Source of the DNA: Nitrosomonas sp.
GTDB taxonomy: Bacteria; Pseudomonadota; Gammaproteobacteria; Burkholderiales; Nitrosomonadaceae
Direction: 5' to 3'
Assembly (NCBI GenBank): GCA_017984435.1
Contig: JAGNZK010000008.1
Location: forward strand, 1 to 64,000
Length of the DNA: 64,000 nucleotides
This document shows positions 1-64,000 of this stretch, piece after piece. Below the pieces are notes generated by a model. The model ran no database searches. It saw only the letters and a program-made list of their open reading frames with translations, and was not told the DNA's origin. A program made the position numbers and the translations under genes. Position 1 is the first letter of the stretch; the number at the start of each line of letters is the position of its first letter.

Positions 1-205
1 GGTTTGCCGCGCCATTCGATAATCCGATCCAGAGCGCGCGTAACGCGCTCTGATGGAAGCGATACGTCCACTTCGATTTCCAACCCTTCACGATTGAAGT
101 CATCCAGTACATTAAAATGTTCGAAATGACCTACCATTGGAGAGTTGATCAGCCATGAAATCCATCGATCATGTGTCATTGGGCCGTTCTGGCACAGTCA
201 AGAAT
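1..205 (-). pseudogene. IS3-family transposase (OrfB) remnant, cut by window edge
   Basis: The reverse strand reads as the catalytic core of an IS3-type DDE transposase: an ERPNDT stretch, SMDFMADQL, GRSFRTF, then NVLDDFNREGLEIEVD and a segment ending RIIEWRGKP at the window edge. Two lesions are visible. A TGA stands where the family has the Trp of the WSMDF motif. An extra T in the run after RSFRT shifts the frame, so NVLDDFNRE continues in another frame. The gene runs off the left edge, so only its middle is visible, and no terminal repeat can be seen. The copy is almost certainly inactive. Right limit is approximate, where similarity to the family fades. Confidence 0.75.
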
Positions 206-260
206 TATTGTAAGCGCATCAGTCTTACAAAATACAGGAGAGATTATTTGTGTAGCTCTT

Positions 261-725
261 TTAGTGCATGGTAGAAACAAAATCTAAAACTTCTTGTACA
301 TGATCAGCTACTTTAACATCGCGCCATTCCTTTCTTAATATACCTTCAACATCGATCACAAAAGTACTACGTCCAATACCAAGAACCTGCTTACCATACA
401 TATTTTTCATTTTGAGAACATCAAATAGCTTACAGACTGTCTCCTCTGAATCACTTAGCAATTCAAAAGGAAATTCCATTTTTTCTTTAAATTTTTCATG
501 TGATTCTATACTGTCACGAGAGACACCAACTATTATGCAATTTCTCTCAGTGAATGCACCCCAGTTATCACGAAAATCTTGACCTTCCGTCGTACATCCA
601 GGTGTATCATCTTTTGGATAAAAATAAATGACCAAGTTCTTTCCACTATTATCTGCTAGTGAAAACATTTTTCCATTGGTTGAAGGTAATACGAAATTAT
701 CTACAGGATAATTAAGCTTAAACAT
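261..725 (-). CDS. bcp: Thioredoxin-dependent peroxiredoxin, Bcp/PrxQ family
   Basis: This 154-aa AhpC/TSA-fold protein reduces peroxides. The peroxidatic cysteine is C44 in the motif FYPKDDTPGCTTEGQDFRD. E. coli Bcp has its resolving cysteine five residues later; here that position is Q49, so the usual intrahelical disulfide cannot form. Two other cysteines are present, C63 and C98; C98 (SDSEETVCKLFDV) sits where E. coli Bcp has its third cysteine. The enzyme may therefore use an atypical partner or a one-Cys cycle (inference). The length is normal for the family and no signal peptide is seen. An AAGAGA-like ribosome site precedes the ATG. It lies 137 nt beyond ccmI on the same strand, perhaps as the distal gene of that run. 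Confidence 0.85.
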   Translation of the reverse strand: MFKLNYPVDNFVLPSTNGKMFSLADNSGKNLVIYFYPKDDTPGCTTEGQDFRDNWGAFTERNCIIVGVSRDSIESHEKFKEKMEFPFELLSDSEETVCKLFDVLKMKNMYGKQVLGIGRSTFVIDVEGILRKEWRDVKVADHVQEVLDFVSTMH

Positions 726-862
726 TAGTCTCTTATAAAATGTGAACTTATCGATATATGTCTTATATCTCGAATTGTATTCTGTACTCTAATTGGCGAA
801 ATACCGTCACAAAAGCCGAAAACTTGCTTTCATGAGTCTTTTGTTTCCTTCCACATTTAAAT

Positions 863-2206
863 TTATGGAATTTGTTTATCAATCACGATAGCAATATTAT
901 TATTGCCAATCTGAACAGGTTGACTAAAACCTTGAAGATCTCCGCTCGCAGGAACGGCCTGCCCAGACTTAGAAATTCTCGCTTCAATAATTACCTCAGG
1001 AAAGCTGGATATCTTCATGTTGGGTACCATTGCCATCTCATCTGTCAATGTGAAGGTCGCTGGAAGATCATTCGCTTTCAAGCGCAAAATAGCCAAGGGC
1101 ATTTTAGGTCCCGTTTTAGCACGCGCATAAATAAACAGCGTATCATTAGGTAAAGCTTTTGACGCCAACTCTTTACTAATAGTTACTTGCCCAGAAATTG
1201 AGATTGATACGGGTACGGCAGGTGTAGTTGCTACAGTTACTGGATTCCTTTCAGGTTGAACATCATCAGTCTGTTGTGATTCCGATGCTTTAGCCTGCTG
1301 CTCTTCTGATGCCACTGATCCTTTTTTACCTCCTGCAGCCAATAATTTAGCTTCATTAATACCTTCCTGAACTGATTTAGCCAGCTGCGAATCAGCAGGA
1401 ACCAATCCCAGTAATTTTTCCCAATGTGCTGCGGCTTGCTCAAACTTCTCTTGCTCAAACTCAGCTGTTCCTGCCAAAGCTAATGCTTTCGGATATTGTG
1501 GATCAATGCTCAAAGCTTGATAAATCAGCTCCGTTGGTTTACCTGCCAAGTTTCCTTGGTTTTTCATTGCTAGTACGTCGGCATAATCACTAAGTATCTG
1601 AGGATTATTAGGAGCCAGCTCTGCTAATTTTGCATAGGTATTACTGGCATCAGCATAACGTTCCATAATCGCATAAGTTCGACCCAACATTATCCACCCT
1701 TCTATATCTTCAGGATTTTTATCTAGCCGTGCAATAAGATTTTCTAAAACGGATGAGAAATTATCATGCCCTGCGGGGGAATTATCGCCGCCACGATTCA
1801 TTTGCGTTGCATTGGCAAGCTGTGCTTGCGGCAATAATCCTCGTGTATCTCCAATTACCAAATACAGAAAAACTGCAGCAAGTGGCAAAATTAGCACTAT
1901 AACAACCGATGTCGCTATATTATAAATACTCTTATTCTTTTTAATGGCCATCTTTTCTCCCTCAGGAACATCTTGTAGCATGCGCTGCTGAAGTTCTTGC
2001 TTACTTTTATTATATTGTTCCTGAGTTAAAATATCATTTTCTAAATCATTACCAAGCTCGGTTAATTGATCACGATAAACGGTTATATTCACAGCATCAT
2101 GTTCTAAATTTTCCTGCTCGGTATCCCTACCCCTCAATAGAGTAGGAACTATAAATAACAAAGCTGTTACAATAAAAATACCAGAAATAATCCAGAATGA
2201 CGTCAT
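863..2206 (-). CDS. ccmI: Cytochrome c biogenesis protein CcmI (CycH)
   Basis: CcmI holds apocytochrome c and presents it to the CcmF/CcmH heme ligase in the inner membrane. The 447-aa product has a first membrane helix at about residues 4-24, a cytoplasmic loop with charged heptads, a second helix near 95-118, TPR-type repeats at about 160-285 (typical A/L/Y spacing, for example EGWIMLGRTYAIMERYADA), a low-complexity linker near 290-325, and a C-terminal periplasmic beta-rich domain from about 335. This is the long, two-part form of the family. Its ATG overlaps the ccmH stop by 4 nt, so translation is probably coupled. It is the last gene of the ccm run. Confidence 0.9.
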   Translation of the reverse strand: MTSFWIISGIFIVTALLFIVPTLLRGRDTEQENLEHDAVNITVYRDQLTELGNDLENDILTQEQYNKSKQELQQRMLQDVPEGEKMAIKKNKSIYNIATSVVIVLILPLAAVFLYLVIGDTRGLLPQAQLANATQMNRGGDNSPAGHDNFSSVLENLIARLDKNPEDIEGWIMLGRTYAIMERYADASNTYAKLAELAPNNPQILSDYADVLAMKNQGNLAGKPTELIYQALSIDPQYPKALALAGTAEFEQEKFEQAAAHWEKLLGLVPADSQLAKSVQEGINEAKLLAAGGKKGSVASEEQQAKASESQQTDDVQPERNPVTVATTPAVPVSISISGQVTISKELASKALPNDTLFIYARAKTGPKMPLAILRLKANDLPATFTLTDEMAMVPNMKISSFPEVIIEARISKSGQAVPASGDLQGFSQPVQIGNNNIAIVIDKQIP

Positions 2207-2730
2207 ACGTTCTTACCTTTATTTTCGTTCAGTAAAGCCTCAGCTTTCTTGAGCTGCACTTCTGATAGGGATACTTCTTCCATCTGTTCGCGTCGACGTC
2301 TGAGATAAACTATCAATGTTCCGAGTCCAATGATGAATAAAACAATAGGACCAAACCATAAAAATATTGTTGTTGGTTTCATAGGCGGATTGTAAAGAAC
2401 AAAATCACCATACCGATCGACTAAAAACTGTACGATTTCCTGATCAGTCTTGTTCGCTTTAATCTGTTCGCGGATCTCACGCCTTATATCATTAGAAAAA
2501 TCGGCGCGAGAATCAGCAATAGACTCATTCTGACAAACCAAACAACGCAAATCCATTGTTAACGCTAACATTCTTTTCTCAACTACTGGATCCTCCGCTA
2601 CCGGAATGGCTTCTTTTGACCAACTTACTGAAGGAATAATAAGCAATAAAAAGAAAAGAGTAATTAATCTTTTTACACTACTGAGCTGTCGCGATACGAC
2701 AAAATGACACAAATCATGAGGTTTAAACAT
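2203..2730 (-). CDS. ccmH: Cytochrome c maturation protein CcmH (CcmL type)
   Basis: This 175-aa membrane-anchored thiol reductase acts on the CXXCH heme site of apocytochrome c. The family signature LRCLVCQNESIADS gives redox cysteines C63 and C66. A signal-like hydrophobic stretch lies at about 20-37 and a second membrane helix near 118-140, followed by RRRR. The stretch before residue 20 (MFKPHDLCHFVVSRQ) is longer and more polar than usual, so the true start could be downstream, but no good ATG or GTG lies before the signal segment. It sits 13 nt after ccmG and overlaps ccmI by 4 nt. It covers only the CcmH N-terminal domain of E. coli; the TPR part is the separate ccmI gene. Confidence 0.9.
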   Translation of the reverse strand: MFKPHDLCHFVVSRQLSSVKRLITLFFLLLIIPSVSWSKEAIPVAEDPVVEKRMLALTMDLRCLVCQNESIADSRADFSNDIRREIREQIKANKTDQEIVQFLVDRYGDFVLYNPPMKPTTIFLWFGPIVLFIIGLGTLIVYLRRRREQMEEVSLSEVQLKKAEALLNENKGKNV

Positions 2731-2743
2731 ATGAGATAAGTTA

Positions 2744-3271
2744 CTAAGCCTTCTGTAATTCGATAATGAGCGGAATAATTGTTTTTTGTAATGAATCTAC
2801 TGTTACTGGCCCAATTTGTTTATGCCTTATAATTCCATTCTTATCAATCACATAAGTTTCAGGAACTCCGTAAACACCGTAATCAATTCCAACTTTTCCA
2901 TCCAAGTCAACAATACTGATCGTATAAGGATCACCATATCGTTTCAACCATTGCACTGCAGTAGTACTCTCATCTTTATAGTTGAGACCATAGATCGGAA
3001 CAATACCAGAATTGGCCAGCTGCACTAGTAGTGGGTGTTCATCTCGACACGCAACACACCATGATGCCCATACATTCAGCAACCAAACTTTGCCAAGATT
3101 ATCTCCTGATGCCATAACCTTATCGGGTTCATGCAAATGATTGAGCTGAAACACTGGTGCGGGCTTATCAATTAGCGGCGATGGAACCTGCCGTGGATTC
3201 AAAGTAAGGCCAACCAGTAAAAATGCCGCCAGTACTATAAAAGCAAATAATGGGATTAAATATCGCATCAT
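2744..3271 (-). CDS. ccmG: Thiol:disulfide interchange protein CcmG (DsbE)
   Basis: Periplasmic thioredoxin-fold protein that keeps apocytochrome cysteines reduced for heme attachment. The 175-aa sequence begins with a single uncleaved membrane anchor at about residues 4-22. The active site WASWCVACRDEHP gives C72 and C75. The segment GVYGVPETYVIDKNGIIRHK carries the cis-proline and matches the CcmG/ResA acidic groove region. The ATG overlaps the ccmF stop by 4 nt. Everything expected of the family is present and the length is normal. Confidence 0.93.
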   Translation of the reverse strand: MMRYLIPLFAFIVLAAFLLVGLTLNPRQVPSPLIDKPAPVFQLNHLHEPDKVMASGDNLGKVWLLNVWASWCVACRDEHPLLVQLANSGIVPIYGLNYKDESTTAVQWLKRYGDPYTISIVDLDGKVGIDYGVYGVPETYVIDKNGIIRHKQIGPVTVDSLQKTIIPLIIELQKA

Positions 3272-5322
3272 ACTTTTCTTGACTCCGTAACCAATTCAGA
3301 GTTACTGACTGACGATATAACTGTTGCGGGGATTCCCTCCCGCGGCTCCGTTGCTTCCTCATTTCTGGCAGGAGCAGAACTTGTTTTGCTAATTTTCAAA
3401 CGATAGCGACGATCCGTTACAGAAAGTATCCCGCCAATTGCCATCAATAAACATCCCATCCAGATCCAATCAACGAAAGGTTTATGATATGCACGAACTA
3501 CCCAAGCATTATTGGCTAATGGCTCACCCAAAGCCACATAAAGATCTCTAAATAGACCTGTATCAATCGCTGCCTCTGTCATTGCCATACCTGATGCATT
3601 ATAGGTACGTTTCTCAGGATGCATAGTACGAATGACTTTATCATCCTTAATGACATCAATATCACCACGGACCGCTTTATAATTAGGGCCAACAGTGTCG
3701 CTTACCCCATTAAACTGAAATATGTACCCGCCAACAGTGACCTTGCTCCCAACATCCATGCGGACATCTTTCTCAGTTTCGTATCCGTTCACCAATGTTA
3801 CGCCAATAATAAATACAGCCACACCCAAGTGTGCACAGTGCATGCCATAATAACTTCTAGATTGTCTGGCTAAGCGAGCAAACAGATTACCTTGTCCACT
3901 ATTGCTCAAGCGGTGCTTCAAGTTAACAAATGCACATACAATTATCCAGAAAGCCAACAGTAAACCGAAGCTGACCAACGGTTTCCATTCACCTATCAAA
4001 TAGGGGGTAATCAAAGCAGAAACCACACTCACAGCAAAGGCCCAACGCAAACGAACTACTAATGTAGGCAAGCTCATTTGCTTCCAGCGCGATATAGGAC
4101 CTACACCAATCAGAAAAATCGCTGGCGTCATGATCGGTACAAATACTGCTTCGAAGTAAGGAGGACCTACAGACAATTTTCCAAGATTCAGTGCATCTAT
4201 AATCAGCGGATAAAGTGTTCCTAGCAAAACGCTGCTCGCTGCAACCAGCAGTAGTAAATTATTAGCAAGTAGTAATGATTCGCGTGACAGCAGATCAAAC
4301 TTCCCGCCTAAACCAACTTTAGGTGCACGCCATGCAAATAATAATAATGAACAACTAATGACTATGACTAAGAACGCCAAAATAAATACGCCACGTGCTG
4401 GATCTGTTGCAAAAGCATGTACTGAAGTTAACACACCGGATCGTACCAAGAATGTTCCCAGTAAGCTTAGTCCAAATGTACTTATCGCCAATAAAACTGT
4501 CCAACTTTTAAAGCTACCACGTTTTTCAGTAACCGCTAATGAATGAACTAGTGCCGTACCAACCAGCCAAGGCATAAATGATGCATTTTCTACAGGATCC
4601 CAAAACCACCACCCCCCCCAACCTAGCTCGTAATAAGCCCACCAGCTACCGAGCATAATTCCAATAGTCAAGAAAACCCAAGCAATGATCGTCCAAGGAC
4701 GTGACCAGCGTGCCCAAGTTGCATCCAGTTTTCCACTGAGTAGTGCTGCAATAGCAAAAGCAAAAGCAACTGAAAAACCCACATAACCCATATAAAGCAT
4801 CGGCGGATGTATCACCATACCGGCATCTTGTAGCAAAGGGTTTAAGTCACTACCTTCCAAGGCTGCAGGCAATAGGCGATCAAACGGGTTTGAAGTAAAT
4901 AACATGAACAACAAGAAACCCACACTGATAAGTCCCAGAACACCCAGAACACGTGCCACAATATCATCCGGTAATTGCTTACTAAAAACACTAACAGCAA
5001 CAGACCAACTTGCCAACATCAATACCCACAATAATAAAGAGCCCTCGTGAGAGCCCCATGTAGCCGCCACTCGAAAATGAAAAGGTAATTCTGAGTTTGA
5101 GTTCTGCGCCACATTCATCACTGAGAAATCACTGCTGACAAAAGAGTATCCCAAGCACAAGAAAGCAATTAAAACAAAAACAAACTGACCTTGCACCACT
5201 GGTCTGGCTAATGCCATCCATGATGAAATACCACGTGCCGCACCAATGATAGGTAGAGTTCCTTGGGTTATGGCTAAAAGGAGAGCGAGAATTAAGGAGA
5301 AGTTACCAATTTCTGGGATCAT
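3268..5322 (-). CDS. ccmF: Heme lyase subunit CcmF
   Basis: Large polytopic inner-membrane protein (684 aa) of the heme handling family. It takes heme from CcmE and, with CcmH/CcmI, forms the thioether bonds. The tryptophan-rich WWD motif GWGGWWFWDPVENASFMPWL is visible near residue 235, with many hydrophobic helices before and after it and a large periplasmic loop at about 530-610 (NGYETEKDVRMDVGSKV and following). The polar C-terminal tail after the last helix (about 645-684) is a bit longer than in short homologues. It follows ccmE by about 75 nt and is coupled to ccmG by a 4-nt overlap. Confidence 0.95.
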   Translation of the reverse strand: MIPEIGNFSLILALLLAITQGTLPIIGAARGISSWMALARPVVQGQFVFVLIAFLCLGYSFVSSDFSVMNVAQNSNSELPFHFRVAATWGSHEGSLLLWVLMLASWSVAVSVFSKQLPDDIVARVLGVLGLISVGFLLFMLFTSNPFDRLLPAALEGSDLNPLLQDAGMVIHPPMLYMGYVGFSVAFAFAIAALLSGKLDATWARWSRPWTIIAWVFLTIGIMLGSWWAYYELGWGGWWFWDPVENASFMPWLVGTALVHSLAVTEKRGSFKSWTVLLAISTFGLSLLGTFLVRSGVLTSVHAFATDPARGVFILAFLVIVISCSLLLFAWRAPKVGLGGKFDLLSRESLLLANNLLLLVAASSVLLGTLYPLIIDALNLGKLSVGPPYFEAVFVPIMTPAIFLIGVGPISRWKQMSLPTLVVRLRWAFAVSVVSALITPYLIGEWKPLVSFGLLLAFWIIVCAFVNLKHRLSNSGQGNLFARLARQSRSYYGMHCAHLGVAVFIIGVTLVNGYETEKDVRMDVGSKVTVGGYIFQFNGVSDTVGPNYKAVRGDIDVIKDDKVIRTMHPEKRTYNASGMAMTEAAIDTGLFRDLYVALGEPLANNAWVVRAYHKPFVDWIWMGCLLMAIGGILSVTDRRYRLKISKTSSAPARNEEATEPREGIPATVISSVSNSELVTESRKV

Positions 5323-5396
5323 AATTTTTATATTAAAAGTTAATGATTATGAGGAATTAAAACCATATGCATGGACATTAAAATAATGCCCATAAA

Positions 5397-5846
5397 TCAC
5401 TGTACTAAGGACGCCTTCTGTGCCTTGGCTGCTTGTTCTAAAGCTTCCGCGGCTTCAGGCGGCATATAATTTTCATCGTGCTTGGCCAGTACTTCGTCAG
5501 CTTCGAAAATACCATTGGCAGATATTTTTCCTTGTGCAACGATACCTTTACCTTCTCTAAATAAATCTGGAAGAATACCTGTATATACAACTGGAATAGT
5601 CTGGATTGTATCTGTCACTGCAAAGCGTACAGTCGTACTATGGTCTTCACGCTTAACACTACCTTCTTCAACTAATCCGCCAATACGAAAGCTTTTTCCT
5701 ATCGGTGCTTCTTTTGCAATAACTTGTGATGGGCTAAAGAAAAAAACCAGATTACTTTGAAAAGCATTCAGTACCAAAATAGAAGCAACACCTAATGCAG
5801 CGACTCCTGATGCAATAATTGCAAGTTTTTTATGACGGGGTTTCAT
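5397..5846 (-). CDS. ccmE: Periplasmic heme chaperone CcmE
   Basis: CcmE binds heme covalently and passes it to CcmF. The 149-aa product has one N-terminal membrane anchor (about residues 8-30), an OB-fold beta barrel, and the heme-binding motif [10 protein letters not shown] with the ligating histidine at H123 and the conserved tyrosine at Y127. That makes it the usual histidine-type CcmE rather than the cysteine variant. The start overlaps the end of ccmD by 17 nt. The tail after the motif is rich in Ala and Glu. Confidence 0.95.
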
Positions 5847-6027
5847 TTTTTGTCTCTTTTTTATTTATGTCGTGAATGAGACCATATTGCCTCTCTAAAG
5901 TTCGGCGGCGATTCGAAATTAGCAAAATTTCACCGATTATACAAACAAATGCCACAACATACGAACCCCAAACATAGAGTCCATATCCACCCATTGAAAA
6001 AAACTCTGACATACTCGACCAACTCAT
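5830..6027 (-). CDS. ccmD: Heme exporter protein CcmD
   Basis: Small single-span membrane protein that helps release holo-CcmE from the CcmABC complex. I chose the ATG at 6027 (protein begins [10 protein letters not shown], 65 aa) over the upstream possibility at 6063. This ATG overlaps the ccmC stop by 4 nt, has a GAAAGGGG ribosome site upstream, and gives the normal family length. One membrane helix follows the motif [15 protein letters not shown], typical of CcmD, and a charged cytoplasmic tail (RRRTLERQ) comes next. The end overlaps ccmE by 17 nt. Confidence 0.88.
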
Positions 6028-6770
6028 TGTATGGCCCCTTTCTTTTGTAGTTCTGCCACCCATGCGGTATGGCTTTCTCGCTCGAGAATAATGACACGTG
6101 TACGTTTTAGTATTACCACAATGGAGTACATCCAGCTTGCCAGCACCATAATAAGCATACCCATCAACATAGTGGTTGCCATAGAAGGCGCTTGATTAAC
6201 ACTTACTGACGCTCCCTGATGTAAGGTATTCCACCATTGCACCGAGAAATAGATAATTGGAATATTGATTACACCGACCAGAGCTATGATTGCACCTGCT
6301 TTATCAGCACGACGCGGGTCATCAATGGCTGCTTGTAAAGACATAAAGCCAATATAAAGAAATAACAAAATTAATTCGGAGGTTAAGCGTGCATCCCATA
6401 CCCACCATGTTCCCCACATAGGCTTTCCCCAGAGTGCGCCGGTCCATAATGCAATAAAGGTAAACATGGCACCTGTCGGTGCAATTGCTGTTGCGAACAT
6501 GGAAGAAAGTCGTGTATTGAAAGCCAAACCAATACCTGCCCAAAAAGCCATCACAACATAAAGAAACATCGACATCCATGCTGCGGGCACATGAATAAAG
6601 ATAATTCGATAAGCTTCACCCTGTTGAAAATCAGTAGGTGCTACAAAGAAACCAACATAAAGCCCAGCCATCAGTAACACCACCGCAGCAAAAACAAATA
6701 TTGGAATCATTTTTCCCGCTAGTGAGTAAAAACTTGCGGGAGAAGAGTATTTGAACCAATTAATAGCCAT
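6024..6770 (-). CDS. ccmC: Heme exporter / heme-handling protein CcmC
   Basis: Six-helix membrane protein (248 aa) that binds heme at the outer face of the inner membrane and loads it onto CcmE. The WWD heme domain GTWWVWDARLTSELILLFL is at about residues 120-140. Flanking histidines for heme ligation are plausible in IIFIHVPAAWMS (near 60) and NTLHQGASV (near 185). The length is normal. It starts 187 nt after ccmB; that gap is AT-rich with no gene I can support, so ccmC may have its own promoter. The stop overlaps the ccmD ATG. Confidence 0.95.
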   Translation of the reverse strand: MAINWFKYSSPASFYSLAGKMIPIFVFAAVVLLMAGLYVGFFVAPTDFQQGEAYRIIFIHVPAAWMSMFLYVVMAFWAGIGLAFNTRLSSMFATAIAPTGAMFTFIALWTGALWGKPMWGTWWVWDARLTSELILLFLYIGFMSLQAAIDDPRRADKAGAIIALVGVINIPIIYFSVQWWNTLHQGASVSVNQAPSMATTMLMGMLIMVLASWMYSIVVILKRTRVIILERESHTAWVAELQKKGAIQ

Positions 6771-6957
6771 ATAAAATTTTAGAATTCTTCAGATTAAATT
6801 TGGGCTCTGAACTTGACCCTAATTTTTGTAGTCGCCAATTCTATACTAAAAACACAAAATCAAGAATTGATTTCTATTAGCAAATTCAGCGCATTGAAAG
6901 TTTCAAAAAACACAATCCCAACAAAAAAAACAATTACTTACAGTCATCGCCAAGAAT

Positions 6958-7626
6958 CTATTCTAGCGAAACTCGTAATGAAGAAGCCGCCGCCCATGGT
7001 GCAAAAACCAGTGATACCAAGAGAAATGCACCTATCAATGATAAATGGGCATCAAATCCAACACCTGCCATGTTAGCTTCAACCGCCCCAGCACCAAAAA
7101 TCAGTATAGGAATATATAAAGGCAAAACTAACAACGAAACTAATACACCACCACCTCGTAATCCTAAAGTCAGTGCTGCACCAATTGCCCCGATTAAACT
7201 TAATACCGGAGTACCCAGCAATAAAGTTGCGGTTAAAACAAGCAATGCATCCGTCGGCAAATCATACTGAATACCTAATACAGGTGCCATCAATACGAGT
7301 GGTACTCCTGTCACCAACCAATGTGCCAAAGTTTTTCCAAGCACTAAAAATGATAATGACTGAGGCGATAGCAACATCTGTTCTAATGTACCATCCAAGT
7401 AATCATTAGAAAACATTCTACCTAGAGACAACATCGAAGCCAATAAAGCTGCAACCCAAACCACACCGGGCGCCATTGTTCGCAACATATTCATTTCCGG
7501 CCCCACACTTAACGGAAATAGGCTGACTACGATGATAAAGAAAAACAAAGTCGTTAATACATCTGACTGACGTCGTATCGCCAGTAACAAGTCGCGTTTG
7601 ATTATCCACATAAACATATATATCAA
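6958..7626 (-). CDS. ccmB: Heme exporter ABC permease CcmB
   Basis: Membrane partner (222 aa) of the ATPase CcmA in the CcmAB transporter, which drives release of holo-CcmE from CcmC. Six hydrophobic helices are apparent. The segment LGRMFSNDYLDGTLEQMLLSP near residues 70-90 is the conserved cytoplasmic loop of CcmB that contacts CcmA. The ATG overlaps the ccmA stop by 4 nt. No lesion is seen and the length is that of the family. Confidence 0.93.
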   Translation of the reverse strand: MIYMFMWIIKRDLLLAIRRQSDVLTTLFFFIIVVSLFPLSVGPEMNMLRTMAPGVVWVAALLASMLSLGRMFSNDYLDGTLEQMLLSPQSLSFLVLGKTLAHWLVTGVPLVLMAPVLGIQYDLPTDALLVLTATLLLGTPVLSLIGAIGAALTLGLRGGGVLVSLLVLPLYIPILIFGAGAVEANMAGVGFDAHLSLIGAFLLVSLVFAPWAAASSLRVSLE

Positions 7627-8237
7627 GCCAGTTGCAACTGCATAATGGATGCGACTGCAATCTCAATTTCCTGGTGCGTTGTCATCACCACCATACCACC
7701 TTGCTGCAAATGTTGTTCCAATAGCTCCTGAATCAATTTAACCGCCATTACGTCCAACGCTACTAAGGGTTCATCTAAAACCCATAAAGGTGTTTTACAA
7801 ACAAGCAAACGGGCCAATGCTACACGGCGTTTCTGACCTTGTGATAAAACCTTAACGGGAAGTGTCTCTCTGCCACGCAAACCGATATGTCTAAGAGCCT
7901 CGTTTGCTTCAGCAATACTAACTTCAAAACCAGAAAGTGCACTTGAGATACGTAAATTTTCAATAACCGTTAGATCATCTTTAGTGCCACTTAAATGACC
8001 AATGTATGTCACAGCAGCAAAATAATCTCCATTCAAAGAGCGGATAGCCGTGCCACACCAATGAATTTCTCCGGCGGCAGGGTTTGACAACCCACATAGC
8101 ATGCGTAACAAACTGGTCTTACCACTACCATTAGGGCCACGCACTTGCATTAAGCCACCCGCCTCAAGAGAAAAATTGACGTCCTTAAAAAGCTCGCGAT
8201 CGCCGCGAACGCATGCGAGATTAATCCCTTGCAACAT
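7623..8237 (-). CDS. ccmA: Heme exporter ABC ATPase CcmA
   Basis: Cytoplasmic ATPase (204 aa) of the CcmAB complex. Walker A is GPNGSGKTS (residues 34-42), the ABC signature appears as LSQGQKRRVALARLL near 130-145 with Q in place of the usual second G, as is common in CcmA, and Walker B is LWVLDEPLVALD, with the switch histidine in TTHQE near the C-terminus. It is the first gene of the ccm run, which is transcribed leftward; 131 nt separate it from the carbonic anhydrase gene, and the run promoter should lie there. Confidence 0.95.
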   Translation of the reverse strand: MLQGINLACVRGDRELFKDVNFSLEAGGLMQVRGPNGSGKTSLLRMLCGLSNPAAGEIHWCGTAIRSLNGDYFAAVTYIGHLSGTKDDLTVIENLRISSALSGFEVSIAEANEALRHIGLRGRETLPVKVLSQGQKRRVALARLLVCKTPLWVLDEPLVALDVMAVKLIQELLEQHLQQGGMVVMTTHQEIEIAVASIMQLQLA

Positions 8238-8369
8238 TATTTTGGCTAATCAGTGAAATAAAAGCGAGAGATTATAGCGCATTGAAGATACTTGTAGCAT
8301 TGATGAAGCAGCAACTAAGTAAAAAAACAAATAACTGTTCTGATTGATAACAAGTAAACATCATTAAAC

Positions 8370-9146
8370 TCAAGCGATGAGTTCAACTTTACCGGTATTC
8401 AGATGATATATCCCACCTACAATACGAATTCTCTTGTGATCGTGATAAGCATCCAGGATAGGCGTTTTGTCTCTGAGTCTTTCGACAGTCATGATGACAT
8501 TCATTCTGGTTATATTGATCAAGCGGCTGCTAGATCTGTCATTGACAGACCTGACTGCAGGCGCTATCGCACTCGCCAATAACTGAATATGGCCAGGGAA
8601 ATCCTTGTGATGATCAACCGCATCCACGGCTGCTTTAACAGCGCCACAGCCTTCATGGCCAAGAACCATGATGAGTGGCGTATTCAGCACAACAACTGAA
8701 AATTCAATTGTGGCAATATTATCGTTATTCAAGTAATTGCCGGCTCCACGCGCAATAAACAAATCGCCCTGTGCTTCATCAAAGCAGTGTTCCGGACTGA
8801 CTCTGGAGTCAGAACAACCCAATATGGTGGCATACGGATTCTGTCCGCTGATTAGTGCCGACCGAATATCATGAAAATCCAATGACTTGGATTTTCCTGA
8901 AACGTAGCGCTCGTTGCCTTGCATCAACCTTTCCAATGCTTGATCCGGTGTTAACACATTTTCCGGTTTAGGTGGAATTTTCCGAGGCGTTTCAACAGGC
9001 ATATTCTCACCAGTACTTGCGATTCCGGTACGGGATATTCCCAGACTTACAGCCGATGCTGCGGATAATTTGAGAAACGATCGCTTACTAATACATAAGT
9101 TGGTGTCTTCATTCTGATTATTATTTTGTTCACATCGATAACACAT
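8370..9146 (-). CDS. Exported beta-class carbonic anhydrase
   Basis: Zinc enzyme (258 aa) interconverting CO2 and bicarbonate. The zinc ligands are C111 and D113 with R115 in the motif GCSDSRVSP, then H164 and C167 in LGHEGCGAVKAA. Ahead of the enzyme domain is a leader: a polar Cys- and Asn-rich start, then SKRSFLKLSAASAVSLG, which looks like a Tat signal with KR in place of RR, then a Pro-rich linker. This suggests a periplasmic enzyme (inference; KR leaders may go by Sec or Tat). It may supply CO2 or bicarbonate or buffer the periplasm. It is transcribed divergently from the small secreted protein at 9445. Confidence 0.88.
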   Translation of the reverse strand: MCYRCEQNNNQNEDTNLCISKRSFLKLSAASAVSLGISRTGIASTGENMPVETPRKIPPKPENVLTPDQALERLMQGNERYVSGKSKSLDFHDIRSALISGQNPYATILGCSDSRVSPEHCFDEAQGDLFIARGAGNYLNNDNIATIEFSVVVLNTPLIMVLGHEGCGAVKAAVDAVDHHKDFPGHIQLLASAIAPAVRSVNDRSSSRLINITRMNVIMTVERLRDKTPILDAYHDHKRIRIVGGIYHLNTGKVELIA

Positions 9147-9444
9147 TAAAAAACCTTATTTCCAGAATTAACAAAACTATTCATTTTATACCTTCTCATA
9201 TGACAAGTTATCAATTAGACAAAATTCCGTCTTTCTTTTATTTTATCCAATCTGATTTATCACTTTGCCTGTTTATCAGTAAAACTAAATTGTCAATAAT
9301 GTTTAGAATTTGATTTTCGAGTATACTGCCTCGCTGCAAGAATTATCCAGTAAAAGTAAAAAATTACCTGGAAGCAATGTGTTAACAAAGAATATAAAAT
9401 TACATATTTATAAATAATGAATTGGCGTTTGCCAGGGAGAGTGT

Positions 9445-9888
9445 ATGCATAAACTATTAACCAGCGCTTTATTATTTCTGATACTCACTATGCCGTACAG
9501 TGTCTTTTCTCATTCAGGGGAAGAACACGAACATGATGAACCTGCTGCAGATTCTTCACCACAATTGGAGAGCGGCAATGGATGGCGGGTTGTTCGTTCA
9601 ATCGAGATGGGCACATCCGGAAAATTTGTTCATATGATACTCATTGATCATAGTGTGTACACAGATAAAACTATTTACAGTGCCGCTATCAATAGACTCT
9701 GTCGCTCTGAAGAAGACTTTTGCAGGATCAGATTCTGGAGTCAGGAACGCTTTATACCCGAAAAAGTTTCTTTGACAATCGAACAAAATAAGCAATTAAA
9801 GGCTGAATATATAGTAAATAAAGCCGGTGGCATTCGTCAATTACGCTGGTCCTGCAGTGTTGATCCCGATAAAACTCATTGCTTCTAA
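9445..9888 (+). CDS. Small secreted protein of unknown function
   Basis: The 147-aa product starts with a clear Sec signal peptide (MHKLLTSALLFLILTMPYSVFSHS, cleavage likely near residue 22). The mature end begins SGEEHEHDEPAAD, a short His- and acid-rich patch that could bind a metal ion. The rest carries four cysteines (RLCRSEEDFCRIRFW and RWSCSVDPDKTHCF), a spacing that would suit two disulfides. I do not recognise a family. The GGGAGAG-like sequence ahead of the ATG is a good ribosome site. It ends 78 nt from the lpd stop, convergently. Confidence 0.7.
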   Translation: MHKLLTSALLFLILTMPYSVFSHSGEEHEHDEPAADSSPQLESGNGWRVVRSIEMGTSGKFVHMILIDHSVYTDKTIYSAAINRLCRSEEDFCRIRFWSQERFIPEKVSLTIEQNKQLKAEYIVNKAGGIRQLRWSCSVDPDKTHCF

Positions 9889-9966
9889 ACTCCAGAATAA
9901 ACTTAATGGGTACGGATAAGTAGTGTAAGAATCATTGATAATTGAATTGCACACACACGCAAAATT

Positions 9967-11427
9967 CTAAATGTGCAGAGCGCGCTTATCCACACCCAGA
10001 GCAGCTTCGTGAAATACTTCCGATAAAGATGGGTGCGCATGAACAATGCAGGCGATATCCTGACTGCTGGCCGAGAATTTTATCGCCATTACTGCTTCTG
10101 AAATCAATTCTGAAACATTTGGGCCGATCATATGCACACCCAGTACACGATCGGTTTTCTCATCCGCCAATACTTTAATAAATCCACTGGTCTCACCGAT
10201 TGCACGTGCACGACCGTTGGCAATAAACGGAAACTGCCCCGCTTTATAGGCGATACCGCTCGCTCTTAATTCTTGTTCATTTTTTCCCACCCAAGCAATT
10301 TCCGGGACAGTATAAATCACCCAAGGTATGGTATTGAAATCGATTGCTTCATTCTCACTGGTTTGGCCCTTTTCAACATGCATAATCATTTCAGCGACGG
10401 CCACACCTTCCTCAGATGCCTTATGCGCCAGCATTGGACCGCGCACCACATCGCCAACAGCGTAAACGTTAGCCAGATTAGTGCGACAGTATCGGTCAAC
10501 CGTAATAAATCCACGTTCATCTACTAACAAACCGTTTTCTTGAACACCCAATCCCGCGGTATTCGGAATGCGGCCGATAGCCACAATGAGTTTATCAACT
10601 TCTAAAATTTGTTCCTGGTTATTAGAATCCGCGTAATTAACAACCACCGTATTATTGGATGCTTTGACTGATTTTATGTTAATACCGGTATTGATTTGCA
10701 AACCGAGTTCTTTGGCAAATATGCTCTTAGCTTCCTTGGCGACTTGTTCATCAGCCGCCATGAGAAATCCGGACATAGCCTCAAGAATAACGACTTCCGC
10801 ACCTAATCTGCGCCAGACACTACCCATCTCAAGACCGATCACACCTGCGCCAATGACACCCAGTCGTTTGGGCACCTCCGTTAAGGCTAACGCACCGGCA
10901 TTATCCAGAATCAGATCATTATCAATCGGCGCGAAAGATAATGATCGTGGTACTGAACCGGTTGCTACAATGACATGCTTTGCCTGGATTGTTTCAGTAT
11001 TGCCATTATCATCAACTTTTATCTGCCAAATATTCGCTGACGATTCCCGCTTTAACAGTGTTCCTCTGCCATGCATCGATTTAACTTTATTCTTTTTGAA
11101 TAACGACCCGATGCCAGCGGTAAACATGGTGACAATTTTGTCTTTGCGCGCAACCATGACAGGAACATCTACGGATACATTCTCAGTGGTGATGCCGTGG
11201 GCGGAAAACTTATGCTGTATTTGAAAATAATTCTCAGAAGATTCCAGCAAAGCTTTAGATGGAATGCAGCCGACATTCAGACAGGTACCACCGAGACTTG
11301 CCTTACCTTTTGAATTTTTCCATTCATCGATACAGACCGTATTCAAACCAAGCTGCGCGCACCGGATCGCTGCAACATACCCCCCAGGACCTGCCCCAAT
11401 GACCGCGACATCAAACGTTTCTGACAT
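9967..11427 (-). CDS. lpdA: Dihydrolipoyl dehydrogenase (E3)
   Basis: FAD flavoprotein (486 aa) that reoxidises lipoamide in 2-oxoglutarate, pyruvate or glycine-cleavage complexes. FAD site GAGPGGYVAA at residues 11-20; redox disulfide C49/C54 in GGTCLNVGCIPSKALL; NAD site GAGVIGLEMGSVW in the middle; C-terminal catalytic HAHPSLSEVFHEAA near residues 463-476. It has no lipoyl domain. It is about 14 kb from sucA-sucB, so E3 is not in the 2-oxoglutarate dehydrogenase operon here and may serve several complexes. An AAGG sequence lies 8 nt ahead of the ATG. Confidence 0.95.
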   Translation of the reverse strand: MSETFDVAVIGAGPGGYVAAIRCAQLGLNTVCIDEWKNSKGKASLGGTCLNVGCIPSKALLESSENYFQIQHKFSAHGITTENVSVDVPVMVARKDKIVTMFTAGIGSLFKKNKVKSMHGRGTLLKRESSANIWQIKVDDNGNTETIQAKHVIVATGSVPRSLSFAPIDNDLILDNAGALALTEVPKRLGVIGAGVIGLEMGSVWRRLGAEVVILEAMSGFLMAADEQVAKEAKSIFAKELGLQINTGINIKSVKASNNTVVVNYADSNNQEQILEVDKLIVAIGRIPNTAGLGVQENGLLVDERGFITVDRYCRTNLANVYAVGDVVRGPMLAHKASEEGVAVAEMIMHVEKGQTSENEAIDFNTIPWVIYTVPEIAWVGKNEQELRASGIAYKAGQFPFIANGRARAIGETSGFIKVLADEKTDRVLGVHMIGPNVSELISEAVMAIKFSASSQDIACIVHAHPSLSEVFHEAALGVDKRALHI

Positions 11428-11522
11428 GATTAAAGCCTTATGAGAAAAATTTTATTAACCGTGTAATTTTAAATTAAAACTGAATGTACTGTTGATAATT
11501 TATCTGATGGATAACCGCAAAT

Positions 11523-12575
11523 TTACTGTAATGGGAGTTCTTCGTTCTCGCATCCAACTACGCTGATTTCATGAACTGCCTGCACATAATCGCCATTTTC
11601 ACGTAATTTTGTCATTGAACCAAAATTATTTCTGGCATGCAGTCGCGCAAGACGAGACAAACTTATCGCCGACATTTCCCATTGAAGTCCAGCTAAAATT
11701 TCATCGGCACCTGTGGAATTATTGCAGACTAAGATCATGTCACAACCAGCAACAAGTGCTACTTGTGCACGCAATAGCATCGACTCCAGGTAATCACCCG
11801 CGCCGCGCATACTCAAATCATCACTGAAAATACATCCTTCAAACTGCAATTCCGTACGTAAAATTTTTTGCAACCAAGTAGTAGAAAAACCAGCGGGCTT
11901 TTGATCGATCTCCGGATAAATCACATGTGCCGGCATTATCCCGGCTAATCCGGAATCAATCATGTGCTGAAATGGAATCAAGTCGTTCATTTCGATATCC
12001 ATGTAGCGGCGCTGATCAACTGATTTCTCCAAATGAGAATCGGCCTGAATATAACCATGACCGGGGAAATGCTTTCCGATTGCCGGCATGCCGCCTTTTT
12101 TTAGGCCGAGCATCAGATGATAGGCAAGATCTGAAACAACATTGGGATCATGATGGAAGGCACGATCGCCGATGACACCACTTTGTCCATGATCGATATC
12201 CAAAACAGGTGTAAAACTGAAATCGACACCACAGGCATTCAATTCTGCAGCCAGCACAAAACCAACTTGCTTAGCAAGATGACGAGCGCGGACAGACCGC
12301 TTATCCCAGATTTTCCCCAGCTCACGCATCGCAGGCAGTTTTGTAAAGTCTTTCTGGAATCTCTGCACACGACCACCTTCATGATCAACCGCGATCAATA
12401 AATGTGGATTGCGTAGTGCATGAATCTGTTGCGTCAGCTCAGTCAACTGACGATGATTGGAATAATTACGGGTAAATAGTATGACACCACCCGCCAGTGG
12501 GTGTGACAGCCTTCTGATGTCGTCTGCGGTCAGTTGTGTACCTTGGATGTCGAGCATCACTGGACCAAGCGACAT
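11523..12575 (-). CDS. nagZ: Beta-N-acetylhexosaminidase NagZ
   Basis: Cytoplasmic family 3 glycoside hydrolase (350 aa from the chosen start) that removes GlcNAc from anhydromuropeptides in cell-wall recycling. The chosen ATG at 12575 gives [15 protein letters not shown], matching the family N-terminus, and lies 2 nt after the acpS stop; a longer reading frame from 12605 adds 10 unlikely residues overlapping acpS. The motif [15 protein letters not shown] carries the flexible loop with the catalytic Asp-His pair. [11 protein letters not shown] supplies the nucleophile aspartate region. It is the last gene of the lepA-to-nagZ run. Confidence 0.93.
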
Positions 12576-12577
12576 GG

Positions 12578-12955
12578 TTATTTTTCCAGTATGACAAAAG
12601 CACAAACCATCGTTACTTCATCACTAATAGAAAGATGATATTGCGTAATACCTTGATCGTTGATTAATTGATCGAGTTCCGGATGAAATTCAAAAAATGG
12701 CTTTCCTAAGTGATCATGGGTGACCGTAATATAATTCAAATTAACCGGATGACGTAACCCGGTACCCATCGCTTTGGATAATGCCTCTTTGGCTGCAAAG
12801 CGGCCGGCCAGAAACAGGATTGGTTTACTGCTTGAGTGATATTCCGTCCATTCACTATCGGTTAAAATACGCCGCGCAAATCGCTCGCCAAAACGCTCCA
12901 GCGATTGTGCGATACGCGATGACTCGACAATATCGGTACCAATGCCATAAATCAT
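12578..12955 (-). CDS. acpS: Holo-[acyl-carrier-protein] synthase
   Basis: Transfers 4'-phosphopantetheine from CoA to apo-ACP for fatty acid synthesis. At 125 aa it has normal family length. The metal site motif [12 protein letters not shown] includes D8 near the N-terminus, and [15 protein letters not shown] near residue 52-66 carries the conserved glutamate. The ATG overlaps the pdxJ stop by 4 nt, and nagZ starts 2 nt after its stop, so the three are probably translated together. Confidence 0.95.
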
Positions 12956-13680
12956 CTGCGTGCCTCGAGCATGAGCTGCTTCATTTCCTGCACGGCCTGT
13001 TTAAAACCAACAAAAATAGCCCGAGCAACAATGGCATGACCAATATTGAGCTCGGAAATTTCAGGGATAGCAGCAATGGATTGCACATTCTCATAGTGCA
13101 AACCATGTCCGGCATTCACTTTCAGGCCAAAATCAATACCCAACGCAACCACTTTTTGAACATCAACAAATTGTTTTTCTTGCGCTTCAGGCGTAAGTGC
13201 ATCCGCATAACCACCTGTGTGAATTTCAACAACCGGCGCACCTGCACGCGCTGCTGCATCAATTTGCAGTGGGTCGGCATTGATGAATAGTGAAACACGT
13301 ATCCCCGTTTCCCCCAATCTTTGGCATACGCGCTTGATTCGACCAAAATGCTTCACGACATCGAGTCCGCCTTCTGTCGTTAATTCTTCACGTCTTTCAG
13401 GAACCAAGCAGATATCATGGGGTTTGATTCTGAGTGCGATAGCGATCATTTCATCTGTTACTGCGCTTTCCAGATTCATTCTCGTCGTTAACCGGTCACG
13501 TAAAATCTCAACATCACGATCCTGAATATGGCGGCGATCTTCTCGCAAATGCAAGGTAATGGCATCAGCGCCAGCAGCTTCAGCGATCAGTGCAGCTTCG
13601 ATGGGATCCGGATATTTTGTACCGCGCGCTTGCCGTAATGTTGCTACATGATCAATATTGACACCTAATTCAATCATCAT
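12952..13680 (-). CDS. pdxJ: Pyridoxine 5'-phosphate synthase
   Basis: Final step of DXP-dependent vitamin B6 synthesis: condenses 3-amino-2-oxopropyl phosphate with deoxyxylulose phosphate. The TIM-barrel protein is 242 aa. Seen motifs: [22 protein letters not shown] at the start, [12 protein letters not shown] with the active-site histidine near residue 45, and [12 protein letters not shown] near residue 190. In many proteobacteria recO sits between era and pdxJ; here only 44 nt separate them and no recO is present. Confidence 0.95.
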
Positions 13681-13724
13681 TCATGTCTCCAAAATACCAG
13701 CAAGAGAAAGTAACCTGCAACTGA

Positions 13725-14618
13725 TTATTCATACCCAAGATTTTTTAACACACTTTCATCATCCGCCCAACCGCTTTTCACTTTAACCCAAACTTCCAGA
13801 TATACTTTTTCTCCAAATAACAATTCCATATCCTTACGCGCCTGACTGGCTATTTGCTTAAGCTTTTCACCTTTTTTCCCAATAATAATCGCTTTCTGAT
13901 TCGGCTTTTCAACCAGAATGGTGGCATAAATTTTGTGTAAATGACCTTCTAGCTTAAATTGATCCACTACGACACTGGTGGAATAAGGAATTTCATCGCC
14001 AATCAAACGAAACAATTTTTCACGGATAAATTCTCCCGCAATAAAACGCTCACTGCGATCTGTTATCTCCTCTTTATCATACAAAGGCTGATTAACTGGC
14101 AAGTAAGTGCGAATTGTGGCAAGGAGCTCTGGCAGTTGAATTTTATGCATGGCACTCACCGGTATAATAGCAGCAAATTGAGATGCTCTTGCCATATCAC
14201 CCAAGAACGGAAGCAACAGACTCTTGTCAGCCAACTTATCGATTTTATTGATCACCAAAATAACCGGAACATTCTCGGGCAGAATCTTTAGTACGGCCAG
14301 ATCTCGTTGATCAAATCGCATGGCTTCGATAACCAATAAAATGACACTTACATCTTGCATACTTTGCGCGACCACCCGGTTCATCCCGGTATTTAAACGA
14401 TTGACATATTGCGTTTGAAAACCTGGTGTATCCACAAAGACAAATTGTGTTTGCTGATCCGTTAAGATGCCATTAATACGAAAGCGAGTCGTTTGTGCTT
14501 TCCTGGATGTGATACTGATTTTTTGCTGCAGCAGTTTATTCAGTAATGTCGATTTGCCAACATTCGGGCGACCAACGATTGCAATGTAACCGGTACGAAA
14601 ATTGGCATCAACGGTCAT
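13725..14618 (-). CDS. era: GTPase Era
   Basis: Ras-like GTPase with a KH domain that binds 16S rRNA 3' end during 30S assembly (297 aa). G1 is [11 protein letters not shown] (about residue 16), G3 is DTPGF, G4 is NKID, and the C-terminal KH domain includes [21 protein letters not shown], with the GxxG loop. The Sak motif SALH-equivalent is PVSAMHK. It follows rnc by about 50 nt, an order preserved widely in proteobacteria. Confidence 0.96.
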
Positions 14619-14670
14619 TCTGGTAAATCACAGGTATAAAAATATTTTTATAAATCATATACTGCTCTTT

Positions 14671-15381
14671 CTAAATATCAGTGATACAAACTTCTTCATA
14701 AGCCAACTTTGCCGCCACCTGCTCTGCACTACGACGACTTGTTCCCTCACCTAGCGTCCGAATATCCAGTGCTGGTATCACACATTCCACTGTAAATTTT
14801 TGCTTATGTGCCTTGCCGATTGTTGTAACCAGCGCATATTCCGGTAATGTTAATTTCTGACCTTGTAGAAATTCCTGCAACAAGGTTTTAGGGTCTTTAC
14901 CTTGCGTTTTAAAGTCTATACTTTTCATCATGGATGAGTAAAGTGCGCTAACCACAGCTTCGGCTTGCGCATAATTACTGTCCAAATAGATGGCACCTAA
15001 TACAGCTTCAAAAGCATCGGCAAGTATGGAAGGACGATGACAACCGCCACTTTTTAATTCCCCTTCACCCAATCGGATAATTTTATCCATTTGCAAACTA
15101 AGTGCTAAATCAGATAATGCTTGCTGATTGACAAAGTTGGCTCGAAGTCGGGATAAATGCCCTTCAGGCAAGTCCGGGAAACACTTATAAATCACCGCCG
15201 CAATAGCACAATTCAATACGGCATCACCCAAAAACTCAAGACGTTCATTATGTGATGCACTATGGCTTCGATGCGTCAGTGCTTCTCGCAATAACGCTGG
15301 TTGCGTAAAGGAGTATCCGAGTTGCTTACTAAATGTATCAAGTAACAATTGGTTGTTATTTTGCATATTGCCATTTGGCAT
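14671..15381 (-). CDS. rnc: Ribonuclease III
   Basis: Double-stranded-RNA endonuclease that processes rRNA precursors (236 aa). The catalytic signature ERLEFLGDAVLNCAIA lies near residues 42-57 and the second acidic patch is LADAFEAVLGAIYLD near 116-130. The C-terminal dsRNA-binding domain starts at about 160 (DPKTLLQEFLQGQ) and ends with RRSAEQVAAKLAYEEV. Two in-frame starts (MPNGNMQ) are 15 nt apart; I kept the first. It lies in the conserved order lepB, DUF4845, rnc, era. Confidence 0.95.
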   Translation of the reverse strand: MPNGNMQNNNQLLLDTFSKQLGYSFTQPALLREALTHRSHSASHNERLEFLGDAVLNCAIAAVIYKCFPDLPEGHLSRLRANFVNQQALSDLALSLQMDKIIRLGEGELKSGGCHRPSILADAFEAVLGAIYLDSNYAQAEAVVSALYSSMMKSIDFKTQGKDPKTLLQEFLQGQKLTLPEYALVTTIGKAHKQKFTVECVIPALDIRTLGEGTSRRSAEQVAAKLAYEEVCITDI

Positions 15382-15394
15382 GGTCTACTTGGCA

Positions 15395-15763
15395 TTAATC
15401 ACTGATGGCTTCGAAATCGATATGTAACGATAGGTTGGAAATGAGCGGTATTTTCGTCGTATATTTTGCGCTCAAAACAAGACGGCCATTTTCCCTATTG
15501 ATTTTAATATCTTGCCCACTCACAGATTTAATATTATCAATCTGGGCGCGCTTACTAAACGATAATCTTATCTGACTAAAGTCAGTATCCTGCAAGTTAG
15601 TTTCCTTAACTATCGCGGTTAAATTTTTCTTGATTGCCGCATGTTCAATATAAGCCGGCACAAGCTTCATACTAAAAATCGCAGTCAGCGTCAGAATTAT
15701 TGACCATACCAATAAACTCGACAAACTAAGGCCCTTCTGTTCTCGTATTGCCTTGTAGTACAT
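15395..15763 (-). CDS. DUF4845 membrane-anchored protein
   Basis: Small protein (122 aa from the chosen start) with one membrane helix near residues 12-34 (SSLLVWSIILTLTAIFSMKLVP) and a periplasmic domain ending in a beta-rich segment. This matches the DUF4845 family, found between lepB and rnc in beta- and gammaproteobacteria; its job is not known. I chose the ATG at 15763 because GGAGGAG precedes it at 4-nt spacing. The longer frame from 15784 adds MKSRGGA, which is only the translated ribosome site. Confidence 0.8.
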   Translation of the reverse strand: MYYKAIREQKGLSLSSLLVWSIILTLTAIFSMKLVPAYIEHAAIKKNLTAIVKETNLQDTDFSQIRLSFSKRAQIDNIKSVSGQDIKINRENGRLVLSAKYTTKIPLISNLSLHIDFEAISD

Positions 15764-15787
15764 GGCTCCTCCACGGGACTTCAATAG

Positions 15788-16591
15788 TTATTTGATTGAT
15801 AATCCAATACGACCAAAATCTCCAAAATTCCACCAAATCATAAAAGCCTTGCCGACAATATTTTCTTCTGGAACAAATCCCCAATAACGGCTATCACTAC
15901 TACTGTCACGATTATCACCCAATGTAAAATAACTCCCTGCGGGCACTTCACAAGTAAATCCCGTACGACGATATTTACAGTTCTCCCTAAACTCGAATTG
16001 CCTCACATTTGAAAATTGTATGCCTTTAGCATCCTGATTAATCAGAATCGAATGACTTTCTTCATTCAAATATTCAGAAAAGCGATCGGAGTAGATATAC
16101 CCAAACCCTGATTCGACATACTTGTAATCACCTTCATACTCCGTCCTTATCGCTTCCCCATTGATAATCAATTGCTTATTATGATAAGTAATCGTATCGC
16201 CGGGCAAACCGACAACACGTTTGATGTAATCAATGGATGGATCTTCCGGGTAACGAAATACCAAAACATCACCGCGTTTTGGTTCATTGATATCGAATAT
16301 TTTCTTGTTAATCACTGGAAGCCGAATACCATAGGTATATTTGTTTACCAGGATAAAGTCGCCAACCAGCAACGTCGGTATCATCGAACCGGATGGTATT
16401 TTAAAGGGCTCGATCACAAACGAGCGCAAGCTGAAAACAATTAAAATAATGGGGAAAAAACTTTTAGGATACTCAATCCACCACGGCTCACCTTCTCCCG
16501 GCGCACGCTTATTTCTCCATAGGAAAGCATCTAATAACCAAATACCGCCCGTAATCACCAGCAGAATAAATAAGATCAAAGGAAAATTCAT
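15788..16591 (-). CDS. lepB: Signal peptidase I
   Basis: Inner-membrane serine/lysine protease that cleaves Sec and Tat signal peptides (267 aa). Two N-terminal membrane helices (about 4-22 and 43-60) precede the catalytic domain. The nucleophile is S69 in IPSGSMIPTLLVGD, the general base K124 in DYIKRVVGLPGD, and box E is GDNRDSSSDSRYWGFVP near 230-245. A repeat-containing insert near 170-205 is typical of longer beta/gamma enzymes. It follows lepA by about 100 nt. Confidence 0.95.
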   Translation of the reverse strand: MNFPLILFILLVITGGIWLLDAFLWRNKRAPGEGEPWWIEYPKSFFPIILIVFSLRSFVIEPFKIPSGSMIPTLLVGDFILVNKYTYGIRLPVINKKIFDINEPKRGDVLVFRYPEDPSIDYIKRVVGLPGDTITYHNKQLIINGEAIRTEYEGDYKYVESGFGYIYSDRFSEYLNEESHSILINQDAKGIQFSNVRQFEFRENCKYRRTGFTCEVPAGSYFTLGDNRDSSSDSRYWGFVPEENIVGKAFMIWWNFGDFGRIGLSIK

Positions 16592-16694
16592 ACAATTCCC
16601 TTTGATGATATCAGGCTAAAACCATCCTGTATGTCATTGCACTCACCCAGACTCAGTCTATGGTTAGGTGAATAAATTCTATTTATACTTATCA

Positions 16695-18488
16695 TTATTT
16701 ATTATCAACCTGTAAAATCGCCAGAAATGCTTCTTGCGGAATTTCTACATTGCCAACCCGTTTCATCCTCTTTTTACCTGCTTTTTGTTTCTCCAGCAAC
16801 TTTCGTTTACGGGTTATATCGCCACCATAACATTTTGCCAACACGTTTTTACGCAATGCCTTGACAGTTTCCCGTGCAATAATATGTGCGCCCACGGCCG
16901 CCTGCACAGCAATATCAAACATCTGACGGGGAATCAACTGACGCATTTTCTGAACTAATTCACGCCCCCGATATTGACTGCTGCTCTTATGAATAATCAG
17001 TGATAAAGCATCCACTTTATCACTGTTAATCAATATATCCAGCTTCACTAAATCAGACGCGCGGAATTCTTTAAATTCATAATCCAAAGAAGCATAGCCG
17101 CGACTGGTCGATTTCAGCCGGTCAAAAAAATCCATGACGACTTCGTTTAACGGCATCTCGTAAGTCAGCATGACTTGCTTACCCATATATTGCATATTCG
17201 TCTGATTGCCGCGTTTACTAACGCACAATGTAATCACTGCACCAACATATTCTTCAGGCACTAAAATAGTCGAAGTGATAATAGGTTCGCGAATCTCTTC
17301 AATCTTGGAAAGATCAGGAATTTTTGATGGATTTTCAATTTCGATCATTGTGCCATCACGCATCAGTATCTGATAAACCACTGTCGGTGCAGTTGTAATC
17401 AAATCCATGTCATATTCTCTTTCCAGTCGTTCTTGCACAATATCCATGTGTAACAAGCCGAGAAAGCCACAGCGGAATCCAAAGCCCAATGCCTGGGAGA
17501 CTTCCGGTTCAAAATGCAGTGAAGAGTCATTCAGTTTTAACTTCTCCAAAGCAGAACGTAACGCATCATATTGATTGGATTCGACCGGATACAAACCGGC
17601 AAATACTTGCGGTTTTATTTCTTTAAAGCCCTGCAATGCCATTTCAGCTGGATGGTTCGCCAACGTTACCGTATCACCAACTTTCGCAGCGTCCAGCTCT
17701 TTGATACCCGATATGATGAATCCCACCTCTCCTGCACTCAGAGAGTCTCGACTCACCGATTTAGGCACAAATACACCAACTTCTTCACATAGCTGTACCG
17801 CTTTGCTCGCCATCAACAAGATTTTATTTCCGGGTTTTATAGTCCCATCCATCACTCTGACTAATATTACGACACCGACGTAATTATCAAACCAGGAATC
17901 GATGATCAGCGCTTTTAACGGCGCATCCGGATCTCCTTTGGGTGCAGGGATTTTTGCAATCAATACTTCCAAAACATCTTCGATCCCCTGTCCGGTTTTT
18001 GCACTGATTCTGACCGCGTCATGGGCATCAATTCCGATCACTTCCTCGATATTGCTAATAACACGTTCCGGGTCAGCAGCCGGCAAATCAATCTTGTTTA
18101 AAACCGGAATAACCTCAACACCTTGTTCAATTGCGGTATAACAATTGGCAACTGTTTGCGCTTCAACACCTTGGGATGCGTCAACAACCAGAAGTGCGCC
18201 CTCACACGCAGCCAAAGAGCGGGAAACTTCATAAGAAAAATCGACATGACCGGGCGTATCGATCAAATTTAGTAAATACGTTTCACCATTTCTTGCTTTA
18301 TAGTGCAATGCCGCAGTCTGCGCCTTGATGGTAATACCTCTTTCACGCTCCAGGTCCATGGAATCCAGTACTTGTTCTTCCATTTCACGGTCAGATAAGC
18401 CACCGCATAAATGGATAATGCGGTCGGCTAGTGTTGATTTGCCATGATCAATATGGGCAATAATGGAAAAATTACGAATATGCTGCAT
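16695..18488 (-). CDS. lepA: Elongation factor 4 (LepA)
   Basis: Ribosome-associated translational GTPase (597 aa, the normal length). G1 [13 protein letters not shown] near residue 10-22, switch [14 protein letters not shown]4 NKIDLP. The EF4-specific C-terminal domain is present with [22 protein letters not shown] near the end. No lesion. It heads the lepA-lepB-DUF4845-rnc-era-pdxJ-acpS-nagZ run. Confidence 0.97.
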
Positions 18489-18591
18489 CAGAATATGAGA
18501 TTAGAAAAGTATTGTTCTCGATAACGTGAAAAACTTAACGTAACCGGATCAGAAACTAAAATATTGAAACGGCAGTTAAAGGAGCAGCATT

Positions 18592-18882
18592 CTAACGAAA
18601 TTCAGCAAGATAATCATCTAAAGCTGCTAAATCCAAGAAATAATGGCAGATCTCTTGATTATCAGTGGGAGACATCAGTACTGGAATTCTTTCCCCATAA
18701 AGTGCAACTAGTTCAGGGTTAGCATCGATATCAATCACTTGGAAATCAAAAGATACCTGCTCTTGCAAATTTTGTAGCGCAAGTACCATGTTCTGACAAA
18801 GGTGGCATTCTTCACGGCTATAGACCACCAGCGTTTTTGCGTGACCAGAAATTGCAGGATCTTGACTAATTTTTGTCATCAT
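18592..18882 (-). CDS. Glutaredoxin-like (DUF836) protein
   Basis: Thioredoxin-fold protein of 96 aa with a CxxC site in VVYSREECHLCQNMV (C26 and C29 approximately) and the conserved cis-proline RIPVL near residue 66. It fits the glutaredoxin-like DUF836 family, often seen just downstream of mucD/htrA-type genes and upstream of lepA. The substrate is unknown. Its start overlaps the mucD stop by 17 nt, so it is probably in the same transcript and could be part of the envelope-stress set. Confidence 0.8.
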   Translation of the reverse strand: MMTKISQDPAISGHAKTLVVYSREECHLCQNMVLALQNLQEQVSFDFQVIDIDANPELVALYGERIPVLMSPTDNQEICHYFLDLAALDDYLAEFR

Positions 18883-20281
18883 CAGTGAGTTTCATCGTGA
18901 TAAAAGTGGTGAGATCTCCCCTTTTAACGAGTAACGCAATATTTTTTCCACTTTTAACTTGACTGAGTAGTTCATTAAACTGCCCAACACTTTTAACGTC
19001 CTTACTATTAAATCCAAGGATAATATCTCCAATACGCATCCCTGAACGACTGGCAATACCAGGTTGCATATCTTCAACTAATAATCCGTTTGCAATCTCC
19101 AGTTGTTTCTTTTGTTCAGCCGTTATCTCGCTTAATGCCAATCCCAAACGATTTGAAATATTAGGTTTTTTACCTTGTTTGAGTTTTCGGTTTTCTGCGG
19201 CATCGTCTGAGGGAGCTTCTCCCACCTCAATTTTAATAGTTTTAACAGAGCCATCCCGCCAGATGGCTATAGGCACTTTTGAGCCCGGCTTGGTATTACC
19301 GACGATACGTGGCAAATCAGCCGACATGGCCACTTCTTTCTCATCAAATTTCAATACAATATCGCGCGCTTTGATTCCTGCTTGATCAGCAGGACCACCT
19401 TTTTCTACTGAAACAACTAACGCACCCTTACTGTCAGACAAACCAAAAGATTCTGCTAACTCTTTGGTCACTTCCTGAATCATTATGCCGATTCTTCCAC
19501 GGCTTACTTTACCGCCAACTTTTAATTGATCAGCAATCTCAGTCGCCACATTAATCGGTATAGCAAATGACAATCCCATAAATCCACCAGTGCGGCTATA
19601 AATTTGAGAGTTAATACCAACGACCTCTCCTTTCATATTAAATAAAGGTCCGCCTGAATTACCCGGATTGATTGCCACATCTGTCTGTATAAATGGAACA
19701 TAATTTTCCTGTGCCAAGGAACGCCCTTTGGCACTCACGATACCTGCAGTTACACTATGCTCAAAACCGAAAGGTGAACCGATTGCGATCACCCATTCTC
19801 CAACCCTGAGATTTTCCGGATTTCCTTGCGTAACCTTTGGCAACTCGTTTGCATTTATTTTGATTAACGCGATATCTGTTTTCCGATCGGTACCAATCAC
19901 TTCTGCTACAAACTCACGTTTATCATTTAGCTTTACAGTAATTTCATCTGCAGTTTCAACGACATGCGCATTAGTTAAAATATAACCATCTGAACTGATA
20001 ATAAAACCAGATCCTAAGGATCTGGGCTCAGATCTTCTCGGTGCAGAATGTGGCTGCATATGCCTTTTAAAAAAATCATAAAAAGGTGAATTCTCCGGAA
20101 TACCCGGTATCTCAGGAAGAGCCTGATTACTCAGTGCGCTTACAGTTTGCACAGCACTGATATTGACCACCGCAGCACCGTGTTTTTCAACAAGCCCTGT
20201 AAAGTCCGGCAACTCATTAGTCTGTGCAAAAACTATTGATGACGATAAAAGTAGTGAAATTAATATAAGCTGAAACATCAT
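18866..20281 (-). CDS. mucD: DegP/HtrA-type periplasmic serine protease MucD
   Basis: Periplasmic quality-control protease and chaperone. The ATG at 20281 was chosen (471 aa): AAGGA lies 5 nt upstream and the product starts directly with a Sec signal peptide (MMFQLILISLLLSSSIVFAQ). Catalytic triad: His in ILTNAHVVE, Asp in DRKTDIALIKI, Ser in INPGNSGGPLFN. Two PDZ domains follow (starting near LGLSDSKGALVVSVEKGG and RLGLALSEITAEQKKQL). It sits 210 nt downstream of rseB in the rpoE run, as in Pseudomonas algU-mucABCD, but the mucC/rseC equivalent is missing. Confidence 0.94.
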   Translation of the reverse strand: MMFQLILISLLLSSSIVFAQTNELPDFTGLVEKHGAAVVNISAVQTVSALSNQALPEIPGIPENSPFYDFFKRHMQPHSAPRRSEPRSLGSGFIISSDGYILTNAHVVETADEITVKLNDKREFVAEVIGTDRKTDIALIKINANELPKVTQGNPENLRVGEWVIAIGSPFGFEHSVTAGIVSAKGRSLAQENYVPFIQTDVAINPGNSGGPLFNMKGEVVGINSQIYSRTGGFMGLSFAIPINVATEIADQLKVGGKVSRGRIGIMIQEVTKELAESFGLSDSKGALVVSVEKGGPADQAGIKARDIVLKFDEKEVAMSADLPRIVGNTKPGSKVPIAIWRDGSVKTIKIEVGEAPSDDAAENRKLKQGKKPNISNRLGLALSEITAEQKKQLEIANGLLVEDMQPGIASRSGMRIGDIILGFNSKDVKSVGQFNELLSQVKSGKNIALLVKRGDLTTFITMKLTDDDKN

Positions 20282-20539
20282 TCTTATCCTTACAATAAAG
20301 CCAATGTAACTAATTAACGTTATTCGCATTTTTTATAAATCAATCTGAGAATATATCTAATTCTTTTAATTATTACGGGTATATTTAAAGAAAAACGACA
20401 GATCCAATTAATCTAGAACTGAACTGTATCATTATAATGAAATGTCTTTAAATAATGCCTGCACCGAATTTTACCTAACTTTATCCAGCTTTTTCATTGC
20501 GAAAGTGCCGGCGCACAGTGAATTTCCACTTGTTAGTAT

Positions 20540-21526
20540 TCAATCTTGTCTAAAGACAGAATCACCAATCAGCTTTATCGTTTCCAATGGAACTTCGCCA
20601 ACGGTTGTTATTTTATTATCGCCCAGTGTACGAGTATAAATATTAATCGCACCACGGCTTGTAAAGAAACCCGGTATCGGTGCCGGCGCGTCTTTAATGA
20701 TAGGTTCTATAAAAATAGAAACTGTTGCGAGTCCATCGGATAAGGCAATATGATCGACTAATATGGATTTCTCAGTTAAATTACGCTTCATCTCAACCAG
20801 CTTCTTAAAGCCGATCGGCAAGTTTTTGACTTGCCACTTTAACTCACCCTCTTTTAGAACCGATGTAGCCAAATCGGTCACTTTCCATTTCTCGGTAATA
20901 ATCGATTGATCAGGTTTTAACAGATCAGGATGAATCTCTCCACCAATTTCCAGTTGTACAAATGCAAATTGTTCAACAACTTCATTACCATCAACTACTG
21001 CAACTTTTAGCAGCAAACCAGTCTCACTATCAATCCAGAATTGATGACCATATCGTAAAGAGTCTCTCGGTGTCAGCAATATCACCTGACACTCATGATC
21101 CGTTACCCGTTCACGCCTGGTTTCTTTAGCATAATAATTATCATCAATACCATCAAATGACTGCGGAAGAAGATTAGGAAAGAATTTACGAAACCAGCGC
21201 TTCTCAGTATAAATTCTTTTACTATCAGGAAGATAGCATTTCATTTCATCATTGTTGCGAAAAACAATGCGTGGAATTCCATCTAAAACCTCAATTCTTT
21301 CGCGCTCTCCAGCTTGATCCGTTTTATGAATGATGCGCGATGTTTCCATATGACCATCCGCATAGTAAACAAATGTGCCGGCATAATTATACTGACGCGG
21401 TGCATCGGCCATTTTTTTCAGCCAACCAAGTGCGCTTTCAGATGAGCGCGGTAGTTCCTGCGCAAGCGCTGTTTGAAAACCAAACGTTAACAAAAAAATC
21501 AGCGTGATTACTTTGCGACTAATCAT
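20540..21526 (-). CDS. rseB: Sigma-E regulatory protein RseB (MucB)
   Basis: Periplasmic protein (328 aa) that binds the anti-sigma factor RseA and shields it from regulated proteolysis until misfolded porins or lipopolysaccharide displace it. A Sec signal peptide is at the start (MISRKVITLIFLLTFGFQTALAQ). The N-terminal LolA-like domain includes QYNYAGTFVYYADGHMETSRI, a signature of the family, and the C-terminal domain includes FTSRGAINIYTRTLGDNKITTVGEVP. The ATG overlaps the rseA stop by 4 nt. Confidence 0.92.
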   Translation of the reverse strand: MISRKVITLIFLLTFGFQTALAQELPRSSESALGWLKKMADAPRQYNYAGTFVYYADGHMETSRIIHKTDQAGERERIEVLDGIPRIVFRNNDEMKCYLPDSKRIYTEKRWFRKFFPNLLPQSFDGIDDNYYAKETRRERVTDHECQVILLTPRDSLRYGHQFWIDSETGLLLKVAVVDGNEVVEQFAFVQLEIGGEIHPDLLKPDQSIITEKWKVTDLATSVLKEGELKWQVKNLPIGFKKLVEMKRNLTEKSILVDHIALSDGLATVSIFIEPIIKDAPAPIPGFFTSRGAINIYTRTLGDNKITTVGEVPLETIKLIGDSVFRQD

Positions 21527-22068
21527 CTACCATATCTTTCGTGATATTCAGTATTATGCACATTAGTAACTTGCCCCCGCATATTAGTCCCTGGGGAAAA
21601 TTCTCTATGCACAAGTAGATAATCATTAATTTCGGCAGGTGGATAATTACCTACTGCGGTTGGTGATGAAACCATCATGGGCACAACAGTTAAGTTGCCA
21701 TCCTGACTGGAATTTTCGGCGACCATCGGCTGATGGGACTCGTATGAAGAATTATACATTATTACCCATGCCGAGATCACCACCACAGAAGCCGCCATTG
21801 AGAAAGCGAATACTCTGTGTTTTTGTTGCTTGGGAATACTTGACGTATTATTGGGAAAAAGTACAGTGGGTTCAGTCTTTAATTTCTGACTAACGCTGGA
21901 AGATATATTCATTGATAGTCGGGATGATTGCCGTAGCGCGTCACCAATAAGATGATAGCTTTCCCATTCTTCCTGCAATTCATCGCTCCTTCTAACTGCT
22001 TCAATAATATTTAAGGCATCTTGTTTATCAAGTTCACCGTCCATTAATGCAGATACTTTGCTTTTCAC
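21523..22068 (-). CDS. rseA: Anti-sigma-E factor RseA (MucA)
   Basis: Single-pass inner-membrane protein (181 aa) that holds the RpoE sigma factor. The N-terminal cytoplasmic domain MKSKVSALMDGELDKQDALN with the later WESYHLIGDALR is the RseA sigma-binding signature. The membrane helix is near residues 90-110 (FAFSMAASVVVISAWVIMY), followed by a periplasmic tail. Translation follows rpoE with a 1-nt gap and couples to rseB by a 4-nt overlap. Confidence 0.9.
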   Translation of the reverse strand: MKSKVSALMDGELDKQDALNIIEAVRRSDELQEEWESYHLIGDALRQSSRLSMNISSSVSQKLKTEPTVLFPNNTSSIPKQQKHRVFAFSMAASVVVISAWVIMYNSSYESHQPMVAENSSQDGNLTVVPMMVSSPTAVGNYPPAEINDYLLVHREFSPGTNMRGQVTNVHNTEYHERYGR

Positions 22069-22069
22069 A

Positions 22070-22669
22070 TCACCACCTCTTGTCTTTACTAGTCCCTAAT
22101 AAAGGGCGTAACTGTTCAGATATCGCTTCACGTGCACGAAATATACGTGACCTTACAGTACCTATTGGGCAACTCATAATATTTGCAATTTCTTCATAGC
22201 TTAATCCATCGATCTCTCTTAAAATAATTGCGGTACGTAACTCTTCAGGCAATGAATCCAATGTTTGATTAACCGTTTGAGCAATCTGTTTACTCATCAG
22301 CTCACTCTCAGGCGTGTTCATTTCTTTCAATATACCGCTATCTTCAAAGTTCTCGGCGTCCTCATTGTCAAACTCTTGCAATGTTGGTACTTTACGTCCC
22401 TGAGATACCAAGAAATTCTTAGCGGTATTGATGCCAATTCGATATAACCACGTATAGAAAGCACTATCCCCACGAAATAAAGGCAAAGCCCTATATGCTT
22501 TAACAAAAGCTTCTTGCGTCACATCCTCAACTTCAGCCGCATCACGTATAAAATGTGATAGTAAACGTGCTAGCTTGCGTTGATATTTGATAACCAGTAG
22601 ATCAAACGCATGCTTATCTCCGCCCTGAACTCGCTCTACTAATTGCTGATCGACTTCCCGATCACCCAT
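22070..22669 (-). CDS. rpoE: RNA polymerase sigma factor RpoE (sigma-24 / AlgU)
   Basis: ECF sigma factor for envelope stress (199 aa). Region 2 shows DAAEVEDVTQEAFVKAYRALPLF and FYTWLYRIGINTAKN; region 4 shows ELRTAIILREIDGLSYEEIAN and CPIGTVRSRIFRAREA. Length and layout are those of E. coli RpoE. It is the first gene of rpoE-rseA-rseB-mucD. The 275-nt spacer shared with nadB must hold its promoter; I found no convincing AAGTTCC-type autoregulatory box there. Confidence 0.95.
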   Translation of the reverse strand: MGDREVDQQLVERVQGGDKHAFDLLVIKYQRKLARLLSHFIRDAAEVEDVTQEAFVKAYRALPLFRGDSAFYTWLYRIGINTAKNFLVSQGRKVPTLQEFDNEDAENFEDSGILKEMNTPESELMSKQIAQTVNQTLDSLPEELRTAIILREIDGLSYEEIANIMSCPIGTVRSRIFRAREAISEQLRPLLGTSKDKRW

Positions 22670-22944
22670 ACTACCTGATCCCTGAACATTTTGAATGAAT
22701 CTGTAATTTTATTCTTGCTCTACCCAATGCAGCATAATGACACAACAGAATCAGTATATCCATTCAAAAAAATCTCGGGAACTAGATAGTCATCTATCAC
22801 CCCTTATAAAGACAATTAACACAGCTAATTAGTTCACATTCAATCTCTGATACAAATACGTTACAAATCTATGAATAAGGACATGAAGTATAATGAGTCT
22901 GCTATTATCTGACATCTCACTACCGGAAGTTTAATCCAAGTCTA

Positions 22945-24543
22945 ATGTCCAACAATTATTTTGATACGCTTATTATCGGTAGCGGATTGGCTGGATTTGC
23001 ACTCGCACTGCATTTAGCGCAACATAAAAAAGTTTGCATCGTCACTAAACAAGCAGCTGACTCAGGTGCCAGCTCATGGGCACAAGGAGGCATTGCAGCG
23101 GCACTATCAAACAATGATTCACCATCAAAACATGTTCAAGACACATTGATAGCTGGGGCCGGTTTATGTGACGCGGAAATTACTCGGTATGTCGCCGAAA
23201 ATGCAGTGAACGCAATACACTGGTTAATAGATCAAGGCGTTATTTTCACCAATGATCAGACCAGCGAAACCGGATACCACCTTACCAAGGAAGGTGGTCA
23301 TAGCATGCGACGCATCATTCATAGTGGCGATGCCACCGGCAAAGCTGTTCAACAAGCATTAATCCAAAAAATACACGCTCACCCGAATATCTGTGTATTG
23401 GAACATCACATCGCTATCGATTTAATTACCAGCGATAAACTACCCGATTATGCGGATTCACAGTACAAACGGTGCTTGGGCGCTTATGTACTCGACAAAC
23501 AGAGAGATAAAGTACATACATTTACCGCACAAAACACCATACTGGCAACCGGTGGTGCCAGCAAAGTTTATCTCTATACCACCAACCCGGATACCGCCAC
23601 AGGCGATGGCATTGCAATGGGCTGGCGCGCAGGCTGTCGAATAGCCAACATGGAGTTTATTCAATTTCACCCGACTTGCCTTTATCATCCTCATGCCAAA
23701 TCATTTTTAATCAGTGAAGCTGTTCGTGGTGAAGGCGGATTATTAAAACTTCCCAATGGCGATCGCTTCATGCCGTGGCACGATCAACGCTCTGAACTAG
23801 CACCGCGTGACATCGTTGCTCGCGCCATTGACTTTGAAATGAAGAAAAGAGGATTAGACTGCGTTTATCTGGACATATCCCATAAACCAGCCAGCTTCTT
23901 AAAAAAACACTTCCCAACGATTCACGCCCGTTGCCTGGAACTGGGCATCGACATTACTAAAGAACCGATCCCTGTCGTTCCTGCCGCACATTACACTTGT
24001 GGTGGTGTCGTCACTGACAAGCACGGCAAAACTGACTTGCATAATCTCTATGCCATCGGAGAAACAGCCCATACCGGGTTACATGGCGCCAATCGATTGG
24101 CAAGCAACTCATTGCTGGAATGTCTCGTATTGGCCCACGCTGCAGGAAACGATATAGTCAATCAACCCACGCATGGATTACCAGCACTGCCTGACTGGGA
24201 TGAGAGCCGTGTTACCGATGCGGACGAAGAAATTGTTATTGCGCACAACTGGGATGAATTACGTCGTTTCATGTGGAATTATGTCGGTATCGTACGTACG
24301 ACAAAACGTCTGCAACGCGCCCAGCGCCGCATCGAACTATTGCGTGAAGAAATCAATGAATACTATACAAACTTTCGGGTCACCAGCGATTTATTAGAAT
24401 TACGTAATCTTGTCGATAGTGCGGATTTAATCGTTCGCAGTGCAATGCTACGTCATGAAAGTCGGGGACTGCACTACAGCAAGGATTATCCGGAAACATT
24501 ACCAATCGCCCAAAATACCGTCTTAAAGAAAGAAATCAATTAA
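22945..24543 (+). CDS. nadB: L-aspartate oxidase
   Basis: FAD enzyme (532 aa) that oxidises L-aspartate to iminoaspartate, the first step of de novo NAD synthesis. FAD site [18 protein letters not shown] at the N-terminus; [12 protein letters not shown] near residue 45 and the conserved [24 protein letters not shown] near 240 mark the succinate dehydrogenase/fumarate reductase flavoprotein superfamily. [15 protein letters not shown] and [15 protein letters not shown] complete the family pattern. It is divergent from rpoE, a common pairing in proteobacteria. Confidence 0.95.
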
Positions 24544-24579
24544 AGACAAAACAGGGCATTGAAAATGGAGTGATATCAA

Positions 24580-25626
24580 GTGACTAACTATCCAACAATT
24601 GACCATCCAGCCAGCCTGACGATTAACCATATCAATTCAGCAATACCGCTTACTTTTACACAGTATGTACCGCCCGTTAACGGCTTTGGTGACATGCTGA
24701 ACTGGGATTTCAGCGCATTCCTTTCTACGTCGGTAGACAATACGAGCGCCAGAGATATGTTTGCTTTTGAAGGCATAGCAGGCGCAACCTACGATATATT
24801 CAGCAAAAGTTTCTTCGACCCGTTTGCCTTACAGCTTTTCGATGCACAAGGCAATGTGATCGCGACGGATGACTTTAGCGGTACTGGTGGAATTGATCAC
24901 ATTAAAGTCGTGGCGCCATACGACGGGACATATTACATCGACGCATCATGGCATCAGGGTTTTGCGGATATTGATAAGTACGCATCCCTATCGGTCTATG
25001 AAGATTTGGATACCATACCGCCTATTACGAGGTCAATCCCATCCGTTTCCGTGTTCAGTCCCACAAATTCTGCGACAGATGTACCAGTCGACAGCAACAT
25101 TGTCTTAACATTCAGCGAAACGATCCAAAGAGGCTCAGGATCAATTTCTTTAAAAACCGCCGGAAATTTGTTGGTAGAATCCTTTGACGCAACATCCAAC
25201 AATAATCTGTCTATTTCCGGTAACACACTAACCATCAATCCCACAAATAACTTATCCAACAACACGCAATACTTTGTCACGATAGATTCGGGATCGATTG
25301 AAGATTTGACGGGGAATAGCAACGCCGCGATTAGATCATATAGTTTCACCACCGTAACGCAGATGCCGGACACTCCTCCAAACGCGCTTGACATTGATCG
25401 AATCTTTAACTGGGGAGAGAACCAATATCCGGATCTATTTTCTGATCATCCCAAATCATTGGATGCATTTGGTTACTATGCCCGTATCTATTCAAATGAC
25501 AATGCAGTCGGAGAACAAAACAACAATATTTATTTTTATGATGGTGGAACAGACGGCACGGGCGATATTATTCTGGTCGGCACGGTAGCCGATTTCCTGC
25601 CATTGGCAATATCAACAGGGTTCTAA
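24580..25626 (+). CDS. Secreted/surface multidomain protein with SbsA-type Ig domain
   Basis: 348 aa from a GTG start that has GGAG 9 nt upstream; no signal peptide is visible. Residues about 40-135 resemble a pre-peptidase-like beta domain (FAFEGIAGATYDIFSKSF then PYDGTYYIDASW). Residues about 148-258 are a clear bacterial Ig-like (SbsA/Big_5) domain: SPTNSATDVPVDSNIVLTFS to ISGNTLTINPTNNLSNNTQY. The last about 80 residues (IDRIFNWGENQYPDLFSDHP to YFYDGGTDGTGDIILVG) form a small domain I have no name for. The lack of a leader and the beta-rich make-up suggest type I secretion or a lost 5' end (inference). It follows nadB by 36 nt. Confidence 0.65.
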   Translation: MTNYPTIDHPASLTINHINSAIPLTFTQYVPPVNGFGDMLNWDFSAFLSTSVDNTSARDMFAFEGIAGATYDIFSKSFFDPFALQLFDAQGNVIATDDFSGTGGIDHIKVVAPYDGTYYIDASWHQGFADIDKYASLSVYEDLDTIPPITRSIPSVSVFSPTNSATDVPVDSNIVLTFSETIQRGSGSISLKTAGNLLVESFDATSNNNLSISGNTLTINPTNNLSNNTQYFVTIDSGSIEDLTGNSNAAIRSYSFTTVTQMPDTPPNALDIDRIFNWGENQYPDLFSDHPKSLDAFGYYARIYSNDNAVGEQNNNIYFYDGGTDGTGDIILVGTVADFLPLAISTGF

Positions 25627-25655
25627 TAACCGCTCCTGGGAGCCTCTGAATAACT

Positions 25656-25724
25656 GTCATTTCGAGCAAACGAGAAAAATCTATACTGTTTGATTCCCCA
25701 AGATCTCTCTCCATTCGAAATGAC
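25656..25724. repeat. Small palindromic intergenic element (GTCATTTCGA type)
   Basis: GTCATTTCGA at 25656-25665 is exactly inverted as TCGAAATGAC at 25715-25724. Inner parts are also partly complementary (GAGAAAAATCT against AGATCTCTC). The 69-bp unit sits between two convergent genes. Such GTCATTTCGA...TCGAAATGAC elements are dispersed in many bacterial genomes, so this is likely one copy of a genomic repeat; it may also act as a weak transcript end. Confidence 0.65.
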
Positions 25725-25775
25725 GAGTTATTGGTTATTCCGAACGAAGGTGAGATATCTTTAATTCAAAAGACT

Positions 25776-27026
25776 CTATGCTTCCAACAATGGACTCATC
25801 GGATATTCCAGCGCTTCTTTCATCGCCACCAGCGACAATACTGCTTCCCGACCGTCAATGATGCGGTGATCGTAGGACAAAGCCAGATAGTTCATCGGGC
25901 GGATCACGATTTGTCCATTCTCAACCACTGGTCGTTCTTTGGTTGCGTGGATACCCAGAATAGCGCTCTGTGGCGGATTGATGATCGGGGTCGATAGCAT
26001 GGAACCGAACACCCCACCGTTAGTAATCGAAAAAGTACCGCCGCTGAGTTCATCAATCGTCAGTTTGCCGTCTTGCGCACGTTTGGCAAAATCCGCGATC
26101 TGCATCTCAATTTGCGCCAGCGTCAGACGATCGGCATCACGGATAACCGGCACCACCAACCCGCGCGGGCTGCCAACGGCGATACCGATATCGTAATAGT
26201 CGTGATACACAATGTCATTGCCTTCAACGGATGCATTGACAACGGGATATTTCTTTAAGGCGGCAATGACCGCTTTGACAAAGAACGACATGAAGCCCAA
26301 TTTTACGCCATGTTCCTTCTCAAATTCAGTTTTGTAGCGCGTGCGCAGATCGATAATCGCCTGCATATTGACTTCATTGAATGTCGTCAGAATCGCCGCG
26401 GTCGATTGCGATTGCACCAACCGTTCCGCAATGTGCTGCCGCAATCTGGACATAGCCACTCTGCGATCCATGCGTTCACCTGTTGATGATGTTTCGATTG
26501 CATCAGGCTTAGTTACAATTTCCGAGGCGGCGCCGGGTTTGCTTTCCATATAAGCTTGAACATCCTCTTTGATGATACGTCCACCTAGGCCACTTCCTTT
26601 GATTGCCGATGTTTCCGTTGCCTTCAAGTTATTCTCTTCAACCAGCTTGCGGGCTGCTGGCATCAGCATCGGTATATCTTTATCAATTTCCTCAGCAGTA
26701 TTTTTTTCAGCACTTTTGACGACAGGCGCATCAGCTTGTTTACCCGCAGAAGATGCCGATTCAGAGCGATTATCCGGTTTAGCGGTTGCTTCCGTTTCAA
26801 TCGTTGCGATGACTTCGCCACTAACCACAGTCGCACCATCTTTTTTTAAGATTTCGGTCAATACGCCGGCACTGGGCGCAGGCAACTCAAGCACCACTTT
26901 GTCCGTTTCGATATCAATCAAGTTTTCTGACCGCTCAACGTATTCTCCCGTTTTCTTATGCCAGGTTACTAAAGTAGCCTCGGCTACGGATTCAGACAAC
27001 ATGGGTACTTTGACTTCAACTCGCAT
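25776..27026 (-). CDS. sucB: 2-Oxoglutarate dehydrogenase E2, dihydrolipoamide succinyltransferase
   Basis: Core of the 2-oxoglutarate dehydrogenase complex (416 aa). The N-terminal lipoyl domain carries the modified lysine in IDIETDKVVLELPAP near residue 43. A linker follows, then a peripheral-subunit-binding domain (MLMPAARKLVEENNL to GLGGRIIKEDV near 120-155), then the catalytic domain with YDHRIIDGREAVLSLV near 385, holding the active-site His and Asp. It follows sucA by 14 nt. E3 (lpdA) is not adjacent. Confidence 0.95.
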   Translation of the reverse strand: MRVEVKVPMLSESVAEATLVTWHKKTGEYVERSENLIDIETDKVVLELPAPSAGVLTEILKKDGATVVSGEVIATIETEATAKPDNRSESASSAGKQADAPVVKSAEKNTAEEIDKDIPMLMPAARKLVEENNLKATETSAIKGSGLGGRIIKEDVQAYMESKPGAASEIVTKPDAIETSSTGERMDRRVAMSRLRQHIAERLVQSQSTAAILTTFNEVNMQAIIDLRTRYKTEFEKEHGVKLGFMSFFVKAVIAALKKYPVVNASVEGNDIVYHDYYDIGIAVGSPRGLVVPVIRDADRLTLAQIEMQIADFAKRAQDGKLTIDELSGGTFSITNGGVFGSMLSTPIINPPQSAILGIHATKERPVVENGQIVIRPMNYLALSYDHRIIDGREAVLSLVAMKEALEYPMSPLLEA

Positions 27027-27040
27027 GATCGTGCCTCTTT

Positions 27041-29854
27041 TTAGATTTTATCTCGGAATGCTGCCTCGATTAACTCACTCTGTCTAATTTTATGCTTAGC
27101 AATATAACCATCTGACGGAGAAGCGGAAGATGGCCGCAGGGCATAGCCCAGCACCTGATCAGGTCGCATATGACGCAGCAAATAGTGCTGGAGGCGATGC
27201 CAGGCACCCTGATTACCCGGTTCCTCCTGACACCAGATCACCTCCTTGGCATTGCTATACCGGTCAATTTCCGCTTGAAATTCTTCATGGGGAAACGGAT
27301 ACAGCTGTTCCAGACGAATAATTGCCATATTGGTTATTTGGTGTTCTTTGCGATAAGTCATGAGTTCATAGTAAATCTTACCGCTACAAGCAATGATTCG
27401 CCTCACTTTCTCCGAGTCCAGAGGCTCTACTTCGGAAATGACCGGATAAAAATGACCTTGCGCCAAATCTTCCAGGCTCGATACCGATTCTTTATGCCGC
27501 AACATGCTTTTAGGACTCATGATAATCAACGGCTTGCGCAATGGGCGAATCATTTGTCGACGCAGCATATGGAACATTTGCGCCGGTGTCGAAGGGACAC
27601 AAACTTGAATATTGTAATCCGCACACAATTGCAGAAAACGCTCCAGTCGCGCAGAAGAATGTTCAGGTCCTTGCCCTTCATAACCATGCGGCAACATCAT
27701 CACCAGACCGCACAAACGTCCCCATTTGGCCTCACCGGATGCGATAAATTGGTCAATCACCACCTGTGCGCCATTGGCAAAATCACCGAATTGCGCTTCC
27801 CAAATCACCAGTTCATTCGGCTGTGTGGTTGCGTAACCATACTCAAAACCTAGTACTGCCTCTTCTGACAATATGGAGTCAATGACGGTAAAATCCGGTT
27901 GCTCAGGATAAATATGACGCAATGGAATATAGACACGCTCATTCTGGCCCGCTGCAACTTGGTCGTGCAATACCGCATGACGATGAAAAAAAGTGCCGCG
28001 CCCCGAATCCTGACCTGAAAGCCTCACCGGATAGCCTTCTTTCAGTAAAGAAGCATAGGCCAGATTCTCCGCCATTCCCCAATCCAGCGGTAATTCGCCA
28101 TTCCCCATTAACCGCCGATCTGCAATAACCTTCTCTACCCGCGGATGTAACTTAAAATCCTCAGGAATATCGGTCAATCGTAGCGCAAGCTGCTTCAGGG
28201 TTTGAACCGAAACACCTGTTTTAATTTCTTCATTCCATTTAATTGGCTTAAGAAAAGGCTCCCAATTAATGGTATAGGGTGTTTTGTAGTCATAGCAAAT
28301 ACTTTTATTGGGATTGATCCCCTCATCCATGGCCGCACGATAAGCCTGAACCAGATCATCCGCATCTTTTGTTTTAATCACACCCGCGGCTATCAACTTA
28401 TCAACATACAGCCTGAGCGTTCCCGGATGTTTATTGATGATCTGATACATCTTGGGCTGCGTCACCATCGGCTCATCTTGCTCATTGTGACCCAGACGGC
28501 GAAAACAGACCATGTCAATCACCACATCTTTATGAAACTGCATGCGAAAATCAAACGCCAATTCAGTCACCATCAAGACAGCTTCCGGATCATCGCCGTT
28601 CACGTGAAAAATAGGCGCCTCAATCATCTTGGCACCATCCGTGCAATAGAGCGTGGAACGACTATCACGCGGATCCGAGGTGGTGAATCCGATCTGATTA
28701 TTGATGATGATATGTACCGTGCCGCCAGTACCGTAGCTACGCGTTTGCGACAAATTGAGCGTTTCCATGACAACACCTTGTCCAGCAAAAGCGGCATCAC
28801 CGTGTATCAACACCGGTAACACTCTATCACCCAGCCTATCGTTTAACAGGTGTTGACGCGCTCGTACGGAACCTTCGACGACTGGATTGACAATTTCCAG
28901 GTGAGAGGGATTGAAGGCCAAAGCCAGCCGGACGATACCATCCGATGTTTCTATTGCGGAAGAAAAACCTTGATGATATTTCACATCCCCTGAAGGTAGA
29001 TTCTGCAGTTGTTCGCCTTCAAACTCACGAAAAAGATCAGCGGGCATTTTCCCCAGCGTATTCACCAGCACATTCAATCTGGCACGATGCGCCATACCCA
29101 TCACAATTTGCTGCACCCCCGCTTTTCCGGCTCTCTGAATCAGGCAATCCAACAAGGGAATGAGACTCTCGTTACCTTCTCCCGAAAAACGTTTTTGTCC
29201 CACATAACGGGTATGAAGATATTTCTCCAACCCCTCCGCCGCGGTAAGCCGCTCAAGAATATGGCGTTTATATTCGTCCGAATAGTTCGGTCTGGATCGC
29301 TGACCTTCCAATCGCGCTTGTATCCAGCGTTTCTGCTCGACCGAAGAAATATACATATACTCGGCACCGACATCACCGCAATAGGTTTCCCGCAAGATTT
29401 GCAGAATCTCCCGCAGCGTGGCATGTTCAGGACCCACCAATGAGCCGGTATTGAATACCTTACCCATATCTTCTTCGGTAAATCCGTAGTAAGCGGGATT
29501 CAACCCGGGAACATCCGATTGTTGCTTGAGTCCCAAGGGATCCAACTTGGCCAAGTTTAAACCAAGATAACGATGAACATTAATTAACTGTAGAACCGCC
29601 ACTTGCTTACGGTCATCAGAATCAGCAGAGACGGCCTGATTTTCTGAATCAGTAGCCGTTGTTGCTGAACCCGCTACTGAACTATGTGGCTGTTTATCTG
29701 AGATGACCGGTTGTGCTTTGGTCAATCCATCAAAGTATTCACGCCAAGCTAACGCAACAGAATTGGGATTATGTAGATACTCTTCATAAATCGCTTCAAT
29801 AAACGGAGCATTTGAACCGGACAACAGAGAATCATCAAACAACTGCTTAGTCAT
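27041..29854 (-). CDS. sucA: 2-Oxoglutarate dehydrogenase E1
   Basis: Thiamine diphosphate enzyme (937 aa) that decarboxylates 2-oxoglutarate and transfers succinyl to E2. The N-terminal segment SGSNAPFIEAIYEEYLHNPNSVALAWREYF is the usual E2-binding tail. The thiamine site GDAAFAGQGVVMETLNLSQ is near residue 355, preceded by GMAHRARLNVLVNTLGK near 255, and GHNEQDEP is near 485. Full family length, no lesion. Order of transcription is sdhB, sdhE, gltA, sucA, sucB. Confidence 0.96.
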   Translation of the reverse strand: MTKQLFDDSLLSGSNAPFIEAIYEEYLHNPNSVALAWREYFDGLTKAQPVISDKQPHSSVAGSATTATDSENQAVSADSDDRKQVAVLQLINVHRYLGLNLAKLDPLGLKQQSDVPGLNPAYYGFTEEDMGKVFNTGSLVGPEHATLREILQILRETYCGDVGAEYMYISSVEQKRWIQARLEGQRSRPNYSDEYKRHILERLTAAEGLEKYLHTRYVGQKRFSGEGNESLIPLLDCLIQRAGKAGVQQIVMGMAHRARLNVLVNTLGKMPADLFREFEGEQLQNLPSGDVKYHQGFSSAIETSDGIVRLALAFNPSHLEIVNPVVEGSVRARQHLLNDRLGDRVLPVLIHGDAAFAGQGVVMETLNLSQTRSYGTGGTVHIIINNQIGFTTSDPRDSRSTLYCTDGAKMIEAPIFHVNGDDPEAVLMVTELAFDFRMQFHKDVVIDMVCFRRLGHNEQDEPMVTQPKMYQIINKHPGTLRLYVDKLIAAGVIKTKDADDLVQAYRAAMDEGINPNKSICYDYKTPYTINWEPFLKPIKWNEEIKTGVSVQTLKQLALRLTDIPEDFKLHPRVEKVIADRRLMGNGELPLDWGMAENLAYASLLKEGYPVRLSGQDSGRGTFFHRHAVLHDQVAAGQNERVYIPLRHIYPEQPDFTVIDSILSEEAVLGFEYGYATTQPNELVIWEAQFGDFANGAQVVIDQFIASGEAKWGRLCGLVMMLPHGYEGQGPEHSSARLERFLQLCADYNIQVCVPSTPAQMFHMLRRQMIRPLRKPLIIMSPKSMLRHKESVSSLEDLAQGHFYPVISEVEPLDSEKVRRIIACSGKIYYELMTYRKEHQITNMAIIRLEQLYPFPHEEFQAEIDRYSNAKEVIWCQEEPGNQGAWHRLQHYLLRHMRPDQVLGYALRPSSASPSDGYIAKHKIRQSELIEAAFRDKI

Positions 29855-29883
29855 AAGATTGGCAGCCTTAAATAAAAGAAAAA

Positions 29884-31185
29884 CTATTTTCTCAAATAGG
29901 AATCGGGAATATCCCGCATTGTCGTTCCGGTATACAGTTGACGTGGGCGTCCTATCTTGTAGGCCGGATCGGAAACCATTTCATTCCACTGCGCAACCCA
30001 TCCCACTGTCCTTGCCATCGCGAAAATAGCAGTAAACATGCTGGTCGGTATGCCCAATGCACGCTGTACGATACCGGAATAAAAATCGACATTCGGGTAG
30101 AGCTTGCGGGAAATGAAATAATCGTCTTCCAGAGCAATCTTCTCAAGTTGCAAAGCCAGCTTAAACAAACGATCATTTTGCAATCCCAGCTCATTCAGAA
30201 CCTCATGGCAAGTTTCACGCATCAATTTTGCCCTGGGATCGAAATTCTTGTACACGCGATGACCAAAACCCATCAACCGATAATTATCATCTTTATTTTT
30301 GGCGCGTTTAATAAATTCATCAATCCTTGAAACATCGCCAATTTCTTCCAGCATATGCAGACATGCCTCATTGGCACCCCCATGCGCCGGTCCCCACAAA
30401 CAGGAAATACCGGCGGAAATACAAGCGAAAGGATTCGCACCGCTGGAGCCCGCCAAACGAACCGTCGATGTGGAAGCGTTTTGTTCATGATCCGCATGTA
30501 AAATCAGAATCCGATCCAGCGCGCGGACAATTACGGGATTTGCTTCGTATTCTTCGGTAGGCACTGCAAACATCATGTGCAGGAAGTTCTCGGCATAACT
30601 CAAGCGATTCTGCGGGTAGATAAACGGTTGACCGATATTATATTTATAGGCCATCGCAGTAATCGTAGGTAATTTTGCGATAAGCCGGAAAGCGGATTCT
30701 TCACGATGCACAGGATCTGAAATATTCAAGGCTTCATGATAAAACGCGGATAATGCACCCACCACACCCACCATCACCGCCATTGGGTGCGCATCACGCC
30801 TAAATCCACTATAAAATCTTACCAATTGTTCATGCAACATCGAATGATTTTTGATCGCACGGTCAAATTCAGATTTCTGCTCAGGCACCGGCAATTCACC
30901 ATTCATTAACAGATAACAAACATCGATAAAATCGCAGTTTCGCGCGAGTTGTTCAATGGGATACCCACGGTATAACAAAATACCCTTATCGCCATCAATA
31001 AAGGTAATGTTTGAGCTGTTGCTGGCTGTTGACAGATACCCGGGATCATAAGTAAACAAACCACTTTTCGCATGTAACGCACGAATGTCAACTACATCAG
31101 GCCCCATTGTTCCGGATAAAACGGGCAATTCGATGGGTGCGCTACCATCATTAAGATTTAAAGTTGCCATGCCTTTTTGTGCCAT
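29884..31185 (-). CDS. gltA: Citrate synthase
   Basis: Type II citrate synthase (433 aa from the chosen start) condensing acetyl-CoA with oxaloacetate. The ATG at 31185 has GGAGAAG about 6 nt upstream; the longer frame from 31227 would only translate that leader. Active-site residues are in [12 protein letters not shown] (His near 270), [10 protein letters not shown] (His near 305) and [13 protein letters not shown]; the catalytic Asp is in [11 protein letters not shown] near residue 365. It follows sdhE and precedes sucA by about 30 nt. Confidence 0.95.
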
Positions 31186-31266
31186 TTTTACTTCTCCACT
31201 TGTTGCGTATGATTGACTAGTATGCACGATTAGACGTTCCAGAACTGCAAGAATACAACCTGAAAT

Positions 31267-31500
31267 CTAACTCTTTTGTAGGAATTTCAATACCTGCTGC
31301 AAGCTATCATCTGCAGTGACTTGCCGCGCCGTGATCAAATCCCACAGATCATTATCCGGTAAAGCTAGTAATCGTTCGAACTGCTCCAACCCTTGTTCAT
31401 CCAACTGGGTATAGTACTGATCCATAAAACGTTGCAAAATAATATCCAACTCAAGCAGACCGCGCCGACAACGCCAGCGTGCGCGCTCGAGTTCCTTCAT
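31267..31500 (-). CDS. sdhE: Succinate dehydrogenase FAD assembly factor SdhE
   Basis: Small cytoplasmic protein (77 aa) that promotes covalent attachment of FAD to SdhA. The family signature RARWRCRRGLLELDIILQRF near the start includes the RRG(L/M)LELD motif. The ATG overlaps the sdhB stop by 4 nt, so translation is coupled. Its substrate, SdhA, is not encoded in this window next to sdhB, which is unusual. Confidence 0.92.
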   Translation of the reverse strand: MKELERARWRCRRGLLELDIILQRFMDQYYTQLDEQGLEQFERLLALPDNDLWDLITARQVTADDSLQQVLKFLQKS

Positions 31501-32192
31501 ACCATTCTTTTTACCATCATATCCTTGATCTTGCCAATTGCTTCGGTAGGATTCAAGCCTTTAGGACATGCATCAGCGCAATTCATAATGGAATGACAAC
31601 GAAACAGCCGGTACGGATCCTCCAAATTATCCAGTCTTTCAGTAGTCGCCTGATCCCGACTATCCGCAAGAAAGCGATAAGCCTGCAGCAATCCTGCCGG
31701 CCCTACAAATTTATCCGGATTCCACCAGAAAGAAGGACAAGATGTCGTGCAACAAGCACATAGAATACATTCGTAAGCGCCATCCAATGCAGCCCTATCT
31801 TCAGGTGACTGTAAGCGTTCTGTTTCAGGTGGCGGATCGTTATTGATGAGGTAAGGTTTGATGGAATGATATTGTTGGAAGAATTGCGTCATATCGACAA
31901 TCAGGTCACGAATCACCGGCAATCCGGGTAATGGACGTATTTCTACCGGTTCTTTTAAACTATTGATCGGTGTAATGCACGCCAATCCATTCCGTCCATT
32001 AATATTCATCGCATCCGATCCGCACACCCCTTCACGGCAGGAACGGCGCAGGCTCAGACTATCATCGATCGATTTAATCCGCAGCAACGCATCCAGCAGC
32101 ATTTTATCCGTCGCCGCCAACTGCACATCGTAATCGCGCATGTAAGGTTTTTCATCTTTATCGGGATCATAGCGGTAAATCGAAAACTTCAT
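31497..32192 (-). CDS. sdhB: Succinate dehydrogenase iron-sulfur subunit
   Basis: Electron-transfer subunit of complex II (231 aa). The N-terminal ferredoxin domain holds the [2Fe-2S] cysteines in SCREGVCGSDAMNINGRNGLAC; the C-terminal domain holds CILCACCTTSCP and CHSIMNCADACPKGLNP for the [4Fe-4S] and [3Fe-4S] clusters. It is intact. Upstream, where sdhC, sdhD and sdhA normally lie, there is instead a spacer with repeats and an unrelated DUF2971 gene. A perfect 14-bp palindrome (ATACTTCGAAGTAT, 32246-32259) lies 54 nt before the ATG. Confidence 0.95.
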   Translation of the reverse strand: MKFSIYRYDPDKDEKPYMRDYDVQLAATDKMLLDALLRIKSIDDSLSLRRSCREGVCGSDAMNINGRNGLACITPINSLKEPVEIRPLPGLPVIRDLIVDMTQFFQQYHSIKPYLINNDPPPETERLQSPEDRAALDGAYECILCACCTTSCPSFWWNPDKFVGPAGLLQAYRFLADSRDQATTERLDNLEDPYRLFRCHSIMNCADACPKGLNPTEAIGKIKDMMVKRMV

Positions 32193-32245
32193 AGGTTGAC
32201 TCCGGATAGTTTGAATTTGGCCTAAATCGATAGAAGCATCACAGG

Positions 32246-32259
32246 ATACTTCGAAGTAT
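32246..32259. promoter_or_regulatory. 14-bp perfect palindrome upstream of sdhB
   Basis: ATACTTCGAAGTAT reads the same on both strands and lies 54 nt before the sdhB ATG, in the region where its promoter should be. It could be an operator; no matching protein can be named. The remainder of the 280-nt spacer is AT-rich with no gene seen other than the tandem repeat. Confidence 0.3.
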
Positions 32260-32397
32260 ACAGATTTGAAGTTAGATTAACAGTGTTTGGTTTGGCTTTT
32301 TGATCGAACAAGCGCGTGAAAAATTGAAAAACATTGCCCAGATATCGTGAAGATACAATCAATTTATTTCACATCGATTCCTGGATGGTCAAGTGCC

Positions 32398-32452
32398 GCA
32401 TGATGCATGATGCATGATGCATGATGCATGATGCATGATGCATGATGCATGA
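32398..32452. repeat. 7-bp tandem repeat (TGATGCA x7)
   Basis: TGATGCA is repeated seven times without error at 32401-32449, with three matching bases on each side, so the tract is 55 bp. It lies 20 nt beyond the stop of the DUF2971 gene. Because 7 is not a multiple of 3, copy-number change by slippage would shift any reading frame crossing it. It lies in the interval upstream of sdhB and could also change promoter spacing. Confidence 0.95.
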
Positions 32453-32472
32453 TTATTTCAATCATATCCTGA

Positions 32473-33192
32473 TCAAACTCTAAAACAACAAGCGGAAAAT
32501 GATCGCACACCACCGACCGGATAAACTTTATCGGAAATGATTCGGAAAGACGATGAATCCAATCGGGTATCCTGAACTGAAAGCGTATCCGCCGCCAGTA
32601 ATTCGCTTGCAATATCCATAGGTGTCAAATCACACCGGATGCCGCGGATCAGTCCGATTAATTTCAACGGATCCAGGCCAAAAGATTCCAAGCTTAACGA
32701 TTCAAAATAGACTTTTTTCCCTTTGGAATCGATTTGACAAAAATGATCGTTCAGACCGCACATCATTCGTATCTCATTTTCGTAATGCCAGCTTGAAAAC
32801 TTGGTCGAGATTAATTGACTTAAATCCGATTCATTAAAACCACCGCGCTGAATGGCGGCATCCACATCCAGCTTAAAGCGCTCAGGCTGATAGTCAATTG
32901 TGATAGCGTGATCATCTGGAATTTCAAACACCAATGCAACACCGCGATAACCATCGGCATAATGACTCCACAGTGCCGGATCATGGTATTGTGCTGAAAA
33001 ACAAATGACACCATAGCACTCATTCACTTGATTCTTGAATATTTCCAATTTGATTCTGGTATCACTATCGGAAAAATCTGCCGCACAAAATTCAAACGGA
33101 TCATTCAACTCATTGATGCGCGCAATTTTCAAGCGGCGGTCACGCAATGCTTTAAGTGCAAATTCAGAAGAAATGAAGTGGTAAACAATCAT
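32473..33192 (-). CDS. DUF2971 family protein
   Basis: 239 aa from the ATG at 33192, giving MIVYHFISSEFALKALRDRRLKIARINELNDPFEF, the usual DUF2971 start. Longer frames would translate the REP-like sequence upstream. Further family features are GVICFSAQYHDPALWSHYADGYRGVALVFEI near residue 60-95 and LIRGIRCDLTPMD near 190. The function of the family is unknown; members are scattered and often in mobile or defence-like contexts. It is flanked by REP-like palindromes and the 7-bp repeat, which suggests acquisition (inference). Confidence 0.7.
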   Translation of the reverse strand: MIVYHFISSEFALKALRDRRLKIARINELNDPFEFCAADFSDSDTRIKLEIFKNQVNECYGVICFSAQYHDPALWSHYADGYRGVALVFEIPDDHAITIDYQPERFKLDVDAAIQRGGFNESDLSQLISTKFSSWHYENEIRMMCGLNDHFCQIDSKGKKVYFESLSLESFGLDPLKLIGLIRGIRCDLTPMDIASELLAADTLSVQDTRLDSSSFRIISDKVYPVGGVRSFSACCFRV

Positions 33193-33206
33193 GAACAAAT
33201 TATCCG

Positions 33207-33274
33207 CAGCAAGTATGGGCCAATAAGCGAAGCGCATTGCACCATCAATCGTTCGGCGCAATTCGTATTGCGCC
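33207..33274. repeat. REP-like palindrome pair
   Basis: Directly after the thrC stop lies a hairpin GGCGCAAT-TCGT-ATTGCGCC (33255-33274, 8-bp perfect stem). Next to it is a second, imperfect palindrome of the kind GGGCCAATAAGCGAAGCGC / GCATTGCACC (33207-33244). The paired units with GCGCTTCGCTTAT cores resemble dispersed REP/BIME elements. The first could act as a transcript end for thrC, although a T-run is lacking. Confidence 0.6.
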
Positions 33275-34690
33275 CTACTTTACGTCACACTGCTCATCAA
33301 TATAATCTTTGATAGCCTGCGCATCCGCATCCTTAACCACAAACCGCTGCGGTAGATCTTCCAAATGCTCAAAACCAGCCGGATGGTCGGGTTCCTGACC
33401 AATCGCTTCGACGATGCTTTCAGCGAATTTTGCCGCTTGCGCCGTTTCCAGGCAAATTAATGGAGTCCCCGCTTCGCGATGCGCCAACCCTACTTTCAAG
33501 CCATCCGCGGTATGCGTATCCACCAGCACCTGATAGCGCTGATAGATTTCCCGGATGGTTGCAACGCGCGCCGCATGATTACTACTGCCGGACACAAAAC
33601 CATAGTCTTTGATTTTTGCCAATAATGGCGTGGCGGACAAATCAAACGCATTGCCTTTATCTACCTTCGACCATAATTCAGCGACCTGATTGGCGTTTCT
33701 GCCGGTCAGGTCAAAGATGAAGCGCTCGAAGTTGGAGGCCTTGGAGATATCCATCGACGGACTGCTGGTATGTTGCGTTTCTGTGGTGGCGCGCGGCCGG
33801 TAAACACCGGTTCTGAAAAATTCATCCAGCACATCATTCTCGTTGGTCGCCAGAATCAGATGCTTAATCGGCAATCCCATCATCCGCGCCACATGGCCGG
33901 CGCAGATATTACCAAAATTCCCGGACGGCACCGCGAACGAAACCTGCTCGCCGTTGTTCTGGGTTGCAGCGAAGTAGCCTTTGAAGTAATACACCACTTG
34001 CGCCACAATGCGCGCCCAGTTGATCGAATTGACGGTGCCGATCCGATGCGCTTGTTTGAACGCATGATCATTGCTGACAGCTTTGACAATATCCTGACAA
34101 TCATCGAACACACCACGAATCGCAATATTAAAAATGTTCTTATCCTGCAACGAAAACATCTGCGCCGTCTGAAAGCGGCTCATTTTCCCCAACGGCGACA
34201 GCATAAACACACGGATGCCGTGTTTGCCACGCATGGCATATTCCGCGCTGGAGCCGGTATCGCCTGATGTCGCGCCGAGAATATTGAGTTCATCGCCGGT
34301 TTTGTCGAGTTGGTATTGAAACAGATTGCCAAGCAACTGCATCGCAATATCCTTGAATGCCAATGTCGGCCCATTAGACAATCCCAAAATATGCAAACCG
34401 GGCTCCAAGGTTTTAAGCGGCGTGATATCGGTACTACCGAATATTTCCGGGGTATAGGTTTGATTGATGATATTGCGCAAATCTACAGCGGGAATATCGT
34501 CGACAAAGCGGGAAAGAATTTCAAAAGCAAGCGCCTGATAGCTCATACCACGCCATGCATCCAGCTCCACTGCTGTAACGCGTGGATAAGCCTCTGGCAT
34601 GGCCAATCCACCGTCCGGAGACAGACCACTTAACAATATTTCAGAAAACGGCTTGGGCGGCATCCCGCCGCGGGTTGAAATATAACGCAT
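33275..34690 (-). CDS. thrC: Threonine synthase
   Basis: PLP enzyme (471 aa) turning O-phosphohomoserine into threonine. The cofactor lysine is in SNGPTLAFKDIAMQLLGN near residue 115, and the phosphate-binding loop is SGNFGNICAGHVARMMG near 255. The N-terminus RYISTRGGMPPKPFSEILLSGLSPDGGLAMPE is typical of the longer bacterial class. It follows hom by 64 nt. Confidence 0.95.
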   Translation of the reverse strand: MRYISTRGGMPPKPFSEILLSGLSPDGGLAMPEAYPRVTAVELDAWRGMSYQALAFEILSRFVDDIPAVDLRNIINQTYTPEIFGSTDITPLKTLEPGLHILGLSNGPTLAFKDIAMQLLGNLFQYQLDKTGDELNILGATSGDTGSSAEYAMRGKHGIRVFMLSPLGKMSRFQTAQMFSLQDKNIFNIAIRGVFDDCQDIVKAVSNDHAFKQAHRIGTVNSINWARIVAQVVYYFKGYFAATQNNGEQVSFAVPSGNFGNICAGHVARMMGLPIKHLILATNENDVLDEFFRTGVYRPRATTETQHTSSPSMDISKASNFERFIFDLTGRNANQVAELWSKVDKGNAFDLSATPLLAKIKDYGFVSGSSNHAARVATIREIYQRYQVLVDTHTADGLKVGLAHREAGTPLICLETAQAAKFAESIVEAIGQEPDHPAGFEHLEDLPQRFVVKDADAQAIKDYIDEQCDVK

Positions 34691-34754
34691 GCTTGACTTT
34701 AATCAGTTAAAAAGACAATTTTATTATGCACGACAAATACTAAGACTTCAGTCT

Positions 34755-36068
34755 TTAGTTGTTTAGCTCTTCTATCCGAATACGAATGACTTTATTCGTC
34801 ACCACCGAAAGAGATTCAATACGGGCAATGGCCGCGTTGATATTTTTCTCCACCGTCAAGTGCGTCAACATAATGACATTAACTCGGTCGGAATCACTGC
34901 TAGGTTCTTTTTGAATCAAAGCGCTGATGGAAATATCATTCTCCGCCACGATGCGTGTAATTTCCGCCATCACACCCGGTTTATCGATCACCAGCATCCG
35001 CAGATAATACGATGTTTCGACATCGTCCATCGAAATCACCGGCGTATCCGACAACAAATCCGGTTGAAACGATAGCGTCGGAACACGATGCATCGGATCA
35101 GCGGTTTGCATGCGCGTCACATCCACCAAATCCGCAATCACCGAACTCGCCGTCGGTTCAGCACCTGCACCCGCGCCGTAATAGAGCGTTGCACCCACCG
35201 CGTCGCCCTTGACGACAACAGCGTTCATTACGCCTTCGACGTTGGCAATCAGGCGTCGCACCGGAATGAGCGTGGGATGCACGCGCAATTCGATACCTTT
35301 TGCCACACGTTTTGTAATCCCGAGCAATTTGATCCGGTAACCGAGTTCTTCGGCATAGCGAATGTCTTCGCCGGTCAATTTGGTAATGCCCTCGGTATAC
35401 ACTTTACTGAATTGCACCGGAATGCCAAATGCAATGGCCGACATCAAGGTGATTTTATGCGCGGCATCAATGCCTTCAATATCATACGTCGGGTCCGCCT
35501 CGGCATAGCCCAGCTTTTGCGCCTGATCCAAAACTTCGCCGAAGGGTAATCCCTTCTCACGCATTTCAGACAAAATAAAATTCGCGGTGCCATTGATAAT
35601 GCCGGCAATCCAGGTAATTCGGTTCGCCGTCAATCCCTCGCGTAACGCTTTGATAATCGGGATACCGCCCGCCACAGCCGCCTCGAAAGCGACGATCACA
35701 CCTTTTGCGCGCGCCGCTGCAAATATCTCGGTGCCATGATTCGCCAGTAAGGCTTTATTCGCCGTCACCACATGCTTACCGTGCGCGATCGCTTCCAGGA
35801 TCAGATCCTTGGCGATCGTTTGGCCACCGATCAGTTCAACCACGATATCGATGTCGGGATGCGTCGTGATTTCATGCGCGTTATCAGTCACCGTCACACC
35901 TTGATCCGCAAAGCTACGCGCTCTGACCAAATCCCGATCGGCGATCATTTTGACGACAATTGCACGACCCGCACGACGGGCGATTTCTTCCTGATTGCGT
36001 TTGAGAACGGTGTACGTACCACCACCCACAGTGCCAATTCCTAGTAAACCAATATTAATGGGATTCAT
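34755..36068 (-). CDS. hom: Homoserine dehydrogenase
   Basis: NAD(P)-dependent reduction of aspartate semialdehyde to homoserine (437 aa), for threonine and methionine. Nucleotide site GLLGIGTVGGGTYTVL at the start, VVTANKALLANHG near residue 98, catalytic region GIINGTANFILSEM near 170 and YAEADPTYDIEGIDAAHK near 205. A C-terminal ACT domain (about 350-430, DKPGVMAEITRIVAENDISI) implies threonine feedback. It lies between alaA and thrC on the same strand. Confidence 0.96.
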   Translation of the reverse strand: MNPINIGLLGIGTVGGGTYTVLKRNQEEIARRAGRAIVVKMIADRDLVRARSFADQGVTVTDNAHEITTHPDIDIVVELIGGQTIAKDLILEAIAHGKHVVTANKALLANHGTEIFAAARAKGVIVAFEAAVAGGIPIIKALREGLTANRITWIAGIINGTANFILSEMREKGLPFGEVLDQAQKLGYAEADPTYDIEGIDAAHKITLMSAIAFGIPVQFSKVYTEGITKLTGEDIRYAEELGYRIKLLGITKRVAKGIELRVHPTLIPVRRLIANVEGVMNAVVVKGDAVGATLYYGAGAGAEPTASSVIADLVDVTRMQTADPMHRVPTLSFQPDLLSDTPVISMDDVETSYYLRMLVIDKPGVMAEITRIVAENDISISALIQKEPSSDSDRVNVIMLTHLTVEKNINAAIARIESLSVVTNKVIRIRIEELNN

Positions 36069-36157
36069 AAAGTTTAAAAAGTTAAAAAACGGATTGGAGA
36101 ATTTACCGGATTATAGGGGCCGGAAGGTGAGAAATAAATAGCTAAAAACTGATTTGA

Positions 36158-37384
36158 CTATGTGCCATAACGTTTGCGATAGCGCTGCAGATAATGCGCA
36201 ATGCGCCCCATCGCTTCGGTTAAATCATCCGCATTGGGCAGAAACACCACGCGAAAATGATCCGGATGCCGCCAGTTAAAACCGCTGCCCTGTACCAGCA
36301 AGACTTTTTCTTCCAATAGAAGATCCAGTACAAATTGCTGATCATCTTCAATTGGGTAGACTTCAGGATCCAGACGTGGAAATAAATACAGTGCCGCTTG
36401 CGGCTTGAAACAACTCACGCCGGGAATATCTGTCAACAATTTCCATGCCACATCACGCTGGCGCATCAACCGCCCGGTTGGCAGCGTCAAATCATAAATA
36501 CTCTGATAACCGCCCAATGCCGTCTGAATGCCAAATTGCGACGGCACATTGGCGCATAATCGCATGGAAGCCAGCATATTCAACCCGGCAATATAATCGC
36601 GGGCATGATTCTTCTCACCGGAAACCACCGCCCAACCTGAGCGAAAACCGGCCGCACGGTAATTTTTGGACAAGCCATTGAATGTCACAAACAACACATC
36701 ATCGGCCAATGAAGCAATCGATGTATGCGTCGCATCCCCATACAAAATCTTGTCGTAAATCTCATCGGCATAAATGATCAACTGATGCTGACGGGCAATT
36801 TCAATGATCTCCAGCAATAATTCCTTCGGATACAACGCACCGGTCGGATTATTCGGATTAATGATGACAATGGCGCGCGTTCTTGAATTGATTTTGGCGC
36901 GAATATCATCCAGATCCGGCAACCACCCCGATGCTTCGTCACACACATAATGCCGCGCCATCCCGCCGGAAAGCACGACCGCAGCCGTCCATAATGGATA
37001 ATCCGGCATCGGAATCAGCACCTCATCGCCATTATCCAACAACGCCTGCATCGTCAACACCACCAGTTCGGATACGCCATTACCAATAAAAATGTCATCC
37101 AGCTGCACATTTTTGATCTGCTTTTCCTGCGTGTAATGCATGATCGCCTTGCGGGCGGCAAATAAGCCTTTGGAATCGCAATACCCGGAAGCATCGGACA
37201 AATTGCGAATGACATCCTGCAAAATCTCCTCCGGCACATCAAAACCAAACGTCGCCGGATTGCCAATATTCAACTTGATAATGTGATGGCCTTCTTCTTC
37301 CATTTGCCGCGCGCGCTCCATCACCGGACCGCGAATGTCATAACACACATTGGTGAGCTTGCTGGATTTTAGAATTGGACGCAT
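36158..37384 (-). CDS. alaA: Alanine transaminase AlaA type aminotransferase
   Basis: Class I/II PLP aminotransferase (408 aa). The start RPILKSSKLTNVCYDIRGPV and the FNGLSKNYRAAGFRSGW segment with the PLP lysine near residue 240 match AlaA (YfbQ) rather than AspC. INPNNPTGALYPKELL near residue 175 and IIYADEIYDKILY near 205 are further class signatures. It precedes hom by 89 nt, a neighbour order seen in other betaproteobacteria. Confidence 0.9.
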   Translation of the reverse strand: MRPILKSSKLTNVCYDIRGPVMERARQMEEEGHHIIKLNIGNPATFGFDVPEEILQDVIRNLSDASGYCDSKGLFAARKAIMHYTQEKQIKNVQLDDIFIGNGVSELVVLTMQALLDNGDEVLIPMPDYPLWTAAVVLSGGMARHYVCDEASGWLPDLDDIRAKINSRTRAIVIINPNNPTGALYPKELLLEIIEIARQHQLIIYADEIYDKILYGDATHTSIASLADDVLFVTFNGLSKNYRAAGFRSGWAVVSGEKNHARDYIAGLNMLASMRLCANVPSQFGIQTALGGYQSIYDLTLPTGRLMRQRDVAWKLLTDIPGVSCFKPQAALYLFPRLDPEVYPIEDDQQFVLDLLLEEKVLLVQGSGFNWRHPDHFRVVFLPNADDLTEAMGRIAHYLQRYRKRYGT

Positions 37385-37719
37385 GATGAGAAAATTTATA
37401 GAAATGGGTAGAAATTCAAAACCAGTAACACACTAGTTTTTCTGGTAATTAATGAGATAGTGCAATTATATACGCAATCACTGACATCCCGTTAATGGAG
37501 TATTAAGGAAATTTGATTTAGTCATAGCTGATATAAAATTTTTCTCATTCCTTCTACCTTCTTATCAATAAATGCTTGAACATGCAATTTGTGGGATGAA
37601 GTAACTCTCCTATCTAATTATTTTATATAAGTATTTACATTGACTCTGGATTACTCAGCAAGCTACCATACATGCCGAGTGGGTAATAACATTCACTCTT
37701 ATCACGGAGAACAAAAAAA
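37385..37719. other. AT-rich divergent intergenic region
   Basis: No gene is seen between alaA (leftward) and the RTX gene (rightward). A plausible rightward promoter is TTGACT at 37640-37645 with TACCAT at 37664-37669 (18-nt spacer). The RTX start has GGAGAAC about 8 nt upstream. Nothing else stands out. Confidence 0.4.
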
Positions 37720-37986
37720 ATGGCAATAATCAATGGGAATGATTCTAACAATACGCTGAATGGAACAAGCAGCGATGACACGATCAATGGAAAAGGTGGC
37801 AATGATAAGCTCATCGGCGCCTTAGGTAATGATACCTACGAATTTTCTGGTAATTTCTCAACCTCCTATGACGAAGTCGTCGAATTAGCAGGGAATGGAA
37901 GTGACACAATACGTATTTTAAGCGATATCCCTGCTTCTGCTGTGCGTCTACAGGGTACCACCTCGAATGGTCTTTGGGTTGTTTGA
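37720..37986 (+). pseudogene. 5' part of frameshifted RTX calcium-binding repeat protein
   Basis: An 88-codon frame with a good ribosome site (GGAGA) and RTX-type nonapeptides (TLNGTSSDDTINGKGGNDKLIGALGNDTYEF). It ends at a TGA just after NGLWVV. The next frame picks up at DGYGQVYLGNQLAAANVEWLQIG, which is the natural continuation. One extra base in the TTTGGGTTGTTTGAT stretch at about 37975-37985 explains it. The gene is either broken, sequence-miscalled, or read by a ribosomal slip. See the partner entry for the rest. Confidence 0.75.
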
Positions 37987-39031
37987 TGGTTACGGTCAAG
38001 TTTATCTCGGCAATCAGTTGGCTGCAGCCAATGTTGAATGGTTACAAATTGGTAACAGCACCCCGATCTCTCTCACGGGTGGAATCAACATGGCAGGAAA
38101 TGACGGTAATAATACAATTTATGGAACTGCGTTTAACGATACCATCAACGGCAAGGGCGGCAGTGACTCATTAAGAGGTGGTTTAGGCAATGACACCTAT
38201 ATTGTCGACAATGTTGGCGTCGTCATTACTGAAAACTTGAATGAAGGTACGGATACTGTCAAAAGCAGCATCAGTTTGACCTTACCAACCAATGTAGAAA
38301 ATCTCACGTTGACAGGTGCACTGACTATCAATGGAACTGGTAATGACCTAAATAATGTACTGATAGGCAATTCGGCAACCAACCAGCTAAATGGTGGTTT
38401 AGGCAATGATACGCTTAATGGTGGCACAGGCGCTGATACCCTAATTGGCGGGCTCGGCAATGATAATTATGTCGTCGATAACGCCGGTGATGTGGTGACT
38501 GAGAACCTCAATGAGGGTACTGATAAAATCAGCAGCAGCATAACCCGCACTTTGCCAGCCAATGTAGAAAATCTGACCCTGACCGGTGCAGCAACCATCA
38601 ACGGTAACGGCAATAGTCTGGCCAACAGTCTGATAGGCAATTCAGCGACCAATCAATTGAACGGAGGGGGAGGTAATGACACGCTGGATGGCGGCATAGG
38701 TAATAACACGCTCACCGGTGGAGCAGGTCAAGATACCTTCAAACTGACTACCGCAGGCCACATCGATGCGATTACTGATTTTGTTGTGGTGGATGACACG
38801 ATCCAATTAGAGAACGCGATATTTACCGCATTAACCACCACCGGCACATTAGCGGTGGGTCAGCTCAGAATCGGCACACAAGCGGTAGATGCCAATGATT
38901 TCATCATCTACAACAATGTAAGTGGTGCTTTACTATACGATGCAAATGGCAGTAGCGCAGGTGCTGCGGTACAAATTGCTACGCTCACTGCTGGACTAGC
39001 CATGACCAATGCAGACTTTGTAGTAATCTAA
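37967..39031 (+). CDS. RTX (hemolysin-type) calcium-binding repeat protein, 3' part
   Basis: This frame (354 aa if started at the internal ATG) holds the bulk of an RTX protein. GGxGxDxLx nonapeptides bind Ca2+ outside the cell. Two near-identical 90-residue modules (GLGNDTYIVDNVG and GLGNDNYVVDNAG onward) each end in NQLNGG...NDTL repeats. The last about 100 residues (DAITDFVVVDDTIQLENAIF to TNADFVVI) look like the terminal module of type I-secreted proteins, ending in a hydrophobic tail without a signal peptide. No ABC/MFP/TolC secretion genes are in the window. It needs the upstream frame to be full length. Confidence 0.75.
   Translation: MVFGLFDGYGQVYLGNQLAAANVEWLQIGNSTPISLTGGINMAGNDGNNTIYGTAFNDTINGKGGSDSLRGGLGNDTYIVDNVGVVITENLNEGTDTVKSSISLTLPTNVENLTLTGALTINGTGNDLNNVLIGNSATNQLNGGLGNDTLNGGTGADTLIGGLGNDNYVVDNAGDVVTENLNEGTDKISSSITRTLPANVENLTLTGAATINGNGNSLANSLIGNSATNQLNGGGGNDTLDGGIGNNTLTGGAGQDTFKLTTAGHIDAITDFVVVDDTIQLENAIFTALTTTGTLAVGQLRIGTQAVDANDFIIYNNVSGALLYDANGSSAGAAVQIATLTAGLAMTNADFVVI
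38180..38719 (+). repeat. Two tandem 270-bp coding modules
   Basis: Codons at 38180-38449 and 38450-38719 encode two aligned 90-residue copies sharing ENLNEGTD, NVENLTLTGA, IGNSATNQLNGG and similar blocks. It is an internal duplication within the RTX gene; the copies have diverged at many third positions. Confidence 0.8.
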
Positions 39032-39058
39032 GCCTTAATCAAGCAATAACATAAACAA

Positions 39059-39087
39059 CGCCCCTGAAGGATCACTTCTCAGGGGCG
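39059..39087. terminator. Hairpin terminator between convergent RTX and regulator genes
   Basis: CGCCCCTGA at 39059-39067 pairs perfectly with TCAGGGGCG at 39079-39087 around an 11-nt loop. It lies 28 nt after the RTX stop. The following ATCATTT gives only a weak T tract, so it may act in either direction with modest strength. Confidence 0.65.
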
Positions 39088-39161
39088 ATCATTTAAGAAA
39101 CTCTGAATAACATTGTATGCGTTGGTCTATGAAGACTGTCGCATTTGCAACGTTGCAAACG

Positions 39162-40169
39162 TTACCCTGCCTTCGCTCGTGACACCATATCTTTGACCGC
39201 AGGTGTCATGTTTACCGGCACAAGCTTGGTATCTCTATGGGCATTCTGGAATACCCGGAATACCTCATCAGAAAAAGCCTGTCCAATTTCTTCAATCCCG
39301 GTGAAATCAAGAATGACGGTTTTGAATTTCTCAAAACGAAATATCAGTCTTTTCGCCTGCGATCTGGATACCAATTTTTCGCCTTCGTACTGACCCAATC
39401 GGACAGGAACAATTGTTTTGGCAAATGTGTACTCTTCAGGTACCGCAAATTTGTCAAAAATTGCTTTTGTTATGCGGGTACTGTCATTCATCAGACGCAT
39501 GACTACCAGCGTCCCTGACGCATTTTTTGGGCGCTCGATCAGCATGTCGTCCAATCCGTCTTCATGCATAAAATGAAGACTTCCAGAGCGAATATCAAAA
39601 AGATCGAATACTTTGCTGGAAAAGAAGATTCCCTCACCAGAATGATTTACCGGGTCTGTTGTGAATTTTCCCTTTGCCAGTTCCAAAATTGCTTCGCGCG
39701 GATCGAAAAGATCAAGAGCTTTCTGAATTTTATTGAAGATGCCTTCACCATCATCAGCAACCCAAGCTTGGGTATATAAGGCATTGCGCACCACCCAAAC
39801 TGTAATTTTATTGGCACCGGAGTGGTCTATCGCATTGTTGACCATTTCGGTAAAGCCATAGCGCCAAATATCGCGAACATTCTCTGGCAAACCTGCCACC
39901 ACCGGAGCAAACAGAAAAGACCAAACTCTATCTTCGGATAAACCTGCTCTATCGTATTCCTGATGAACACGAAACAATTCAGCAAGCACATACTCAACAC
40001 CGCGCCCAACACCATGCTTCGTAATCAATCCCTTCGATGCTGCAATCCGCAACCTTGTGCTGGCGGCTTGACGGGATACACCTAAACTACTCGCCAGCCT
40101 GGAAGCAACATTTTTTCCGTCATCGGAAACAAGCTTTAGCAAGTTATGGATAGACTCATCAATCAGCAT
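39162..40169 (-). CDS. HTH / GHKL-ATPase / STAS-like (DUF4325) fusion regulator
   Basis: 335 aa with three parts. Residues 18-50 look like a winged-helix DNA-binding head (NVASRLASSLGVSRQAASTRL). Residues about 100-235 are a GHKL ATPase of the anti-sigma or histidine-kinase type: N box E108-N112 in TEMVNNAIDHS, G1 as DDGEG at 139-143, G2 as HSGEG at 176-180. There is no histidine phosphorylation box. Residues about 255-330 fit the STAS-like DUF4325 domain (TVILDFTGIEEIGQAFSDEVF). One protein thus combines the kinase-like and STAS-like halves of a partner switch with a DNA-binding part. Its targets are unknown. No Shine-Dalgarno is seen; four phased repeats lie immediately upstream. Confidence 0.85.
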   Translation of the reverse strand: MLIDESIHNLLKLVSDDGKNVASRLASSLGVSRQAASTRLRIAASKGLITKHGVGRGVEYVLAELFRVHQEYDRAGLSEDRVWSFLFAPVVAGLPENVRDIWRYGFTEMVNNAIDHSGANKITVWVVRNALYTQAWVADDGEGIFNKIQKALDLFDPREAILELAKGKFTTDPVNHSGEGIFFSSKVFDLFDIRSGSLHFMHEDGLDDMLIERPKNASGTLVVMRLMNDSTRITKAIFDKFAVPEEYTFAKTIVPVRLGQYEGEKLVSRSQAKRLIFRFEKFKTVILDFTGIEEIGQAFSDEVFRVFQNAHRDTKLVPVNMTPAVKDMVSRAKAG

Positions 40170-40180
40170 TTGGCATATTA

Positions 40181-40256
40181 AACGTAAAGATTATATTGAT
40201 CAATTGTAAACAACATTAGAAATAAATGTAAAGTTTAAATGATGAAAACGTAAAGT
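40181..40256 (-). promoter_or_regulatory. Four 22-bp-phased repeats (AAYGTAAAGW) over the regulator promoter
   Basis: AACGTAAAGA (40181), ATTGTAAACA (40203), AATGTAAAGT (40225) and AACGTAAAGT (40247) recur at exactly 22-bp spacing, two helical turns, so all face one side of the DNA. On the minus strand a perfect -10 TATAAT lies at 40195-40190 with no good -35 at 16-18 nt, which suggests activator dependence or tight control. Repeat 1 lies at the likely transcript start, 12 nt before the ATG. The adjacent HTH protein is the obvious candidate binder (inference). Confidence 0.75.
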
Positions 40257-40308
40257 ATGAAAATAAAATTTCAAACTAAAACACTATCCATAAGGAAAAG
40301 GAATTACC

Positions 40309-40325
40309 AGTGACACAGTGTCACT
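40309..40325. promoter_or_regulatory. 17-bp palindrome AGTGACAC-A-GTGTCACT
   Basis: An exact inverted repeat with an 8-bp arm each side of a single A lies between the alcohol dehydrogenase stop and the phased repeats. It has no T tract, so it looks more like a protein-binding site than a terminator. No partner can be named. Confidence 0.4.
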
Positions 40326-40335
40326 CAGGAATCAT

Positions 40336-41337
40336 TTAATTGCTCAGCACAATACGATATCTCGCTTTACCGCTGGCCAGCCTGGCGAGCGCTTCATTCA
40401 CCTGATCAAAGCGAAAGATTTCAATGATCGGCTTGATATCATGCCGTTCTACGAAATTCAACATTGTTTTGAGACTGGCAGGGCTGCCGACAGGCGATCC
40501 CGAAATAGAACGCTGCGCTGAAATTAACGGGAATGCGCCAATATCCAGTGGTTCCAGTGTTGCCCCCACAAAATGCAGACGGCCTTTAGGGCGTAAAGTG
40601 GCAATGTAGGCATTCCAGTCGAGTTTTACATTGACTGTCGATAAAATTAAATCAAACTGATTCGTCGCAGCTCTCAGTTCGGAGGCATTGCGGGTATCCA
40701 GAACATTATGCGCGCCCAGCGCTAACGCTTCGCTTTTTTTGGCATCACTGGACGTAAAGGCCGTTACCTGACAACCCCATGCCCTTAGAAACTGTAAAGC
40801 GATATGTCCTAAACCACCGATACCGATGACAGCGACTTTGGCGGTTGGTGGAATATTAAATTGCAACAGCGGATTAAAAACGGTGATCCCGCCACAAAAA
40901 AGCGGTCCTGCGCTTTGCGCATCAATGCTATCCGGTAGTGCAACCACACTGGCTGCATTGGCGCGAACTTTGTCTGCGAAACCGCCATGACGGCCGACAA
41001 TCGTTGATTCCGTCTGCGCGCAAAGATTGTGATCACCCGACATGCAGGTGTCGCAAGTCATGCAATAGCCGGAATGCCAGCCCAAGCCGACCCGTTGCCC
41101 CAACTGAAACTGATGTGCATAGTCACCTTTGGCTGCAATCGTGCCAATCACCTCATGGCCGGGCACGAACGGATATCGGGTAATCCCCCATTCATTTTGC
41201 AGCATACTCAGATCGCTATGACAAATACCGCAATGTTCAATCGCGATTTCAACATCGTGAGCGCCCAACGGCCCGGGATCGTACTCAAAAGGTTGCAATT
41301 GTCCACCCGCTTCAAATGCTGCGTATGCTTTAATCAT
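40336..41337 (-). CDS. Zinc-dependent alcohol dehydrogenase, cinnamyl-alcohol/YahK type
   Basis: Medium-chain NADP-type dehydrogenase (333 aa). Catalytic zinc site starts at C36 in [13 protein letters not shown], then H61 in PGHEVIG; structural zinc cysteines C92, C95, C98 and C106 lie in [17 protein letters not shown]. Nucleotide site is [18 protein letters not shown] near residue 172. The pattern matches the cinnamyl alcohol dehydrogenase/YahK aldehyde reductase group, with broad aldehyde reduction likely. The substrate is not given by context. It follows the CDF gene by 38 nt. Confidence 0.85.
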
Positions 41338-41375
41338 GAATGCTCCTTAGTAAAATTACCATTATTTCGTGCGAA

Positions 41376-42572
41376 TCAAGCCTTAAACCGCACTTGTACA
41401 TCACCGACATAAGGCAACGATGCAACCGCTTGTTTGAGTGCCTGCACCAGATGCTTTGCTTCCGTCGTGTTTTGCAGGATCTCGATCGGCAAATCCAGTT
41501 CAACATCAATCTCACCCGACAGATAATGCAATGTAACGTTTTCAATGGCTACTACCGGCAATTTCGGCCAGCAACACTTGAGCGCCTCGATGACTTTATC
41601 GCGTGCAGGCAAGTCGTTGCAGGGCGAGCCGGTTTCATCATTTTCCGGGTCGATATGCACAGTCACATCGATTACTTCACTCATTTGCTGCATCAAACGT
41701 CGCCGCACCACATCGCCAATCTGATGACCTTCCGATACGCTCAGACGCGGATCAACCTGGATATGCACATCCACAAAAGCATCCCCCGCACTTTTCCGGG
41801 ATCTGAGCATGTGCACTGAACGCACGCCATTCACATCAACGATATGCTGGCGAATCGCTGTGACTTTCTCAGGATCCAGCGCGGTATCAATCAATTCCCG
41901 CGCGCTGGAACGAATCAAATTAAAACCGATTTTGGCGATCATCGCAGCCACAACCACGGCAGCCATTGCATCCAGATAAGAATAACCAAACATGACGCCG
42001 GCAATGCCGACCACCACCACGATTGATGAAAAGGCATCCGAACGACTGTGCCATGCATTCGCCGCCAACATATCCGAGCGCAAACGCCGTGCGGCAGCTA
42101 TCGTGTAGCGATAAATCCATTCCTTGGAAATGACAGACACGAAAGCCACCAATAATGCCAATGTACTGAAATCCAATAATACGTTTAGATCATCAAGCCG
42201 TTGTATCGCACTCGTCGCAATCCCAATCGCAACGATAACCAACACCACTCCTAAGCTCACCGTTGCCAGTGTTTCGATACGGCCATGCCCATAGGGATGC
42301 GCTTCATCGGCTGCTTTGTGCGCATGCTTGGCGGCATACAGCACCATAAAATCGGTCAGTAAATCGGAAAAAGAGTGGATGCCATCGGCAATCAGTGCTT
42401 GCGAATTAGAGAGCCATCCCATCACAATTTTTGCAACACCCAGCATAAAATCCAGCGCTGAGCCAATTAGGGTGACTCTACGCACATCTCGGTAGCGCTG
42501 TTGCTGGGTAGTCATGTTGGAAGAAGTATTCATATGGTTTAACCGGCCGGTATCATCAATCTTCATGTGCAA
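41376..42572 (-). CDS. Cation diffusion facilitator (CDF) metal efflux protein
   Basis: Proton-coupled exporter of Zn2+, Fe2+ or related ions in the inner membrane. 398 aa as read from 42572; starts at M14 or M20 of that frame are also possible. Six helices follow; the metal site in helix 2 is ADGIHSFSDLLTDF and in helix 5 AWHSRSDAFSS, that is HxxxD twice. The cytoplasmic domain (about 225-305) is normal, but a further about 80 residues (from LPARDKVIEALKCCWPKL) form a second small alpha-beta domain, making it longer than FieF-type proteins (about 300 aa). Specificity is not clear. Confidence 0.85.
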   Translation of the reverse strand: MHMKIDDTGRLNHMNTSSNMTTQQQRYRDVRRVTLIGSALDFMLGVAKIVMGWLSNSQALIADGIHSFSDLLTDFMVLYAAKHAHKAADEAHPYGHGRIETLATVSLGVVLVIVAIGIATSAIQRLDDLNVLLDFSTLALLVAFVSVISKEWIYRYTIAAARRLRSDMLAANAWHSRSDAFSSIVVVVGIAGVMFGYSYLDAMAAVVVAAMIAKIGFNLIRSSARELIDTALDPEKVTAIRQHIVDVNGVRSVHMLRSRKSAGDAFVDVHIQVDPRLSVSEGHQIGDVVRRRLMQQMSEVIDVTVHIDPENDETGSPCNDLPARDKVIEALKCCWPKLPVVAIENVTLHYLSGEIDVELDLPIEILQNTTEAKHLVQALKQAVASLPYVGDVQVRFKA

Positions 42573-42594
42573 ACCAGAAAATCACACGGCACGG

Positions 42595-45036
42595 TCACTT
42601 TTCCGTGCGTGTCGGCAATCGCCGATGCTCTGTTTTAGGATGATGCGTCATCTGGCAAGCGCGGCGGAAAGCCAGCAACATTCTTTGGGCATTCCCTAAG
42701 ACGGTATCGGATGGATAACCGAGCGTCCGCCCTGATTCGAAGGTTCCCGCTGGCAATTCGGCCAGCAATTCCAGTCCTTGTGTGACATGTTCCATGGTAT
42801 AAATCGTAAACAGGCCTTTCTCAACCGCATCGATGATTTTGTCATCCAGCATCAAATGCTGCCGATTAAGATGCGGAATCAGGACACCTTGCTCGCCGTT
42901 CAAGCCAATCTTCTCGCACAGTTTGAAATAGCCTTCAATCTTGTCATTGATTCCCCCTATCGGTAGCACTTCGCCATACTGATTCAATGCGCCCGTCACC
43001 GCGATGCCTTGATTCAGCGGCAATTCTGCCAGAGATGACAGCAGAGCATAAAACTCGGCGCAGGAAGCCGAATCGCCTTCAATGCTGGTATATTCCTGCT
43101 CGAAAACAATCGACGCGCTCAGTGCCAGCGGTGCGATATAAGCAAACAATGCGGTCAGGTAGTTCTGCAATATCAACATGCCTTTATCATGAATCGGGCC
43201 GGACATATCGACTTCACGTGCGATATTCAGCACGCCATCCTCTCCGGCAGAAGTACGTGCAGTGACGCGCACCGCCGTGCCAAAGTGATGATCGCCCAAA
43301 TCGATCTGCATCAATGCATTGAGCTGCCCTACTCTGGCACCTTGTAAAGCAATGCAGATTTCACCTTCGACAATGGCCTCCTGCAAACTGACATCCGGAT
43401 AGTTATGACGCAAGGTGCGCGCTTGCAGCGCGGTGTCGATATCCGCCTTCTCCACGATGCGCCCGCGACGGGCATGGCATACTGAAGCACTCTCCAGCAC
43501 CAGCATCTCGGTACGCGCAAAAATCGCGCTCTGACGCTTTTGATCTTCCATTTCGCGATGCGATTCTTCCAATAAACGCGCCACCGCAGCCGCAGAGAAA
43601 TGCGGTAATTTTGAAGCATTACAAGCATGCGCGACAAAAACAGCCGATGCACGGTAAGTTTCCGCATTGGCGATAAAGCTTTCAGCAAAATCCACTTTCA
43701 CGCGAAAGCGCCGCATGAATTCAGGATCGGTTTCCTGTAACACATAATATTCTTCACGTGACCCGATCAGAACGATTTTGACATTAACTTCCACCGCCTC
43801 CGGTTCGAGCGCAACCGGGGTATCGGACGTCAATGCCGAGCCGGGCTCTTCAATTTGCAACCGTTTACTACGCAAAAACCGCCGCAATTTTACCCATAAC
43901 TGGCTATCCGTCAGCAAATCACTCAAGTGCAACATGAGAAATCCATCGTGCGCTTTGAGCAAACTGCCGGCCCGGATACGCATGAAATCGGTTTTCAGTT
44001 TTCCGTTCTCAAGTTGATAATCGATACCGCCAAACAATGCATACGACGACGGATTGTCCTCGATAATCACGGGCGCTCCCTGCAAACCGGCATTGTCCAC
44101 CACCAGATTGATCTGATAACGGGAAAAAATCTGATTCAACGCCGCTTGTCGCTTGTCCTCATCGGCGGCGTTCGCTTCAAACAGCATCAGATTATCGAGA
44201 ATATCCGCTTCTATTTGCTCAAAATATGTCTTCAGGCGGATATTGTGCTTTAACTGTTTTTGTAATCCGTCCTGGATTTTCTTCAACGTAAGCTGCAACA
44301 CCGGCTGCACGATACGACGTTGCAATGTCGCCAATGCAGTATTCTTTTCCTGGTTTATTTTCTTAAATGCTTCAAAATAGACAATAATCGCCTCGTGCAA
44401 TTGCTGCTCCGCCTGTTCTACTTCAGTTCTGCGCGTCTTGGGCAGCTTTAACAAATTTTCTTCCGTCAGAATCTCGCCTTTTTCATCCAACAAAGTAAAA
44501 ACAATCTGTTCGTCTTCACGCCGAATGGTGAAATGCAATGATTCCGCAATCTTGTCCAGCTTGGCATACGCTTTGGCGACTTCGGTTCTGAATTTCTTCT
44601 CGATGCGCTCACTTTTGATCTTGAAATCCTGTCCGCTCAAACATTGGGTGATTTCCACCGGCAGCGATTTTGCCAGTTGCAGTAGCGACTGCCGCAGCAC
44701 CTGACTTTGCCCGGCAGGTAAATGCAAGGCCAGCGGCTTTTCAGGCGCGATAAAATTGTACAGATAGCATAAATCGGGCGGCGTCGATCTACCAGCCGCT
44801 GCGGTCATCATCGCTTGCTGCAACAAAGAAGATCGCCCCGATCCGGCTTCTCCCAGTACAAACAAATGATAATCCGGTTGCCTCATACCGAGGCCAAAAT
44901 GGACCGCACCCTCCGCCCGCTCCTGTCCAATCCAGGATAATGGCTGCTGTAGTAATTCCGAAGTGTCAGAAAATCCCAAAGCGTCTGGGTTGATGGTAAT
45001 GCGTAGTTGAGAAGATTCTAATGATAGGGTCGACAT
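42595..45036 (-). CDS. Lon-like ATP-dependent protease (LonB/YcbZ type)
   Basis: 813 aa from the second ATG. P-loop GEAGSGRSSLLQQAMM is near residue 65; a long coiled region (about 165-290) interrupts the ATPase part, as in YcbZ-like Lon homologues; the sensor and arginine-finger part follows near 500. The C-terminal Lon protease domain has the nucleophile Ser in GDSASCAEFYALLSSL and the general-base Lys in IGGINDKIEGYF, so the catalytic dyad is intact. The job is likely selective protein breakdown, but substrates are unknown. Confidence 0.85.
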   Translation of the reverse strand: MSTLSLESSQLRITINPDALGFSDTSELLQQPLSWIGQERAEGAVHFGLGMRQPDYHLFVLGEAGSGRSSLLQQAMMTAAAGRSTPPDLCYLYNFIAPEKPLALHLPAGQSQVLRQSLLQLAKSLPVEITQCLSGQDFKIKSERIEKKFRTEVAKAYAKLDKIAESLHFTIRREDEQIVFTLLDEKGEILTEENLLKLPKTRRTEVEQAEQQLHEAIIVYFEAFKKINQEKNTALATLQRRIVQPVLQLTLKKIQDGLQKQLKHNIRLKTYFEQIEADILDNLMLFEANAADEDKRQAALNQIFSRYQINLVVDNAGLQGAPVIIEDNPSSYALFGGIDYQLENGKLKTDFMRIRAGSLLKAHDGFLMLHLSDLLTDSQLWVKLRRFLRSKRLQIEEPGSALTSDTPVALEPEAVEVNVKIVLIGSREEYYVLQETDPEFMRRFRVKVDFAESFIANAETYRASAVFVAHACNASKLPHFSAAAVARLLEESHREMEDQKRQSAIFARTEMLVLESASVCHARRGRIVEKADIDTALQARTLRHNYPDVSLQEAIVEGEICIALQGARVGQLNALMQIDLGDHHFGTAVRVTARTSAGEDGVLNIAREVDMSGPIHDKGMLILQNYLTALFAYIAPLALSASIVFEQEYTSIEGDSASCAEFYALLSSLAELPLNQGIAVTGALNQYGEVLPIGGINDKIEGYFKLCEKIGLNGEQGVLIPHLNRQHLMLDDKIIDAVEKGLFTIYTMEHVTQGLELLAELPAGTFESGRTLGYPSDTVLGNAQRMLLAFRRACQMTHHPKTEHRRLPTRTEK

Positions 45037-45132
45037 TTGGGTCAATAGCAATGAGGCGATGAAACTACGCCAATTGTTTATATTGTACCCATTTGAGATT
45101 ATTGCGTCATGAAGTAGCCCATTGAGACAAAA

Positions 45133-45168
45133 AATAATTACCCTGCCGCAAGCAGCGGGGTAATTATT
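45133..45168 (-). terminator. Rho-independent terminator after phoX
   Basis: AATAATTACCC (45133-45143) pairs with GGGTAATTATT (45158-45168), and inner CTGC/GCAG adds to the stem. Read leftward, the hairpin is followed by a run of T (TTTTTTG), the proper order for ending the leftward phoX transcript, about 125 nt after its stop. The remaining spacer up to the Lon-like gene has nothing else clear. Confidence 0.8.
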
Positions 45169-45292
45169 ACGCTCTCCAATTTATTGTTTTTTAAACAGCT
45201 TTTGCCCAAGGAGCGGGCAGTTGAATCCAAAAAAATAAAATACTATGCATTTGATAATATTAGTTTTATCTATCCGCACGATGTTTACAACA

Positions 45293-47410
45293 CTAACTTC
45301 CAATCACTCCTCCATCATCTTTCGTAATGACTATTACCGAAGAGCGTGGCTTAGATACGGACGATCCAGCAAACGTAGTCGGACCGTTATAACCGCTATC
45401 CGGCCAAGTAGAATTGTCGGTAAAGTCGATTTTCCAATCTTCCCCTGGATGCTGGATACCTACAAACATTGTCTTGCTATCGGGCGTGGTGATAACGCCG
45501 GTTACCTCACAATGGGGCGGACTGGTGAGAAAACGCTTGGTCTCACCAGTGGATGGATCAGCACACATCATTACGTTACCACCGATATTGACCCAATCGC
45601 CGCTGGCATCGCCGACCTGGTCAGTTTGAATCCACAGACGACCATCCCTGTCGAACCACAGGCCATCGGGTGCACCATAATCATCGCCGTTGATGTTGCC
45701 CATATAACCATCGTGACCGGCAGAATTGTAGCTGCTGCCCAAACTTTTGATGTTGGCTTTGTCACCGCATTGGACAAATATATCCCATTTGAAAGTGGTG
45801 GCGGTCACGTACCCCATATCCTCGCGCCAGCGAATGATCTGGCCGAAGTCGTTGTCGGGGCGCGGATTGGCGGCATCCACCGGCGGATTGGAACTCGCTG
45901 CGCTACTGCTGCCGTCTACACTATTACTTGAAGCCGGTGTATTGCCGCGACGGCTGTTATTGGTAAGCGTCATATAGATTTCTCCGGTTAACGGATGCAC
46001 CGTTCCCCACTCAGGTCGATCCATCATCGTGGCACCCAAACGGTCGGCTGCCTGGCGGGTTTTGATGAGTACTTCACCTTGATCGGCAAAACCATTTTCC
46101 TGTGTCAATCCATTCTGGCCCCATACCAAAGGTAACCATTGACCACTCCCATCCGCATTAAATTTAGCCACATACAATGTCCCATGATTCAGCATATGGC
46201 GATTTGTATCGGGATTTTTGCGATTCAGTTTCCAGTGACATACGAATTTATAGATATATTCATTGCGTTCATCATCACCCATATAGAAAGCAACCCGATC
46301 ATGCTTGTCGATGACCACTTGGGCGCCTTCGTGCTTCATTCGACCCATGGCCGTACGTTTAATCGGGGTACTCTTCGGATCCCATGGGTCGATCTCCACG
46401 ACCCAGCCGAAGCGATTGGTTTCATTGGGATGCAAATCAGCACGGAAACGCTCGTCAACTTCGTGCCAGCGATAACCAAAACCACCTTTAACTACACCAT
46501 ACCGAGCCTGATTCTGAAGAGCTTTAAGTTTACGATTCGGATCAGACTCCCCATCCACATCGCCAGTCTCATTGGAAAAGTAGCCATTCCAGTTTTCTTC
46601 GCAAGTAAGATAAGTGCCCCAAGGTGTATAACCGTGCGCGCAATTATTGAGCGTGCCCAATACTCTAACGCCAGCAGGATCGGCAGTAGTTTTCATCAAA
46701 TCGTGCCCGGCGGCAGGACCGCTGATTTTGCACAGCGTATTACCCGTGATGCGGCGATTTAAAGGTGAATGTTGATTGACTTGCCAGTGGTTATTTTTCT
46801 TATCAACCGTAACAACATTGACGCCATGCGCAGCCTGTTGAGCCCGTACCATGTCGAGCGTAATCGCAGTCATAGCATAGTTAGCTGCGGGAGTGATGTT
46901 GTTCACCAGCGGAGGATCGCAATATTCGCTATTAGTGACCAAAAGACCACGTTTATTGCCAAATGGCCCCGGAAAAGGAAAGTAGTGCATGCCGTCAGTG
47001 TGGGCACCGTAGCAGTGAAGCTGGGTTACCTCATCCATGGCACCAACAGTGTCCCAATGTGGTTCAGTGGTCAAGGAGTCTCCCCAGGATACCAAAACCT
47101 TAGCCGAATATCCCACCGGCACAGTGACGCCATCCGTCATGGGTGAAATATTAGCGCTGATCGGTATGAAGTTAATTGCCCCAACTGGATTTTGCGCTGC
47201 TTCGGCATGATTTAATAATCCATCAACAACCGAACTACTCATCACTGTCAACGCAGTAACACCTGCTGTGGCGCTCACCGATGATTTAAGGAAATTACGC
47301 CGTGTAAGTTTGCGTTGTTCGATTATTTCCAGAATGCTGCTGTTTCCACTGTCATTGGTACTAACGTCGCTAGGATTGAGTTTGCCATCGGGGTGAAGTT
47401 TACTGCTCAT
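45293..47410 (-). CDS. phoX: PhoX-type alkaline phosphatase (DUF839), Tat exported
   Basis: 705 aa from the ATG at 47410, which has a perfect AGGAGG 5 nt upstream; the longer frame from 47479 starts inside the Pho-box region and is unlikely. Residues 37-42 RRNFLK with a hydrophobic stretch form a Tat leader. The rest follows the PhoX family, calcium/iron-dependent phosphomonoesterases: DGMHYFPFPG, LVTNSEYCDPP, NNCAHGYTPWGTYLTCEENWNGYF, GRMKHEGAQVVID and WFDRDGRLWIQTDQ. It frees phosphate from organic esters in the periplasm. A Pho box cluster lies just upstream. Confidence 0.9.
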   Translation of the reverse strand: MSSKLHPDGKLNPSDVSTNDSGNSSILEIIEQRKLTRRNFLKSSVSATAGVTALTVMSSSVVDGLLNHAEAAQNPVGAINFIPISANISPMTDGVTVPVGYSAKVLVSWGDSLTTEPHWDTVGAMDEVTQLHCYGAHTDGMHYFPFPGPFGNKRGLLVTNSEYCDPPLVNNITPAANYAMTAITLDMVRAQQAAHGVNVVTVDKKNNHWQVNQHSPLNRRITGNTLCKISGPAAGHDLMKTTADPAGVRVLGTLNNCAHGYTPWGTYLTCEENWNGYFSNETGDVDGESDPNRKLKALQNQARYGVVKGGFGYRWHEVDERFRADLHPNETNRFGWVVEIDPWDPKSTPIKRTAMGRMKHEGAQVVIDKHDRVAFYMGDDERNEYIYKFVCHWKLNRKNPDTNRHMLNHGTLYVAKFNADGSGQWLPLVWGQNGLTQENGFADQGEVLIKTRQAADRLGATMMDRPEWGTVHPLTGEIYMTLTNNSRRGNTPASSNSVDGSSSAASSNPPVDAANPRPDNDFGQIIRWREDMGYVTATTFKWDIFVQCGDKANIKSLGSSYNSAGHDGYMGNINGDDYGAPDGLWFDRDGRLWIQTDQVGDASGDWVNIGGNVMMCADPSTGETKRFLTSPPHCEVTGVITTPDSKTMFVGIQHPGEDWKIDFTDNSTWPDSGYNGPTTFAGSSVSKPRSSVIVITKDDGGVIGS

Positions 47411-47456
47411 AATTTCCTCCTGTATTGGTTTAAAGGCATTTTTGACTTTAGCGCCA

Positions 47457-47512
47457 ACTCTAGCTTCAATAAATGACATCCTTATAACAGTAAAATTAAA
47501 TACTTATGACAA
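47457..47512 (-). promoter_or_regulatory. Pho-box-like promoter of phoX
   Basis: On the minus strand, CTGTTAT (47490-47484) and ATGTCAT (47479-47473) lie 11 bp apart, with a further TTGTCAT (47512-47506) two 11-bp steps upstream. The family consensus half-site is CTGTCAT. After a 10-nt spacer comes TAGAGT (47462-47457), a fair -10. The arrangement fits PhoB activation. Confidence 0.7.
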
Positions 47513-47580
47513 ATTGATTACCATGACCAGCGACAATGAGAAATGACCTATTTTGCAGCCATTTGATCCAATCAGGAATA

Positions 47581-47622
47581 TTGACAGTAAGCTATGTTTC
47601 CAATATTATGGAAATATGGAAA
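47581..47622 (+). promoter_or_regulatory. arsR promoter with inverted-repeat operator
   Basis: TTGACA (47581-47586), a 17-nt spacer and TATTAT (47604-47609) make a near-consensus promoter. The inverted repeat TTTCCA-N6-TGGAAA (47597-47614) covers the -10, a fit for an ArsR-type repressor. TATGGAAA is also directly repeated (47607, 47615). The predicted transcript start falls at the ATG at 47616, so the message may be leaderless. Confidence 0.75.
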
Positions 47623-47948
47623 TGAATATTGCTATTAGTGCGTTGGCTGCCCTAGCCCACGAAACTCGTCTCACGATATTCCGGACGCTGGTTCAGGCTG
47701 GAGAATCAGGACTTCCGGCGGGTCAGCTTGCAAAGGAATTGAACATTCCCAATGCAACGCTATCTTTTCACCTAAAAGAATTGACTCATGCAGAGCTGGC
47801 CATCGCCCGGCAGGAAAGCCGCTTCATCTATTACTCGGCAAATTTTGAAACCATGAATGGGCTAATAGATTATCTCACTGAGAATTGTTGTGCTGGTAAC
47901 CCTTGCAGTCCCATTGAGGTTTGCTGTGATGAAAAGAATAATAGCTAA
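47616..47948 (+). CDS. arsR: ArsR-family arsenic-responsive repressor
   Basis: 110 aa from the chosen ATG; the earlier frame start at 47553 lies upstream of the promoter and cannot be right. A winged helix is at about residues 30-60 (SGLPAGQLAKELNIPNATLSFHLKELTHAEL). The C-terminal ENCCAGNPC with a later CC suggests a tricysteine As(III)/Sb(III) site near the C-terminus, as in the Acidithiobacillus-type ArsR rather than the E. coli-type helix-4 site. It should repress arsRICB and release DNA when arsenite binds. Confidence 0.88.
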   Translation: MEMNIAISALAALAHETRLTIFRTLVQAGESGLPAGQLAKELNIPNATLSFHLKELTHAELAIARQESRFIYYSANFETMNGLIDYLTENCCAGNPCSPIEVCCDEKNNS

Positions 47949-47987
47949 AAACATTTTCCCTATTCATTTAACAAAGAAGGCAACATT

Positions 47988-48410
47988 ATGAAACGTTTTC
48001 ATATACATATCTCAGTAGATAGTTTGCAAGATAACATCCGTTTTTATTCCGCGTTATTCGGTACCGAACCCGCGATTAGCAAAACTGATTACGCCAAGTG
48101 GATGCTGGACGACCCATATATCAATTTCGCAATATCCGCACGAGGAGCAAAACCCGGTTTGGATCATGTAGGAATCCAGGTTGATTCAGAGCAAGCATTA
48201 AACGAAATGAATAACCGTTTGGCTCAAGCCGATTTGCCTGCCACGGAACAAAAAAACGCGCAATGCTGTTATGCCGAATCCAATAAATACTGGACGGTTG
48301 ATCCACAGGGCATCGCTTGGGAAACATTTCATTCGCTGACAACAATTCCGACATTTGGAAATGATACGGCCATCCAAATCAAAAAAACCAAATCCTGCTG
48401 CGCTGCTTGA
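47988..48410 (+). CDS. arsI: ArsI-type VOC dioxygenase (C-As lyase)
   Basis: 140-aa vicinal-oxygen-chelate protein. It shows the residues reported as needed in ArsI enzymes: likely Fe(II) ligands H5, H60 and E112, and the paired cysteines C93-C94 (AQCCYAES) that bind the trivalent organoarsenical. A second CC pair ends the protein (SCCAA). ArsI breaks the carbon-arsenic bond of methyl- or aromatic arsenicals to give As(III). CadI, a closely related cadmium-induced protein, is an alternative name. AAGAAGG lies 7 nt before the ATG. Confidence 0.8.
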   Translation: MKRFHIHISVDSLQDNIRFYSALFGTEPAISKTDYAKWMLDDPYINFAISARGAKPGLDHVGIQVDSEQALNEMNNRLAQADLPATEQKNAQCCYAESNKYWTVDPQGIAWETFHSLTTIPTFGNDTAIQIKKTKSCCAA

Positions 48411-48412
48411 TC

Positions 48413-48910
48413 ATGAACGTATTATTTCTTTGTACCGGAAATTCCTGCCGCTCGATTCTTGCGGAAGCCACTTTCAACCATCTTGCACCCAAAGAATGGC
48501 AAGCGATGAGCGCGGGTAGTCAACCGACCGGCCAAGTTCATCCGCGTTCACTCGCATTGCTTGAGCAAGAAGGTATCCTAACTGAGGGATTTTTCAGTAA
48601 ATCGTGGGACAATTTACCAGTGACTCCAGACATCGTAATCACTGTTTGCGGCAATGCAGCCGGTGAAACCTGTCCAACTTATCTTGGTTCTGCAGTGCGT
48701 ACTCATTGGGGGGGCGATGATCCAGCCGAAGCCACAGGAACCGAAGAAGAGATCAACGCGGCATTTACAAAGGCTTATCGTACTTTACGCGAGGGTATCG
48801 AAACGTTATTAGCGCTGCCATTAGACGAATTGCGTCAAAATCCTTCCGCCCTCAAGACGAAGCTGGACTACATCGGCATTTTGAAATTTAAACAGACACA
48901 AACAAAGTGA
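48413..48910 (+). CDS. arsC: Arsenate reductase, thioredoxin-coupled LMW-phosphatase type
   Basis: 165 aa from the ATG 2 nt after the arsI stop. The P-loop LCTGNSCRS carries the nucleophile cysteine and arginine (CX5R); [14 protein letters not shown] carries the two further cysteines that relay the disulfide, eight residues apart, as is common in Gram-negative enzymes; [13 protein letters not shown] holds the catalytic aspartate. It reduces As(V) to As(III), which ArsB then exports. The C-terminus runs slightly longer than the roughly 140-aa Staphylococcus form. Confidence 0.92.
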
Positions 48911-48947
48911 TTGCTACAGGCCTATATATCAAGGGGCGCATATTGTC

Positions 48948-50234
48948 ATGCTAATTGCTGCATTTATTTTCATTTTTACGCTCGTGCTGGTCATCTGGCA
49001 GCCACGAGGCCTCGGTATCGGCTGGAGTGCTTTGCTTGGGGCTACCGCAGCATTGCTTCTTGGCGTAGTGCAGCTCAGCGACATTCCGGTGGTGTGGAAT
49101 ATTGTGTGGAATGCGACAGCGGCTTTTATTGCTATCATTATTATCAGCTTATTGCTTGACGAAGCAGGATTCTTTGAATGGGCTGCACTGCATGTGGCGC
49201 GTTGGGGTCGCGGCAATGGGTATTTATTATTTGCCTATATCGTATTACTGGGTGCGGCGGTTGCCGCGTTGTTTGCTAACGATGGCGCGGCTTTGATTTT
49301 AACTCCAATCGTGATGGCGATGTTATTGGCGCTTGGGTTTAGTCCGGCAGCTACGCTCGCTTTTGTCATGGCCGCGGGCTTTATCGCCGATACGGCCAGT
49401 TTGCCGCTAGTCGTATCTAATTTGGTTAACATTGTATCGGTTGATTATTTCAAGATTGGATTTGCTGAATATGCTGCGGTCATGATTCCGGTCAACATCG
49501 CTTCAGTAGTAATTAGCTTGGGAGTGCTTTTCCTTTATTTTCGCCGCAGCATTCCGACCAGCTATGACATTAGTCAACTTAAAGCACCGAATGAAGCAAT
49601 ACGTGATCCGGCAACGTTTCGTGCGGGTTGGGTGGTACTTGTATTACTACTTATCGGATTTTTTGGTCTCGAACCTTTTGGCGTGCCAATCAGCATGGTG
49701 GCGGCTACCGGCTCGTTAATACTATTCGCGGTAGCAACACGCGGTCATGTTATTAACACGCACAAGGTAATACGAGAAGCGCCGTGGCAAATCGTCATTT
49801 TTTCACTAGGCATGTATTTGGTGGTATACGGTCTGCGCAATGAAGGTTTGACGGGATACATTACCAGCTTGCTTGATTTCTTCGCTGGTTACGGCGTATG
49901 GGGCGCAACAATCGGCACTGGTTTTCTGACCGCTTTCTTATCATCTATCATGAACAATATGCCCACGGTGCTGATCGGCGCGTTGTCGATCGACGCAACC
50001 AACGCGACCGATGCGGTAAAAGAAGCCATGATTTACGCCAACGTAATCGGTTGCGATCTGGGACCAAAAATCACTCCGATTGGCAGTCTGGCAACCTTGC
50101 TATGGTTACATGTGCTAGCACGGAAAAATACGGTTATCACGTGGGGATATTATTTTAAAGTAGGCATTGTGCTGACTGTACCAGTATTGCTTATAACACT
50201 GACCACCCTCGCCATCTGGCTCAGTATGCACTGA
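48948..50234 (+). CDS. arsB: Arsenite efflux permease ArsB
   Basis: 428-aa polytopic membrane protein of the ArsB family (not Acr3). Typical stretches: [21 protein letters not shown] near residue 105, [22 protein letters not shown] near 145 and [16 protein letters not shown] near 330. It pumps arsenite out using membrane potential; no arsA ATPase is present in the cluster. It ends the arsRICB operon. Confidence 0.93.
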
Positions 50235-50559
50235 ATCTTGTAGACGAAGAAATGTTATTGGCGTACCGCTATCCAATTCATATTGCGCGCCGCCAATTAC
50301 CCCTTGAAACTCTCTGAAATAGAATCGATTTCACCTAATCTGCCAACATCAGCGATAAAGCTGAGTGATAGTCATCGTAGGAATTCTAAATTGTTGGTAG
50401 AAATGCCGAGGCCTTGTCGTGTTCGGTATCGTGGAACTTGCTGCATCGCAGGTACTGCGAATAATGCCTTGTTTCCGTTGGCATCGGCCAACGCACTTCC
50501 GGCAATGTTATCTTTCATGTCCAAGTGATAGAATTTTTGGACACTACTGAGGAGATATC
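50235..50559. other. Intergenic region without a recognised gene
   Basis: 325 nt between arsB and the LamG gene. An 81-codon frame on the plus strand and a 42-codon frame on the minus strand have no family likeness and no good ribosome site. The only structure is GTCCAA/TTGGAC (50520-50543) around 12 nt, just before the LamG gene. Confidence 0.4.
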
Positions 50560-51258
50560 ATGCTACGCATACTTTTTTTAATCTTGTTTGTTCCCATCTT
50601 AGCAAACGCTGAGGCACTTGTACTGGAGTATAAATTCTCGGCCGATACCGGAGATTTTGTAACCGATACCAGCGGAAATGGATTAGACGGCACCATTCTG
50701 GGTGGCGGAACAAAACATTTTGGATCGGGTTTTGCAGGAAGAGGTTTGAAACTGAATGGAATTGATAACCATATTCTGGTTCCTGACAATCCGCTCTTCG
50801 ATTTGCACCAGTACACCTTGATGGCTTGGATCAAATATAAGCCGAACCAATGGGACAGAGAGGAAATTATGGAAAAGGCCGGTGCTTTCTGGATGAACAT
50901 CCGGCAAGATACCCAGAAGGTAAGAGTGGGAGGATTTTACGGTGGCTGCGGCAATACGATTTATTATTACAAATTCGACAGCATTGGTGTTGTCACTATC
51001 GACACTTGGACTCACGTGGCGGTCAGCTATGACGGCGCCGCTTTAAAAATATATATCAACGGTATTTTATCGGGTAAGTCTCCCGTTCCTTTTCCTGGCC
51101 CTGTTTGTATCAATACCGAACCACTGTCAATCGGATCAAAACATCGCATCATATCCCCATCTGAAAATGCGGCATACTTTTTTGGCAATATGGATACCAT
51201 ACGGATTTTTGATAGTGCGTTACCGGCTTGGCGGGTCAAGCAAGAGATGCACAAATAA
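50560..51258 (+). CDS. Secreted LamG-like (concanavalin A-fold) protein
   Basis: 232 aa with a Sec signal peptide (MLRILFLILFVPILANAEA, cleavage near 18). The rest is one LamG/lectin-like beta-sandwich: YKFSADTGDFVTDTSGNGLDGTI, then FTLMAWI-type strand YTLMAWIKYKPNQ, VAVSYDGAALKIYINGI and FFGNMDTIRIFDSALPAWRVKQEM, which is the usual order. Such domains bind sugars or surfaces; the partner is unknown. GGAGA lies 7 nt ahead of the ATG. No sorting signal (PEP-CTERM or LPXTG) is seen. Confidence 0.8.
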   Translation: MLRILFLILFVPILANAEALVLEYKFSADTGDFVTDTSGNGLDGTILGGGTKHFGSGFAGRGLKLNGIDNHILVPDNPLFDLHQYTLMAWIKYKPNQWDREEIMEKAGAFWMNIRQDTQKVRVGGFYGGCGNTIYYYKFDSIGVVTIDTWTHVAVSYDGAALKIYINGILSGKSPVPFPGPVCINTEPLSIGSKHRIISPSENAAYFFGNMDTIRIFDSALPAWRVKQEMHK

Positions 51259-51311
51259 CCAGAACACAACGATCATGGAAGTTTTCAATTAATTATCCCT
51301 GGAACCCGTCG

Positions 51312-53069
51312 CTACGCGGAGTTGAGATTCTGCATAACCATTGCGTGGCTTTCAATATAGCGTTGGTGTTTTTTTTCTTTAATAGCATTAATGTGCACCA
51401 GAATTAGCGCATCCACACAATTTGAAAAATGAGGATCAATATTAAAACCGAGAAACTCACAACCGCCCGGCTGACATAATTCGACATATTGCTTATAGAG
51501 GATGGGCACTTTCACGCCCAACGCATCCATGCGTTCTTTAAGAAGTGTATAGGCCTGCTTATATTCAGTTTCATCGGCAACCTGCTTAAAGGGTGCAAAA
51601 TCCTGAACCGGATCAAAGTCAAAAGGCAGTCTGGGGACAGCAAGCAGTTGGTCATTACCAAAAAGTTCCGTGTAAAAACCGGCAATCACCTGCTGCGCGG
51701 GTTCGGGCCAGGAAGTGCTCAATGAAACGGGGCCAACCATATAGCTTATCTGCGGATGCTGACAAAGGTAAGCGCCAATGCCATACCACAGATAATCCAG
51801 GCTGCGTTTTCCCTGATACCTGGGTTGGATAAAACTGCGACCCAATTCAATCGCATTTTCAAGATACGGAATAAATGCTTGATTGAATTTAAACAAGCTA
51901 TTCGTATACAAACCAGCTTCCCCATATTCCCTGAGAATTTTGGCCGCTTCCCCGATCCGGTAGGAACCGATAATCTCCAGCTCATCCTCGTCCCAGAGAA
52001 TCAGGTGACGGTAATAACGATCATAACCATCGATATCCAGAGAATTCCCCGTCCCTTCCTGTACTTGCCGGAAGGATAATTCGCGCAACCGCCCGATTTC
52101 ACGCATCACACTGGAGTTAGATTGATAGTCAAACAAATAAATATGCTTGCCATCCTGCGTCTTACCGATAAGTTGTGAAGCCTTTAATTCCTTATGAATT
52201 AATTGGGTACGGACGGGATGAATGATATTTTCAATCGGTTTGAACAGCTCTTTTTTCTTCTTTTTACCCAACAAGTAAACCTGCTTACGCATCAGCTTTG
52301 CCACAGCTTTTTTGGACAAATCCATCGCCGCAATCGATTCCCACGGTATCGGTTTGCCGATCCGGAACGAAACTTCGCTACCTTTCTGATTAAACATTTC
52401 ATTCACCAGCATCATCGTGCCCAGCGGTTTGTAGATACTGGAAAGGCTATAAAAAAGCGTTGAATTCTTGCCACCGATATAAACCGGAACAATGGGCGCT
52501 TTGGTTTTCTTGGCTAGCGACAAGAAACCGGTTTTCCATTTACCGTCACGCACGCCCATCGGAGAAATCCGTGAAACTTCTCCGGTTGGAAATAAAATGA
52601 CTGCTTGCTCAGCTTCCAGTGCTTCAACAATCTGGTTCATGCTATCGCGATGATTGGTTGACTCCGACGAATTGTCCACCGAGAGAAACAAACTTTGCAA
52701 CGGATTGATACAGTTCAACAAAGTCGTTGCGACAATTTTTACATCGGTTCTGATCTCCGATACCAGTTTGAGCAGCGCCAATCCATCCAGCGATCCGAGC
52801 GGATGATTGGCAACTATCAACACACGGCGCTGATCGGGAATACGTGCCCGGTCTTTGCTGGAAACCTGAAAGGTAAAATTGAAATGCTCGAGGACAGCAT
52901 CATTGAACTCTAATCCTTCCAGATATTGGTGCGTTTCAATGAAAGTATTAATTTCTTTCTGATGGAAAAGCTTTTTTAGAACCGAAGAAGCTGCCTTCAT
53001 TAACGGTTTGCCATTGGCCTCATCCGTATTCTGAAAATAATCTTTCAGTAAAGCATCCACATCCAGCAT
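51312..53069 (-). CDS. olsF: OlsF-like bifunctional ornithine-lipid acyltransferase
   Basis: 585 aa from the ATG at 53069, chosen because GGAGAACAGG precedes it; frames reaching 53120 start within the promoter. The N-terminal half is a PlsC-type O-acyltransferase with VANHPLGSLDG near residue 87-97 and FPTGEVSRISP near 160. The C-terminal half (from about residue 295) is an OlsB-type N-acyltransferase: GYDRYYRHLILWDED, SYRIGEA, GRSFIQPRYQGKRSLDYLW. This order fits OlsF, which first N-acylates ornithine with a 3-hydroxyacyl group and then O-acylates it. The lipid contains no phosphorus. A Pho-box-like site lies upstream, which fits induction in low phosphate. Confidence 0.8.
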   Translation of the reverse strand: MLDVDALLKDYFQNTDEANGKPLMKAASSVLKKLFHQKEINTFIETHQYLEGLEFNDAVLEHFNFTFQVSSKDRARIPDQRRVLIVANHPLGSLDGLALLKLVSEIRTDVKIVATTLLNCINPLQSLFLSVDNSSESTNHRDSMNQIVEALEAEQAVILFPTGEVSRISPMGVRDGKWKTGFLSLAKKTKAPIVPVYIGGKNSTLFYSLSSIYKPLGTMMLVNEMFNQKGSEVSFRIGKPIPWESIAAMDLSKKAVAKLMRKQVYLLGKKKKKELFKPIENIIHPVRTQLIHKELKASQLIGKTQDGKHIYLFDYQSNSSVMREIGRLRELSFRQVQEGTGNSLDIDGYDRYYRHLILWDEDELEIIGSYRIGEAAKILREYGEAGLYTNSLFKFNQAFIPYLENAIELGRSFIQPRYQGKRSLDYLWYGIGAYLCQHPQISYMVGPVSLSTSWPEPAQQVIAGFYTELFGNDQLLAVPRLPFDFDPVQDFAPFKQVADETEYKQAYTLLKERMDALGVKVPILYKQYVELCQPGGCEFLGFNIDPHFSNCVDALILVHINAIKEKKHQRYIESHAMVMQNLNSA

Positions 53070-53105
53070 AACCCTGTTCTCCATCAGACAAATTGCTTTC
53101 CGGAC

Positions 53106-53139
53106 AGGATATAGGGTCAATATGACAAAAAAATGACGT
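53106..53139 (-). promoter_or_regulatory. Pho-box-like promoter of olsF
   Basis: On the minus strand ACGTCAT (53139-53133) and TTGTCAT (53128-53122) stand 11 bp apart with a TTTT spacer; 10 nt later comes TATCCT (53111-53106) as a fair -10. The layout equals that of pstS and phoX in this window. The implied transcript start near 53098 also excludes the TTG start at 53120. Confidence 0.65.
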
Positions 53140-53212
53140 TCAGTATTTTCTTATTTTTTACTGAGAGGGAAGATTTCGCGCAACTAGATTAGCCATATGG
53201 ATTGGCGTCATC

Positions 53213-53250
53213 TGAAAAAAACTGGAGAACCTTTTCTTAAGTTCTCCAGG
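53213..53250 (-). terminator. Rho-independent terminator of the cheW-MCP run
   Basis: CTGGAGAAC (53222-53230) pairs perfectly with GTTCTCCAG (53241-53249) around a 10-nt loop; read leftward it is followed by seven T (53221-53213 region). It stands 26 nt after the MCP stop. Confidence 0.85.
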
Positions 53251-53275
53251 TAAAAACTGACTGATCTTTCGATGT

Positions 53276-55009
53276 CTAGAATTCTTCCCAGTCATTACTG
53301 CCGCCACCTGCTGCAGCTTTGCGAGGTTGAGCCGGTGCAGATGTCGAGTTTGCACTTGAATTGACTACCGTCTTTTTAGTTGCTGGTCCACGATTCGGCA
53401 ATTTGGTAACAGTGGAGGGGCGATTACTTCTTTTAACCGGTGCTGCTGTTATGTTACTGCTAGCGCTCGCCAGTTTGAAGGTACCAACTGCTTGTGTTAA
53501 CTCATGGGCTTGATCCTGCATGGATTCCGCCGCTGCCGCCGCCTCTTCCACCAGTGCCGCATTTTGCTGGGTGACTTCATCCATCTGTGTCACGGCTTGA
53601 TTAACCTGCTCAATACCGGAACTTTGTTCCTGCGAAGCTGCAGAGATTTCACTCATGATGTCGGTCACTCGTTTCACCGCGCTAACAATTTCATTCATCG
53701 TCGCACCGGCTTCATCAACCAGCCGCGTACCATCTTCTACTTTACTGACAGAATCACTGATCAATTCCTTGATCTCTTTCGCTGCCGCTGCGGAACGTTG
53801 TGCCAACGTGCGCACTTCTGTCGCCACGACCGCAAAACCACGGCCTTGCTCACCGGCACGGGCGGCTTCCACCGCTGCATTCAACGCCAGAATATTGGTC
53901 TGAAATGCGATGCCGTCGATGACGCTGATGATATCGACAATTTTCTTGGAACTTTCGTTGATGGAGCTCATGGTCTGCACGACTTGTCCAACCACTGCAC
54001 CACCTTTTACCGCAACTTCGGATGCACCGGCTGCCAGTTGATTGGCTTGACGGGCATTGTCCGCATTTTGCTTGACGGTAGAAGTGAGTTCTTCCATGGA
54101 TGATGCGGTTTCTTCCAGGCTGGAAGCTTGTTCTTCCGTGCGCTGACTCAGATCTAAATTACCCGAGGCAATTTCACTGGCGGCTGTTGAAATTTGATTC
54201 GCATCCTTAATGACTGTACCCACCAGCCCGATCAGATTATCATTCATTTCTTTCAGTGAGTTGATCAAACGATCAAACCCATTGACTGTCCCACGCGGTT
54301 CAATCTTTGTCGTCAAGTCCCCAGCAGCAACCGCATTGGCAATAGTAATCGCTTCATGTAGTGGGTTAACAATCCCCCGCAGCAACAAGAATCCGAGAAC
54401 AAAAGCGAGAATTATGCCTACTGTGATCGTAATGGCAGTAATCATAAAAATGCTTTCATAGTCACTTCGCGCTTCTGCGTATTCTTTAGCCGCTTCAGCA
54501 CGTTGCAATTCCAGTAACTTAAGCATGGTCGCATGTACCGCATCAAATTTAGCTGCGGCATCACCTGTTAAATTTGCAATGGCACCATCGTAATTTCCCG
54601 CATTGGCTAACGCCATTGTACGATTACGTGACTCTGTATAGACCCTCCATTGTTGGTTAAAATTCTCAGCCAATGTCGCTTCTTCAGGCGTTAAATTGGT
54701 AACCATGTATTTTTGCCAAGTAGTGGCAATCTCAGCATCCCGCTGATTTGTCATTGTTTGCCGTTCTTTTACGATATCAGCAGTTCTGCCATAGGCTGAC
54801 ATGGCTGTATTCAAGCGAGTGCGTTGCATACGATCCAGAATCATGCCCAAATCCCCTAAAGGAATCGCGCGATCTTCATAAACACCCCTGAAAGAATCAT
54901 TCGTTTTATTCAGGCCATATACGCCCAAACTACCGATACCGATCAGTAATACTGATAGCAGGCCAAGCACAAGAATCAACTCAGTTTTTACCGTCATACT
55001 TTTAAACAT
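53276..55009 (-). CDS. Methyl-accepting chemotaxis protein with four-helix-bundle sensor
   Basis: 577-aa transmembrane chemoreceptor. First membrane helix at about residues 8-30; the periplasmic part (about 31-190) has the four-helix-bundle (4HB_MCP) pattern; second helix near 190-212; HAMP to about 265; then the long signalling domain with the hairpin tip [35 protein letters not shown]. Methylation-type segments flank it. The protein ends in DWEEF, the xWxxF pentapeptide used to tether CheR and CheB. The ligand is unknown. It follows cheW by 44 nt. Confidence 0.92.
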
Positions 55010-55053
55010 TGAAATCTCCTTTAAGTCTTCTTATCCAAAATTAACCGCTTTCA

Positions 55054-55566
55054 TTAGTTGATATGCTGATCGATCAAGCCCATATCACTACTGCCCATCA
55101 ATTTCTCGATATCGATCAATATCAGCATCCGCTCATCCACCGTTCCCAATCCCATGATATATTCGGTATCGATCACTGAACCAAATCCCGGTGTCGGACG
55201 CATCTGCTCCGCTTCCAGACTGATCACATCCGATACCCCATCCACCACGACTCCCATGACCCGCCCGGACACATTTAAAATAATCACCACGGTAAACTGA
55301 TCATAAGTCGCATCTCCCAGCCTGAATTTGATCCTCATATCAATAATCGGTACGATAATCCCACGCAGATTCACAACTCCTTTGATGAATTCCGGGGCAT
55401 TGGCAATTTGAGTGATGGAGTCATAACCACGAATCTCTTGTACTTTGAGTATCTCAATACCATATTCTTCTCTTCCTAATCGAAAGGTCAGAAACTCATT
55501 GGCCATTTGGCTAGCGATTGAGCCTGGTGATTCGTTAGCTAAATTTGTTGTCTGCTCTCGCAACAT
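55054..55566 (-). CDS. cheW: Chemotaxis coupling protein CheW
   Basis: 170-aa adaptor that joins receptors to CheA. Typical CheW sequence: [54 protein letters not shown], then [11 protein letters not shown] and the C-terminal [26 protein letters not shown] lies 7 nt before the ATG. No cheA is in the window, so it may serve a distant array together with the MCP. Confidence 0.95.
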
Positions 55567-55932
55567 GACTAATGCTCCTCTTATTTGTTAATATAAAAGT
55601 AATATAAAAATTAATGGGTAACCTATGAGGTGCTATTGATGATTGAAGCGACATCTCTCTACTAAAAAATGATGTAGGATTTATTTTCACTAGATAGATA
55701 TAAGGAATATTTCCAACTTTAATAAACTTGCTTGAGATTTCATAAATTTTAGCTAAATTTAAAATAAAGTAAGGATGGAATAAGCGGAAAAAGATGCATC
55801 ATCTCTATATCGGAATAGATGAACTAACAGACAAACTCACATTGATTAAGCAAGTTAAGTTTCCTATAACGCAAAATAGGACAACCTGTAAATTCAGGCT
55901 ATAAATCTTGTTTTATATGTGAGATAGGCAAA
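55567..55932. other. AT-rich intergenic region upstream of cheW
   Basis: 366 nt with no gene. It must hold the leftward cheW promoter; a TAAAGTTG (sigma-28-like -35) occurs but lacks a matching GCCGATAA-type -10, so it was not called. Part of the right side may be debris of the gene next to the VOC fragment. Confidence 0.35.
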
Positions 55933-56178
55933 ATGACAATCGAAAGCATGAACCACTTCACTGTGTTGAGCAGTGGCCTGGAAAGAAGCAAGGCGTTTTG
56001 TAGGGATATTCTTGGACCAAAGGAAGGTTATCGTCCGCCTTTCACGTTTTCCGAAATCGCGAATCGCTGGCAATTGCGTATTGATGCTCTTTTTGAAGGA
56101 TCCGAAGATAGCTGGGCATGCTGCACAAGGCAAGCAATCACGAAATTCTCGCCCGCAATTTGCGATTATATCTTATAA
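55933..56178 (+). pseudogene. Truncated VOC/glyoxalase-family gene
   Basis: The first about 36 residues (MTIESMNHFTVLSSGLERSKAFCRDILGPKEGYRPPF) are a clear N-terminal half-module of a glyoxalase/VOC protein, including the metal-ligand-type His at 8. After that the frame loses all likeness and ends at residue 81, far short of the 120-140 aa expected. The other frames do not pick up the rest, so it is a deletion or recombination scar rather than a simple frameshift. Its end overlaps the convergent hydrolase gene by 13 nt. Confidence 0.7.
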
Positions 56179-56927
56179 ACACCCATCTCCGAATTAAACC
56201 ATTGCTTGATAGCATCAACTAGCCATTCCGGCTCATCCAGGGGCAAATCATGCCCCGCCGACTCATGCTGCACGTAGCCGGTCTGCCAGGTTTGTGCGAG
56301 CTTCATGCTGCAACGGTAATCCACCAAACGATCCGCTTGGCTGGTTACAATCAATATTGGTGGCTGCGGTTTGGCAGCGATAGAAAATTTTACGGCTGCC
56401 AGACATTGATTCCTGGCGCTAGCCTTTGACACCGGATTTTGTTGTTGCCATTGTTGCCAGGATGCTAGCAGTCGGCTGTCATGCGGATGACGGTTTGAAG
56501 TCAAACTCAGTATATCCGCCTCTTTCTGCACAGCCGACTTAAAAATCATCTTGAGCACTTGAGGATAGATCGTCCAGCGCAAACGATGGTAAAACGGCGA
56601 CAGTGGTCTTGCGCTGGTATTGATTAACACCGCCGCCTCCACTTCATTGGGATACCGCGTCATCCAATCAATCGCGATCATCCCGCCCATGGAAAGTGCG
56701 ATCACTCTGAGCGGTTGGGTGGTGTCGATTTGCTGACGCAATGCTTCGGTCATTCCTGCAATGGTTTTGGGGCTGACAGCCTGATACAACCGGCCATTGC
56801 CCGGAATATCCGGCGTACTGATCATGGCATCGGGAAATTGTTGTTGCAGATTCCCGGTAAATCCCCCCCAGTGCCGGGCTTCACGCAATAGTCCACGGAT
56901 CAGCACAAAGTGTGCGCGATGGGTCAT
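56166..56927 (-). CDS. Alpha/beta hydrolase (BioH-like fold)
   Basis: 253 aa from the ATG that overlaps the stop of the M14-type gene (ATGA). The nucleophile elbow is ALSMGGM near residue 97, the acid is likely the Asp in VTSQADRLVDYR, and the base the His in SAGHDLPLDEPEWL near residue 230. The family covers esterases and lipases; the fold resembles BioH but no biotin gene is nearby. Coupling with the peptidase suggests a joint role in breaking down an ester or peptide substrate (inference). Confidence 0.8.
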   Translation of the reverse strand: MTHRAHFVLIRGLLREARHWGGFTGNLQQQFPDAMISTPDIPGNGRLYQAVSPKTIAGMTEALRQQIDTTQPLRVIALSMGGMIAIDWMTRYPNEVEAAVLINTSARPLSPFYHRLRWTIYPQVLKMIFKSAVQKEADILSLTSNRHPHDSRLLASWQQWQQQNPVSKASARNQCLAAVKFSIAAKPQPPILIVTSQADRLVDYRCSMKLAQTWQTGYVQHESAGHDLPLDEPEWLVDAIKQWFNSEMGVYKI

Positions 56928-57952
56928 GAGTACCACAACGTCAGTGCTTGTTGTTCCAGTTCCTGCGCATCACTTTGGTTGAGCCAGTTTTGATACGACA
57001 AGGTCGCATGCAACAAAAACTCCATCAAAATCAAATGACTTCTTAACACACGACTCAGCCGGTGCGGTTTGATCGGATGATACAAGCCCAGCAATTGACG
57101 CAATTGCAGCGGATTCTTACGAATCCAGCGCCACGAACCCATTTCCAGCGTTAATGGCAGAAAAATATTGTCACTCACCAGCGATTTCAGATACAGAAAA
57201 TCCCATAGATCGCCGTGCACCAGGTAATGCTGTGATTGCGGTTCAAACAGATAATCCTGATGCGGATAAGTTTGCATAAACAGCTTACGCAGCGCACACA
57301 CTTCCTTTAAATGTTTGATCGGTTCAAGCCGGCTTCTGGCATAAGGAAACCAAATCTGATTGCGAAAGCCAAAACCGGAATGGCAATCCAGAACCAAGCT
57401 GAACGGTGCCGGCAAGACATCTTGCATAATGAAATCGCACAATGCCTGGGCTTCCGGTTGCATGGATGCAGCGGCTTTTCCCCGATACCAGGGCAATGCG
57501 GATGAAATCCGGTGCCCTCCAGCCAGAAGAATGGTTTTTTCATGACTGTCAACCGGCGCATTGCGCATCAGATCGACGCCCTGCCCGTTTGCACGGGTAT
57601 TGTTCAACATGCCGATGGGATTCACGATGGGTAAAATATTGATACGCACGCGCTGCAAAATATCAATCAACACGCCATCCCACTTGAGACGCTCCAGCAA
57701 CCCTTCAAGAAAAGCAATGACCACTTGCGTGCCAATCCGTTCCAGACCATGGATGCCGGCAACATACGTCACACACGGCATATCCGCTGCGCCGTTACCC
57801 AAAGTCAGCGCATAAACCGGCAATACATCATCACCGCAGGATACATGGCAAAGTACTTTACTGCGCAAATGCGTTGCATTGTCCTGCTGAATGATAGCTT
57901 CAATTTGCTGGAGTTCGGGTAATAACCGATTCAGGGTGGGTGTGCCGTGCAT
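56924..57952 (-). CDS. M14-family zinc carboxypeptidase-like protein
   Basis: 342 aa with the metal-binding pattern of the M14 (DUF2817-type) group: AGIHGLERIGTQVV gives HxxE (H68, E71), DCHSGFGFRNQIW gives the third ligand near residue 195, and LTLEMGSWRW near 272 offers the catalytic glutamate. No signal peptide is present, so it is cytoplasmic. The substrate is unknown; members act on short peptides or succinyl-amino acids. Its stop overlaps the hydrolase ATG. Confidence 0.75.
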   Translation of the reverse strand: MHGTPTLNRLLPELQQIEAIIQQDNATHLRSKVLCHVSCGDDVLPVYALTLGNGAADMPCVTYVAGIHGLERIGTQVVIAFLEGLLERLKWDGVLIDILQRVRINILPIVNPIGMLNNTRANGQGVDLMRNAPVDSHEKTILLAGGHRISSALPWYRGKAAASMQPEAQALCDFIMQDVLPAPFSLVLDCHSGFGFRNQIWFPYARSRLEPIKHLKEVCALRKLFMQTYPHQDYLFEPQSQHYLVHGDLWDFLYLKSLVSDNIFLPLTLEMGSWRWIRKNPLQLRQLLGLYHPIKPHRLSRVLRSHLILMEFLLHATLSYQNWLNQSDAQELEQQALTLWYS

Positions 57953-57998
57953 GGGTGTCCAGGGTTAAAGTACTGCCACAGGTTAAGTTGTCATTGAA

Positions 57999-58021
57999 AA
58001 CAGATCTTACTGGAATCTGTT
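57999..58021. promoter_or_regulatory. Inverted repeat AACAGAT-N9-ATCTGTT
   Basis: A 7-bp perfect inverted repeat in the spacer between the divergent M14-type gene and the patatin gene, 47 nt before the former's ATG. It may be an operator; no partner is known. Confidence 0.3.
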
Positions 58022-58175
58022 AATCTGCATCAAAGAATCATGACAGAAATCATTTCCACTCCTCTTTTTCATAAAAATTTCATCAATATTTAACAAATTC
58101 TTCAAGAAAACTTAACAAACCGGCTGTATGCTCCAATGTCATTATTACGCTACCTAAACAACCGTGAGGTGTTCG

Positions 58176-59090
58176 TTGCTGCCTAAACATGTTTTAAGCC
58201 TGGATGGCGGTGGTAGCCACTTATTGATCCAACTGAGTGTATTGGCGTGCTTGGAAGAAGATACTGGCAATGCAACCCATGAACTATTTGATCTGATAGC
58301 AGGATCCTCGTCAGGTGGGTTAATCACCTGCTTGATCCTGGGACGCACCATGAGCGCCAGTGAAATCATTCAAAAGATTTCGCAAGAAAAATTGCTGGAA
58401 CGCATGATGACGGAACACTGGATGAATCGATGGTTGAGCAAACTGCAAATTCGCCCAAAATATGCAGGAATTTCGAAAAGCCGAGTGCTACAGCAAGAAT
58501 TCGGTGAATTAAGACTTTCGTCGCTCAGTAAACGAATATTTATCCCCTGCTTCAATTTGAATCAAGATCAACTGGAAATTTTTACCAACGACAGCCAACC
58601 GGATTTTCTGTTAAGCGAAATCGCCGATGCCTGTACAGCGGCACCCTCGTATTATCCGCCGGTACAAATGGAAGATGGGGATTGGCGGATCGATGGTGGT
58701 GTCGGTATGAATAATCCGGGCCTCAGCGCCTATCTTCATGCCAAGCAATATTGGAATGGATGCAACATCAAGGTGTTCTCAATCGGCTCAGGTTGGCGCA
58801 GCTTTGCATTCAATGGCGCTAAGGCGTGCGGCTATGGCGGCATGCAATGGTCGGTTAAAGGGATCGCTTCCATCATTCTCAGAGAGAAAATGATGGCGAA
58901 TGTCCGCATGACGGAGGAAATGCTGGGAAATCGTTCGCTGTATATCAACCACTATCTGAAAAACTTTGATATGCCGGATAGCATGGATTCTGCCAATAAT
59001 GCAATCTTGCAGCAAAAGGCATTGGATATCGGCAAACAATGGTATGTCCGTCAACGCGAACAAATTCAGCAATGGATGCAAGTTAATTAA
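58176..59090 (+). CDS. Patatin-like phospholipase
   Basis: 304 aa if started at TTG 58176, which has TGAGGTG 4-5 nt upstream; a GTG at 58164 is the alternative. The oxyanion loop is SLDGGGSHLLIQLSVL, the nucleophile Ser is in AGSSSGG near residue 48, and the aspartate of the dyad is in WRIDGGVGMNNP near residue 175. The order and spacing match bacterial patatins that cleave acyl chains from phospholipids. No signal peptide is seen. Confidence 0.85.
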   Translation: MLPKHVLSLDGGGSHLLIQLSVLACLEEDTGNATHELFDLIAGSSSGGLITCLILGRTMSASEIIQKISQEKLLERMMTEHWMNRWLSKLQIRPKYAGISKSRVLQQEFGELRLSSLSKRIFIPCFNLNQDQLEIFTNDSQPDFLLSEIADACTAAPSYYPPVQMEDGDWRIDGGVGMNNPGLSAYLHAKQYWNGCNIKVFSIGSGWRSFAFNGAKACGYGGMQWSVKGIASIILREKMMANVRMTEEMLGNRSLYINHYLKNFDMPDSMDSANNAILQQKALDIGKQWYVRQREQIQQWMQVN

Positions 59091-59213
59091 TCGCAGCAGC
59101 GTCTTGCGCTGCATACTACAAACTAAATATCCGACGCTCACCTCTCTGCCTAAAACGATGGTATTTTAATCAGAGAGCCGGTTAGTAAACTTTTAGCACA
59201 CCACGGCCAACAA

Positions 59214-59256
59214 TTGATTTATACTATATAAACAGTTTATACCGTTTATATAGTAT
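59214..59256. promoter_or_regulatory. 36-bp palindromic operator over a promoter
   Basis: ATACTATATAAAC (59221-59233) is perfectly inverted as GTTTATATAGTAT (59244-59256). The 10-nt centre holds another GTTTATA, so the heptamer occurs three times. A promoter TTGATT (59214-59219)/TTTATA (59236-59241) with 16-nt spacing lies within it. It ends 35 nt before the RHH-like gene, which may autoregulate here. Confidence 0.7.
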
Positions 59257-59291
59257 CAAAACATACAGCCTACCATCTCATTGAATAAATC

Positions 59292-59702
59292 ATGTCAAAA
59301 AAAACTAAATCAACTGAAAAAGAAAAATCTGCACCACCTGTTGCTAATCCTGTTGTACAAACGCCTGCCGCTGTTACCAAGAAAATAACACGCGCCAGCA
59401 GCCTTGCCAATAAAACCGCGCAGGCAGCTCCTCCTGCCGCGAAGACCACTATAGAAAAACAACCGGAGAAAGATAAATCCAAGAAAATAAAAATGATCCG
59501 CGACAGCTTTACGATGCCGGAAAGTGATTATGTCAAGCTGGCGGAATTGAAGAAGAAATGCCTTGAAGCTGGTGTTCATGTAAAAAAAAGCGAGCTGATG
59601 CGGGCGGGATTGTTGAGTTTGTCCAAACTCACGGATGCATCGTTGCTCAAGGCCATAGAGCAAGTGGAAGTCATCAAAACAGGACGGCCTGCCAAAGAAT
59701 AA
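59292..59702 (+). CDS. RHH-like small basic protein with Lys/Ala/Pro-rich tail
   Basis: 136 aa. The first about 65 residues are low complexity and very basic (KKTKSTEKEK, AKTTIEKQPEKDKSKK). The C-terminal part, RDSFTMPESDYVKLAELKKKCLEAGVHVKKSELMRAGLLSLSKLT, has the strand-helix-helix look of ribbon-helix-helix proteins, with the strand at IRDSFTMP and the helices after it. It probably binds DNA. The large palindrome upstream fits a self-repressing design. No toxin or partner gene is next to it. Confidence 0.7.
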   Translation: MSKKTKSTEKEKSAPPVANPVVQTPAAVTKKITRASSLANKTAQAAPPAAKTTIEKQPEKDKSKKIKMIRDSFTMPESDYVKLAELKKKCLEAGVHVKKSELMRAGLLSLSKLTDASLLKAIEQVEVIKTGRPAKE

Positions 59703-59725
59703 CCTCAGGATCAATCAAAAGCTGC

Positions 59726-59865
59726 CAGGCCATTGAAAAACGTTTTCGAGGCAGTCGATACAAGGCAAAAACAGGCAAAAAAACGCAGTTTATGCGTAAT
59801 AAATGAGCATTTTGAGCCTGTTTTTAACACCGTAGTGACAACACAAATAGTTTTTCAATGGCCTG
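59726..59865. repeat. 140-bp MITE-like element with 16-bp terminal inverted repeats
   Basis: CAGGCCATTGAAAAAC (59726-59741) is perfectly inverted as GTTTTTCAATGGCCTG (59850-59865). A nested pair AAAAACAGGC (59764-59773) / GCCTGTTTTT (59816-59825) lies inside. The right end abuts the pstB stop codon. The unit has no coding frame. It may also end both convergent transcripts. Such nested TIR units are typical of non-autonomous mobile elements, present in many copies. Confidence 0.75.
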
Positions 59866-60645
59866 CTAACCGAATTTGCCGGTAATATAATCTTCAGTAG
59901 CTTTTTTCTTAGGTTTCGTAAAAATAGTGTCCGTGTCACCAAATTCAATCAATTCCCCCAAGTACATATACGCCGTATAGTCGGAAACGCGGGCTGCCTG
60001 TTGCATATTGTGAGTGACAATGACAATGGTGTAATCCTCCTTGAGCTGAAAGATCAGATCTTCGATACGCGCCGTAGAAATCGGATCGAGTGCTGAAGTC
60101 GGTTCATCTAGCAACACGACTTCCGGTTTCACCGCGATAGTGCGGGCAATACACAAACGCTGCTGCTGGCCGCCGGAAAGGCTGGCGCCGCTTTGATTCA
60201 ATTTATCCTTGACTTCGTCCCATAGCGCAGCTTTTTTTAGCGCCCATTCCACCCGTTCTTCCAACTCGCAACGATTTAAAGTTTCATACAGTTTTACGCC
60301 AAATGCCACATTATCGAAAATAGACATCGGAAACGGGGTCGGTTTCTGAAATACCATGCCGATTTTGGCGCGCAGAATATTGAGATCCTGCTTCTTGTCG
60401 AGAATATTCACGCCGTCAAACATGATCTCCCCCCTGGCTTCCTGGCTGGGATAGAGCTGGTACATGCGATTAAAAGCACGCAGCAAGGTGGATTTTCCAC
60501 ATCCGGAGGGGCCGATAAAGGCGGTAATCTTGTTTTCCAGAATATCCATGTTGATAGATTTCAGCGCATGATAGCTATCGTAAAAGAAATCCAAATCGTG
60601 GATAGACATTTTGGGAGTAGCCATTTGTAGTGGATTCATATTCAT
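59866..60645 (-). CDS. pstB: Phosphate ABC transporter ATPase PstB
   Basis: 259 aa from the ATG at 60645; starts at 60675 or 60639 are also possible, and the frame to 60735 overlaps pstA and is unlikely. Walker [15 protein letters not shown], signature [13 protein letters not shown], Walker [15 protein letters not shown] and switch [22 protein letters not shown] are all present. The family match is end to end (ending [11 protein letters not shown]). It powers phosphate uptake and, in Pst/PhoU signalling, reports phosphate status. Confidence 0.95.
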
Positions 60646-60694
60646 TTCGATTTTTAATGCGTGTATATAATTCATATGCGTTCGATGTTTAAAT

Positions 60695-61537
60695 TTAAGA
60701 ATTCGTGTGCTTGCGCATGAAAAAACGGGCAGCAATATTGAGTCCCAGAACGCTCAGTGTAATAAGCAGTGCCCCGGTCCAGGCCAACTCTTGCCAGGAT
60801 TCATAGGGACTCATGGCGAACTGAAATATCACGACGGGTAAATTGGCCATCGGTTGGTTCATGTCCGCACTCCAGAATTGATTGTTGAGCGCGGTGAACA
60901 GCAAGGGCGCGGTTTCCCCGCTGATGCGCGCAATGGCCAACAATATACCGGTCATGATGCCAACCTTGGAAGCACGCCAGGTAACCAGGGTAACCACTTT
61001 CCATTGCGGCGCACCCAAAGCGGCTGCGGCTTCGCGCAAACTATCCGGAATCAGCCGCAGCATATCCTCGGTGGTGCGCACGACGACTGGAATGACAATC
61101 AGCGATAGCGCCAGCGCCCCGGCCCAACCGGAAAAATGACCCACCTTGGCGACATACACGGTATAGATAAAAAGACCGATCACTATGGACGGTGCGGATA
61201 ACAAAATATCGTTAATGAAACGGGTAGTGGAAGCCAACCAACCGCGTTGATCAAATTCAGCCAGATAGGTGCCCGCCATGATACCGATCGGCGTACCGAT
61301 CAGGGTCGCAAGTGTGACCATCATCAAACTACCGGCGATGGCATTGAGCAAGCCGCCGGTATCCCCCGGTGATGGCGTCATCTGGGTAAATAAATCCAGG
61401 CTGATGCTACCCAGTCCCTTGTCAAGCAAGGTCAATAAGATCCAGGATAACCAGAACAAACCGAAAACCATGGCCAGAACGGAAAAGGCAAGATTCATGG
61501 CATTGATGATGCGCCGCCGCGTATAAATTGGAATCAT
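60695..61537 (-). CDS. pstA: Phosphate ABC transporter permease PstA
   Basis: 280-aa inner-membrane permease with six helices. Characteristic parts: [39 protein letters not shown] near residue 85-125 and the EAA-type loop [23 protein letters not shown] near 160-180. It starts 9 nt after pstC stops, in the pstSCAB order. Confidence 0.95.
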
Positions 61538-61546
61538 GGTGCGTCC

Positions 61547-62554
61547 CTAAGTGGTATGGCCTTCGCGTTTCTTAAGTTGCGCCAGCAGCAGCTTGGAGCA
61601 AGCCAGCACGACAAAAGTAATGAAGAATAAAATCAAACCCAGCTCAATCAAAGCTGAGGTATATAGCTCGCCATCGGCTTCGGTGAATTCATTGGCCAGC
61701 GCCGAAGCAATACTGTTGCCTGGCATGAAAAGAGAAGCATGTAATTGGTGCGCGTTACCAATCACAAACGTAACCGCCATGGTTTCACCCAAAGCACGGC
61801 CAAGGCCAAGCATGATACCGCCGACCACGCCGATCCGGGTATAAGGGATAACCACATTCCATATCACTTCCCAGGTGGTGGCACCCAGCGCATAAGCGGA
61901 TTCTTTCAACATGGGCGGTACGATATCGAATACATCACGCATCACTGCGGCAATGAACGGAATCACCATGATGGCTAAAATGATCCCGGCGGTTAGCATG
62001 CCAATCCCCATAAAAGGCCCTTCGAATAGCAAGCTGATTCCGGGCACTGCTCCCAATGTATTCTGCAACCAAGGTTGTATATGTTGCGCAAAAAGTGGCG
62101 CAAATATGAACAAACCCCACATGCCGTAAATGATGCTGGGAATACCGGCCAGAAGCTCTATCGCTGTCCCGAGCGGGCGGCGCAACCACGGCGGGGATAA
62201 TTCCGTGAGAAACAGCGCAATGCCGAAACTGACGGGGATAGCGATCGACAGTGCGATGATTGAAGTGACCAGCGTACCAATGATGGGCACCAATGCACCG
62301 AATTTTTCAGTGACAGGATTCCAGTCTGCGCTAAAAAGAAAATTGAAACCAAAAGCCTTGATCGCCGGCATACTGCCAATGAGCAAAGAACCGATCACAG
62401 CAATGAGCACTGCAAACACGATCCATGTAAAAAACCAGGTGGTTCTACGAAATATCCGATCAAATAGCAGTTGCCTTTTGAGTTTTACCGCAGTATGTAC
62501 TTTTGACATCGTTTTATTTCGTCTGGCTGAACATGCAGGGTTATATTTCTCCAT
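61547..62554 (-). CDS. pstC: Phosphate ABC transporter permease PstC
   Basis: 335 aa as read (a start at 62509 would give 320 aa). Permease partner of Pst[25 protein letters not shown] near residue 135 and [23 protein letters not shown] near 220 are the typical loops. It follows pstS by 80 nt. Neither phoU nor phoBR is in the window. Confidence 0.95.
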
Positions 62555-62634
62555 AGCAATAACCTGAGCTTTTAGAGCAGCAGCAGAATAGCATCGAGTA
62601 ATTTACTTCAATATAGCTTGATCTATTGCAGTGG

Positions 62635-63684
62635 CTAAGGCTTCGCTGTGTAAATGGCTTTGCCATCTTTACTTTTGATGTTCGCTTGCCAGGAATCCTC
62701 GATCAGTTTCACCAAGCTCTCTGGCAGCGGAATGTAATCCAATTCCAATGCCATTTCATTACCATGGGTGTATGCCCATTCAAAGAACTTCAGCACTGCT
62801 AAAGCCTGAGCAGGATTAGTCTGAGATTTGTGCATCAAGATGAAAGTCGCACCGGTAATCGGCCAACTGTTTTCACCCGGCTTATTCGTAAGAATCTCAT
62901 AAAAACCTGCGGCCTGATCCCACTGCGCGTTGACAGCAGCAGCCCGGAAGCTATCTTCCACGGGTATCACATACACACCATCCGGATTCTGCAACTGCAC
63001 ATAGTTCATTTTGCTTTGCTTAACGTAAGCAGCCTCAACATAACCGATCGAGTTCTTGATCTGCTTGACAAAATTCGCGACCCCTTCATTACCTTTGCCA
63101 CCCGTGCCAATCGGCCAAGCTACGGAAGTATCCGAACCAATTTTTTCTTTCCATTCCGGACTGACTTTGCTCAAGTAATCGGTAAACAAGAAAGTGGTAC
63201 CGGAGCCATCCGCACGATGCACTACGGTAATGCTACTAGCCGGCAGGTTTACACTGGTATTTAAGCTGGTAATCGCAGGATCATTCCAGCGTTTGATTTT
63301 GCCCAGAAAAATATCGGCCAAAACTGCACCGGTTAACCGGAGTTGGCCCGCCTTAATGCCTTCCAGATTGACCACAGGAACCACACCACCCAATACCGTC
63401 GGAAACTGGGTCAGACCATTCTGTTCCAGTTCCTCCAGTGTCAGAGGCTTATCTGATGCACCAAAATCAACCGTTTTTGCCTTGATTTGTTTGATGCCGC
63501 CACCGGAACCAATGGATTGGTAATTCATGCGCATACCGGTTTTTTTCTTATAGGCATCCGCCCATTTCGCATAAATCGGATAAGGGAAGGTGGCACCGGC
63601 ACCGGTAATATCAGCAGCACTGGTTACGCTGGCGACCAGCAGTGCGGTAATAGCAAACAATCCGAGACCGAATGGCAGTTTCAT
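62635..63684 (-). CDS. pstS: Periplasmic phosphate-binding protein PstS
   Basis: 349-aa binding protein with a Sec leader (MKLPFGLGLFAITALLVASVTSA). Phosphate-contact motifs: ADITGAGATFPYPIYAKWADAY, GSGGGIKQI, FGASDKPLT and RADGSGTTFLFTDYLSK. It feeds the PstCAB permease. The ATG has AGGAGAA upstream. A Pho box is about 50 nt upstream. First gene of the run. Confidence 0.96.
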   Translation of the reverse strand: MKLPFGLGLFAITALLVASVTSAADITGAGATFPYPIYAKWADAYKKKTGMRMNYQSIGSGGGIKQIKAKTVDFGASDKPLTLEELEQNGLTQFPTVLGGVVPVVNLEGIKAGQLRLTGAVLADIFLGKIKRWNDPAITSLNTSVNLPASSITVVHRADGSGTTFLFTDYLSKVSPEWKEKIGSDTSVAWPIGTGGKGNEGVANFVKQIKNSIGYVEAAYVKQSKMNYVQLQNPDGVYVIPVEDSFRAAAVNAQWDQAAGFYEILTNKPGENSWPITGATFILMHKSQTNPAQALAVLKFFEWAYTHGNEMALELDYIPLPESLVKLIEDSWQANIKSKDGKAIYTAKP

Positions 63685-64000
63685 CTAAATTCTCCTGTCT
63701 AAAGGCAATGGGCAATGGAATCTTAATCAGAGAATGTGACAAGATGATGACAAACAGATCGCATGGGAGAAATCCTCTCAACGACTGTCAGCGATTAACC
63801 GACTGGAGGGTGCGGTAATCAGAGGTATGAAAAAAAGTAAACATAGAACCCAATTCAACACGCCCACGATCTCCGGGATCGTTGTGACACCTCCAACTAA
63901 AGAGGTGCTTGGATTAAGCGGTTTATCTACACAAATTCGAGGGGAGCGTAGATGACTATCGGTTAATACTCATATACCGAGTTGCTATATGTCTTTTGGC
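63685..64000. other. pstS upstream region, right edge of window
   Basis: Carries the pstS Pho box and promoter near its left side. A 42-codon plus-strand frame (63827-63955) begins MKKSKHRTQF with AGAGGT only 2 nt before the ATG; it resembles nothing I know and is doubtful. The last 45 nt hold nothing supportable. Confidence 0.4.
63720..63753 (-). promoter_or_regulatory. Pho box and promoter of pstSCAB
   Basis: On the minus strand TTGTCAT (63753-63747) and TTGTCAC (63742-63736) lie 11 bp apart with a CATC spacer, each one mismatch or two from CTGTCAT. A 10-nt spacer then leads to TAAGAT (63725-63720), a good -10. This is the textbook PhoB-activated arrangement. Confidence 0.85.

Follow-up and report, generated by a model that had tools for sequence, protein, structure and literature searches.

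The window, the whole 64,000-nucleotide stretch of a Nitrosomonas sp. contig analysed here, carries on its minus strand one intact open frame of 335 amino acids (39162–40169). Its product joins a predicted winged-helix (wHTH) DNA-binding head, a GHKL ATPase domain and a DUF4325 STAS-like tail (Table 1). The sequence-only reading of this DNA had assigned these three parts to a single chain, which profile searches bear out, with only DUF4325 (residues 271–325) scoring above its Pfam cut-off (54.3 bits compared with 23). HTH_24 (residues 4–50) reached 17 of the 21.9 bits required and HATPase_c_2 (residues 92–195) 21.6 of 27.4. Although the ATPase match falls below the cut-off, its motif residues are fixed across the 87 full loci described below: E108, N112, D139, G141, G143 and G178 are identical in all 87, and G180 in 86. 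The N, G1 and G2 boxes had been noted as standing without a phospho-histidine box, and no such domain appeared among the Pfam matches of the protein up to E 1. A sequence search of solved structures returned no full-length relative of the window protein; TubR and AspA were among its weak wHTH matches. The two neighbouring genes encode an RTX-repeat protein and a zinc dehydrogenase; neither is a PIN gene, part of an immune operon, or a replication or partition gene.

Table 1. Features of the wHTH–GHKL–DUF4325 gene and its upstream array
Feature	Position	Strand	Basis
Solitary gene, 335 aa, wHTH + GHKL ATPase + DUF4325	39162..40169	-	Open frame, Pfam, alignment
DUF4325 STAS-like domain, residues 271–325	39195..39359	-	PF14213, E 1e-14
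GQAF, residues 296–299, at the Ser/Thr place of stand-alone DUF4325 proteins	39273..39284	-	Alignment
GHKL ATPase domain, residues 92–195	39585..39896	-	HATPase_c_2, E 2e-4, below cut-off
G2 box HSGEGIFF, residues 176–183	39621..39644	-	Alignment
G1 box DDGEGIF, residues 139–145	39735..39755	-	Alignment
N box TEMVNNAIDHS, residues 107–117	39819..39851	-	E108 and N112 identical in 87/87 loci
Winged-helix DNA-binding head (predicted), residues 4–50	40020..40160	-	HTH_24, E 0.0044, below cut-off; weak ArsR/MarR-like PDB matches
Recognition-helix stretch SRQAASTRL, residues 32–40	40050..40076	-	Helix location taken from the HTH match
Array copy 4, CTTTACGTTTA, closest to the start codon	40179..40189	-	Sequence, conservation in relatives
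Perfect TATAAT	40190..40195	-	Sequence
Array copy 3, GTTTACAATTG, degenerate relative to AAYGTAAAGW; also gives the -10-like TACAAT	40201..40211	-	
Array copy 2, CTTTACATTTA; also gives the -35-like TTTACA	40223..40233	-	
Array copy 1, CTTTACGTTTT	40245..40255	-	Sequence, conservation in relatives
Poor fifth copy, GTTTGAAATT, 21 bp farther out	40267..40276	-	Array scan

A phased repeat array at the window promoter

Upstream of the gene lie four repeat copies at steps of exactly 22 bp. Three match AAYGTAAAGW exactly (at 40181, 40225 and 40247) and the copy at 40203 (ATTGTAAACA) differs from it at two positions; the earlier count of four such repeats was therefore right in its spacing and for three copies, but too generous for the fourth. 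Scanned for four copies on its minus strand, the window scored at best 41 out of 44 at a spacing of 22, compared with 26–31 at the other spacings between 12 and 39. In a three-copy test confined to the window's own upstream region, 2 of 40 dinucleotide shuffles reached the observed score, and so the weight rests on the presence of four copies and on the relatives.

The promoter elements overlap the array. The TATAAT that had caught the eye at first is present and perfect, and the 14 other aligned loci all lack it at this site. The accompanying statement that there is no -35 element does not hold once the whole array is considered, as copies 2 and 3 together form TTTACA-18-TACAAT, with 10 of 12 matches, the sole minus-strand promoter match in our scan. 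Ten bases separate the end of the last copy from the start codon in the window, and 9–16 bp across the window's cluster.

Separately, 18 occurrences of the box TCAGTTTGAA, with one mismatch at most, were counted in the whole window (6.4 expected), a number reached by none of 100 shuffles. We considered it as a cassette border and rejected it in that role, as it is a degenerate array copy in register in L002, L010 and the window.

Phase and letters of the array across relatives

From 96 loci, we dropped 9 with a short protein or upstream region and kept 87 full loci, window included, which fall into 55 clusters at 75% identity; L001, L023–L025, L027–L029 and L034–L047 had been left out before counting as same-place repeats, pattern hits or fragments. 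Only 82 of the 87 rows differ, so some places are counted twice, most of which is corrected by the cluster counts. With gaps fixed at 21 or 22 bp and a score of at least 22, arrays were found upstream in 54 of the 87 loci and 29 of the 55 clusters, compared with 6 of 1,395 control segments. With gaps left free between 12 and 34 bp and one representative drawn per cluster, the best 10-mer triple had both gaps at 21 or 22 bp in 23 of 55 representatives, whereas segments drawn from elsewhere in the same loci gave a mean of 0.43 of 55 over 30 draws. At least one gap of this length was present in 41 of 55 representatives (control mean, 9.0 of 55). The search for the array upstream of homologues, proposed together with the sequence-only reading, thus finds both the repeats and their 21–22-bp phase conserved in many relatives, where their absence had been named as grounds for refutation.

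Conservation is concentrated in the repeats themselves. In 15 loci picked from the 21 of two clusters (L005, L007, L013, L084, L101 and L102 being left out), the mean majority share was 0.88 in the cores and 0.52 in the spacers. The conserved core spans 10–11 bp, and a lax count gives 3–6 copies per array. Among the 54 arrays, those of L022, L075 and L087 are doubtful, as their best triple differs from the motif of their kin. The remaining 33 loci lie below the array score; some of them hold a weaker 21–22-bp pair (L030, L032, L058, L066 and L090) and others nothing. L007 encodes a protein 81% identical and lacks an array at the score used (upstream of 3001), indicating that its array has decayed or that the gene is controlled otherwise.

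Several upstream regions also contain inverted copies. L058 and L066 have a TTAAG-type array and, after it, a copy in inverted orientation (TTTTCTTAAAGGA or similar) by the start codon, within the last 60 bases, and the upstream region of L077 (the same place as L030) holds a perfect inverted repeat, AAACGTAAAG-CGGAT-CTTTACGTTT, built from array cores. A purely direct-repeat model leaves these three cases unexplained.

The letters of the array change with the recognition helix. We compared 30 clusters, including that of L066, which lies below the score and was added by hand; the motif labels of L051, L058, L066 and L108 were also set by hand. Clusters with Arg33 carry TTKAC cores (TTTAC or TTGAC) in 21 of 23 cases, and those with another residue in none of seven, with TTGTC in two and TTAAG in three instead. 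TTGTCGAT arrays occur in two of the three Lys33 clusters and CTTTAAGAAA arrays in three of the four Pro/Ala33 clusters. On the tree, each new motif fits a single origin, giving two motif changes, each on one branch; the Fisher P value (1.8e-5) thus overstates the link between motif and residue 33, which reflects two tree changes rather than thirty independent points. L108 combines Arg33 with a mixed TTGTC/TTGAC array, its arginine having been kept or regained.

Within genomes, the diverged arrays are confined to their own gene. Exact tandem TTGTC pairs were found before the gene in four of five carriers and nowhere else in them, with one carrier having none; a single hit occurred in one of five non-carriers. 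Exact tandem TTAAG pairs preceded the gene in three of four carriers, again nowhere else there and with none in the fourth, and were absent from five non-carrier genomes. Together with the joint change of motif and helix, these hits make the strongest case for each protein reading its own array. An autoregulator that reads its own phased repeats is thus well supported by comparison, and of the original proposal of an autoregulator or sensor of its own repeats, it is this own-array reading that the kept repeats, their phase and the motif–helix co-change uphold; the ATP control and cooperativity put forward with it are proposals.

Other array targets were sought with a two-copy pattern (up to two mismatches) in 15 genomes and rejected, as the search recovered the genes' own promoters and a few scattered hits, about as many as a backward control. 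One of the scattered hits, L130 (G022:C5:39700-41700), revealed on inspection by eye a second array at about 955–1060, with three copies spaced 21 and 22 bp apart. Next come an ATG with a handful of codons similar to the beginning of the gene and, after these, a GNAT gene. The same genome also holds an intact gene, and L130 may be what is left of a lost copy, or else a further target. L131 offered nothing of note.

Two other accounts of the array have to be weighed here. The repeats might be stacked, overlapping sigma-70 elements (TTGACA or TTTACA as -35, TACAAT as -10) kept for expression, with no binding by the protein. The promoter match of copies 2 and 3 agrees with this, as do the many relatives with TTGACAAT or TTTACAAT, in which gaps of 21–22 bp yield 17–18-bp spacers. 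However, the TTGTCGAT and CTTTAAGAAA arrays keep the phase without resembling promoters, the copies outnumber what a promoter needs, the conserved core is longer than 6 bp, and motif and recognition helix change jointly, all of which makes this account improbable. An equally improbable alternative is an autoactivator or bistable autoregulator, in which protein on the outer copies recruits polymerase instead of blocking it. In several loci, the last copy ends 20–40 bp before the start (L014, 38; L015, 20; L017, 32; L062, 40), so that the array could sit upstream of the promoter; the short distances in the window and its cluster argue against it, as does the location of the window's minus-strand promoter match inside the array, a place suited to repression. 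Thus, with copies 2 and 3 holding the only minus-strand promoter match and the last copy so close to the start codon, repression is the likely outcome of binding at the window promoter.

A lone and widely scattered gene

The reach of the family is wider than the sequence-only reading saw. The search of genome contigs yielded 21 loci, and 19 IMG/VR viral contigs encode relatives. At E ≤ 1e-40, genome scans found the gene in 31 of 369, 7 of 398 and 22 of 300 genomes, with one match in each; these sets overlap and each count includes the window's own genome. Matches at E ≤ 0.001 came from 13 of 101 nearer genomes. On the tree, L014 and L015 from Thermodesulfobacteriota are placed within Pseudomonadota copies, indicating spread between phyla. 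Genome G053 contains an intact copy and three fragments elsewhere, two of them with a stop; those at G053:C1:1880488-1880929 are pieces of a broken second copy with stop codons. With tblastn at E ≤ 1e-5, neither the named plasmid nor the named phage collection gave a match, and we rejected the idea of a plasmid or named-phage gene, although the IMG/VR contigs do encode relatives.

No shared neighbour or operon emerged either. In 56 neighbour ORFs (the longest non-overlapping frames) from 33 loci, integrase domains were the only ones to match more than one ORF at E ≤ 1e-4, and no PIN domain was present among the 25 of 53 neighbour families listed. By contrast with its changing surroundings, the array seems to travel with the gene. 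When the window is aligned as DNA with L004, L005, L006, L009, L011 and L012, the alignment sets in 86–93 bases ahead of the start codon, right where the outermost good repeat lies, and runs to about the stop codon; with L002 and L003 it sets in 123–124 bases ahead of the start codon, and with some others later. From these limits, array and gene seem to move as a unit among different neighbours. In L082, a phage tail region encloses the gene, which is on the opposite strand; this position, together with its solitary state, is what an accessory gene that has its own promoter would show. L091 has a copy near a portal gene and L098 one near a tape-measure gene.

Such settings bring up the possibility that the protein is an accessory anti-phage or superinfection factor (a moron) with an activity of its own, autorepression serving merely to silence it. 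The patchy presence with one match per genome, the spread between phyla and the copies in or near phage genes fit this idea, which is compatible with autorepression and which we hold to be plausible, if on balance doubtful. Against it, the window protein has no effector domain in its Pfam, NCBIfam, PADLOC or PHROGs matches. Its PADLOC matches are weak (E 0.002–0.02), three of the four being to HTH parts of CasR/Csa3, with none at 1e-10, and just three defence models, once each, appeared in the 56 neighbour ORFs. A role against phages or in the response to damage is conjecture from analogy. For the window at large, PADLOC at E ≤ 1e-10 on 54 of its 56 ORFs gave mad3 (two), mad8, a phospholipase effector, PDC-S31, RT-Protease_XI, Csa3 and AriA, which may be generic matches.

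A putative kinase–substrate pair in one chain without the acceptor

The DUF4325 tail differs from its stand-alone counterparts at one telling place. Ten of eleven short DUF4325 frames were read, leaving out L180 (717 aa) and two more matches in genome G879, one of which is the eleventh short frame. All ten (nine of them aligned) have a Ser or Thr within three residues before an invariant Phe, as in TSAF, SSF, TQSF and TAF, whereas the window protein has GQAF and the fused family Gly-Gln-Ala/Gly, with no Ser or Thr at 296–298 in 85 of 87 loci. With the Ser/Thr replaced by Gln-Ala, a classical phosphorylation switch is unlikely, and we infer that it has been lost in the fused family, the missing residue being matched to the stand-alone proteins rather than to the published VapS serine. 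One could still imagine that the fused ATPase phosphorylates DUF4325 at another residue, as a CapK/CapS version acting in cis. The kept ATPase residues, N-box Glu included, would allow this; the near-universal absence of an acceptor before the Phe, and the position of the conserved S268 and S270 in another part of the domain, leave it the least probable of the alternatives considered. G879 (L169 and two C22 places) itself has a fused gene plus two further DUF4325 matches elsewhere.

The short DUF4325 proteins belong to two-gene systems. In all eight cases scanned, they follow an ORF with a HATPase match (E ≤ 0.01, about half below the Pfam cut-off), and STAS_2 matched below cut-off in two of the eight upstream ORFs. 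L166 is an ATPase–DUF4325–PIN operon with PF14213 in its middle gene, vapKSC-like as judged by domain layout. Upstream of the two-gene systems, the best triple had both gaps at 21 or 22 bp in none of nine. In hhalign, DUF4325 against classical STAS reached 2.7% probability, though in register. The label 'partner-switch-like' given in the earlier reading therefore holds in that the tail shares a Pfam family with the vapKSC-like middle protein, and fails at the acceptor.

In the classical partner switches SpoIIAB/SpoIIAA and RsbW/RsbV, a GHKL ATPase carries an N-box Glu. The window protein resembles them in this residue and, by family name, in the STAS-like fold, but has its DNA-binding head in the same chain, no known sigma factor and no acceptor serine; it falls short of a classical anti-sigma switch both there and in its sub-threshold HATPase_c_2 match. 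Iteron-binding Rep proteins and the DNA-segregation proteins TubR and AspA place a winged helix on phased repeats, whereas the array here sits at the gene's own promoter, away from replication or partition genes.

The closest known systems are CapK/CapS and VapKSC, and the initial view that none with a name would fit needs some correction, as both are close in parts and logic (PMC13373217). As described, CapK (HTH–STAS–GHKL) and CapS (STAS–wHTH) are encoded by two adjacent genes, most pairs lying beside immune operons; CapS has an essential Ser54 and recognizes TTAA palindromes through two-fold contacts; and the promoter is autoregulated with cooperative binding, crystal packing pointing to a possible filament on DNA, and single-stranded DNA activates the system (PMC13373217). 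The window gene shares the GHKL ATPase/kinase, the STAS-type substrate and the winged helix, and differs from CapK/CapS as described there in being a single gene of the order wHTH–GHKL–DUF4325, in lacking the acceptor serine, in having direct repeats at 21–22 bp instead of a palindromic operator, and in adjoining no immune operon, in line with the few defence models among its relatives' neighbours. The same source gives vapKSC the layout ATPase–DUF4325–PIN, with a conserved Ser or Thr in VapS (PMC13373217). Here the likeness is the DUF4325-type substrate domain (PF14213), common to the window gene and the L166 middle gene; compared with the VapKSC so described, the window gene has no PIN/VapC neighbour and no Ser/Thr acceptor, and unites ATPase and DUF4325 in one chain with an extra DNA-binding head. 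For binding, a close parallel is BldC, a MerR-like protein of 68 aa that forms head-to-tail oligomers on direct repeats (PMC5859096); head-to-tail assembly would follow the same logic here, although BldC as described has no ATPase or STAS part. In our literature search, no title or abstract dealt with the fused protein or its array, and DUF4325 was hardly named.

We therefore favour, as the probable reading, a one-gene, self-contained, ATP-gated cooperative autorepressor without a phospho-switch, possibly forming a head-to-tail chain. The winged helix would read its own promoter at one asymmetric 10–11-bp site every two helical turns, as suggested by the conserved array and by the joint change of its motif and the helix. 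With direct repeats lying on a single face of the DNA, symmetry calls for a translational contact, so neighbouring protomers, if they touch, would do so head to tail and not by a two-fold. The GHKL ATPase and DUF4325, kin of a VapK/VapS-type kinase–substrate pair, may form this contact within or between protomers; both surfaces would already be at hand in a polypeptide that holds an ATPase and a substrate-type domain. Acting as a natural gate, the ATPase could then make or break the chain through its nucleotide state and, with the substrate Ser/Thr lost, the switch should be non-covalent. A signal, which by the CapK/CapS analogy might be damaged DNA or an attacking phage, would open the chain and free the array-embedded promoter, and the protein would accumulate.

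A bolder version, which we advance tentatively, is a partner switch turned polymer: the substrate domain of one protomer would cap the ATPase of the next, head to tail on direct repeats with one protomer per two turns, and ATP would decide assembly. The array would be carried with the gene, its phase kept while its letters drift with the helix, amounting to a portable, non-covalent version of CapK/CapS.

The window gene is one of a fused wHTH–GHKL–DUF4325 family with a 21–22-bp phased array before its own gene. This solitary gene seems to control itself by copies of its protein lined along evenly spaced upstream repeats, and is apparently kin, in one piece, to a two-piece DNA-damage switch of bacterial immunity. 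Such a family would show a kinase–substrate immune switch folded into one acceptor-less chain. Its diverged protein–operator pairs, with the same spacing and changed letters, would offer a natural test of helical phasing, and the array and helix residue 33 would give a concrete handle on a gene carried by some phages.
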